Positions 1-44,318 of a stretch of 44,318 nt of DNA are shown here, piece after piece. The position numbers and the translations under genes are program-made. The first letter of the stretch is position 1. Each line of letters starts with the position of its first letter. The DNA is from Spirochaetales bacterium. GTDB lineage: Bacteria > Spirochaetota > Spirochaetia > DSM-2461. Below the pieces are notes generated by a model that did not search any database, was not told the DNA's origin, and saw only the letters and a list, made by a program, of their open reading frames with translations. The stretch lies in assembly GCA_028532905.1 (NCBI GenBank), contig JAQQAM010000265.1, forward strand, positions 1-44,318. The letters run 5' to 3'.

Positions 1-2455
1 AGGTTTTCTGTATATTCAGTTCTTTAACAATGTCATCCATTGTATGAATTGACAGGTAGTTTTGATCGATATACGCTTTGCACTTTTGAAAACGTTCTGT
101 ATAGACATTTACAAATATGTTTTCTGAAACTCTGGATTCAAGTATTTTAAAAACTATGAGGTAGAGCAGTTCTGTATTAATATCATCACTGAATGAACCA
201 TTCTGTGATGTTTCCCTGAACAGCAGCTCAAATAAATCAACTGTATCATTCAGATTACTTAACTGTATTACATTGCCGCACTCATATCCGTTCGTTTTAA
301 GAATCTTCAATACATTTTGTCCCTGAAAAATAATAAAATACTTCTTCAAAGGATTGGAATGGTCACTCGTTATCTGATGATCCAGGTGAGGACTTATCAT
401 ATAGGCCAGTCCGGGAAAGAGGGAAAAACTGTCTCTCTCTACTCTTAATTCACCCTTTCCCCCGATTACAACCTCCAAACGGATGGAATCGGACAGGGTC
501 TTTTTATCATTACTTTGAGGATTCCAAGTTTCTACTCCACCATAGAGGATGAAGTCTTTTCGTGCATTCTCAGGATTAAGATTGGCATAAAAATAGCGGG
601 AGTCGGATTCTTCATCCCCTAAGTTCAAATGCCGATTTACCCCAGGGCTTTTATGTCCGTTCTGCTCTTCCAGCATATGTAGAAAAGCTATATATTTATT
701 TTCCAGAGCATTACTTAACAGCCGGCTTAAAGCAAAATAGATAAATCCTTCTTCAGGCCCCAGCTCAAAAACAACAAATCCAATCTGAGTAGAGTTGTAA
801 TTAAGAGAATGAACAATTAGTGTTTTTCTCCCGCTGCCGGCAGAATATCCGGGTGGGAGCAGATCTTTTGAAGGATAGAGAACTCCTCCAGCTTCAGGAT
901 TTCTTCTTATCCCGTCTTCAAAAACAAAGATTATTTTTGAATAATCAGGAGGATCAAACAAAGAAGTGATGTTCCCGGAATCTTCAAAAAGAGATATATA
1001 ACATCCTGGGATTTTAAGCTCTTTTAAACTCTCAGTAAAAATTTCCAGCAGCTTGTTCATATTATAAGTGGAAATCAGTTTTGCACTTATATCACGGAGA
1101 GTTCTTTCCAGCTGCATCCTTTTCAGATATTCCCGCTCAGCAGCTCGTATACCTGCCTGATGAATCATTAACCCTGCTCTGTTCAAGAGCTGAGCCCCAG
1201 GGGCATAGCAGTTATTGCGAATGATGTATCCCGTAAGATTTTTATTGATCAGAGAGATAATTCTCTGAACTGACACTACTTCTTTGTGAACAAGAAGAGA
1301 TCTGTTTATTTCATCGGAAAGGACGCCCAGAAATAATCCCGACTGATTTCCTTCAATTTCATCATAAAAAGCGGTCAGCAGAAAACCAGCCAATTCAATC
1401 AACTCTGCTTTATTTCTGCTCGTCCCTACTGCATTCTGAATATCACGTATCGTTTGTTCTCTGATATCATCCTTAGATTCAACAATATTCTCTTCTGACT
1501 TCTCATATCCGGAATCTTCACCCGGGAGAACAGAATTGCAGCCGCAGGACTGGGCAATTATGATATCAGCAGACAGAACAGTCTGTTGATTTACAGCTTG
1601 ACCGTCGATCAATTTCATCAGTAGATCAACAGACTGATATCCCTGCTCGGTAAAAGGCAGACGCACTGTTGTCATGGGCGGATCTGTACAGAAGGCCTCT
1701 TTTCCCGCATTAAATCCGGTAACCGCAATCTGCTCCGGAATTCTGATATCCCGCCTTCCCAGCTCCTGAACTGCATTAAGGGCAGGAGTGTCACTGACAA
1801 AAACAATGGCTTCAATATCTTCTCCAGGAACAAGATGTCTGTCATCCAGGAGAATAGCGATAGATTTTTCGCCTGAAGAACCTTCAAAATCCAAGGGCGG
1901 TGTAACAAGGTTAGGATCATAAATACTGTTCTCTTGAACAACATCCAGATAGGCCTGATAACGCTGTTCAGCATAGATATGATTCTCCGGACCCTGAACA
2001 AATGCGATTTTACTGAAGGAGTGCTCTTTCACAAGATGCTCAACCACTGTCCTCATACTGTTGTAGGAATCAGTCATAACAACCGGAAAGCCGGGAATCG
2101 GCAGGGATAAGGCAATAAATGGAAGATTTTTAAACTTTTCGTAGTACAGGAGGTGCAGCTCCCGTTCAGAGGCGGCATGGCTGATGAATCCGTCCCTCTT
2201 GTCTATATCAATCAAATTATAGACAAGAGAACTGTTATCCTCACCCAGCTCTCCTCCAACATAACAGATCAGGTCGGAATCAAGCTCCTTTGTTCTTCTG
2301 AGAATACCCTGCCAGATATGCTGACCCACACCGTCCCTGATATTACCGGAAATATATACCAGTTTTTTTCTGGCGGCAGAGTTTTTCCTGTTTACATCAA
2401 GTTCAGATTTATCTTTCACCCGGGAGCCTGTGTTATTCAAATAATTACTAATCAT
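1..2455 (-). CDS. Multidomain transcriptional regulator: LacI/PBP-type sensor domain, GAF-like middle, cupin-like segment, AraC HTH (C-terminus cut by window edge)
   Basis: Reverse strand reads open from ATG at 2455 (MISNYLNNTGSRVKDKSELDVNRKNSAARKKLVYISGNIRDGVGQHIWQGILRRTKELDSDLICY...) to position 1. It has PBP-like text (VVMTDSYNSMRTVVEHLVKEHSFSKIAFVQGPENH...DIRIPEQIAVTGFNAG), then LERTLRDISAKLISTYNMNKLLEIFTESLKEL, then cupin-like LEVVIGGKGELRVERDSFSLFPGLAYMISPHLDHQI, then the start of an AraC HTH (CKAYIDQNYLSIHTMDDIVKELNIQKT). Absent from the supplied ORF track because it is open at the edge. Confidence 0.85.
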   Translation of the reverse strand, partial: MISNYLNNTGSRVKDKSELDVNRKNSAARKKLVYISGNIRDGVGQHIWQGILRRTKELDSDLICYVGGELGEDNSSLVYNLIDIDKRDGFISHAASERELHLLYYEKFKNLPFIALSLPIPGFPVVMTDSYNSMRTVVEHLVKEHSFSKIAFVQGPENHIYAEQRYQAYLDVVQENSIYDPNLVTPPLDFEGSSGEKSIAILLDDRHLVPGEDIEAIVFVSDTPALNAVQELGRRDIRIPEQIAVTGFNAGKEAFCTDPPMTTVRLPFTEQGYQSVDLLMKLIDGQAVNQQTVLSADIIIAQSCGCNSVLPGEDSGYEKSEENIVESKDDIREQTIRDIQNAVGTSRNKAELIELAGFLLTAFYDEIEGNQSGLFLGVLSDEINRSLLVHKEVVSVQRIISLINKNLTGYIIRNNCYAPGAQLLNRAGLMIHQAGIRAAEREYLKRMQLERTLRDISAKLISTYNMNKLLEIFTESLKELKIPGCYISLFEDSGNITSLFDPPDYSKIIFVFEDGIRRNPEAGGVLYPSKDLLPPGYSAGSGRKTLIVHSLNYNSTQIGFVVFELGPEEGFIYFALSRLLSNALENKYIAFLHMLEEQNGHKSPGVNRHLNLGDEESDSRYFYANLNPENARKDFILYGGVETWNPQSNDKKTLSDSIRLEVVIGGKGELRVERDSFSLFPGLAYMISPHLDHQITSDHSNPLKKYFIIFQGQNVLKILKTNGYECGNVIQLSNLNDTVDLFELLFRETSQNGSFSDDINTELLYLIVFKILESRVSENIFVNVYTERFQKCKAYIDQNYLSIHTMDDIVKELNIQKT

Positions 2456-2491
2456 AACATATCAGCAGTCCTGAGGACAAAAAATTAGATT

Positions 2492-3199
2492 TCAGACTCT
2501 CATTCCTTCGGCAGAGGAGTTTATCTCCGGAACATAGCTGCGGCGGATTGCCTCAAACCATTTCTCGGCTATTTTTTTATATCCTGTTTCATTTGGATGA
2601 AATTTGTCTGCCATATCGGCAGCATAATCCAGTGCATTTTCCATATCGACTCTGATGATCTTCAGTGTACGGGTTTTATTGTCCCAGCGTTTTATCAGAT
2701 CATCGACAGCGATGTTATATCTGATAACGTCAGGATTGTGTTGTGCATAGTCAATGATCCTTGCCAGAAAAACAGTAACTACCCTCTCGCGCTGGTCGCT
2801 GTATTCCAGGATACTCTGCAGGACATCCTCCATATCTCCAGCGACAGCTTTTTCAACATGATTGGTACCGATATGAAGCAGAATAATATCAGGATTGAAT
2901 AATCCCAGATATTTTCCTTTAACCTCATAGCAATCTTCAAAGCCGTTGTATCCGGTTCTCAGCAGCTCTGCAAGCTGACGGACAGTACAACCGGGAAAAC
3001 CGGCATTCTGGGATTCATTAAAATAGTTAAAACCGGCTTTTCTATTGCCCACAAAGGTAAAATCATAACCCGACTGCTTCAGCAGTACATATAAATGAAA
3101 CCTGTATGCGATTCTGTCTCCGATTAATCGAGGAGTTTTACAATCTCTTAAATCATTGTCATAGGTAATGGAATCTCCCAGAGGCATTATCCGCAGCAT
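2492..3199 (-). CDS. SGNH/GDSL-family hydrolase
   Basis: Block I IMPLGDSITYD, block III-like LLHIGTNHVEKA, C-terminal DKFHPNETGYKKIAE (D..H). Confidence 0.85.
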   Translation of the reverse strand: MLRIMPLGDSITYDNDLRDCKTPRLIGDRIAYRFHLYVLLKQSGYDFTFVGNRKAGFNYFNESQNAGFPGCTVRQLAELLRTGYNGFEDCYEVKGKYLGLFNPDIILLHIGTNHVEKAVAGDMEDVLQSILEYSDQRERVVTVFLARIIDYAQHNPDVIRYNIAVDDLIKRWDNKTRTLKIIRVDMENALDYAADMADKFHPNETGYKKIAEKWFEAIRRSYVPEINSSAEGMRV

Positions 3200-3201
3200 T
3201 A

Positions 3202-4074
3202 TTATCCCTTCAGAGCCCCGGACATTCCCTCAACAAAATGCCGTTGAAATATAATAAAAACAATAAGCACAGGGATAATTGAAATCAGTACACCTGCAGA
3301 TAACAAACCGTAGGCGGTCTCATTTTCACCGATAAAACTGAGGAGACCGGCCGGAACAGTCCGCATATTGTCATTTGTAATAAACACACTGATCAGCAAA
3401 TACTCATTCCATGTACCGAGAGTATCCAGGATGAGCAATGTCGCCACTGCCGGTTTGGCTAGGGGGAGAATAATCTTTGTGAACAGAGACATTTTTGAGC
3501 AGCCGTCGATAATAGCGGCTTCATCGAGTTCCTGGGGAATTGTTCTGAAAAAACCTCTTAATATAAGTATTCCGAATGGAATCCCGAAACCCAGGTATAC
3601 GAAGATCAGACCCGAATAAGTATTAAAAAGATTCAATGTCCTTAAACCGATATTCAGGGGAACCAGACAGATCTGCATAGGAATCATCATCCCGATGAGG
3701 AAGAGGATAAAAATACCGTTGGCGAAACGGATCTTCAGTCTGGCAATGGAAAAAGCTGCCGATGATTCAATCAGGATTCCCAGCGGAACCTTCAGAGCAC
3801 AAAGAAAAAGACCGTTTAATATGTACCTGCTGAGCTTACCTTCTATAAATGCCTTGGAAAAATTAATTAATGTAAACTGCCTGGGCAGAGAGAATACACT
3901 GCGCCCGAAAAACTCGGTGGGACTCTTAAGAGATGTCAGAACCAGAAACAGAATGGGGAATAAAATCAGACTGGAAAGCGCCACCATACAGATATAGAAG
4001 GGCAGTTTCTTCAATTTGCTATGTTTTCGGGGTCTTAAAGGTATTCCGGTAACAGAATTTATTGTCATACTCAT
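3202..4074 (-). CDS. Carbohydrate ABC transporter permease (MalG-like)
   Basis: Multi-TM; EAA-like loop ELDEAAIIDGCSKMSLFTKIILPLAKPA; ends GMSGALKG. Confidence 0.92.
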   Translation of the reverse strand: MSMTINSVTGIPLRPRKHSKLKKLPFYICMVALSSLILFPILFLVLTSLKSPTEFFGRSVFSLPRQFTLINFSKAFIEGKLSRYILNGLFLCALKVPLGILIESSAAFSIARLKIRFANGIFILFLIGMMIPMQICLVPLNIGLRTLNLFNTYSGLIFVYLGFGIPFGILILRGFFRTIPQELDEAAIIDGCSKMSLFTKIILPLAKPAVATLLILDTLGTWNEYLLISVFITNDNMRTVPAGLLSFIGENETAYGLLSAGVLISIIPVLIVFIIFQRHFVEGMSGALKG

Positions 4075-4075
4075 A

Positions 4076-4954
4076 TTACTTCCCTGTATCCTTAGCCATA
4101 AACATTACATAGGGTATTATTACAACCATCAGTACAAGAACCATTACTACGGCGATGGACGTTCCCTTTCCTACATTGGCAAATATAAATGTCTGCCTTA
4201 CCATCCAGGTTGCCATTGTGTGGGTTCTATTGGCCGGGCCTCCTTCAGTCATTGCATAAACAATGTCATACAGCTTCATTGCACTGATTATCTGAGTGGC
4301 AAAAACAATCACAAAGGTTTCTCTCAGCATAGGAATGGTAATATTAATAAAAGTCTGGGATCTGTTGGCACCGTCAATTGTTGCGGCTTCATACAGCTCA
4401 ACAGGAATAGTCTTCAGACCTGCCAGGAATAAAATCATGGGGGCACCAAAGCCCTGCCACAGAGCGGCGGCATAGATTGCAAAAAAAGCTGTTTTAACTC
4501 CCGCCAGAGGTGAGCTGTAATATTCCTGAAGATTAAAGAGCTGCAGAAAACCTGAAATCAAACCTAGTTGAGGATGATAGACCCAGGTCCAGATAATAGC
4601 GACCATGACTCCTGAAAGAACATAGGGGAAATAAAGGATACCCCGGAAAAGGGTACGCCCCCTGAACTGTCTGTTCAGAAGCAATGCCATGGACAAGGCA
4701 AAGCCCACAGTTATTGTCAGGACCAGAAGAATCCAGATCGTATTGTTTAATGCTGCCCTTTCAAAAATCACATCCTCAAATAGGATATGATAGTAATTGT
4801 TCAGACCGACAAATTTCCTGTTGGGACCTATACCATTCCATTTAAAAAAACTCAGATAAAAGGAATATACAGCAGGCAGAACAATAACTGTAAAGTAAAT
4901 CAGGGCTGCAGGGATAATGAAGATATATCCGGACAGATTTTTTTTTGAATGCAA
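4076..4954 (-). CDS. Sugar ABC transporter permease (MalF-like); probable TTG start at 4954
   Basis: EAA-like loop ELYEAATIDGANRSQTFINITIPMLRE. The listed ORF runs to 5044, but GGAGAGG lies 6 nt upstream of TTG at 4954 (TTG CAT TCA AAA...), which places the 4973-5004 hairpin between cistrons. Confidence 0.85.
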   Translation of the reverse strand: MHSKKNLSGYIFIIPAALIYFTVIVLPAVYSFYLSFFKWNGIGPNRKFVGLNNYYHILFEDVIFERAALNNTIWILLVLTITVGFALSMALLLNRQFRGRTLFRGILYFPYVLSGVMVAIIWTWVYHPQLGLISGFLQLFNLQEYYSSPLAGVKTAFFAIYAAALWQGFGAPMILFLAGLKTIPVELYEAATIDGANRSQTFINITIPMLRETFVIVFATQIISAMKLYDIVYAMTEGGPANRTHTMATWMVRQTFIFANVGKGTSIAVVMVLVLMVVIIPYVMFMAKDTGK

Positions 4955-4972
4955 GCTACACCTCTCCCAGTG

Positions 4973-5004
4973 CTGATCAGGCAGAGATTCCCCTGCCTGA
5001 TCAG
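4973..5004 (-). other. Intercistronic RNA hairpin between binding-protein and permease genes
   Basis: Perfect 12-bp inverted repeat CTGATCAGGCAG-agattccc-CTGCCTGATCAG. Confidence 0.8.
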
Positions 5005-5018
5005 ATTTTAGTGTTTTG

Positions 5019-6284
5019 TTATTTTGATGCTTTATATGCTTCAATTTCCTTCTGCATGAATGCAGCCGCTTCTTCAGGAGTCATGATTCCCACACCGACA
5101 GAGTCCTGGGCTTCAAATAGTTTTCCTGCGATTTCCTGAGGTAATCCCTGATCCGAGATTGTATAACTGCCGTAGGTATTCAAATCATCAATCATCATTG
5201 AAGTCATAACCAGTCTTTCGGGTATACTGTTATCTTTTCTGGGAACAGGCTGTTTAATTAAGGCTCCATAGGTATTGATACTTTCAGGCGAGTAGAACCA
5301 TTCAATAAAAGTAATGGCCGCCTCCAGTTCCCTGTCACTCAGATTGGCATTCAGCTGAAGCATCTCAACAAATCCTGACATTCTGTTGCCTTTCGGGCTC
5401 AAGGGCAGTTTGAAATAGCCGTAAAGATCGGGATCCTGTTCATCATTGTATATATTTGACTCCATCCAGGGACCTTCAATATCAATAACCCCGTCCCCTG
5501 CGTAGAGCAGTGATTTTGCATCACTGCCGCCAAGGGTTACAAAACCTTCAGGCAGATAACCCAGATCCACATATTCCTTGAACTTGGCGAAAGCCTTGAT
5601 AACAGGTTCAGAATTCCATGAACTGTCAAGAGCAGCCAGTCTGTCATGTTCGGCGGAACCACCGTACATCTCTATCAGCGCCTCCACGAAACGCATCAGA
5701 TGCCAACCGCCCTTACCGCAGAGAATCAGAGGGGTATAACCTTTAGATTTTAACGTAGCCAGAACTGTTTCAAACTCTTCAAATGTTTCGGGAGCTGTAA
5801 CGCCGCATTCCTCAAATATATCTTTTCTGTAGAACATTCCGATCATGGCAATACTTGTGGGAACACCTGCCAGCTGACCTTCAAGAGTTGCAAGACTTAA
5901 AGCAGATTCATCATACTTCTGACTCCAGTTATTCTCTTTCGCATAATCAGACAGATCATAGGAAAGGCCGTTTTCAGGATAGAAGGAACCGAGTGTTCCA
6001 CCCCAGTTGAACCACATATCAGGAAGAGAACCGGAAGAGGCAGCTACCATCAACTGGTTTTTATGATCATCAGTGGAGTTTAAAACTGCGTTGATCTGAA
6101 TATCAGGATGTGCAGCATTAAAATCTGCAACAACTCTTTCAGTCAGCTCTTTCCTGCTGGACAAATTCCACCAGGTTAGTTCTGTAACAGAATCTGAAGC
6201 CTCTTCTGCTCCTCCGGAAGCCCATATGAGATTACCGGAAAGTAAACTGACAACCAACAACAACAAAGTTACTTTTTCTTTCAT
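5019..6284 (-). CDS. Extracellular sugar-binding protein (UgpB/MalE type)
   Basis: Signal peptide MKEKVTLLLLVVSLLSGNLIWASGGAEEA; family text TELTWWNLSSRKELTERVVADFNAAHPDIQINAV. Confidence 0.92.
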   Translation of the reverse strand: MKEKVTLLLLVVSLLSGNLIWASGGAEEASDSVTELTWWNLSSRKELTERVVADFNAAHPDIQINAVLNSTDDHKNQLMVAASSGSLPDMWFNWGGTLGSFYPENGLSYDLSDYAKENNWSQKYDESALSLATLEGQLAGVPTSIAMIGMFYRKDIFEECGVTAPETFEEFETVLATLKSKGYTPLILCGKGGWHLMRFVEALIEMYGGSAEHDRLAALDSSWNSEPVIKAFAKFKEYVDLGYLPEGFVTLGGSDAKSLLYAGDGVIDIEGPWMESNIYNDEQDPDLYGYFKLPLSPKGNRMSGFVEMLQLNANLSDRELEAAITFIEWFYSPESINTYGALIKQPVPRKDNSIPERLVMTSMMIDDLNTYGSYTISDQGLPQEIAGKLFEAQDSVGVGIMTPEEAAAFMQKEIEAYKASK

Positions 6285-6633
6285 TACAACACTCCTTGTT
6301 TTCCTTTTCTTTCTTTTAAGGCAGTTTTTATCATACTTTCGAAAACATTAGAAAACAAATGGATATTGTTGTAAATTAAATGGAAATTTTTGCACTTGGT
6401 TTACGGGATTTACACTCTGTAGATGCAGGCTGTCAAATAGGTCTTTGCAATTGAGAAGTGTACTACTGACTAAAATAGACCATCTTAATACGGAAAATGG
6501 TAATTCTAAAGAGGATTCCAGCAGAAGTATAAAATCACAAAAAATTGATGCAGAAACACTAATATTTGAAATCCCCCGAAACAATGCCGGAGAAAGACCT
6601 GTACTAAAATTATAGGGATGGAGGATCATCCCT

Positions 6634-7275
6634 ATGCCTGAATCTCACAAATCCGACATACTGATTATCGGCGCCGGTGCCTCGGCCGCCGCCTTTGCCT
6701 GGAAACTCTGCGACAAAGGATAATAAGATCACCTGCCTGGAGCAGGGAGACTGGACACGGCCCTGGGCGGAGTGGTGGGCAAACCTGTCCCCTGGGGAAG
6801 GGATCACCACAGGGAGTTCAGCAGAAGAATCGGCAAACAGGCAACTCTTCTGATTCTGGTGGATGATCTACCGGAGCAGGAAAACAGAGTTGTTCTGGAT
6901 TCTGATCTGACAGATTCCAACGGTATACCCGCTCCGAAGCTGATTTACCGCTACAGTGAGAATACGAAAAAAATGCTGGACTTCGGCGTAGAGAGAGCGG
7001 TAGAGCTTATGAAGGCGGCAGGTGCCGAAGAGGTTCTGATCAATCCCCGGATCAGAGAAGTCTTTCATCTGATAGGAACCGCCCGTATGGGGCTGAATCG
7101 GGAAACATCTGTGGTCAGCCAGTGGGGACAGTCCCATGATATATCCAATCTGTTTATCATAGATGGAAGCATCTTTGTCACAGGAGGGGCGGCTAACCCC
7201 ACATCCACCATTCAGGCTCTGGCCCTCAGGATTGCCGATCATATCGACCGCAACAGAAGGAATATTCTGAAATGA
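6634..7275 (+). pseudogene. GMC-family oxidoreductase pseudogene (frameshift plus large internal deletion)
   Basis: N-terminal Rossmann start MPESHKSDILIIGAGASAAAFAWKLCDKG hits TAA at 6721. The +1 frame continues as NKITCLEQGDW. The GMC C-terminal domain (PWGRDHHREF...NRVVLDSDLTDSNGIPAPKLIYRYSENT...HLIGTARMG...NLFIIDGSIFVTGGAANPTSTIQALALRIADHI) follows within about 60 nt in another frame, so the central domain is missing. Confidence 0.85.
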
Positions 7276-7673
7276 AAAACATTGAGAGACAGCAGATAGA
7301 ACAGATCTTGGATATGATCATGGACATCATCATTCCCGCAGGGGAGTCGGGAGAACCGCCGGCTTCGGGCAGCAGGGCTACCGGATTCCTCAGGAATATT
7401 CTGGAGACCCCGGATGACACAGAAGAGCTTGGCCTCCTGCTATTGAAGATCTCCGGCACAGAGCATCTGACTGAAAAGGCACTCCGGGAGGTGGAATCGG
7501 AGAATCCCCCGGCATTTGCCCGGCTGGTGGCTCTGGTGTATGAGGCTTATTACGGCGATCCGGAGATTGTTGAAAAACTCGGTCTTCCCGGTCCGCCCCA
7601 GCCGGGAGGCCATGAGATGAAGCCCTTCGACACCGAACTTCTGAAACCGGTTCTAAGCCGGAGCGGGAAATAA
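7272..7673 (+). CDS. Gluconate 2-dehydrogenase subunit 3-like protein (possibly orphaned)
   Basis: 133 aa, overlaps the GMC stop. MKNIERQQIEQILDMIMDIIIPAGE... resembles the small subunit that accompanies GMC dehydrogenases. Confidence 0.55.
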   Translation: MKNIERQQIEQILDMIMDIIIPAGESGEPPASGSRATGFLRNILETPDDTEELGLLLLKISGTEHLTEKALREVESENPPAFARLVALVYEAYYGDPEIVEKLGLPGPPQPGGHEMKPFDTELLKPVLSRSGK

Positions 7674-7702
7674 TCCAGGCCGGGACAGCGCCCGGCCGGG
7701 AA

Positions 7703-7780
7703 TTAAAGAAACAGATTAGGCAGAAAGGTGACCAGTCCCGGAAAGAGAATCAGTATCAGTTTTCCTTTTTTAAACAACAT
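7703..7780 (-). pseudogene. 25-aa hydrophobic ORF resembling the C-terminus of a TRAP DctM permease; possible internally deleted remnant
   Basis: GGAGG-attat-ATG, then MLFKKGKLILILFPGLVTFLPNLFL*; the LIxxFPxLVTFLPNL tail resembles DctM C-termini. Confidence 0.4.
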
Positions 7781-8002
7781 ATAATCCTCCAATAAAAGTT
7801 TTCAATCACTTATTATCAACCCGTTTTTTTCATCTTCACATGTCTAAAAATGTTCTGGAGATACACAAAACTGAACAGTTTTTGAAGAGGATAAAAAAGT
7901 GCAAAAATTTGCAAGTTCCGTCTCTGTACCAGAGTTAAATCATAGTTTTAAGCTTATATAAACAAAGTATTTAATCGGATGAATCACGGGAGGTTCACAT
8001 AT

Positions 8003-9145
8003 ATGAAATTACTTGACGACATTCTGGTTCTGGACTTCAGCCAGTATCTGGCCGGTCCCTGGACAGCAGTAAAACTGGCCGATTTCGGAGCTCGTGTCAT
8101 AAAGATAGAAAGGCCGGGTTCAGGAGATAACAGCAGACGGCTGATCCTTTCCAACCTGCTCATTGACGGGGACAGTTCGGTGTTCCACTCCATGAACAGA
8201 AACAAGGAGAGCTATGCTGCCAACCTGAAGGATACGGATGATCTGCGCAAGGTGAAGGAACTGATAAAAAAGGCGGATGTGATGATAGAAAACTTCCGCC
8301 CCGGCATTATGGAAAAGATAGGACTGGGGTATGAGGAAGTCAAAAAACTCAACCCGGGCATCATTTATACATCCGTAACAGGTTATGGTGCCGAAGGACC
8401 TTTGAAGGGAAAACCCGGACAGGATCTGCTGGTGCAGAGTCTCAGCGGTATTCCCTGGCTCAACGGCAATGCGGACCAGGCTCCCGTCCCTGTGGGTCTG
8501 GCGGTGGTGGATCAGTTCACCACAGCCAATGCGGTTCAGGCCATTCTGGCATCTCTGATCAGACGGAGCAGAACCGGGGAGGGAGCCCGGGTAGAGCTCA
8601 GTCTTATTGAATCGGCCATCGACTTTCAGTTTGAGGTTCTTACAACCTACCTCAATAACGGAGAGAAGATGTCTGAACGCTCCAAAGTGAACAATGCCCA
8701 TAATTTTCTGGGTGCCCCCTATGGCATATACAAGACAAAGGACTCCTTTATTGCCCTCTCCATGGGTCCCCTTCAGGTTCTGGCGGATCTACTGGAATGC
8801 GAAGGACTGAAACGTTACAGCGATCCGGATGAGTGGTTCGACAAACGGGATGAAATCAAACAGACCCTGGCGGAACATATGCCGGGCAGAACCACAGAGG
8901 AGTGGCTGGCCGTACTGGAACCGGCGGACTACTGGTGCGCCCGGGTCAATACAACCAGGGAACTCCTGGAGGATGAAGGCCTGAGCAGGGCGGATATGAT
9001 TCAGGAGATTAAACGGAAAAACGGGACGACCCTGAAAACCACCAGAACCCCCGTCCGGATTGACGGGGACAAGCTGTTCTGCTCCAAAGGCGCTCCTGTG
9101 CTGGGAGAAGACACAGACGCCATCAATAAAGAGTTCGGTCTTTAG
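8003..9145 (+). CDS. CaiB/BaiF (family III) CoA-transferase
   Basis: MKLLDDILVLDFSQYLAGPWTAVKLADFGARVIKIERPGSGD...NRNKESYAANLKD...DVMIENFRPGIMEKIGLGYEEVKKLNPGIIYTSVTGYG. ATG at 8003 preferred over 7979 because of the upstream GGGAGG. Confidence 0.93.
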   Translation: MKLLDDILVLDFSQYLAGPWTAVKLADFGARVIKIERPGSGDNSRRLILSNLLIDGDSSVFHSMNRNKESYAANLKDTDDLRKVKELIKKADVMIENFRPGIMEKIGLGYEEVKKLNPGIIYTSVTGYGAEGPLKGKPGQDLLVQSLSGIPWLNGNADQAPVPVGLAVVDQFTTANAVQAILASLIRRSRTGEGARVELSLIESAIDFQFEVLTTYLNNGEKMSERSKVNNAHNFLGAPYGIYKTKDSFIALSMGPLQVLADLLECEGLKRYSDPDEWFDKRDEIKQTLAEHMPGRTTEEWLAVLEPADYWCARVNTTRELLEDEGLSRADMIQEIKRKNGTTLKTTRTPVRIDGDKLFCSKGAPVLGEDTDAINKEFGL

Positions 9146-9157
9146 GGGGAGGGAAAG

Positions 9158-10321
9158 ATGATACAACTGAAAGGAATGACATGGTCCCATGACAGAGGGA
9201 TTAAACCCCTGCTGGCAGCCTCGGAACTGTTCAAAAAAGAACATCCGGAAGCGGAAATCTCCTGGGATGCGCGGTCCCTGTCTGATTTTGAACTGTTCCC
9301 TCTGGAAGAGCTGGCAGACAAATACGATTTTATAATGATTGACCATCCCCATATCGGTACAGCCTATGCGCAGAACCTTCTCCTGCCTCTGGACAGTCTT
9401 CTGGACCCGGAATTCCTGGCGGATCAGAAAAAAAACAGTGTGGGACAGAGCTTTGCCAGTTACACATGGGAGGGGAAACAGTATGCCCTTCCTGCTGATG
9501 CAGCCGCCCAGGTCTGTGCCTACCGGAAAGACCTGATGGGAGACCATATTCTGCCTGTGACCTGGAAGGATTTTTTCAGTCTGGCAGAATCCCTGCCATC
9601 ATCAGTTGTTCCGGCCATCCCCTTTGTGCCGGTTCATGCCTATTCCAGCTTTTTCACCCTCTGTTCCCAGATGGGAACAGAACCCTTCTGGAGTGACGGC
9701 TCCGAACTGAATATTGAGACGGGAGTCAAAGTACTGGAGCTGCTTCAGAGAATACTGGCGGCATCCCATCAGGACTCCTTCTACTGGGACCCCATCAATA
9801 TTCTGGACAGGATGGGAGAGCGGAGCGAAATAGCCTACACCCCCCTCTGCTACGGCTATTCCAACTACGCCAGAGACGGCTACCTGGATCACACAGTCCT
9901 CTTCGGAAACATCCCCTCGGATACGGGACAACCGGAAGGCAGTATGATCGGGGGGGTGGGTCTCTCCATATCCTCTGGCTGTAAACACACTGAACTGGCC
10001 GCATCCTTTTTGTCCATGACAACAGCTGCGGATTTCCAGAAGACCCATTTCTTTGAGAATGACGGGCAGCCGGGGCACAGAGCATCCTGGATGGATGAGA
10101 AGGTAAACAGAGAATGCAACGGCTTCTTCTCTCAGACCCTGCAGACACTGGACTGCGGTTCCATGCGCCCCCGGTTTGACGGTTATATAGATTTTCAGGC
10201 ACAGGCCGGCGAAATGATCAGAGAAGAGATTCTCAAAGGGCGCGGACAGTACCGGGCACTGGTTGAGAAACTGAATGCCCTGCTGCCCCGGCTGTGCCGG
10301 ATTCCGATTGAAGGAGAGTAA
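9158..10321 (+). CDS. Extracellular-solute-binding-protein-fold protein without a signal peptide
   Basis: N-terminus MIQLKGMTWSHDRGIKPLLAASELFKKEHPEAEISWDARSLSDFELFPLEELADKYDFIMIDHPHIG starts directly in the mature SBP fold; no hydrophobic leader; no adjacent permease. Confidence 0.75.
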   Translation: MIQLKGMTWSHDRGIKPLLAASELFKKEHPEAEISWDARSLSDFELFPLEELADKYDFIMIDHPHIGTAYAQNLLLPLDSLLDPEFLADQKKNSVGQSFASYTWEGKQYALPADAAAQVCAYRKDLMGDHILPVTWKDFFSLAESLPSSVVPAIPFVPVHAYSSFFTLCSQMGTEPFWSDGSELNIETGVKVLELLQRILAASHQDSFYWDPINILDRMGERSEIAYTPLCYGYSNYARDGYLDHTVLFGNIPSDTGQPEGSMIGGVGLSISSGCKHTELAASFLSMTTAADFQKTHFFENDGQPGHRASWMDEKVNRECNGFFSQTLQTLDCGSMRPRFDGYIDFQAQAGEMIREEILKGRGQYRALVEKLNALLPRLCRIPIEGE

Positions 10322-10324
10322 CAA

Positions 10325-11095
10325 ATGGACGGAGACATCAGATTCACCAGAAAAAACAGTACCTGCACCCTTATCATTAACAGACCGCAAAAGATGAACT
10401 CTATTACCAAAGCCATGGGAGAGCAGCTGCAGGCTTATGCAGATGAAATCAACCGAGATAAGGAGATCAAAGCCGTTATCATTACAGGAGAGGGTGACAG
10501 AAGCTTTTCAACAGGGAGTGACCTCAAGATGTTCGATCAGTATGGTTCCCCTTTTGAGCTGAGGAACAGAACCGATTACTGTGACGCCCTGCGCTCCATC
10601 CGGAAGCCTCTGATTTCACTTGTCAGGGGGTACGCTCTGGGCGGGGGATTTGAAATGGTCCTTGCCAGCGATATCCGTATAGCCGCTCCCTCGGCCCGAT
10701 TTGCCGTGTCTGAAATAAAAAACGGCTGGATTCCCGGCAGCGGCCTGATTCAGATATTGAGCCGGAATATAGGTTATCACAAGGCGGCAGAGCTGATCTT
10801 CACAGCCCGTATGATCGAAGCTGAAGAAGCTCTGCAATTCGGTTTCATCAATGCCGTAGTACCCGATGAGGAGATTGAGGACTATGTTCAGGAGATGGCC
10901 GACCGGATTGGAACCTTCTCGCCGGTTGCAGCACAGCTGGCCAAACAGGATCTGAATGCCTCCATGAATATGGGACTGGATATGGGTCTGCAGTATGAAA
11001 AAGATCTGGCGGTCTTCAGCATGACCACAGAAGACAGCAAAGAGGGCATGAGAGCCTTCAGTGAAAAAAGAGAACCCCGTTTTACGGGGGAATAA
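10325..11095 (+). CDS. Enoyl-CoA hydratase/isomerase family protein
   Basis: Crotonase text NRPQKMNSITKAMGEQL, SFSTGSDLKMFDQY, GYALGGGFEMVLASDIRIAAPSARFAVSEIKNGWIPG. Confidence 0.93.
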   Translation: MDGDIRFTRKNSTCTLIINRPQKMNSITKAMGEQLQAYADEINRDKEIKAVIITGEGDRSFSTGSDLKMFDQYGSPFELRNRTDYCDALRSIRKPLISLVRGYALGGGFEMVLASDIRIAAPSARFAVSEIKNGWIPGSGLIQILSRNIGYHKAAELIFTARMIEAEEALQFGFINAVVPDEEIEDYVQEMADRIGTFSPVAAQLAKQDLNASMNMGLDMGLQYEKDLAVFSMTTEDSKEGMRAFSEKREPRFTGE

Positions 11096-11114
11096 GACAA
11101 AAAAGGATGTAACA

Positions 11115-13481
11115 ATGGCTTTAAAAACAATTCTGTTAAGCGGCAATGACTGGCAGATGGAGGGTATGAGGCCCGGCCAGGGAGAAGGAGAAGAATTCCA
11201 CCTGGTTCCTGCCGAATATCAGGGAACCACCTTCAGCTGGAACCATGCCAGCGTTCCCGGTGACGTATATACAGATCTGCATAAGGCGGGAGAGATGGAC
11301 GATCCCTACTTCGGCCGTAATATGCACAGATGCAAGTGGGTTCAGGATAAGGAGTGGTGGTATACCCGCCGTTTCAATATGGATGAAGCCTATAAAGGAA
11401 AGCAGATCCGTCTTGTCTTTGAGGGCGTGGACTACAGCTGTGAAATCTGGTTGAACGGAACAAAGCTGGGGGGACACGAAGGCATGTTCTCCTCCTTTGA
11501 GTTTGATATCTCCTCCCTGGTCAGCTTTGAAGACTGGCGGGGCGGAGCCAATATCATCATGATCAAACTGAACCCTCCCCCCAAGAACTACCGGAACTGC
11601 GGCGGCAAGAAAGTGAACTTTTCGGGAGACTATTTTACCGGTCTGGTTCCCTTCGGCATCTGGCGGGATGTAAAACTGGTGGTCAATGATGCCGTCCGGA
11701 TCTGCCATGTACAGAGTGACTTTACAGTTCAGGATTCCTCAGCGGCAGTCCGCCTGGTCTACGAAATTGAAAACAACAGCGGCTGTGAACAGGAGGCGGA
11801 GCTGAGAACTCTCTTCACCCCCCATAACTTTACAGGGGACAGTAGAACGGAAATCAGTGTGAAGAGTAAACTGAAACCCGGTCTCAACCGCCTGAAAGCC
11901 GCATCAGAGATCGCCTCACCGGAACTCTGGTGGCCCTGGGATATGGGAGATCAGAATCTCTACCGTATGACCACCGAACTGACTGTAAAGGGAACGGCTG
12001 CCGACCGGACAGAGGAGGTTGTAGGCATCAGGGAAGTGAAAATGGAAATGAATCCCGGCTTCACTCCCGAAGAAAACGAGTACCCCTGGACCTTTATGAT
12101 CAATGGAAACAGACATTTCCTCAGATCCGCCTGCTGGGGCGGCCAGCCCTCCTTCCTCTACGGCAGGAATTCCCTGAAAAAGTATGAAGACCGGCTGGCT
12201 CTGGTCAAAGAGTGTAATATAAACAACCTGAGGATCTTCGGTTGGCATCCCCCGGAAATTCCCGATTTCTACAGAATCTGTGATGAACTGGGTATCACCG
12301 TATGGACCAATTTCACCCTGGCCACACAGGCCTATTCTCTGGAGCCGGATTTTGTGGAGGGAGTGCTTCATGAGTGCCGGGCAACTGTAAAGGAACGGCG
12401 GAATCATCCCTCCCAGATTTTCTGGATGGGGGGAGAAGAGGTTTTCTTCTCAGGCGCCCATGAGACCAGCGGCAACAAGGAGCTGATGAATATTATCGGA
12501 GACGCAGTGGGTGAACTGACGGCGGTTCCCTATGCTCCGGCCTCCCCTCTCAGCTCGCCCTCGGCTGTAAAAATGGGATTTAAACCGAAAGAATCCATCC
12601 ACGCCAACGAGCATTACTATCAGGGGGGAAAGGAGTTTATGGAAGAGTACTATCCGGCTCTGGACTGCGCCATCATCCCCGAACTTACAGCCGCCTCGGC
12701 CCCCAATGTGGAAAGCTTGAAAAAATTCATCCCCGAAGACGAGCTCTGGCCCATGGGACTGAGCTGGGGATACCACTGGGCCGATCTGGATATTCTGAAG
12801 AATCTGAACTTTGAAGTCTTTGATGATTACAGAATGGGTTCACTGGAGGAATTTGTGGAAGCCACCCAGATTGCCCAGGGAACGGTTCTGCAGTTTGCCC
12901 TGGAGACCTACCGGCGCCGGAAGCCGAAAATGAGCGGAGTGGCTCTGTGTCACTTTATTACCCACTGGCCCGATATCAAGTGGGGGCTTCTGGATTACTA
13001 CGGCGTGAAAAAGGAATCCTTTGACTTTGTCCGGCAGTCCTATCAGCCCCTGCTGCCCAGTATTCAATTTGACCGCCGCCGCTGGAAGCCGGGAGAGCTG
13101 TTCAGCTCTGAGGTCTGGATCGTCAACGACTATCACAGAGACTATGAAGAAGCGGTCTGTTCCTGGAACATTCTGTATAACGGAAAGGTTCAGTCAGAAG
13201 GGCAGAGAAGCTCACTGACAATTGCCGGAGACAGTTCACAGAAAATTGCAGATATGAAATGGCAGCTGCCTGAAGACAGCAACGGTACTTTTGATATTGC
13301 CATTGAAATCACTGACAGGACGGGAACTGTTTTGAGCAGCAACCGTTACAAACTGCTGGTGGGAGATCAGGAAGCTGCCAAAAAACAGAGCCTGAAGTAT
13401 CTGGCGGAAAGTCAGGAACGGGTAAAAAAATACGGGTTGAGTACCTACAGATACTGGCCGGAGCACGGGGAACAGGAATAA
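11115..13481 (+). CDS. Glycoside hydrolase family 2 (beta-mannosidase-like)
   Basis: ATG at 11115 after AAAGGATG. NWAS-like sandwich start (FSWNHASVPGDVYTDLHKAGEMDDPYFGRNMHRCKWVQDKEWWYTRRF), TIM-barrel text (NNLRIFGWHPPEIPDFYRICDELGITVWTNF; RRNHPSQIFWMGGEE). Confidence 0.88.
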   Translation: MALKTILLSGNDWQMEGMRPGQGEGEEFHLVPAEYQGTTFSWNHASVPGDVYTDLHKAGEMDDPYFGRNMHRCKWVQDKEWWYTRRFNMDEAYKGKQIRLVFEGVDYSCEIWLNGTKLGGHEGMFSSFEFDISSLVSFEDWRGGANIIMIKLNPPPKNYRNCGGKKVNFSGDYFTGLVPFGIWRDVKLVVNDAVRICHVQSDFTVQDSSAAVRLVYEIENNSGCEQEAELRTLFTPHNFTGDSRTEISVKSKLKPGLNRLKAASEIASPELWWPWDMGDQNLYRMTTELTVKGTAADRTEEVVGIREVKMEMNPGFTPEENEYPWTFMINGNRHFLRSACWGGQPSFLYGRNSLKKYEDRLALVKECNINNLRIFGWHPPEIPDFYRICDELGITVWTNFTLATQAYSLEPDFVEGVLHECRATVKERRNHPSQIFWMGGEEVFFSGAHETSGNKELMNIIGDAVGELTAVPYAPASPLSSPSAVKMGFKPKESIHANEHYYQGGKEFMEEYYPALDCAIIPELTAASAPNVESLKKFIPEDELWPMGLSWGYHWADLDILKNLNFEVFDDYRMGSLEEFVEATQIAQGTVLQFALETYRRRKPKMSGVALCHFITHWPDIKWGLLDYYGVKKESFDFVRQSYQPLLPSIQFDRRRWKPGELFSSEVWIVNDYHRDYEEAVCSWNILYNGKVQSEGQRSSLTIAGDSSQKIADMKWQLPEDSNGTFDIAIEITDRTGTVLSSNRYKLLVGDQEAAKKQSLKYLAESQERVKKYGLSTYRYWPEHGEQE

Positions 13482-13549
13482 TGCCTCATTCCCCCGGGGC
13501 ATATCATTGCGGGGCCCGGCGGCGGGTTTCTGCATCAGAGCCGCGGAAT

Positions 13550-14428
13550 CTATTTTCCGCTGTTTCTGAATCCTGTGGGAGAGATATGGACATTCTTCTT
13601 GAAGAAGGATGAAAAATGGTATTGATTGGAAAATCCCAGCTCCCGGGCAATCTCCTTTACCGGCAGATCGGACCGGGACAGCAGCTCAATGGATTTCTCC
13701 ACCAGAATTTTCTTCAGATACTGATTGGGAGTGCAGTCCATGTACTTCTTGAAGAGACGGCTCATATAGGAACTGTCAATATTACAGCGCAGAGCAATTT
13801 CCGAAACCTGAATCATGCTGTTTACATTGTTCTCCATATACTCCCGGCAGCGGACAAAGGAGCTGTAGGAGTGATTGTAGGGCTTATTGATGGAACGGTT
13901 CTGGTACACCATATACACCAGTGCCCGGAAGAGATTGTCCATAATTTCTCTGGAATAGGGAGAGCTGCTCATCCCCTCCTCCAGAATATTCCGGAACACC
14001 CCGTAGATTCGGGCCGGCTCCTGAACAAAGGTCGCTCCGGCGGTAATCTTTGTAATATGGCCGCCCAGTTCGGTTTCGGGATGACAGAGAAAAATGATGC
14101 TGATCTTCTCCAGGTTGGAGTCCTCATCCACCCAGTAGGAATGGGGTGTATGGGGAGGAAAACCGAAGACCATTCCCGGCAGCAGATTCCACTCTTCATT
14201 TTCCAGCCGGAACTTTCCCGAACCGTCAATAATGTATTCCAGTACATAATAGGGATAATCGGATCTGCTGATCTGATAATCGGTGGTACATTTGTTATAA
14301 TTTCCCCAGACAATGATAAAGTCATCATATTGATCTTCATCCACCGGGTTATAAAAATGCTTGTTCACCTCAAGACAGGAGGAGGAGTCCCCCTCTTCAA
14401 ATCCGTCGTCTACAATACGTTCATCCAT
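13550..14428 (-). CDS. AraC-family transcriptional regulator with N-terminal cupin domain
   Basis: Cupin-like GSGKFRLENEEWNLLPGMVFGFPPHTPHSY; HTH CNIDSSYMSRLFKKYMDCTPNQYLKK...VKEIARELGFSNQYHFSSFFKKNVHISPTGFR. Confidence 0.93.
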   Translation of the reverse strand: MDERIVDDGFEEGDSSSCLEVNKHFYNPVDEDQYDDFIIVWGNYNKCTTDYQISRSDYPYYVLEYIIDGSGKFRLENEEWNLLPGMVFGFPPHTPHSYWVDEDSNLEKISIIFLCHPETELGGHITKITAGATFVQEPARIYGVFRNILEEGMSSSPYSREIMDNLFRALVYMVYQNRSINKPYNHSYSSFVRCREYMENNVNSMIQVSEIALRCNIDSSYMSRLFKKYMDCTPNQYLKKILVEKSIELLSRSDLPVKEIARELGFSNQYHFSSFFKKNVHISPTGFRNSGK

Positions 14429-14488
14429 GAGTCCTGAATTCTAATTGAGAAAGGTTCATCTGTAAATATGTCATTTATCCATATCAAC

Positions 14489-14504
14489 TGTCCTTTTTCG
14501 GACA
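14489..14504. promoter_or_regulatory. Inverted repeat TGTCC-N6-GGACA upstream of a TATAAT box for the UroD-like gene
   Basis: TGTCCTTTTTCGGACA; TATAAT at 14527-14532; divergent araC gene. Confidence 0.35.
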
Positions 14505-14560
14505 TCCTCTGCAATGAATAAGGGTTTATAATAATCTGACCATTTTCGGGGAGGAAAATC

Positions 14561-15715
14561 ATGACATCCAGAGAGAGAGTACTCACAACCATAGCCCATA
14601 CAGAACCGGACAGAGTTCCTCTTGACTTCGGTGCCACAATGGAAACAACCATCCACCTGAAAGCCTATGCCATGCTGAAAGAGAAGCTGCATATCCTGAC
14701 AGACAAGGAAGCCGGCATCAAACTTCTGACCGCCCAGTTTGCCGATGTGGATCAGGAGATTCAGGAGAAAATCGGTGCCGATGTGAGGGGTGTCCAGCCT
14801 GTTCCTCCCGCCAACTTTGAAATCAGATATGAAAAGAAGGGTGAATATACCCAGTTTACAGACGAGTTCGGTATCTCCTGGCGCAAGTCGGATGAAGACG
14901 GTCTCTATTTTGATATGTTCAAACATCCCCTGGCGGAAATGGAACTGGAGGATATTGAAAATTACCCCTTTCCCGATCCCCGTGAGCCCAGCCGTTTTGC
15001 AGGACTCAGCGAGAGGATTGATACTCTTTCGGCGGATGGGGAATTCCCGATTGTATTTGACAACTGCTGGGGAAACGGAATCTTTCAAATGTGCAATCAG
15101 ATGATGGGGTACGACCAGTTTCTGATCGCCATGGCTCTGGGAGAGAAGAAAGCCGACTACATGCTGGATAAGATTCTGGATCTGAAAATGAATTTCTGGG
15201 ATGAAGTTCTGGAACGCTTCGGAGACAGAATTGACATTGTCAAAGAACTGGATGACCTGGGAACCCAGATCAATCTGCTCCTTTCCCCGGAAATGTATCA
15301 GGACAAGATCAAACCGAGACTCACGAAACTGGTGAACTCCATTAAGAAGAAAGCCCCCCATGTGAAAATGATGATGCACTCCTGCGGCAGTATCCGTAAA
15401 GTGATCCCCGATCTGATTGATGCCGGTGTGGAGATCCTCAATCCCATTCAGTACACAGCCGAGGATATGGATCCGGCCACCCTGAAAAAAGAGTTCGGTA
15501 AAGACCTGACCTTCTGGGGCGGGGGAATGGAAACCCAGAAAATCATGCCCATGGGAACGGTGCAGGAAGTAAAGGATGAAACCAGACGGCAGCTGGATAT
15601 TCTGATGCCCGGCGGAGGATTCGTTTTTGCCCAGGTTCACTCCCTCCAGTGGGGTGTCCCCTTCGAAAATATGATGGCCATGTGGGAGACCGTAAAAGAG
15701 TACGGCAGCTACTGA
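14561..15715 (+). CDS. Uroporphyrinogen decarboxylase-family (UroD/MtaA-like) protein
   Basis: MTSRERVLTTIAHTEPDRVPLDFGAT...; MMMHSCGSIRKVIPDLIDAGVEILNPIQYTAEDMDPATLKKEFGKDLTFWGGG. Confidence 0.9.
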   Translation: MTSRERVLTTIAHTEPDRVPLDFGATMETTIHLKAYAMLKEKLHILTDKEAGIKLLTAQFADVDQEIQEKIGADVRGVQPVPPANFEIRYEKKGEYTQFTDEFGISWRKSDEDGLYFDMFKHPLAEMELEDIENYPFPDPREPSRFAGLSERIDTLSADGEFPIVFDNCWGNGIFQMCNQMMGYDQFLIAMALGEKKADYMLDKILDLKMNFWDEVLERFGDRIDIVKELDDLGTQINLLLSPEMYQDKIKPRLTKLVNSIKKKAPHVKMMMHSCGSIRKVIPDLIDAGVEILNPIQYTAEDMDPATLKKEFGKDLTFWGGGMETQKIMPMGTVQEVKDETRRQLDILMPGGGFVFAQVHSLQWGVPFENMMAMWETVKEYGSY

Positions 15716-15862
15716 AATAAAATCCTCCTGTCCTCACTGACAGGCAGGAGAGACAGAAGGATTAAGCATACAAAAAACGGAGGTTTGTATTAACAATATC
15801 AGACCTTCGCTTTCGATAATATTTTATCCTTTAACCAAGATACTGGCAACAGTCCTTTTCTG

Positions 15863-17179
15863 TCAGGATGCAAGAATTTCAGATCCCGAATGAGCTTTCC
15901 TTTGAAGAAAAACAAGCTCCACAGCCAGAGATCCCGTATAGGCCAGTGCTGCAAAAATCCCCCCGGGAAGCTCAAAAAAGAGAGGGCCTCCCAAAGCAAT
16001 CACAATCAAAGACACTGAGTTGATAAAGACAGCTCCCGCGATAATCCGGGTCTGATGTTTGTGGATCAGCAAGCCTCTGTACCAGGAAATCATGGCGGTG
16101 ATAAACGGTACAGCCACAACAATCCAGGTGGGTATCACAGTAAAGGGAAGAAGGTCGTTTTCCAGTCCCGACCCTGAACGGTACACCAGAGTGCCCAGGG
16201 GAGTCGCAGCCAGAATAAGCAGAACTGCACTCAGAATTCCTCCCAGAATAAGGGCAAACCGGGACAGATGATAGTGCCCCATATCATCCTTCAATAAAGA
16301 CACCGTAACTTCCTGATAGGCCATTGCGGTTGAACGGAAAAGAAAAAGCACATTCGAGACCACCGGCCAGACAGCCAGGGACTCCAGAGGATACAGAGCC
16401 CGGGCGATTCCGTAGGTGAGTACCGGGCGGACCATAAAAGTCATATAGCTGGTCAGAGCCAGAGGATAGTAGAAGATACCCAGCTCCTTCCAGCTGAGGA
16501 CGGGCACAGAATCATCATCTTCCAGATTTCTGACAAGGGGCCGGGCAAAGAGAAAACTGCTCACAGCTCCTGCCGTAACGCCCAGGGAAAGAGCCAGTCC
16601 TCCCACTTCCGCTCCGCTTATATTCAGCACCGAAAATCCGGCGGCCAGTACAACACCCGAAAAGAGAATCCGGACGACCATGATCACAGGAACCACTGTG
16701 GTTTTCTCATATCGGATCAGAACACCCTGCCAGAAACGCCTGTAGGCCACTGCCGCCGACCAGGGGAACATCCACAGAAAAGACAGACGGCTGATTTCTA
16801 TAATCTGTTCCGGTACCTTCAGCACAGACCTGAGAAGAAGGGAATAGAGAGGCGACAGTCCCAGCACCAGATGAAAGAGGGTCAGCCCCGCGGCCAGAAT
16901 ATGAGTAAAATGGAGAAGTCTGTTGTAGTTCTTTTTCGAATCTGCCAGAGCCGTCCCTGCCGCCAGGAGCTGAATGACGGGAGCCTCCACAATCAGAGCA
17001 ATGGCCAGGGTGATACCGAATGCCGCCAGATTGGCCTTTGCATCAGCCAGACGGGCGATTACCCCGTTGATCAGAGGCATCTCAATACCCATCATCAGCC
17101 ACATGGCTGCCAGAGGAACCCAGAGAAGAAAAATCTTTCTGTATTTGAGATTATCCTGTGATCTGCCTGCTAAAACCAT
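15863..17179 (-). CDS. Polytopic membrane protein, MATE/ANKH-like
   Basis: 438 aa, many TM segments; PLAAMWLMMGIEMPLINGVIARLADAKANLAAFGITLAIALIVEAPVIQLL. Confidence 0.65.
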   Translation of the reverse strand: MVLAGRSQDNLKYRKIFLLWVPLAAMWLMMGIEMPLINGVIARLADAKANLAAFGITLAIALIVEAPVIQLLAAGTALADSKKNYNRLLHFTHILAAGLTLFHLVLGLSPLYSLLLRSVLKVPEQIIEISRLSFLWMFPWSAAVAYRRFWQGVLIRYEKTTVVPVIMVVRILFSGVVLAAGFSVLNISGAEVGGLALSLGVTAGAVSSFLFARPLVRNLEDDDSVPVLSWKELGIFYYPLALTSYMTFMVRPVLTYGIARALYPLESLAVWPVVSNVLFLFRSTAMAYQEVTVSLLKDDMGHYHLSRFALILGGILSAVLLILAATPLGTLVYRSGSGLENDLLPFTVIPTWIVVAVPFITAMISWYRGLLIHKHQTRIIAGAVFINSVSLIVIALGGPLFFELPGGIFAALAYTGSLAVELVFLQRKAHSGSEILAS

Positions 17180-17260
17180 AATCCCTCATAACTGTGTTTT
17201 TGTGATTTTCCAACAATAGCATTAAAATGGGAGTAGAAGTAATATCCCGGAGGACCTTTA

Positions 17261-18151
17261 ATGAATATGCAGGCAATTCTTCAGAGAGAACTACAGACTC
17301 TCTTCGAAAGCATGGGACATCCGGGACTGCCGGAAACCCTCTCTCTGGAGGTACAGCTGGATCTGCAGAGTGAGACCTTCTATCTCAAACAGGAACAGCG
17401 GATCTTTGAAGAGCTGATCCATATCAGAGACAAAACCCCCACATTCTATCACTACACATCCTTTCAGGCTCTGGTGGAAATCCTCAAAAGCGGAAAAATC
17501 CGCTTTTCCAGTCCTGCCGGACTGAATGATATTACAGAGATAAGCAGCCGGAAAACCATTTTAAAGGAACAGCTGGATCCGGAACTGGATGAAGTCAGGC
17601 TGCACAATATAACCAGGCGGTTTATCTTCTCCCTCACCGACCGCTACGACAATCTGAATCAGTGGCGTTTATACGGAGCCGACGGCACGGGAGTCTGTCT
17701 GGGTCTGGACCTGAGCGGAATCAGCGATGACAGGGTTCTCCGCTTCGGCAGGATTCTCTACGGTGAAGCCATTGCGGCAGCCCTGAACCGGATACGGTCC
17801 AGAATAGAGGATGAGCTGCAGAAGAAATTCGATTTTCGGGATTATCAGAGGTGGGGCTATTTTATTAAAGACAACGACTATGCGGAAGAATCGGAATACA
17901 GACTTATCTGTTATGATGACAATGAAGAGCTGTTAAACAAGACCTGCTGGCGGGTTAATAACTACGGAGCCTTCTACCCCTACCTGGATATGGATATGAA
18001 CGGTCTGAATATGAAACTGGAATCCATTCTTTTCGGTCCCAAGCTGAAGGAGAAACACCTTAATAAAGGGATGGTGGAGAACTACCTGACCCGCTACCAT
18101 CCGGACAAACAGGTCAGTATTGCGTTCTCAACCATTAAAAGCTACCGCTGA
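17261..18151 (+). CDS. DUF2971-like protein
   Basis: FYHYTSFQALVEILKSGKIRFSSPAGLNDITE...; RFIFSLTDRYDNLNQWRLYGADGTGVCLGLD. Confidence 0.75.
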   Translation: MNMQAILQRELQTLFESMGHPGLPETLSLEVQLDLQSETFYLKQEQRIFEELIHIRDKTPTFYHYTSFQALVEILKSGKIRFSSPAGLNDITEISSRKTILKEQLDPELDEVRLHNITRRFIFSLTDRYDNLNQWRLYGADGTGVCLGLDLSGISDDRVLRFGRILYGEAIAAALNRIRSRIEDELQKKFDFRDYQRWGYFIKDNDYAEESEYRLICYDDNEELLNKTCWRVNNYGAFYPYLDMDMNGLNMKLESILFGPKLKEKHLNKGMVENYLTRYHPDKQVSIAFSTIKSYR

Positions 18152-18235
18152 ATCTCTTTCCGGCAGCGGCAGCCGAACACCGGCAAGCTCACCGAGCCTA
18201 AGGCTGCATGGTAAAGCCGGTAAGTGTTTCAGTAC

Positions 18236-19234
18236 TTATCCCTGAACAGGAGCCTGAACCGCCTGTTCCGGTTCTGCGGTGGCCCATTCGGGAAGAACAA
18301 TATCCGCTTCAGCTCTGAGATTCTCAATATAGGTCATTGTTCCTTCCTGATACGCCTGCTGATCAAGCTGCTGCTTAATCAGATCCTTCACATCCTCAAA
18401 GGGAGTGGCAAAGGCTTCATTCTTTCCTGTTACCAGAATCAGATGATATCCGAACTGGGAGAGAACCGGTTCACCCACAACACCCACTTCCTGGTTGAAT
18501 GCCGCTTCCTCAAAGGGAGGAACCGTCTGTCCCCTGGCAATGGTCCCAAGGTCTCCCCGTCTGTCTTTTGTGGGACCTTCTGAATAGGTGGCCGCAGCAT
18601 CACCAAAATCCATTCCACCGGCGATTTTCTGCTGAACATCCTTAATCTTGACCAGGGCCTGTTCTTCAGTCTGCTCATCTCCCACCATAATCAGGATGTG
18701 GCTGGCATTTACAGACTCGGGAGTTGTGAAGTAGGCATCTTTGTTGTCATCATAGAATTTACGGACATCTTCATCGGAAGAAGAAATCTTTCCGGCTACT
18801 TCCTGGTCAAAGAGTGTCTGAAGAACAGACTGCCATTCCAGCTCTTTTGTCAGAGATTCCTCTGTAAAGCCGTTTACCTCCAGACTCTGGATGAAATCCT
18901 CCTCCGAAGGGAACTGCCCTTTGAAAGACTCCATCTGCTCCTGAACCGACTGGGAATCGGCTGTAATATCCAGAGAGGCAGCCTCATCAAGGAGGAGCTG
19001 CTTCACAATCAGTGAATCCAGGATACGGGGTTTCACCATATTCAGATCGGCTTCCGTAAGAAACTGGCCCTGGGCCTCATACTGTTTCTTGAACGCATCA
19101 ATTTCCGCATCAAATTCACTCTGGGGAATATCAGATTTATTAACTCTGGCGACAGTGCCTTCTTCCAGTTTCCCGGAACCGCAGGAGATCAGGGACAGAA
19201 GCAGCACCAGCATCAGGGGTATCATTTTTTTCAT
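18236..19234 (-). CDS. SurA/PpiC-type peptidyl-prolyl isomerase, probable lipoprotein
   Basis: Lipobox-like MKKMIPLMLVLLLSLISCGSG; parvulin text NASHILIMVGDEQTEEQALVKIKDVQQKIAGGMDFGDAAATYSEGPTKDRRGDLGTIARGQTVPPFEEAAFN. ATG 19234 with AAGGAA; ORF track starts at 19252. Confidence 0.9.
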   Translation of the reverse strand: MKKMIPLMLVLLLSLISCGSGKLEEGTVARVNKSDIPQSEFDAEIDAFKKQYEAQGQFLTEADLNMVKPRILDSLIVKQLLLDEAASLDITADSQSVQEQMESFKGQFPSEEDFIQSLEVNGFTEESLTKELEWQSVLQTLFDQEVAGKISSSDEDVRKFYDDNKDAYFTTPESVNASHILIMVGDEQTEEQALVKIKDVQQKIAGGMDFGDAAATYSEGPTKDRRGDLGTIARGQTVPPFEEAAFNQEVGVVGEPVLSQFGYHLILVTGKNEAFATPFEDVKDLIKQQLDQQAYQEGTMTYIENLRAEADIVLPEWATAEPEQAVQAPVQG

Positions 19235-19310
19235 TGTATTGTTTCCTTGCAATCAGTTTAAAGAGTATTCATGGTACGGTCTGGAGCAACTGCTGTCAAC
19301 ACGGGGACTT

Positions 19311-19520
19311 TCAGGGAAGAAGATATTTAACAAAATCGGCCACAGAACATCCCCCTTTGTACTCTTTCCGGGACTTGAGACACTGGATGGTGTTGTAGGG
19401 CTGAATCAGAAAGATATCGTCCACCTGTTTCTCCCAGTCTGCTTTTCCGGACTTCAGGGACTCCATGTCTCCGGGCTCTCCGTAAAAATCCTGTTCTTCC
19501 AGAATCATAATTTTCCTCAT
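19311..19520 (-). CDS. Small protein of unknown function (69 aa)
   Basis: GGGAGG-cggaa-ATG; MRKIMILEEQDFYGEPGDMESLKSGKADWEKQVDDIFLIQPYNTIQCLKSRKEYKGGCSVADFVKYLLP; no competing conserved ORF. Confidence 0.5.
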   Translation of the reverse strand: MRKIMILEEQDFYGEPGDMESLKSGKADWEKQVDDIFLIQPYNTIQCLKSRKEYKGGCSVADFVKYLLP

Positions 19521-19656
19521 TTCCGCCTCCCTGCTCCGCTGCTGCGGAACATCTGCTCTGCCCTTTTGGACTTGTTTTTTTTAAGTTTCTGACTCATCAT
19601 AGAGGCTACATGTGCCGTATCGCGGCATATATCCAGAAAAAAAATCAGGAATAGAA

Positions 19657-20661
19657 ATGGCAGCGGCAAAGAATCTGATTCAGTTTATGAAAGCCTTTGA
19701 GCTCCTCTCCCGACCCGGAGGCATCAGCATAGGGGAACTTCAAAAAGAGCTGGAGATCAGCCGCCGCTCGGTGTACAGACTCTTTGAATCCATGGAAGAA
19801 CTGGGTTATCCCCTGGTGGACACATTCCGGGACGGCAAGACAAAGAACTGGGGTCTGATGGCTGAATATGTCAGCGCCAGACCCTCGGGACGGGTTCCCA
19901 GGCTTTCCCTGAATACCGCCGAGATCATGATTCTGTACCAGATTCTCTCCCGGCAGACTCCCTTGTATGAATCGGGAATGAAGCAGACCATCGGAGCTTT
20001 GAGAAACAGGCTGGAGCAGTTTTATCTGGAGAATTCGGGGGCTGATAAGCTGCAGAGGTTCAAGGATATTTTCATCAATATTCCCGGACAGTATAAGCAT
20101 CTGGAAGGAAAAGAAAGTATTTATGAGAATCTTCTTCAGGGAGCTCTTGAAAAGAAATACTGCCGGGGAAGCTACCGGTCCTTCCGGGAAGGGGGCAGTC
20201 TTAAAGAGAGAGAATTCGCCCCTCTTTGTTTCTTTGAATGGAACTACGGAATATACTGTTTTGTGTACAGACGGGAAGACCGGACTGTGAGAACCATGGC
20301 TCTGGAGCGTTTTGAATCGGTACGTGTGGGAGACCGCCCCTTCCGGGAGAAACCGGATTTTGATCCGGAAACCATGCTTCGGGATGCCTGGGCTCTGACC
20401 TGTGATGATCCGGTAAGGGTGAAGATCCGGTTTACACGTGGAGCAGCCCCTTATATCCGGGAACGGGAATGGCAGTCAGGACAGAAAATTGAGCTTTGTG
20501 AAGACGGTTCCCTTTTGCTGAAAATGAAAACATCCGGCCGCAGGGATGTCAAAAGCTGGGTTCTCTCCTTCGGGAAGGATGCAGAACTCCTTGAACCGCT
20601 CTCTTTGAGGAATGAGATAGAAAAAGAGCTGCAGGAACTGGCGGCAATTTATAAAAAATAA
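19657..20661 (+). CDS. HTH/WYL-domain transcriptional regulator
   Basis: N-terminal HTH (FELLSRPGGISIGELQKELEISRRSVYRLFESMEELGYPL), WYL-like C-terminus. ATG 19657 preferred (upstream AGGAAT); ORF track starts at 19612. Confidence 0.8.
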   Translation: MAAAKNLIQFMKAFELLSRPGGISIGELQKELEISRRSVYRLFESMEELGYPLVDTFRDGKTKNWGLMAEYVSARPSGRVPRLSLNTAEIMILYQILSRQTPLYESGMKQTIGALRNRLEQFYLENSGADKLQRFKDIFINIPGQYKHLEGKESIYENLLQGALEKKYCRGSYRSFREGGSLKEREFAPLCFFEWNYGIYCFVYRREDRTVRTMALERFESVRVGDRPFREKPDFDPETMLRDAWALTCDDPVRVKIRFTRGAAPYIREREWQSGQKIELCEDGSLLLKMKTSGRRDVKSWVLSFGKDAELLEPLSLRNEIEKELQELAAIYKK

Positions 20662-20695
20662 ATTAAAAACAGGAATTCAAAGGTATAATACAATC

Positions 20696-21415
20696 ATGCA
20701 CCGACTCTCCTTTGTGGAAGAAAAAATCCTTCATATTCAGGGCTCCCCGGTCAAAGTACAGAAGAAGATGATCAATAGTCTGCGTCTCAGACTGATACCT
20801 CCCCATGGAGAGATCAGGCTGTCCGTCCCCCACTGGTACAGTGACAGAAAGGCCGAGCAGTTTGTCCTCTCCCGCTGGGGATGGATCGAAGAACAGAAAC
20901 GGACCATCCGGGCGATCCATCCTCTGGCCAGACAACGCTATGAGGAAGCCGAGGATATACTGTTCAGGGGACAGCTCTACACTCTCCGCATCATACAATC
21001 GGCTAAAAGGACCGGTATCAGAATCGGGGGAGATGAAATACATCTGAGTGAACCATCCGGAGCCTCCCGGTCGGACCGGCAGAAGCGTATGGAGTTGTGG
21101 TACAGAAAAGAGATGAAGAAACAGATTGATCCTGTGATTCTGGGATGGGCTGCCGAAATGAAGGTGGAACCCTCGGAGTGGCGGATTAAAAAGATGAACA
21201 CCCGCTGGGGCTCCTGCAACACCCGGGCCGGCAGAATATGGCTGAATCTGGAACTGATAACCATGAAGCCGGAAATTCTGGAGTATGTCATCGTTCATGA
21301 ACTGGCCCATCTGATAGAACCAAGCCACAACAGAAACTTCAAGGCTGTTCTGGATTCCCATCTTCCCGAATGGCGCCGTTTAAGCCGGGAGCTCAAAGGC
21401 GAAATGGATCTGTAG
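20696..21415 (+). CDS. YgjP-like metallopeptidase (DUF45/M48-type)
   Basis: MNTRWGSCNTRAGRIWLNLELITMKPEILEYVIVHELAHLIEPSHNRNFKAVL. Confidence 0.9.
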   Translation: MHRLSFVEEKILHIQGSPVKVQKKMINSLRLRLIPPHGEIRLSVPHWYSDRKAEQFVLSRWGWIEEQKRTIRAIHPLARQRYEEAEDILFRGQLYTLRIIQSAKRTGIRIGGDEIHLSEPSGASRSDRQKRMELWYRKEMKKQIDPVILGWAAEMKVEPSEWRIKKMNTRWGSCNTRAGRIWLNLELITMKPEILEYVIVHELAHLIEPSHNRNFKAVLDSHLPEWRRLSRELKGEMDL

Positions 21416-21454
21416 ATGACAGGGACATCTCCCAGGGACTATACTTGATTGCCT

Positions 21455-22975
21455 ATGCTCCTGATTCATCCCCCTGCCGTCAGAAACTGTGAACCTCCTG
21501 TTGCCCTGCTGAAACTGGCCGGAGCCCTCCGGGCCGCCGGTGATGAGCCAGTGATTCTCGATGGTGCGGTGGAAGCCTTTGAGTGGCTGGGAAATCAGCC
21601 TCCCTACGATGATACGGATAAAAGAGCCCGACGGGTCAGAAAGAACAGAAATCGGATCATATCCAGTCTCACAGGCGGCGGGTCAGAGAAAAGCGCCTAT
21701 GAATCTCCCGCCCGGTACACAAAACAGGTTGGAGATCTGAACTATATGGTTTCATCCGCCCTGGATACCGGGACGTACAGAATCACCGCGGCCGATTTTG
21801 AGATAAACGGGGCATCTCCTTTAAACCGGAACGATCTGATCCATGCCTGGAATCATCCCGAAGAATCCCCCTTCTTTCCCTGGTTTGAAAAGAGGCTGAC
21901 GGAGCTTCAGTCCGGCAGAGGTTTCAGCCATATGGCTGTATCCGTCGGATATCTCAGTCAGGCCCTGACAGGGATGGCCATTACAGGGTATATCCGAAAA
22001 AAATGGCCCCAAGTGAGAGTGCAGCTCGGGGGCAGTCTCATCACCTCCTGGCTGAGGGGAATCAATGACTGCAGTTTTCTGAATGACCTTGCCCACGAAG
22101 TACAGGAAGGAGCAGGAGAACAGAGCATCCTCCGGTTCAGAGGGCTGGAATGGAAGGGAAACGGTCTGCCTGATCCGGGGGATCTGTACAGCCTGAGCTA
22201 CATAGCTCCCGGCCCCATACTCCCCTATTCAGCATCCTACGGCTGTTCCTGGAAACGCTGTACCTTCTGCAATGAGCGCTGGGAGGATAACCCCTTTAAA
22301 GAAGAGGCCGCCGGGCAGGTCAGCCGTAATCTGGCAGAGATGGCCGCCCGTCATGAACCGGCTCTGATCCATATCTGCGACAGCGAAATCAGTCTGGATC
22401 TTATGAAAGCCCTGATCAGCACACCCCCGGGGGCTCCCTGGTACAGTTTCAGCCGATTCTTCAAAGAGCTGAAAGATCCTGTATTCTGCGGCGCTCTGGC
22501 CCGTTCAGGATGCCGGATGCTCTGCCTGGGACTGGAATCGGGAGATCAGGATGTCCTGAATGCCCTGCAGAAGGGAATTCGCCTGGATGATGTCAGAATT
22601 ATCCTTGAGAACCTGAAACAGACGGGTATTGGGACTTTTGTGTATGTGATGTTCGGAACCAGTACGGAAGACAGATCCAAAGCCCTGAGAACAAGGGATT
22701 TCCTGCTGGAAAACAGAAACCATATCGATTTTATCAATGCAGCTGTATTCAGTATGCCGGCGGGAAGCCGGGAACTGGAGGCCCTTCCCTCCCGTCCTTT
22801 CTACAAAGGAGACTTAAGTCTGTACAGAGACTTTGAACATCCCCTGGGCTTCGGCCGGAGAGAGGTCAGGGAGTTTATGACCCGGGACTTACAGGGCTGC
22901 CCGGAAATCAGGGAGATTCTAAACAGAACGCCCCCAATATTCACCTCCAGCCACGCACCCTTTTTTATCCGGTGA
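21455..22975 (+). CDS. Radical SAM protein with B12-binding-like N-terminus
   Basis: YSASYGCSWKRCTFCNERW cluster; LCLGLESGDQDVLNALQKGIRLDDVRIILENLKQTGIGTFVYVMFG; N-terminal LLIHPPAVRNCEPPVALLKLAGALRAAGDEPVILDG. Start may be 21449 or 21455. Confidence 0.85.
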   Translation: MLLIHPPAVRNCEPPVALLKLAGALRAAGDEPVILDGAVEAFEWLGNQPPYDDTDKRARRVRKNRNRIISSLTGGGSEKSAYESPARYTKQVGDLNYMVSSALDTGTYRITAADFEINGASPLNRNDLIHAWNHPEESPFFPWFEKRLTELQSGRGFSHMAVSVGYLSQALTGMAITGYIRKKWPQVRVQLGGSLITSWLRGINDCSFLNDLAHEVQEGAGEQSILRFRGLEWKGNGLPDPGDLYSLSYIAPGPILPYSASYGCSWKRCTFCNERWEDNPFKEEAAGQVSRNLAEMAARHEPALIHICDSEISLDLMKALISTPPGAPWYSFSRFFKELKDPVFCGALARSGCRMLCLGLESGDQDVLNALQKGIRLDDVRIILENLKQTGIGTFVYVMFGTSTEDRSKALRTRDFLLENRNHIDFINAAVFSMPAGSRELEALPSRPFYKGDLSLYRDFEHPLGFGRREVREFMTRDLQGCPEIREILNRTPPIFTSSHAPFFIR

Positions 22976-22998
22976 TACAGCGGCTTTATTCTGCCTGA

Positions 22999-24171
22999 TC
23001 AGTTTTTATAAACCGTACAACTGACCTGCTCATTCCCCCCCAGTTGCATGCCGCATCCGCTGCAGGTGGTACACCAGTTTATTTCGGATTCCCGTCCCTC
23101 TTTCACCTTAAGGGCAAACAGCGGATCTGCAATGCACTGACGCCCCAGTCCGATAAAATCCACATTCCCCTCTGCCAGATTCCTGCCGGCAAAATAGAGG
23201 GTGCTTTTTTTAGAGACATCAGATGCGGTCAGAGAATTGTTACCGTCTGCCGGATGGCTGTAGCCTGAACCGATCACAGGAATGGAAATCTGCTTTTTGA
23301 TCTGTCTTGTCCAGCTGAAATGCCGGTAGACTCCTTCAGGGAAGGTAGCCGTGGGCAACAGGATCTCCAGATTGGCAGCGGCATAACCGGCAGAAACATT
23401 GATAAAGTCGATGCCCATTTTTTCCAGGATTCTGACATACTCTTCCATCTCGGTCAGATCTTCAATAACAGAATCCGCTCCGGCTGAACCACAGCCCCCG
23501 GGAATACCTTCGTAAGGGGAAATTCTGGTTCCAATAATAAAATTACTGCTGCAGGAAGATTTGACAGCCTTGAAAACCTCTGAAAAGAAGCGGGTTCTGT
23601 TTTCGAAACTGCCGCCGTATTCATCCTTCCTGTTATTGGCGGGATGGAGAAAATCCCCGGCCAGAAATCCGTGAGCCTGTTTCAGATCCACACCGTCTGC
23701 GCCGATTTCATCTGCCAGCAGGGCGGCGGCAGCAAAATCTGCGGCCGCTTTTCTGACCTCTTCTGTTGTCATTATGGTTTCACCGTCAGTACGGGCATAA
23801 ACAAATAGAGGCTCCCGGAAGCCGGGGTCACTCAGCCTCCCGGCATGACTCATCTGAAACAGAACCAGAGTTTCGGGGCTGATTTTCTTTATCTCGGAAA
23901 CCAGTTTCCTGAATCCCTCTTTGGTGGATTCATTCAGAACCATCCGGTTGGACCGGGCCTGACAATCTGTATTCACATCCACCGATTCGATAAAGAGCAG
24001 ACCGGGCTTTCCCTTGGCCCTTTCCCTGTAGACATCAAAAGTCACAGAACCGGGGCTGCCGGACTCATGGCAGTTGTTTGTTTCAGTAGGCTGATAGGCA
24101 AAGCAGTTGACCGCCTGCCTGCGGCCTATTGTTACGGGTTTAAAGAATATTTCGTTACTCATCATGTTCAT
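22999..24171 (-). CDS. NADH:flavin oxidoreductase (Old Yellow Enzyme family)
   Basis: GLLFIESVDVN, LVLFQMSHAGR, FAAAALLADEIGADGVDLKQAHGFLAGDFLHPANNRKDEYGGSFENRTRF, NVSAGYA; Cys-containing C-terminus CTTCSGCGMQLGGNEQVSC. Confidence 0.9.
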   Translation of the reverse strand: MNMMSNEIFFKPVTIGRRQAVNCFAYQPTETNNCHESGSPGSVTFDVYRERAKGKPGLLFIESVDVNTDCQARSNRMVLNESTKEGFRKLVSEIKKISPETLVLFQMSHAGRLSDPGFREPLFVYARTDGETIMTTEEVRKAAADFAAAALLADEIGADGVDLKQAHGFLAGDFLHPANNRKDEYGGSFENRTRFFSEVFKAVKSSCSSNFIIGTRISPYEGIPGGCGSAGADSVIEDLTEMEEYVRILEKMGIDFINVSAGYAAANLEILLPTATFPEGVYRHFSWTRQIKKQISIPVIGSGYSHPADGNNSLTASDVSKKSTLYFAGRNLAEGNVDFIGLGRQCIADPLFALKVKEGRESEINWCTTCSGCGMQLGGNEQVSCTVYKN

Positions 24172-24212
24172 TTCCTTGAATAAATGACCTCCGGCCTGTC
24201 CGCCGGGAAATG

Positions 24213-24239
24213 GAAAAACCCGGAAGACCAGCCTCCGGG
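24213..24239 (-). terminator. Rho-independent terminator after binding-protein gene 1
   Basis: On minus: CCCGGA-GGCTGGTCT-TCCGGG-TTTTTCC. Confidence 0.65.
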
Positions 24240-24294
24240 AAAGATATCATACCCCTCTGCTCCGCTCTTTCCCGGAACAAAGGGGACAGAAGGA

Positions 24295-25296
24295 TCAGAT
24301 TTCGGGAAGGAATTTTTCGGGAATCTGATCGTCCCCGATCCACCACCAGTCAGACAGTTCGGGTCTGACGAACTTCTTAATGTCTTCCGGACCCATACCC
24401 TGAACATCGATATAGTGTTTTTTATCCACTTCGTTCCCCTTGATGGCTTCCAGAAGAACCTTTACTGATTCGGCGGACAGTTTGGTTGTCATGGGATAGA
24501 CAAATCCGGGAACGTCATTTTCCACCAGGAATTTGGCATATCCGTTCAGCTGATCGCCGGTTGTGGGAACCAGAGGTCTTCCGGCTTCCTGCAGAGCTTC
24601 CAGAGCGGGTAGTGACATGAGACCGGAGTCGGCCCAGATCCCGTTTATCTCGGGAAAGGCTGCAATCATGGCTTCCATGATGTTTTTGGTTTTGGCGGCA
24701 GACCAATCGCAGTACTGGTGATCCAGAATCTTGATTCCGGGGTACTTTGCAAACTCCTCTTTGGCACCGGCCAGACGCTCTTCGGCAGTTGTGTTTCCGG
24801 AAATACCGCTGAGCATGATGATGTTTCCTTTTTCACCCATTTCTGCAGCAAGCCATTCGGCCTGGGCTCTTCCGAACTCTTTAAGATCCTGAGTGACCAG
24901 GCTGGTATAGGATGCGGTTTCCAGGCTGCCGCCGAAGACAACAACAGGGATTCCCTCTTCATAGGCGGACTCAATGACGGGTCCGAGAACCTCACCCATA
25001 GTGGGGTATACAATCAGTCCGTCAATGCCTTTGGCCAGCAGATCATTGATGTCGGCGATCTGCTTTTCAGGTTTCTCATCTGCATTGGTGATGTAGAATT
25101 TGCTGATCTCGGGATGAGCATCCACCTCGGCCAGAAAATTGCTTTCGAGAAACTGTCTCCAGGAATCTCCCATGCCCGCATTGCTCCAGCCGATGACTAT
25201 GCCATCCTCTTTGGAAGCCGCCTCCTGTTCTCCGGCGGCAAATACGGCAGTACCTGTGATCAGAAGTACCAATAAAACCAGAAATGTCTTTTTCAT
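24295..25296 (-). CDS. Sugar ABC transporter substrate-binding protein (RbsB type), paralogue 1
   Basis: Signal peptide MKKTFLVLLVLLITGTAVFAAGEQEAA; ends SDWWWIGDDQIPEKFLPEI; close paralogue of 32068-33081. Confidence 0.93.
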   Translation of the reverse strand: MKKTFLVLLVLLITGTAVFAAGEQEAASKEDGIVIGWSNAGMGDSWRQFLESNFLAEVDAHPEISKFYITNADEKPEKQIADINDLLAKGIDGLIVYPTMGEVLGPVIESAYEEGIPVVVFGGSLETASYTSLVTQDLKEFGRAQAEWLAAEMGEKGNIIMLSGISGNTTAEERLAGAKEEFAKYPGIKILDHQYCDWSAAKTKNIMEAMIAAFPEINGIWADSGLMSLPALEALQEAGRPLVPTTGDQLNGYAKFLVENDVPGFVYPMTTKLSAESVKVLLEAIKGNEVDKKHYIDVQGMGPEDIKKFVRPELSDWWWIGDDQIPEKFLPEI

Positions 25297-25360
25297 GTTC
25301 CATTCTCCTTTAAAAACCTAATATAAAGTGATTATGAAATCAGCATAAATCCGGAAATTC

Positions 25361-25401
25361 AGATCTGTATATGGACAAAAAAGATCTGCGTTCAGGACAA
25401 A
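25361..25401. promoter_or_regulatory. Tandem direct repeat AGATCTG-N5/6-GGACAAA, 21-bp period; candidate YesN-type regulator site
   Basis: 25361-25379 AGATCTGTATATGGACAAA; 25382-25401 AGATCTGCGTTCAGGACAAA. Lies upstream of a minus-strand promoter with a TATATT -10 (25320-25325) and a poor -35. Confidence 0.6.
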
Positions 25402-25459
25402 TCCGACTTTTGGAAATATTTTCCTACCCTGCCTGTAAAATGACCTTTACAATAAACTT

Positions 25460-27271
25460 ATGAACAGAACAGCCGGTAAAAACCGGGCCGTCAGCATACG
25501 TTTGTCTCTTTTTATTTACGGATTTCTGCCCATGTTCATCTGTACTCTGCTGTTTTCCATCATACTCCTGGCCATGACAACCAGGCTGCTGAAGCAGAGG
25601 GAAGAATACAACCTGATCAGCACAACCAGGGTCCTGTCCAACCTGCTGGACAGCGAACTGAGAAAAATCAAAAGGGTGTCCTTGAATCTTGCTTATTCAA
25701 ATACCCTAAGAGAAGGGGTAAAAGATTACATTGCCGTCAGGGAATCGGTGCACAGCTCCCAGGAACTCTACTACGGAGCCAGACGGATACAGGGGATTCT
25801 GGATGAAATGGCAGGCCCCCTGAAACAGATTCCCCAGGTAAACATCATCCTCCCCGATTATGAAATGATCTGTTTCGGACAGTACAATCTGAGTCAGAAG
25901 CTTCCTGATCATCTGCAGCCCCGTCTCAGGCATTTACTGCTGGAAAATAAGACATCCTGGTGGTCCCCTCCGGAGCGGGACTTCCTGAGCGAGCAGCTGG
26001 TCGGGATGGATTCATCCATACATTATATTTCCCGCTATCAGATCCTCTTTGATGAGTTCAGGCAACCCCTGGCCTATATTGAGGTGAAACAGCAGACAGA
26101 CACCCTTTTTAATCAGCTGAAAGTTCTGAAGGGAGATGTTCAGGTTTTCAACAATCAGAACCTGCAGCTTTATCCCCGGACCCTTCCTCAGGGCAGCAGT
26201 TATTCGGTGATCTCCTCTGAAATAAACCCTTACAGCATTGTCTACAGAAAAAACAGCCTGACCGGAGAAAAGGAAGTTCTCTGCCTGGGATTATCAACAG
26301 AAGCCTCCTGGCGGATTATTAAAATTGTCAGTGAGAGCCGCTATCTTTCACCGGTGTACCGGCTTCAGATCACCCTGATCCCTCTGGTTCTGCTTATCGC
26401 CCTTCTGGGCTACCTGATATCCCATCGGCTCAGCCGGGGGATCAGCTCCTCATTGAGCAATCTGAACAGAAAGCTCAATCAGCTTCAGTGGAGGAGTGAA
26501 GCGGTTTCCGCAGCCCTGCCGGATGAAACCGGAATCCGGGAGCTGAACGATCTGGAACTCAGTTTTGCCGAAATGAACCGTAAGATGGATGAGAAACTGG
26601 ATCTATTTGTGGCGGAAAAAACACTGGAACTGAATGCCCGGATGCTGGCGCTCCAGTCACAGATGGACCCCCATTTTCTGTTCAATATGCTGAGTATTAT
26701 TGATGTGATGGCCGATGAAGGAAAGGACTCGGAAATTCAGGATGTGATCCGTCATCTGAGCAGCCTTCTCCGCTATACCTCCTCATTGCGGGAGCCAACC
26801 GTCCCCCTCTCCATGGAACTTAAAATGGCCCGGCATTATATGAAATGCATTTCCTTCCGCTTTGGTGATACAGTCCGGTTCATAGACGAGGTACCCGATG
26901 AACTGATGGATCTGAAAATACCCAAATACAGTGTCATCCCCCTTCTGGAGAATGCCGTAAAATACGGGATGTCCGAAGGAAAAACCTGTTATGTCCAGCT
27001 CGCAGCCGGAAAGCAGGACAGAAAATGGACTGTTACAGTAAGGGATAACGGTCCAGGATTCTCTGAAGAAAAACTGAACCGTCTGAAGATGAAAATACAT
27101 GAAGGGATACACAATCCCCAAATGCAGCTCAACAATCAGATCAACGGGATGGGGCTGTTCAACATCTGTGCCCGCTACTCCCTGCTCTACGGCAGAGATT
27201 TTCTGTTCAAAGCGGATAACAGGCAGGAAGGGGGAGCGGCAATAACTCTGGGAGGTATTGAGAATGAATAG
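25460..27271 (+). CDS. Sensor histidine kinase, YesM type
   Basis: Two TM regions, extracytoplasmic domain, His-kinase box LQSQMDPHFLFNMLSIIDVMADEG, N box LLENAVKYG, GNGLG-like DNGPGFSEE. Confidence 0.93.
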   Translation: MNRTAGKNRAVSIRLSLFIYGFLPMFICTLLFSIILLAMTTRLLKQREEYNLISTTRVLSNLLDSELRKIKRVSLNLAYSNTLREGVKDYIAVRESVHSSQELYYGARRIQGILDEMAGPLKQIPQVNIILPDYEMICFGQYNLSQKLPDHLQPRLRHLLLENKTSWWSPPERDFLSEQLVGMDSSIHYISRYQILFDEFRQPLAYIEVKQQTDTLFNQLKVLKGDVQVFNNQNLQLYPRTLPQGSSYSVISSEINPYSIVYRKNSLTGEKEVLCLGLSTEASWRIIKIVSESRYLSPVYRLQITLIPLVLLIALLGYLISHRLSRGISSSLSNLNRKLNQLQWRSEAVSAALPDETGIRELNDLELSFAEMNRKMDEKLDLFVAEKTLELNARMLALQSQMDPHFLFNMLSIIDVMADEGKDSEIQDVIRHLSSLLRYTSSLREPTVPLSMELKMARHYMKCISFRFGDTVRFIDEVPDELMDLKIPKYSVIPLLENAVKYGMSEGKTCYVQLAAGKQDRKWTVTVRDNGPGFSEEKLNRLKMKIHEGIHNPQMQLNNQINGMGLFNICARYSLLYGRDFLFKADNRQEGGAAITLGGIENE

Positions 27272-28016
27272 AGAAATCCGCTATGTCCTGGCAGAGGACG
27301 AACCCCCCATACGAAGAAACCTCATACAGAAAATATCCCGACTGGCCCCTGATTTTGTTCTAGCCGGAGAGGCTTCGGGGGGCGGAGGAGCTCTGGATCT
27401 AATGAAACAGACGAATCCCCAGGTTCTGTTTACAGACATACGCATGCCCGGAGTGGATGGACTGGAGCTGCTGGAGCAGGTCCGCAGCCGGTATCCTGAA
27501 GTCCACCTGGTTGTCATCTCCGGATACAATGAATTTGAATATGCCCGGACCAGTCTGCGCCTGGGGGTGGAGGATTATCTTCTGAAACCTGTGGATAAAG
27601 AGCAGCTGGAAACTGTGATCAATACGATCAGAAAAAAAATACAGATCAGGGATGAAAATACAGACAGGAGTATTCAGTTCTACGAAGACAATGCGGCCCG
27701 GAATCTGGCACAGAAAACGGCGGAGATTATCAAGGATCAGTTCAGGGAGAATATCACTGTCAGCGACCTGGCGGAAACTCTGAAAGTGAATTCCACCTAC
27801 CTTTCCAGAACCTTTAAAGAGGAGTACGGCATGACCCCCAGCCGTTTTATAACTGACAGGCGGATGGATCTGGCCAGACGCCTCCTCAGGCAGTATCCCG
27901 ATATGGAGATCAAAGAGATTGCCGCCTTTACAGGATACCCCGACCAGAACTACTTCAGCCGTGTCTTTAAAAAAGAGTGCGGCGTCAGCCCTCTGGAGTA
28001 CAGAAACAATCCGTAG
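27264..28016 (+). CDS. Response regulator with AraC DNA-binding domain, YesN type
   Basis: Receiver: AEDEPPIRRNL...LFTDIRMPGVDGLELLEQV...VVISGYNEFEYARTSLRLGVEDYLLKPVD; AraC HTH YLSRTFKEEYGMTPSRFITDRRMDLARRLL...EIAAFTGYPDQNYFSRVFKKECGVSPLEYR. ATG overlaps the kinase stop. Confidence 0.93.
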   Translation: MNREIRYVLAEDEPPIRRNLIQKISRLAPDFVLAGEASGGGGALDLMKQTNPQVLFTDIRMPGVDGLELLEQVRSRYPEVHLVVISGYNEFEYARTSLRLGVEDYLLKPVDKEQLETVINTIRKKIQIRDENTDRSIQFYEDNAARNLAQKTAEIIKDQFRENITVSDLAETLKVNSTYLSRTFKEEYGMTPSRFITDRRMDLARRLLRQYPDMEIKEIAAFTGYPDQNYFSRVFKKECGVSPLEYRNNP

Positions 28017-28029
28017 AAGGGAGAAATAA

Positions 28030-28062
28030 AAGGAGACCGCCCCAAGCGCAAAGGGCGGTCTC
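28030..28062 (-). terminator. Terminator of the minus-strand sugar operon
   Basis: Perfect 10-bp stem GAGACCGCCC/GGGCGGTCTC (28033-28042/28053-28062); on minus followed by CTTTTATTT. Confidence 0.75.
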
Positions 28063-28114
28063 AAGAATCTTCAGATTCTTTCAGATTCATCTATCAGGAG
28101 GAAAGGGATCAGGA

Positions 28115-29437
28115 TCAGAGTTTCTCAACCTCCAGATCCATAATCCGTCCGATCAGATTCAGAGTATTTGTATGATCCCCTTCCATCACCAGAACATGAT
28201 GGGAGTAGACATTCTCCATAAAACGCCGTCCGTCAGGGACACGCAGGATTCCGCCGTTCCTCACATCAGAGGACTCGTCATACTGCACATACCCCCGCAG
28301 ATTTCCTTTGATGGACATAATTTTATCCATGGCCATATTCATCTTGGTCACCGTCACATCGCCGGTTTTCATCCGGGCGTTGAACATATGGGAATTCTCA
28401 TCAACAATGGCCAGCTGCTTGGGAACAACAGTAAAATCAGTGCTGAATTTCCGGGGAAGAAGACCGAAATAGCCGCAGTGTCCCAGAAGGATGTGATTTT
28501 CAGGATCATCCACAATCTCAGGGAAGGAGGGGATCTTTTCATGCTTCAGAGCCGCCATCCCCATCATAAAGGGATAGATATTGGTCATAAACAGAGGGGC
28601 TCCGATGGAATTGTAGAGCATATACTTGCTGGTCAGTGACTGGGTATCTCCCTCGCAGGCCCAGATAAGCCCCTTCTCTTCCAGCAGACGGTCCCATGTG
28701 AGACAGGGAGTGGTATTACAGTAATGGGACTCATTCAGGCAGTTGGAACCGACCCCGATAATATCATCGGAATCCAGTTCCTCTTTCACAGCCATGTAGA
28801 ATTTGGCGGCATTCAGCCCCCGGATTTTCTCAAATCCTTCAGACAGAGGGTAGTCCCAGCTCTTCCAGAGAGCTTCTGCATCGGCATCAGAAAAACGGGT
28901 TGCCTTTTCGCCAAGAGCCTTCAGACTCCGTCTTTCAATGGTGGTACCGAATTTATCCTTAATGGTGTCATCACTCTCTTTTTCCCACCAGTAGAAGGAC
29001 TTAAAGATTTCCGGCTGGAATCCCTCTCCCGGATTATCCTGAAAGATCAGGAATTTGGAGGCCGCCATTTTTCTCTTTGTACCCAGAACACGGCAGACTG
29101 TCAGTGATTCCTCCAGGCTGTAGGGCGCAATGGTACTGACACCCTTCCCTTTTAGAAAATTGCTGATTTCCCAGTCCCACATGGAAACAGTGGCAAACTC
29201 TGATGTAATGATCAGAATGGGAACATTTATACCCTGAATGGCCTCTACAGACCGATAGGCCTGTCCCAGTATTTCCGGAAAAACAACAGCCTCACATTCG
29301 GGAATTGTTTTACCCAGGGCTGTTTCGGGAAGGAATTCAGCCTCATCCCCCAGAAGCCTTTTCAAGTGGGCCAGCTGGGTGGAAAAACGCTCGGTTCTTT
29401 CAGCTTCAAAATACAGGGGTACTAATCTTGCTTTCAT
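28115..29437 (-). CDS. L-fucose/L-arabinose isomerase-like protein
   Basis: 440 aa; N-terminal sugar-isomerase-like Rossmann region; GVGSNCLNESHYCNTTPCLTWDRLLEEKGLIWACEGDTQSLTSKYML typical of fucose-isomerase-like proteins. Confidence 0.75.
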   Translation of the reverse strand: MKARLVPLYFEAERTERFSTQLAHLKRLLGDEAEFLPETALGKTIPECEAVVFPEILGQAYRSVEAIQGINVPILIITSEFATVSMWDWEISNFLKGKGVSTIAPYSLEESLTVCRVLGTKRKMAASKFLIFQDNPGEGFQPEIFKSFYWWEKESDDTIKDKFGTTIERRSLKALGEKATRFSDADAEALWKSWDYPLSEGFEKIRGLNAAKFYMAVKEELDSDDIIGVGSNCLNESHYCNTTPCLTWDRLLEEKGLIWACEGDTQSLTSKYMLYNSIGAPLFMTNIYPFMMGMAALKHEKIPSFPEIVDDPENHILLGHCGYFGLLPRKFSTDFTVVPKQLAIVDENSHMFNARMKTGDVTVTKMNMAMDKIMSIKGNLRGYVQYDESSDVRNGGILRVPDGRRFMENVYSHHVLVMEGDHTNTLNLIGRIMDLEVEKL

Positions 29438-29479
29438 TTTAATCTCCAGTTCATTTCCTTGCAGGTCCCGTAAGAAGAA

Positions 29480-30445
29480 CTACTCGGAATCTTTTTTCGC
29501 ATAAAAGGCTACCGCCAGTATCAGAATCATTCCTTTCAGGAACATCTGAATATAGGGGTTGATATCCATCAGATTCATAAAGTTGGAAAAGATCATCAGA
29601 ATGAAGACACCGCCGATGGCTCCCATCAGTTTCCCTTCTCCCCCGGCCAGAGAGATTCCTCCGATTACCGCAGCGGTAATGGTATCCAGCTCATAACCGT
29701 CTCCTGTGGTCGGTCCGCCGCCTCCCATTCTGGAGGACAGAAAAATAGAGGCCAGGGCCACAAGAGCTCCGCCCAGCAGGTAAGCCTGCATCTTGACCCT
29801 GACGACAGGGATACCCGAGATTCCGGCAATATAGTCGTCCGAACCGGTGGCATACAGATGGTTGCCGAAACGGTGACGGTTCAGGAGGGCAGCCATGACC
29901 AGAAAGATGATCAGAAAGTAGAAGAAACAGATCGGGATTCCCGCCACTTTATAGGACGCCAGAAAGCGGAAGCTTTTGGGAATGCCCCCGATGGGTCTCT
30001 TGGTATAAAAGAAGATGACACCCTGCAGCAGGCTCGAAGTGGCCAGGGTGGCCATAAAAGCGGGAATCCGCAGAATCACTGCCATAAATCCGTTCAGGGC
30101 TCCGATGGCTATACCGGTGAGCAGAAGCAGGAGACTGACGGTAAAAGGACTGATATCGGGGATATCCCGGAACAGTCCGGCAGCCATGGTGGTCATCAGA
30201 GACACCGCAGAAGCGATGGACATATCGATATTACCGGAAATCATAACAACCGACTGAGCCATGGTGGCAATGGCCAGACCTATGGGCTGAATGAGAAACA
30301 CGTTCCTCAGATTCCGGCTGGTCAGAAATATGGGGGATGAAACAGAACTGGCAATAAGCATCACAATCAGGATGAGCCAGACAAATTTACCCGGTTTAAC
30401 AAGTTCTTTGGGGTTGATAATATTTTTGACGCTGAGGTTTTTCAT
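29480..30445 (-). CDS. Sugar ABC transporter permease (RbsC-like), permease 1
   Basis: IATMAQSVVMISGNIDMSIASAVSL...AVIGGISLAGGEGKLMGAIGGVFILMIFSNFMNLMDINPYIQMFLKGMILILAV. Confidence 0.93.
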   Translation of the reverse strand: MKNLSVKNIINPKELVKPGKFVWLILIVMLIASSVSSPIFLTSRNLRNVFLIQPIGLAIATMAQSVVMISGNIDMSIASAVSLMTTMAAGLFRDIPDISPFTVSLLLLLTGIAIGALNGFMAVILRIPAFMATLATSSLLQGVIFFYTKRPIGGIPKSFRFLASYKVAGIPICFFYFLIIFLVMAALLNRHRFGNHLYATGSDDYIAGISGIPVVRVKMQAYLLGGALVALASIFLSSRMGGGGPTTGDGYELDTITAAVIGGISLAGGEGKLMGAIGGVFILMIFSNFMNLMDINPYIQMFLKGMILILAVAFYAKKDSE

Positions 30446-31974
30446 CAGGAAGTCTCCTTTCCGTGAAGGCTGTATTCATGGCCTACGGCCAGAGAGAGGA
30501 TCTGTTCTTCCGTGGCCTGGCCTTCCGCCTGATCCACAAGCCCTGCTGTTTTCCCCTGGTTCATAACCAGAATGCGGTTGGACATGCCGATAACCTCGGG
30601 AAGTTCGGAAGAGACCATGATGACCGAAGATCCGGCTTCACAGAGATCTCTCAGGATCTTATATATTTCATGCTTGGCTCCCACATCGATTCCTCTTGTG
30701 GGTTCGACAATGCAGAAGACTTTCGGTTTGGTCAGAAGGGCACGGGCCAGAAGGACTTTCTGCTGATTGCCTCCTGAAAGATTGCGGATCTGCTCATCCA
30801 GTGAGGAGGTTTTGGTTTTCAGTTTTTTATTCTCCGCATCCGCAGCCACAGTTTCATTCTTCCGGTTGATCAGTCCTCTGTTAAGGAAATCTCCCAGACT
30901 GGCGATGGTAGTGTTTTCCCGGATATTCATGGGAGCCACAATCCCTTCTTTCTTTCTGTCCGAAGGAATATAGTAAAAACCGTTGGCTATGGCTTCACTC
31001 ATGGAGGCGTTTTCGATGGATCTGCCATCGAACTGAAGGGAGCCGCTGTCCTTTTTATGAATTCCCATCAGAGTTTTGACAAGCTCGGAACGTCCTGAAC
31101 CGACCATGCCGGCCAGTCCCAGAACTTCTCCTTTCCGCAGCTGAAAGCTGATATCGGAAATTCGCTCCCCGCTGCTCAGATTCTGTACATCCAGAAGGAT
31201 ATCGGAGGAAGGGCTGCCCGGTTCAGGATAAATATCGTCAATATCCCGGCCAACCATCTTCTTAACCAGAAGATCTTTGGTCATATCCGCCACATCGGCG
31301 GTATGGGTCACTTCACCGTCTTTAAGAACCGTTACCCGGTCGGCAATCTCAAAGATTTCCTCCAGCATATGGGAGATATAGATAATCGTTACACCCTGCT
31401 CTTTCAGGGAACGGATAATTTCAAACAGTTTGGTCAGTTCCTTATCGGTCAGAGGAGCCGACGGCTCATCCATGATAAGAACCTGTGCCGTTACAGAGAG
31501 GGCTTTGGCAATTTCCACAAGCTGCTGCTCTACAACACTCAGTTCGGATATCTTTCTGTCGATATCCATTTCAACGCCCATCCGTTCAAAGATCTCAAGG
31601 GTCTTTTTCCGGGCCAGGGCTTTGTCTTTGAATCCGGCGAAACCGACAGGTTCCCGGTTCAGAAATACATTGGACACAACATCCAGATGATTGATCAGGC
31701 TGAACTCCTGAAAAATGATGGAAATACCCATCAGCTGGGCTTCATGGGGATTTTTAATTCCTACGGCTTTACCATTGAAATGGACCTCTCCCGCTGTAGG
31801 CTGATACACTCCGCAGAGGATCTTCATCAGCGTGGATTTACCGGCACCGTTCTCGCCTACCAGTGCATGAACCTCGCCTTTGCGGAAACTCATATCCACA
31901 TCACTCAGAGCTTTAACACCGGGGAAGGTCTTGGTTATTTTTCTGAACTCTAACAACGGCATCTGTTGGGCCAT
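30445..31974 (-). CDS. Sugar ABC transporter ATP-binding protein (RbsA-like, two NBDs)
   Basis: Walker A GENGAGKSTLMKIL, LIMDEPSAPLT, second NBD GMVGSGRSELVKTLMG and NLSGGNQQKVLLARALL. Confidence 0.96.
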   Translation of the reverse strand: MAQQMPLLEFRKITKTFPGVKALSDVDMSFRKGEVHALVGENGAGKSTLMKILCGVYQPTAGEVHFNGKAVGIKNPHEAQLMGISIIFQEFSLINHLDVVSNVFLNREPVGFAGFKDKALARKKTLEIFERMGVEMDIDRKISELSVVEQQLVEIAKALSVTAQVLIMDEPSAPLTDKELTKLFEIIRSLKEQGVTIIYISHMLEEIFEIADRVTVLKDGEVTHTADVADMTKDLLVKKMVGRDIDDIYPEPGSPSSDILLDVQNLSSGERISDISFQLRKGEVLGLAGMVGSGRSELVKTLMGIHKKDSGSLQFDGRSIENASMSEAIANGFYYIPSDRKKEGIVAPMNIRENTTIASLGDFLNRGLINRKNETVAADAENKKLKTKTSSLDEQIRNLSGGNQQKVLLARALLTKPKVFCIVEPTRGIDVGAKHEIYKILRDLCEAGSSVIMVSSELPEVIGMSNRILVMNQGKTAGLVDQAEGQATEEQILSLAVGHEYSLHGKETS

Positions 31975-32017
31975 TTTTCTATCCTTTAAACTTTCTTTGC
32001 TATACAGGTCGGGAGGA

Positions 32018-32039
32018 GTTCCCGGCCGCAGCCGGGACT
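32018..32039 (-). other. Intercistronic hairpin after binding-protein gene 2
   Basis: CCCGGC-cgca-GCCGGG (32021-32036) with AGT/ACT flanks, between the SBP stop and the ATPase start. Confidence 0.6.
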
Positions 32040-32067
32040 CATCAATTGTCAGACAGACTGTCCGGGG

Positions 32068-33081
32068 TCAGTCAATTTTGGGAAGGAATTCCGCGGGGAT
32101 CTGATCGTCACCGAGCCACCACCAGTCGGATTTTCCCATATCTACAAACTCTTTGATTCGTTCAAAGTCATAGGTTTCGGGATCTTTGTAGATGGTCTTG
32201 GGAATGGTTTCACCCTTTACGGCTTTAAGGCCTTCTTCCAGTGCCCAGGCAGCCTGAAGTGTTGAATAGGGCTCAATATAACCGGGTACGTTATTGGCTA
32301 CCAGAAACTTGGCATAACCGTTCAGATGGTCTCCGGTTGAGGGAACCAGAGGACGTCCGGCTTCTTTCATGGTTTCCAGAGCGGGGAAGGACATCAGACC
32401 GGAGTCTGCCCAGATACCGTCAATCTGAGGATAGGCCTGGAGAAAACTCTGCATAATCTCTTTCCCTTTAGGGATGGACCAGCCAGTATACTGGGTATCC
32501 AGAATCTCGATTCCGGGATATTTGGCAAATACTTCCTGAGCGCCTTCCAGACGCAGTTCAACAGACATCTGACCGGCGATTCCGCTCATCATTACGATCT
32601 TACCGGTTTCTCCCATCATATCGACAAGAGCTTCCGCATAGTGGGCTCCCAGTTTTTTCATATCCTGCCCCACATAGGCGGTGATGTTGTCGGTGGGAAC
32701 AGTTCCGTCAAGAATAATAACAGGGATTCCTGTGGCATAGGCTTCCTCAACGGCAGGCACGATGGCGGCACCGATGGAGGGCTGAATGATCAGAAGATCC
32801 ACACCTTTGGTGAGGAGGTCGCTGATATCGGCAGCCTGTTTTTCGGGTTTCTCGTCGGCATTGGTAAAATAGACCTTGGAAATCTCGGGATGCTCAGCCA
32901 CTGTGGCATCAAAATTGGCTTTGAGAAACATCCTCCATGAGTTCCCCATACCGGCACAGCTGAATCCCACAACAATGTCTTCAGTCTTGGGCTGAACTTC
33001 AGCGCCCTGCTGTCCGGCTGCGAATGCGACACTTACAGACAGAACCATAAGAATAATCAGACTCAGTACTCTCTTTTTCAT
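32068..33081 (-). CDS. Sugar ABC transporter substrate-binding protein (RbsB type), paralogue 2
   Basis: MKKRVLSLIILMVLSVSVAFAAGQQGA; shares NADEKPEKQ.ADI.DLL.KG.D, GIWADSGLMS.PALE..(K/Q)EAGRPLVP(S/T)TGD.LNGYAKFLV with paralogue 1. Confidence 0.95.
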   Translation of the reverse strand: MKKRVLSLIILMVLSVSVAFAAGQQGAEVQPKTEDIVVGFSCAGMGNSWRMFLKANFDATVAEHPEISKVYFTNADEKPEKQAADISDLLTKGVDLLIIQPSIGAAIVPAVEEAYATGIPVIILDGTVPTDNITAYVGQDMKKLGAHYAEALVDMMGETGKIVMMSGIAGQMSVELRLEGAQEVFAKYPGIEILDTQYTGWSIPKGKEIMQSFLQAYPQIDGIWADSGLMSFPALETMKEAGRPLVPSTGDHLNGYAKFLVANNVPGYIEPYSTLQAAWALEEGLKAVKGETIPKTIYKDPETYDFERIKEFVDMGKSDWWWLGDDQIPAEFLPKID

Positions 33082-33114
33082 AAAAATCTCCTTCTGCGGG
33101 CTTTAAAAGCCCTG

Positions 33115-34089
33115 TTATTTTTTCCTGTTTGACAGGTAAAGAGCTGTGATAATAACCAGTCCGCGGATAATCAGCTGACTCTCCAGGGGAAGACTGGCCA
33201 GAAGCACCAGGTTGGTGATCATCAGCATGATGAAACCGCCCACGACCGTTCCGGCAATGGTTCCTGATCCGCCGCCGATGGCGGCTCCTCCCAGAACGGC
33301 ATAGGCAATGGAATCCAGATCATATCCGCTGCCCACCCAGTTATCTGAAAGACCGGTGTATCCCCCCAGCAGAATTCCCACCAGGGCGGCGGCTGTGGAA
33401 CAGATGACATAGGCCTTGATGATTTCAAGATCAGTTTTTACTCCGCTGAGGCTGGCCACCCGTGGATTGTTACCGATGACATACAGACGTCTTCCATACC
33501 CGGAACGGCCCAGAATAATGGAGTAAAGTACAGCCAGTACCAGGAACACCAGAAAGAGGTTGGGAAAGATACCCAGACTGCTGCCCGTGCTAAAACGTTT
33601 TAGATTTTCAGGAATAGAACCTCTCGGCATGCCGTTTGTCCAGATCAGCCTGAGGCCGTTTATGATTATGGAGACTCCCAGAGTGGCAATAAAGGGAGGA
33701 ACTTTTCTTTTTGTTACCAGAAAGCCGTTAAACAGACCGACTGCGGCTCCCATGAGCAGACACAACAGCACAACCGGAAAAATCAGGGCATTGCTGGTCA
33801 TATAGCTGGCGGCAATCACGTTGGAGGTGGAGATCACCGAGCCTACGGAAAGATCCAGACCGCCGGAAATAATAACAAAGGTCTGTCCCATGGCAGCGAT
33901 GGCGACCATGGAGTAGTTCCGCCCTACATTCAGCAGGTTGCCGGGGCTGAAAAAATTAACCCCCAGAGTCATATTGATGAAAATGGCGATCAGGATAATG
34001 ATTCCCAGCGCTCCGTACAGCCCCATGGGGACCGGACCACGTTTCAGGCGATTCAGAATCGAAATTTCACCCGTATTTTTCGTATTCAC
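33115..34089 (-). CDS. Sugar ABC transporter permease (RbsC-like), permease 2; GTG start
   Basis: AIAAMGQTFVIISGGLDLSVGSVISTSNVIAA...AYAVLGGAAIGGGSGTIAGTVVGGFIMLMITNLVLLASL; GTG at 34089 after AAAGGAC. Confidence 0.94.
   Translation of the reverse strand: MNTKNTGEISILNRLKRGPVPMGLYGALGIIILIAIFINMTLGVNFFSPGNLLNVGRNYSMVAIAAMGQTFVIISGGLDLSVGSVISTSNVIAASYMTSNALIFPVVLLCLLMGAAVGLFNGFLVTKRKVPPFIATLGVSIIINGLRLIWTNGMPRGSIPENLKRFSTGSSLGIFPNLFLVFLVLAVLYSIILGRSGYGRRLYVIGNNPRVASLSGVKTDLEIIKAYVICSTAAALVGILLGGYTGLSDNWVGSGYDLDSIAYAVLGGAAIGGGSGTIAGTVVGGFIMLMITNLVLLASLPLESQLIIRGLVIITALYLSNRKK
33590..33603. promoter_or_regulatory. Candidate intragenic LacI-family operator
   Basis: CTAAAACGTTTTAG, identical to the palindrome at 36271-36284, inside permease 2. 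Confidence 0.5.
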
Positions 34090-34116
34090 GTGCTTGTCCT
34101 TTTGTTTGTTCTAATA

Positions 34117-34160
34117 TTAAAAGGGCCGTCCGGAATGGATCAGTATGAAGAGGACGGCCC
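34117..34160 (-). terminator. Terminator/attenuator between the Gfo/Idh/MocA gene and permease 2
   Basis: Perfect 9-bp stem GGGCCGTCC (34123-34131)/GGACGGCCC (34152-34160); on minus followed by TTTTAATATT. Confidence 0.7.
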
Positions 34161-34177
34161 TGTCCTGCAGAAGAATC

Positions 34178-35338
34178 CTAAATGGAAACTTCCTGTCCTT
34201 TTTCAGCAGATTCAAGACCGGCTTCCAGAACCTGCATCTCTTTGAGTCCGTCATAGAAGTTGGGACGGATTTCACTGCCTGTTCTGACAGCTTCACAGAA
34301 GTCCACTACAGCATGCACAAACTCATGTTCGTACCCAATCATATGTCCGGGGGGCCACCAGTTGGCAATGTAATCATGCTCTCCGGCCTCAGTAGCCAGA
34401 ATAGTTCTGAATCCCTGTTCGCCGGCAGGATCTTCCCTGTTGAAATACTGCAGTTCATTCATCCGTTCCAGATCGAAAATCAGACTGCCCTTGCTTCCGT
34501 AGATCTCAAAGTAGTTGTAGTTCTTACGGCCGGGAGCAAATCGGCTTGTCTCAAAGGAACCCAGGGCTCCGTTTTCAAACTTGCAGATCATAAAGGCGGC
34601 ATCTTCAACAGTGACTTCCCCTTTGGCTGTTCCTGCGGATTTACCGCTGAAGGTACCCGAAGCCACTTCATCGGGAAGGGTTCTTTCCTTGATAAAATTG
34701 GTGGTCATACAGCTGACGGAGCTGATGTCTCCTACCAGATAACGGGCCAGATCCACAGAGTGGGAGTTCAGGTCGCCCTGGGGTCCCATACCGGCGGTCT
34801 CTTTTTTCAGGTGCCATGTAAGGGGGAACTCAGGATCAACAATCCAGTCCTGCAGGTAGGTGCCTCTCCAGTGAAAGATGCGGCCGATTTTACCTTCATC
34901 AATCATCTTTTTAGCCAGACGGACAGCGGGACATCGTCTGTAATTGTGGTTTACATAGTGAGTTACATCGGATTTTTTAACAATCTCATACAGTTCCTGA
35001 GCCTGTTTGGAATCCATGGCCATAGGCTTTTCCAGAAAGACATGCTTACCGGCTTCCACAGCGGCTTTGGCAATCTCAAAATGGAGATGCTGGGGAACGG
35101 AAATATCCACCACATCCACATCATCCCGTTCAATGACTTTGCGCCAGTCGGTTTCAATCTCTTCCCATCCCCATCGGTCGGCAAATTCCTGCAGAGGCTC
35201 GGCATGACGGCCGCAGACAACCTTCAGTACGGGAGTCAGTTCCATATCAAAAAACAGGGGGGCTTTTTTCCAGGCATTGCTGTGGGCCTTTCCCATAAAC
35301 TTGTAGCCGATCATGGCTATATTCAGTGTCTTTTTCAT
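34178..35338 (-). CDS. Gfo/Idh/MocA-family oxidoreductase
   Basis: NIAMIGYKFMGKAHSNAW, DVVDISVPQHLHFEIAKAAVEAGKHVFLEKPMAMD. Confidence 0.95.
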   Translation of the reverse strand: MKKTLNIAMIGYKFMGKAHSNAWKKAPLFFDMELTPVLKVVCGRHAEPLQEFADRWGWEEIETDWRKVIERDDVDVVDISVPQHLHFEIAKAAVEAGKHVFLEKPMAMDSKQAQELYEIVKKSDVTHYVNHNYRRCPAVRLAKKMIDEGKIGRIFHWRGTYLQDWIVDPEFPLTWHLKKETAGMGPQGDLNSHSVDLARYLVGDISSVSCMTTNFIKERTLPDEVASGTFSGKSAGTAKGEVTVEDAAFMICKFENGALGSFETSRFAPGRKNYNYFEIYGSKGSLIFDLERMNELQYFNREDPAGEQGFRTILATEAGEHDYIANWWPPGHMIGYEHEFVHAVVDFCEAVRTGSEIRPNFYDGLKEMQVLEAGLESAEKGQEVSI

Positions 35339-36216
35339 TATCCGATTTCCTTGACGATTCTTTTCAGTTCATCTACAGACTGGGCAACGGCTTTGTTTTC
35401 ATCATCGTCATTCCAGTCGTTTCTGTAGTCCTCATGGAGGTAGTCGATTTCCATGGCCAGGAACCCCTTGTAGTCAACATCTTTCAGCATTTTTGCCAGC
35501 GCCATATTGTCCACAAGCCCTTCTCCTGTAGGGGTACAGGCAAAGAAGTGCCAGCTTCCCACACCGCAGTTGGCCTGGGGTTTCAGGTCCTTTATATGTG
35601 TTGAGAAAACATAGGGAGCCAGTTTTTTCATACCTTCAACAGGATCATCCAGTACTCTCATAAAGTTACCGGTGTCAAAGTTGATTCCGAAATTGGGAGA
35701 GTTGACCTGGTGAATCAGGCGGAGCATTTCATCGGAGTTGTAGTCGATATGGTTTTCATCGGCGATTTTGATACCCTTGGATTCCGCATCGGGCATGGCG
35801 TTCTGAAACATTCTGGTCAGGATATCCAGCTGTTTTTCATGATCTTCAAACCGGAACATAAGGGAGGAACCGCAGACTCTCATTACATCGGCACCGATGG
35901 CTTCGGCATATTCCATGTTCTTCATCATATCGTCCCAGGCAGCCTCATTGGCTCCCCCTTCCAGACCATCGGGATGTCCCCAGGCCCAGACGCGGTCCAG
36001 CTTGTATTCATCAAGAAGCCCTTTGATTTCGCTTAAGTAGGATTTTTCAAAACTGGGAACAAAACAGGATTCAAGGGAGACACCGTCTACACCGAGTTCG
36101 GCAGCTCTCTTGATAAACCACTCAAGGGTGATATTCTTTGAGGGGGCTTTCTGATCATCATACACTTCACCGAAAAGGCGGTGGAAACAATAACTGTCAA
36201 TTCCTATCTTCATCAT
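35338..36216 (-). CDS. Sugar phosphate isomerase/epimerase (xylose-isomerase-like TIM barrel)
   Basis: MMKIGIDSYCFHRLFGEVYDD...GVDGVSLES...IKIADENHIDYNSDEMLRLIHQVNSPNFGINFDTGNFMRV...FSTHIKDLK...GFLAMEIDYL; ATG 36216 after AAAGGAGT. ORF track starts at 36270. Confidence 0.9.
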   Translation of the reverse strand: MMKIGIDSYCFHRLFGEVYDDQKAPSKNITLEWFIKRAAELGVDGVSLESCFVPSFEKSYLSEIKGLLDEYKLDRVWAWGHPDGLEGGANEAAWDDMMKNMEYAEAIGADVMRVCGSSLMFRFEDHEKQLDILTRMFQNAMPDAESKGIKIADENHIDYNSDEMLRLIHQVNSPNFGINFDTGNFMRVLDDPVEGMKKLAPYVFSTHIKDLKPQANCGVGSWHFFACTPTGEGLVDNMALAKMLKDVDYKGFLAMEIDYLHEDYRNDWNDDDENKAVAQSVDELKRIVKEIG

Positions 36217-36250
36217 GACAAGACTCCTTTGAATAAAATACAGTACAAAT

Positions 36251-36315
36251 CTAAATCGTTTCAGTTTCATCTAAAACGTTTTAGATAATGGTAGCATGTA
36301 TTCGGGAGCTGTCAA
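36251..36315 (-). promoter_or_regulatory. Promoter with two LacI-like operators for the isomerase operon
   Basis: On minus: TTGACA (36310-36315), 16 bp, TACCAT (36288-36293), then CTAAAACGTTTTAG (36271-36284, perfect palindrome) and CTGAAACGATTTAG (36251-36264, imperfect), 20 bp apart. Confidence 0.8.
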
Positions 36316-36323
36316 GGAAAAAG

Positions 36324-37331
36324 TTATAAAGTTTCTCGTATAAGGAGCTTTGGACGAATGTAGGAATGGATTCCTGTCTCCCCGTCTTCAATCTGACGGA
36401 AAAGAAGAGCCGCCATGGCCCGGCCGACATCCCTCAGTTTGGCATCCACAGTGGTCAGAGCCGGATAGACTGCTCTTGAAATGTCTGTATTGTCGTATCC
36501 TATGATCGAAAGGTCGACGGGAATGGAGAATCCATGCTCCCGGGCATACTTCATGGCTCCTGCGGCAACAAAGTCATTACAGCAGAATATGACATCCGGA
36601 GCTTCCTTCCCTTCCAGTATATGAGAGGCGCCGTCATATCCGCTCTGGATGGTAAAGTCACTGTAGTACTGTCTGTGATCCGGGAGAGTAATTCCCTGTT
36701 TGGCCAGAGTATTCAGAAAACCGTCATGCCTGGACTTCGCATCAAAATGGTCCTGAGGGCCGTGGATCACAGCAATATCTTTAAACCCTTTCTCCACAAG
36801 GAGTTCGGCTACAACAGAACCGCCGTATTCATGTTCCACCATAACATAATTCATTGACTCATCGGTAATACAGGGATTGAGTATCACATGGGGAAAGTTC
36901 TTCATATAGGGAAGAAAGCTGTAGCTTTTAATATACTGGGGCATGACGATAACACCGTCTGCCGATTTATCGTGGCACCGGGTTCGGAAGAAGCTCTCCA
37001 GATCGGGGTCATCCCAGGTCTTCACCTCCAGGTGAAAGTTGTAATCCCGTTTCTGAGCCTCACCCAGAACACCGATCATAAAGTTATAGAAAAAGGTGCT
37101 CTCTTTCATAAGGTCGGCGTACTTGCTGTTGTTGAGAAGCACCATCAGAATGGTGTTGCTCTTACCGGTAATCAGGGTCTGCCCGCCGCGGTTGGGGACA
37201 TAGCCCAGTTTTTCCGCGCACTTCAGGACCTTCTCCCGGGTCTTCTCATTTACACTTTTGCCGTTGAGAGCAAGGGATGCTGTTGCAACGGATACTTCTG
37301 CCAGACGGGCAACATCTTTTAAACTAGCCAT
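36324..37331 (-). CDS. LacI-family transcriptional regulator
   Basis: MASLKDVARLAEVSVATASLALNGKSVNEKTREKVLKCAEKLGYVPN; PBP-like sensor. Confidence 0.96.
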   Translation of the reverse strand: MASLKDVARLAEVSVATASLALNGKSVNEKTREKVLKCAEKLGYVPNRGGQTLITGKSNTILMVLLNNSKYADLMKESTFFYNFMIGVLGEAQKRDYNFHLEVKTWDDPDLESFFRTRCHDKSADGVIVMPQYIKSYSFLPYMKNFPHVILNPCITDESMNYVMVEHEYGGSVVAELLVEKGFKDIAVIHGPQDHFDAKSRHDGFLNTLAKQGITLPDHRQYYSDFTIQSGYDGASHILEGKEAPDVIFCCNDFVAAGAMKYAREHGFSIPVDLSIIGYDNTDISRAVYPALTTVDAKLRDVGRAMAALLFRQIEDGETGIHSYIRPKLLIRETL

Positions 37332-37339
37332 ACTTCTGC

Positions 37340-37353
37340 CTAAAACAATTTAG
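37340..37353. promoter_or_regulatory. Imperfect LacI-like operator upstream of the lacI gene
   Basis: CTAAAACAATTTAG versus palindrome CTAAAACGTTTTAG; TATAAT on minus just upstream. Confidence 0.55.
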
Positions 37354-37428
37354 AATCAGATATCATTATACTGCTTCTTTTCATAAAAAAGCCAGTTCTT
37401 GAGATGAAAACAGAGGATTAGGGAATTA

Positions 37429-37448
37429 TAAAGCCGGCAGCGGCTTTA
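37429..37448 (-). terminator. Hairpin overlapping the deoR stop, probable terminator
   Basis: TAAAGCCG-GCAG-CGGCTTTA, perfect 8-bp stem. Confidence 0.5.
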
Positions 37449-38225
37449 TTCTGCCGTTCTGACCGAGATATCCTTCTCCTCGTATATCCGTCTCAGATCA
37501 TCTTCAATCCGGTCTGTCACCAGCAGATCCACCTGGGAGGGTGAGGCGAAGTTCATAAAGGAGTCGGTTTCCAGCTTGCTGTGATCACAGAGGATAATCA
37601 CCTTGGCGGCAATCTCCATCATCTGCCGCTTGATCTCGGACTGGGAGAGATCGGGGGTACTGGCCCCCTTCCGGGCGGAAAAGGAGTTGGCTCCCAGAAA
37701 GGCTTTGTCCACGGACAGAGATCCGATGTTGGAGAACATGCCGTAGCCCACGGTACAGTGAAAACCTTTGCGGAGCAGGCCCCCTATCACCAGGACCTCA
37801 CAGGAGGGGAAGGCTTCCAGATCGGCTGCCACCTTGATGTCGTTGGTCACAACGGTCAGGTTCTTTTTCCGGTGGAGAATGGCGGCCAGAGCCTTCACGG
37901 TCGTACCCGTATCCAGAATGATGGTATCCCCGTCTTCAATCTCCAGGAGGGCCGCTTCGGCAATCCTGCTTTTGGCTTCCGTATTCTTGTCGGAGCGGAG
38001 ATCCATAACAGGTTCATGTCCAGTACGGGTCTTCCGTATGGCTCCGCCATGGGTTCTGGTGATCAGGCCCGACTCATCCAGATCTCTCAGGTCATTCCGC
38101 ATGGTGGCGCCGGACACGGAAAAGGCATCACAAAGCTCGGGTACAGTCACCCGTCTCTTCTCATTTATGTAGTCTACAATTTTCTTTTTCCGTTCCTCTG
38201 CAAAGAGTGTCTTATCGGCTTCCAT
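37446..38225 (-). CDS. DeoR-family transcriptional regulator
   Basis: ERKKKIVDYINEKRRVTVPELCDAFSVSGATMRNDLRDLDESGLITRTHGGAI; DeoRC EIEDGDTIILDTGTTVKALA. Confidence 0.96.
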   Translation of the reverse strand: MEADKTLFAEERKKKIVDYINEKRRVTVPELCDAFSVSGATMRNDLRDLDESGLITRTHGGAIRKTRTGHEPVMDLRSDKNTEAKSRIAEAALLEIEDGDTIILDTGTTVKALAAILHRKKNLTVVTNDIKVAADLEAFPSCEVLVIGGLLRKGFHCTVGYGMFSNIGSLSVDKAFLGANSFSARKGASTPDLSQSEIKRQMMEIAAKVIILCDHSKLETDSFMNFASPSQVDLLVTDRIEDDLRRIYEEKDISVRTAE

Positions 38226-38227
38226 TC

Positions 38228-39082
38228 CTAATCCCTGTAAAGACGGTACACTGTTCCGGTTTCTGCCGGAAAGATCCTGCTCGCCAATCCCGAAGCTTCA
38301 GCTTCATCTGCAATATGCTTTCTGCTGACCGTGTTAAAGTCAAACATTCCGAAGTGCTGGGGAATCATATACTGTATACCATGATCCCTCATGATAGCAC
38401 AGGCCTGCTTCATATTGAAGTTGCCCGCAATCCCCTGCTCACTGAGCTCATCTTTCTGCCCGTTAACAGGGAGCAGAGCCAGATCGATCTTGTGGGGTTC
38501 CAGCCAGCTGTCAAAACCGTCATAGGGGAGGCAGTCTCCTGGATGAAAGATTTCAAACCCGTCCAGATCAAGAATATAGCCCAGAAAAAAGTGACGCCCC
38601 TGTTCATCGGTTTTAATCTGCTCATGGGCGGCCGGTATGGCGCTGAGGCTCATACCGGTTCCCAGGGACAGAGTATTTCCGGCATTAAGGCCGATCAGCC
38701 TGTCACCGGGAACGCCCCGTTCCAGAGCTGTCGCCCTCACAGCATCAGGACAGATAAAACGGCAGCCCGGGCTGATCTCCTGAAGGAGAGGCAGAAGCCC
38801 GGGATCCATATGGTCCGAATGGGCATGGGAGCTGATGCAGTAATCGATATCTGTCAGAGACTCCATGTCTACGGGAGTGTCCATCATTCTGATATGGGGA
38901 AATTTCTTACCTTTGTATTTCTGCGCCAGCACATCCGACAGATAGGGATCGATCAGAATATTGATATCCCGGCAGCGGATCAGAAACCCCGCCTGCCCCA
39001 GCCACCAGAGAGAAACCCCCGCTCCCTCATAATCATGATAAGCTCTTACATCCTGTTTTTCAGCAGAAAGGGTTTTCTTCAT
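38228..39082 (-). CDS. Metallo-beta-lactamase-fold hydrolase (UlaG-like)
   Basis: SLWWLGQAGFLIRCRDINILIDPYLSD; HAHSDH motif; FHPGDCLPYDGF; IPQHFGMFDFNT. Confidence 0.88.
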   Translation of the reverse strand: MKKTLSAEKQDVRAYHDYEGAGVSLWWLGQAGFLIRCRDINILIDPYLSDVLAQKYKGKKFPHIRMMDTPVDMESLTDIDYCISSHAHSDHMDPGLLPLLQEISPGCRFICPDAVRATALERGVPGDRLIGLNAGNTLSLGTGMSLSAIPAAHEQIKTDEQGRHFFLGYILDLDGFEIFHPGDCLPYDGFDSWLEPHKIDLALLPVNGQKDELSEQGIAGNFNMKQACAIMRDHGIQYMIPQHFGMFDFNTVSRKHIADEAEASGLASRIFPAETGTVYRLYRD

Positions 39083-39084
39083 AC

Positions 39085-40602
39085 TCAGGACTCCTCGGTA
39101 TAGTAGTCATTCATAGTTTTTAGTAGAGATTCGTAGCGGGCGGTTCTCTTCCGGTAATGGTCATGGAGACCGGCATCGCAGGAACAGGATTCTTTGGTGG
39201 AAATCCACTTGTCTGCAGCATCCTTTGTGGATTTCAGCACACCGCAGGCCACACCGGCTACAATAGCCGCTCCCATGGGGGCTCCGTATTTCTGTTCAAT
39301 GGAGACAACGGGAACCTGAAGAACAGCAGACTTCATCTCTTTCCAGATCCGGCTGTTCTCTCCGCCTCCGGTGATGCGCATTTCTGTCAGCTGTGCATCG
39401 GGGAGCATGGACATCAGGGACTTCCGATACACACCGTACTCCAGAGCCACCGCCTCCATTACAGCTGTAAACATATCTTTCTTTGTGTGACTCCAGCTGA
39501 GTCCGGCAAAGGTTCCTTTCAGATCAGGCTGGCTGGGGCTGACCCGTCCGGCCATATGGGGAATAAACAGAGGATCATCCATACGGGGTGACAGCCCTTC
39601 AGGCTCGAGATCCCGGAACCTGTCGGCATCCTCTTTGTTCCGTCCCAGTACCTCAGACAGGAACCACTCAACATTCATCCCCCCGCCGTTGATATAGGCG
39701 TAGGGGTGCCAGAGGCCTTCGGTCACAGAGGCACCGCATCCCATAACCTGAGTCTCTGAATCAAAACAGTATTTGTCGGTGGTGGCGGCAAAAACACTGG
39801 CTGTTCCGGCCACATCAATACAGATTCCCGGTTCTACAGCACCGCAGGAGAGAAAAGAGGCGGCCGTATCCCCGCAGCCGGCGGCAACAGCCACAGGAAG
39901 GGGGAGTCCGCAGCGGACGGCCATCTCCCGGCTCATGGTGCCGATAATATCGGTGGAGTTCACAATTTTAGGGAGTTTGGCGGCATCCACATCAAAAAAG
40001 CTGACCAGGCCTTTATCCCAGCAGCCGTTTTTGTTATCCGCATATCCGGAGAAATGGAGGTAGGTTTTATCTATAAACCCGTCACTCCCCTTAAGGCCGC
40101 ACAAACGCATGGCCGCATATCCGGCGGGCTGTACAAAGCTGACAATCTTTTCATAGACATCAGGACGCTCATGCTTCCACCAGAGGATTTTGGGACCGTG
40201 GTTGAAACTGGGTGGATTTCCGGTTTTCCGTATAATCTCAGCCTCTGCCTTCTCTTTCATGATTTTAATATAGGGAGCGCAGCGGGTATCCAGCCAGGAA
40301 TCATAGGGAGTCACGGCCATACCGTCTGCCCCTACTCCGATCACACCGGCCATCTGTCCGTCTATGGCCAGAGCTTTGACTGCTTTTCTGTCGGCTTCGG
40401 TAATATCCTTCAGACACTCCTTGATGGAGCGGCATACCGAATCCAGCTGAAACTCGGGGTCTTCCTCGGTAATCCCCGGTTCCGGCTGATGCAGGCGGGA
40501 GGGGACAAAGGAGGTCCCCAGGCAGCTTCCGTTCTGATCAAACAGAGATGATTTGACTCCCTGTGTTCCAATATCTATACCGAGCAGTAATTCAAAGCCC
40601 AT
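39085..40602 (-). CDS. FGGY-family carbohydrate kinase (xylulokinase-like)
   Basis: MGFELLLGIDIGTQGVKSSLFD; ALAIDGQMAGVIGVGADG; AAGCGDTAASFLSCGAVEPG; RITGGGENSRIWKEMKSAVL. ATG 40602 after AAAGGAG; ORF track starts at 40659. Confidence 0.93.
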   Translation of the reverse strand: MGFELLLGIDIGTQGVKSSLFDQNGSCLGTSFVPSRLHQPEPGITEEDPEFQLDSVCRSIKECLKDITEADRKAVKALAIDGQMAGVIGVGADGMAVTPYDSWLDTRCAPYIKIMKEKAEAEIIRKTGNPPSFNHGPKILWWKHERPDVYEKIVSFVQPAGYAAMRLCGLKGSDGFIDKTYLHFSGYADNKNGCWDKGLVSFFDVDAAKLPKIVNSTDIIGTMSREMAVRCGLPLPVAVAAGCGDTAASFLSCGAVEPGICIDVAGTASVFAATTDKYCFDSETQVMGCGASVTEGLWHPYAYINGGGMNVEWFLSEVLGRNKEDADRFRDLEPEGLSPRMDDPLFIPHMAGRVSPSQPDLKGTFAGLSWSHTKKDMFTAVMEAVALEYGVYRKSLMSMLPDAQLTEMRITGGGENSRIWKEMKSAVLQVPVVSIEQKYGAPMGAAIVAGVACGVLKSTKDAADKWISTKESCSCDAGLHDHYRKRTARYESLLKTMNDYYTEES

Positions 40603-40620
40603 AACGCAATCTCCTTTTTT

Positions 40621-40656
40621 AAAAAAATACCGCCGGCTTTCAGGTATCTCCGGCGG
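40621..40656 (-). terminator. Intra-operon Rho-independent terminator (ADH / kinase junction)
   Basis: On minus: CCGCCGG-agatacctgaaag-CCGGCGG-TATTTTTTT. Confidence 0.75.
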
Positions 40657-40688
40657 CATCGCTCCAGTTGAGTCCGGAGCTGTATCTG

Positions 40689-41720
40689 TTAAATTGTAAT
40701 AACGCTTTTCAGTCCCTTACCGGCTGCCACATTGGCAATAATATCATTAATCTTATCCAGAGGGGCTGAGGCGGTCACCAGATCGCTCACCTTAAGGCGT
40801 CCGGAGGCAATCAGTTTCAGACAGGTTCTGTACTGTCTGAGGCTTTGTCTGGTGGTTCCCGCAACGGTCAGCTGCTTGTAGTGGATCTCGTTGGTATCCA
40901 GTCCCACAACAGATTTTCCCTTGGGAAGGCCGCCGAAGAACATAACCCGTCCGTTGAGTCCCACATACTTGAAGGCAGTCTCCTGAATAACAGGGACAGA
41001 GGCGGCGGTGATGATCAGATCCATGAGTCTGCCGTCTGTGTATTTCTTAACAGCCTCATCCAGTTCGCCACTGGGAATGGTGATCACTTCAGGGATAAGT
41101 TCCTTGGCCAGAGCCAGACGCTCTTCACTCAGATCGGTGACATATACCTTCGCGGCTCCCGCCAGAAAGGCCACCCTCAGGTGCATCAGACCGATGGGGC
41201 CGGCACCCACAACCAGAACATGATCTCCCGGGTAAATCCCGATTTTTTCATAGGCGTTGTAAACACAGGAGAGGGGTTCGGCCAGAGCAGCCTCTTCAAA
41301 GCTGATGGTCTCTTCCAGTTCTGTGATATTTCCCTGTGCCACCGCAGGGGCAGGCACTCTCATGTACTCTGCAAATCCTCCGTCCACAGTCACACCCAGG
41401 GCCTTGGACTCTTTACACATATGACTGTTGCCGCTGGTACACAGGTCGCAGACACCGCAGCCGTAATTGGGGGCCACACCGACCCTCATACCCGGCTTGT
41501 ATCCGCCGACCCGGCTGCCCACTTTTTCCACAACACCGGCAATCTCATGACCGGCCACAAGGGGCTGATCCGAAGGGGAACCGTTTTTGTAGAAACGGAC
41601 ATCCGTACCGCAGATAAAAGAGGCTTTTACCTTGATCAACACTTCATCTTCAGCGATTTCAGGAACCGCAATATCTTCAATTCTTATATCTTCAACACCA
41701 TAGAGTCTTGCTGCTTTCAT
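40689..41720 (-). CDS. Zinc-dependent alcohol (polyol) dehydrogenase, MDR family
   Basis: GHEIAGVVEKVGSRVGGYKPGMRVGVAPNYGCGVCDLCTSGNSHMC; VLVVGAGPIGLMHLRVAFLAGA. Confidence 0.95.
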   Translation of the reverse strand: MKAARLYGVEDIRIEDIAVPEIAEDEVLIKVKASFICGTDVRFYKNGSPSDQPLVAGHEIAGVVEKVGSRVGGYKPGMRVGVAPNYGCGVCDLCTSGNSHMCKESKALGVTVDGGFAEYMRVPAPAVAQGNITELEETISFEEAALAEPLSCVYNAYEKIGIYPGDHVLVVGAGPIGLMHLRVAFLAGAAKVYVTDLSEERLALAKELIPEVITIPSGELDEAVKKYTDGRLMDLIITAASVPVIQETAFKYVGLNGRVMFFGGLPKGKSVVGLDTNEIHYKQLTVAGTTRQSLRQYRTCLKLIASGRLKVSDLVTASAPLDKINDIIANVAAGKGLKSVITI

Positions 41721-42742
41721 TATTTGTCCTCCAGAACAACAGGTTTCTTCTCAATAATCGATTTATTTCCCGCATTGACAACTTTAACGGCTTCCAGACC
41801 GTCTCTACCGGTCACTACAGGGACGGTATCGTTCTGAATACAGTCCACAAAAGCCTGATCCTCGCCTCTGTAGGCATCGATAAACAGGTTCTGCCAGCTT
41901 TTAACAAAGGGAGTGTTAATGCCGTCGGGGGTACAGGTGAGAACAGAGTAATTCTGATTCTTACCCACATGAATGATCCCTTTGGTTCCCAGAATCTCAA
42001 CCCGTGAGTCATATCCGTAGAGTACACCCTGGGCGCCGTCGACCATTCCCTGGGCTCCGTTCCGGAAGCGGCAGTTCATAATGACGTTGTCGTAAAAATC
42101 GGGATAGTCGGCTTCCGCGTCGGGGCAGCGGTAGTTTCCGGCAATGGCGTAGACTTCGCTCATATAGGAGCCGCTGTACCAGTGAAGGGCATCAATATCG
42201 TGGGAGCTGACTTCGGCCAGGGGACCGTTGCTCTTTGTGATATCGTACATCCAGGGTTTGGGGATGGAGGGACCATGGGTCAGAGATTTAACACAGACCA
42301 CATCACCGATTTCACCGGCATCGATTCTCTCTTTGGCGTGACGGAAACTCTCATCAAAACGGCGCATAAAAGCCAGCTGCAGTTTAACACCCGCCCTGCC
42401 GCAGGCATTCATCATGATCAGACATTCCTCTTCGGTCATGGCCATGGGTTTTTCACACTGAACATGTTTTCCTGCAGCAGCCGCGTCAACCACAATATCC
42501 TTGTGATAGGCTGTGGGCGTGACTACAACAACCGCATCAATATCCTTATCGCTCAGGGCATCTTTGTAATCCAGGTAGTATTTATCTATTCCCAGCTCTT
42601 CCACAGCCGCTTTGGCCGCATCTTCAACAGGATCCACCATGGCGACAAGACGTCCGCCCTGTACTGTACGGGCAAAGTTCCGGGCATGAATCATTCCGGC
42701 CCGGCCGCTGCCGATAACCGCTACATTAACTTGAGATTTCAT
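41720..42742 (-). CDS. Gfo/Idh/MocA-family oxidoreductase (inositol dehydrogenase-like)
   Basis: NVAVIGSGRAGMIHARNFART; DAVVVVTPTAYHKDIVVDAAAAGKHVQCEKPMAM. Confidence 0.95.
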   Translation of the reverse strand: MKSQVNVAVIGSGRAGMIHARNFARTVQGGRLVAMVDPVEDAAKAAVEELGIDKYYLDYKDALSDKDIDAVVVVTPTAYHKDIVVDAAAAGKHVQCEKPMAMTEEECLIMMNACGRAGVKLQLAFMRRFDESFRHAKERIDAGEIGDVVCVKSLTHGPSIPKPWMYDITKSNGPLAEVSSHDIDALHWYSGSYMSEVYAIAGNYRCPDAEADYPDFYDNVIMNCRFRNGAQGMVDGAQGVLYGYDSRVEILGTKGIIHVGKNQNYSVLTCTPDGINTPFVKSWQNLFIDAYRGEDQAFVDCIQNDTVPVVTGRDGLEAVKVVNAGNKSIIEKKPVVLEDK

Positions 42743-43359
42743 TTAATTCTCCCTTTGGCGGCAGCACTGAGCTCAGTCACTGTATCGTACTGCCCTTCTT
42801 TTATATATTCACCCTTCACCATCCAGCTTCCGCCGCAGGCTACAACATTGGGGAGGGCAAGATAATCGGTAAAATTGTCCACATTCAGACCGCCGGTAGG
42901 CATAAAACGGGCGTTGTACACGGAACCGAATGCTTTCAGCATGGGGATGCCTCCTGACAGTTCTGCAGGAAAAAACTTGAGAACCTTCAAACCCATGTGC
43001 ATGGCCTGTTCCACCTGGGAAGGGTTGGTCACTCCCGGTGTGATGGGAATGTTCCGGTCAATACAGGCCTGTACTATGGCAGGGTTGAATCCGGGAGAAA
43101 CGATAAACTCGGCTCCCGCATCGATGGCAGCGTCCAGCTGCTCCAGGGTCAGCACGGTTCCGGCTCCCACCAGAATGTCCGGTCTGTTTTCCTTTATAAG
43201 TTTGATTGATGCGGCTGCCGCATCGGTTCTGAAGGTTACCTCAGCGACAGTAATACCGCCTTTGGCCAGGGCATCCACCAGAGGGAGTGCCTGTTCCGGG
43301 GTATCCAGCTTTATTACAGGTACAAGTTTTTCTTTTTCCAAACGGGAAATGACATCCAT
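42739..43359 (-). CDS. KDPG/KHG aldolase family (2-keto-3-deoxy-acid aldolase)
   Basis: MDVISRLEKEKLVPVIKLDTPEQALPLVDALAKGGITVAEVTFRTDAAAASIKLI...VGAGTVLTLEQLDAAIDAGAEFIVSPGFNPAIV...ITPGVTNPSQVEQAMHMGLKVLKFFPAE; ATG 43359 after AAGGAG. ORF track starts at 43389. Confidence 0.95.
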   Translation of the reverse strand: MDVISRLEKEKLVPVIKLDTPEQALPLVDALAKGGITVAEVTFRTDAAAASIKLIKENRPDILVGAGTVLTLEQLDAAIDAGAEFIVSPGFNPAIVQACIDRNIPITPGVTNPSQVEQAMHMGLKVLKFFPAELSGGIPMLKAFGSVYNARFMPTGGLNVDNFTDYLALPNVVACGGSWMVKGEYIKEGQYDTVTELSAAAKGRIK

Positions 43360-43381
43360 ATCCGTCTCCTTATGACTATTA

Positions 43382-43530
43382 ATTATCATTTGTCTTCGTT
43401 TATAGGGTTATACTAGGGCCAGAATTAGCATTTGTCAAGCATTTATTATCATTTGTTATTGACAGATCGTAATTTCGGGAGTAATATTGGATCATATTTT
43501 ATCAATTAGCACCAAATGACAACAAACGAC
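43382..43530. promoter_or_regulatory. Divergent promoter region with helically phased TCATTTG-type repeats (candidate DeoR operator)
   Basis: Minus promoter TTGACA (43433-43438)-17-TAGTAT (43410-43415). Plus promoter TTGACA (43459-43464)-17-TAATAT (43482-43487). Heptamers at 43386, 43396, 43428, 43439 and 43449, plus inverted CAAATGA/CAAACGA at 43513 and 43523. Confidence 0.8.
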
Positions 43531-43556
43531 ATAGAAATGATGTAAGGAGATGTGCA

Positions 43557-44318
43557 GTGAACGATTATTCACCCGCAAAAGAGAGAACAATGTATTTTAT
43601 CGGTGTTACCACCGGGAAATCATCCATTATGAAGGTTTTCCCCAAATGGGCCGACCACCTGGGACTGAATGCCGTTATCAAGGGATTCGATTTTGAACCC
43701 CATTCAGAACCTGCTGCCTACAGAGAAGCTGTAGAATTTATCAAAAACGATGAGCTTTCACTGGGGGCTCTTGTGACAACCCATAAACTGGACCTTTTAA
43801 AAGCCTGCGGTGATCTCTTTGAAGGAAGAGGGGAATATGCCGAACTTCTGGAAGAAGCCAGCTCCATCTCCAAACAGGGAAAAGAACTCTGGGCTCATGC
43901 CAAGGATCCCATTACCAGCGGTCTCTCCCTGGATGCCATAGCTGATGATGCCTACTGGGCGGAGTCGGGAGCCGATCTTCACCTGCTGGGCGCCGGAGGG
44001 TCCTCACTGGCTCTGACCCTCTACCTGATCAACAAAAAGAAAAACGGCGGAACCGTTCCGAACCGTATTTTTGTGAGCAACAGATCCGAACCCAGACTGA
44101 ACGAGATGAAAGAGATCCACAAAAAAGTGGGTACGGACATTGAGTTCCAGTACTTCCTCTGCCCCACTCCTGCGGAAAACGACAAGGTTGTGGCCATGCT
44201 AAAGCCCGGCTCTCTGATTGCCAACGCCACAGGTCTTGGTAAAGACAGACCCGGTTCACCCCTGACCGATGCTGTTGTCTTCCCCGAAAATGCCATTATC
44301 TGGGACTTCAACTACAGA
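43557..44318 (+). CDS. Shikimate dehydrogenase (AroE)-like oxidoreductase, truncated by window end; GTG start
   Basis: AAGGAG then GTG at 43557: VNDYSPAKERTMYFIGVTTGKSSIMKVFPKWADHLGLNAVIKGFDF...GALVTTHKLDLLKACGDLF...LLGAGGSSLALTLYLINKKKNGG...FVSNRSEPRL; open to the window end. Confidence 0.8.
   Translation, partial: MNDYSPAKERTMYFIGVTTGKSSIMKVFPKWADHLGLNAVIKGFDFEPHSEPAAYREAVEFIKNDELSLGALVTTHKLDLLKACGDLFEGRGEYAELLEEASSISKQGKELWAHAKDPITSGLSLDAIADDAYWAESGADLHLLGAGGSSLALTLYLINKKKNGGTVPNRIFVSNRSEPRLNEMKEIHKKVGTDIEFQYFLCPTPAENDKVVAMLKPGSLIANATGLGKDRPGSPLTDAVVFPENAIIWDFNYR

Follow-up and report, generated by a model that had tools for sequence, protein, structure and literature searches.

The solute-binding proteins (SBPs) of sugar ABC transporters, such as the trehalose/maltose-binding protein 1eu8 and LpqY (7ape) among the SBP_bac_1/SBP_bac_8 proteins, are defined by two features, a leader and a partnering permease and ATPase. 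The Bug (TctC) orphan solute receptors of Bordetella and its relatives are abundant SBPs that often have no adjacent transporter, and they are exported with leaders. In LpqY, Asp80 and Arg404 contact trehalose, and the R404A mutant has lost binding (PMC7949145). The fold can also be recycled, and cyclohexadienyl dehydratase is a precedent for an enzyme built on it (PMC7683729). Two metabolic systems are also relevant here. The carnitine genes CaiB and CaiD place a CoA-transferase and a crotonase in one operon. The non-phosphorylative L-fucose and L-rhamnose pathways draw on sugar dehydrogenases, lactonases, enolase-superfamily dehydratases, SDR enzymes and FAH hydrolases. To our knowledge, the classical form of these pathways includes neither a CoA-transferase nor a cytosolic SBP-fold protein.

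Here we analysed a window of 44,318 nucleotides from a Spirochaetales bacterium (contig JAQQAM010000265.1), in which an SBP-fold protein without a leader, SBPx, is encoded between a CoA-transferase and an enoyl-CoA hydratase. Judging from its sequence and gene context, SBPx probably has a so far undescribed cytosolic role in the breakdown of sugar acids. The genes of the region are as follows.

8003–9145, + strand: type III (CaiB/BaiF) CoA-transferase (PF02515, 3e-98)
9158–10321, + strand: SBPx, the leaderless SBP-fold protein studied here, 387 aa (SBP_bac_8/SBP_bac_1)
10325–11095, + strand: crotonase-family enoyl-CoA hydratase (PF00378, 1e-57)
11115–13481, + strand: GH2 beta-mannosidase-like glycosidase, no leader (PF22666/PF02837/PF00703)
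13550–14428, − strand: AraC-family regulator with a cupin sensor domain, convergent (PF12833, PF02311)

SBPx begins at an ATG preceded by a strong Shine-Dalgarno sequence (GGGGGAGGGAAAGATG), and its two Pfam matches (SBP_bac_8, 6e-14; SBP_bac_1, 3e-13) are both above the curated cut-off. The first-pass annotation of this DNA placed it 12 nt after CaiB and 3 nt before the crotonase, and the coordinates agree, with CaiB ending at 9145 and the crotonase starting at 10325. The same annotation began CaiB at 8003, where the ATG has a Shine-Dalgarno sequence and is the likely start; the mechanical open reading frame begins at 7979. The GH2 glycosidase, which has an alternative GTG start at 11061 and matches beta-mannosidase 5n6u at 1.7e-58, is very likely the fourth gene of the operon. 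It is possible that the AraC-family regulator controls these genes. No permease or ATPase is encoded within the operon on the SBPx strand, again as annotated, and the nearest permeases lie on the opposite strand alongside a leadered SBP at 5019–6284.

The neighbourhood is a carbohydrate island rather than a fatty-acid one. The window also encodes ABC sugar systems, an FGGY kinase, a xylose-isomerase-like protein, a Gfo/Idh/MocA oxidoreductase and regulators of the LacI and DeoR types. The acyl-CoA setting of the first-pass description gives way to one of carbohydrates and sugar acids. Upstream of CaiB, a GMC oxidoreductase reduced to its C-terminal domain (6772–7275, + strand, 167 aa) is next to a 133-aa protein with no Pfam match (7272–7673, + strand), and together they look like a sugar or alcohol oxidase pair cut short. 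Only one CoA_transf_3 gene was found in the genome, and it is the CaiB located 12 nt from SBPx. This proximity of the only such gene, and the recurrence of the pairing in other phyla, are more than would be expected by chance.

We next consider the leader, measured as the best 11-residue mean of Kyte-Doolittle hydropathy. This value is 1.14 for SBPx and 3.03–3.08 for the three other SBPs of the window, which have leaders as first annotated. An in-frame CaiB stop codon (9143–9145) lies four codons upstream of the SBPx ATG, so that a longer start is impossible and no leader can be added. The same holds across the family, with no hydrophobic leader in any of 46 homologues (best value at most 1.44, compared with at least 2.33 in seven leadered control SBPs). 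The homologues start 2–9 residues ahead of a conserved GMTWxH motif (n = 46). A conserved upstream start that restores a signal peptide was looked for in these 46 sequences and none was found; the alternative starts reach at most 1.92, still below the controls. From these data the best reading is that SBPx is a resident cytosolic protein.

Within the spirochaete-side genomes sampled, SBPx occurs only in the window genome and in G017, another genome of the same family, where a 58% identical homologue lies, as in the window, between CaiB and the crotonase, and a GH2 gene precedes the three. Elsewhere it is found in 18 of 388 Verrucomicrobiota genomes, in 21 of 150 genomes of the Opitutaceae-type family of G343, and in one of 43 Bacillota genomes. 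Matches were also present in 146 plasmid records, nearly all with at least 80% query coverage and 31–42% identity. Their hosts are mostly rhizobia, with Azospirillum, Roseibium, Streptomyces, Persicobacter and Rufibacter also represented. Viral contigs and phages were searched for relatives, and none were found. Inside one genome the family is far from ordinary SBPs by sequence comparison; on S. meliloti pSymB, for example, the SBPx homologue scores 8e-174 and the next SBP 1e-13. A candidate from a Bacillota MAG (L034) was rejected as an ordinary leadered SBP with permeases. In another Bacillota genome (G745, L120, 3506–5152, − strand), SBPx lies between two enolase-superfamily acid dehydratases, and its frame there seems to be broken or duplicated.

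Gene context was compared in 51 loci from six phyla, 35 of them from Verrucomicrobiota; the counts that follow are of loci and not of independent events. CaiB lies within the retrieved stretch in 41 of the 51 loci, and in 33 it is on the same strand within 1.5 kb. It is adjacent to SBPx in five of the six phyla, the exception being a single Bacillota locus. An enoyl-CoA hydratase (crotonase) or a MaoC hydratase is present in 36 of the 41 CaiB-bearing loci. The first-pass annotation proposed a survey for the grouping of CaiB, leaderless SBP and crotonase; with a crotonase or MaoC hydratase as third member, this grouping is conserved. Adjacent CaiB and SBPx genes overlap in 20 of 32 pairs, mostly by 4 nt, and they do so whichever gene comes first, a pattern that suggests the two proteins are made in matched amounts. 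Only one of the 51 loci has an ABC permease within 1.5 kb on the SBPx strand, and it belongs to a transporter that comes with an RbsB-type SBP of its own; homologues routinely found beside permeases, with leaders, would have spoken for an uptake function. The proposal of a cytosolic SBP-fold protein with a role other than uptake is thus supported, both by the missing leader in all 46 homologues and by the missing permeases.

The recurrent neighbours, assigned by family, are L-fuconolactonase-like amidohydrolases, L-rhamnose mutarotase (RhaM), RhaT-type symporters, SDR dehydrogenases, aldose 1-epimerases, talarate/galactonate/rhamnonate-dehydratase-like enzymes, FAH hydrolases and Gfo/Idh/MocA oxidoreductases. 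LacI regulators, beta-propeller lactonases, alpha-L-fucosidases and sulfatases are also found. Many of these are the gene families of the non-phosphorylative L-fucose and L-rhamnose pathways, and they place SBPx in the breakdown of sugar acids and not simply in acyl-CoA metabolism. The regulators usual in these clusters are IclR, LacI and AraC. The window GH2 is 52–57% identical to GH2 proteins of other SBPx clusters (L077, L078, L094 and L123; Opitutales-type genomes, G017), so GH2, CaiB, SBPx and the crotonase may have been transferred together from one phylum to another.

Some SBPx clusters also contain a second SBP_bac_1 family, SBP2, with the motif IAxRxFGPFE, which is leaderless in the four members inspected. 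In Persicobacter and Rufibacter it neighbours the second of two CaiB genes, and in Opitutaceae it follows RhaT. The copies are listed by locus.

L037, 10445–11674, + strand: SBP2
L038, 10670–11794, + strand: SBP2
L039, 429–1613, − strand: SBP2
L080, 11901–13073, + strand: SBP2
L125, 4280–5446, − strand: SBP2

Apparent tandem CaiB-CaiB fusions, with two CoA_transf_3 domains in one open frame of 766–792 aa, were seen in G380, G432, G899 and G884, where the fusion is next to, or divergent from, SBPx (L077, L079, L123 and L124).

Both enzymes encoded beside SBPx keep catalytic-type residues. The CaiB Asp (D149, counted from 7979) is invariant in 21 relatives and aligns with its counterpart in solved transferases. 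In the crotonase, both active-site Glu positions (E110 and E130) are conserved in alignments to solved hydratases. The closest PDB entries to this CaiB are formyl-CoA and succinate-hydroxymethylglutarate transferases, and it is far below every NCBIfam equivalog cut-off, including L-carnitine CoA-transferase (95.7 bits, cut-off 413). The operon resembles carnitine CaiB/CaiD in having the same two enzyme families with catalytic-type residues kept, and it would share the logic of CoA shuttling. However, it differs in its sugar-catabolic setting, in the extra leaderless SBP and in having no CaiC-like ligase noted nearby. Across the 51 loci the neighbours are sugar genes, rather than the CaiT, CaiC and CaiA partners of a carnitine or betaine substrate. 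By analogy with carnitine, we infer that CaiB and the crotonase can together remove water from a hydroxy acid, or add it, with CoA only on loan.

In profile comparisons SBPx is like the sugar ABC-transporter SBPs over nearly its whole length. The family profile matches 1eu8 (E = 1.4e-19, profile positions 53–370) and LpqY (4e-15). About 30 positions are invariant in the alignment of 46 sequences, including W9, H11, R13, W36, D57, D62, H63, D114, Y234, Y237, Q304, W311 and R337. Of these, D62 in the cleft and R337 at the hinge align with the LpqY residues Asp80 and Arg404. The position of LpqY Asn134 is not retained and is instead an invariant Ala (A116). On sequence grounds, the pocket is most simply read as a sugar cleft committed to a single class of ligand, though the invariant residues would suit pure binding equally well. 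An AlphaFold model built from five sequences has a pLDDT of 46, too low to be of use. SBPx differs from the transporter SBPs in having no signal peptide in any member and no cognate permease or ATPase, and in being co-translated with CaiB. As neither defining feature was found, SBPx should not be classed as a transporter component. It is like the Bug receptors in lacking an adjacent transporter, but those are leadered and belong to another family.

Six genomes carry SBPx without a detectable CoA_transf_3 gene (G343, G344, G345, G881, G891 and G859); several of these are drafts or MAGs, and three close relatives agree. In these genomes SBPx is directly beside a lactonase-like amidohydrolase, or beside an SDR and an enolase-superfamily acid dehydratase. 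RhaT accompanies the amidohydrolase arrangement in one genome and in the partial locus L033. The CaiB-less proteins present in the alignment retain the invariant residues, and in the tree they nest within CaiB-bearing clades, so the loss of CaiB looks derived. SBPx therefore appears to have a job that does not need CaiB and is not merely its subunit; an obligate subunit role is weakened by these six genomes, several of them drafts. The enolase-type dehydratases near SBPx in some of these loci fit a dehydration or hydration role for the CaiB and crotonase pair.

Our main reading, with a probability of roughly 0.4, is that SBPx is a cytosolic enzyme on a recycled SBP fold that acts on a sugar acid. 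It has kept the two-lobed sugar cleft of an SBP and lost the export signal. Its one fixed ligand would most likely be an aldonate, or a keto or CoA derivative of one, and SBPx itself would most likely catalyse a reaction one step from CaiB, as an SBP-fold isomerase or lyase. In the window, the GH2 glycosidase would free a sugar in the cytosol, which would then be oxidised to the aldonate. CaiB may load CoA onto the aldonate, and the crotonase could eliminate or add water on the thioester, much as CaiB and CaiD act on carnitine. The CoA would then be handed back to the next acid. In related clusters without the CaiB pair, an enolase-superfamily acid dehydratase is encoded near SBPx.

Retention of SBPx without CaiB favours an enzyme, as does the precedent of cyclohexadienyl dehydratase and MqnD for catalysis on this fold, although the former derives from amino-acid-binding proteins, and SBPx belongs to a separate branch, the MBP-like group. 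On the other hand, the clusters between them already encode enzymes for dehydration, lactone hydrolysis and oxidation, with no obvious missing step. A somewhat less probable but serious contender is a non-catalytic partner of the CoA-transferase, which either captures a scarce cytosolic sugar acid for CaiB or acts as a regulatory subunit closing over it. CaiB would thereby receive a hydrophilic substrate that its own fold does not select. The near-universal pairing with CaiB, the tight 4-nt overlaps in both orders and the conserved cleft all suit such a partner, as do the clusters with two CaiB genes that also have a second leaderless SBP (L037 and L038). Against it are the six genomes, several of them drafts, in which no CoA_transf_3 was detected and whose aligned SBPx members keep the invariant residues; we also know of no cytosolic SBP carrier for comparison. 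Co-divergence does not help the partner, as SBPx and CaiB distances correlate (r = 0.70) no more strongly than those of SBPx and other cluster genes (Gfo/Idh, IclR and ECH; 0.56–0.86), and the correlation is not evidence of contact. We consider an enzyme more likely than a passive partner.

The SBP fold changes shape upon binding and a regulator of the IclR, LacI or AraC type is usual in the clusters, so SBPx might be a sugar-acid sensor in the cytosol whose ligand-bound form signals to the local transcription factor. This is improbable, since the regulator families are unrelated between loci, several bind sugars through domains of their own (the AraC cupin in the window, the LacI periplasmic-binding domain), and SBPx is co-translated with an enzyme rather than with a regulator. 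Pfam and NCBI-style annotation would make SBPx an ordinary exported SBP with a misread start, or one leaving the cell without a leader. Such a protein is very hard to reconcile with the upstream stop codon, the uniform starts before GMTWxH, the low hydropathy of all alternative starts and the lack of a dedicated permease, and we rejected it as largely refuted. Least probable of all is a drifting relic, an SBP that has lost its leader and transporter. Both are indeed gone, but some 30 positions remain invariant across phyla at 32–57% identity to the window protein. This conservation, together with retention over long divergence, implies strong selection and refutes a relic.

The SBP fold and SBP-fold enzymes were already known; what we did not find described is an MBP-type family without a leader that is fixed beside CoA-transferases in sugar-acid clusters. 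A literature search returned no account of CaiB paired with an SBP that lacks a leader, and one using guessed, uncertain S. meliloti locus tags for SBPx returned no paper. A broader and rather doubtful proposal is that bacteria have repeatedly moved sugar-catching SBPs (SBPx and at least SBP2) into the cytosol as substrate-handling parts of CoA-dependent sugar-acid pathways. With CaiB and crotonase or MaoC, these would form a CoA-recycling alternative to the enolase-type sugar-acid dehydratases.

Homologues of SBPx on rhizobial megaplasmids (including S. meliloti pSymB), in Streptomyces and in Bacteroidota are publicly labelled "extracellular solute-binding protein" or "ABC transporter substrate-binding protein". 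If our reading is true, this standing misannotation would be corrected, and a step or a partner would be added to the catabolism of deoxy-sugars and sugar acids. SBPx would also be an example from nature of an uptake receptor that became a metabolic protein, and S. meliloti is one tractable host for testing it.
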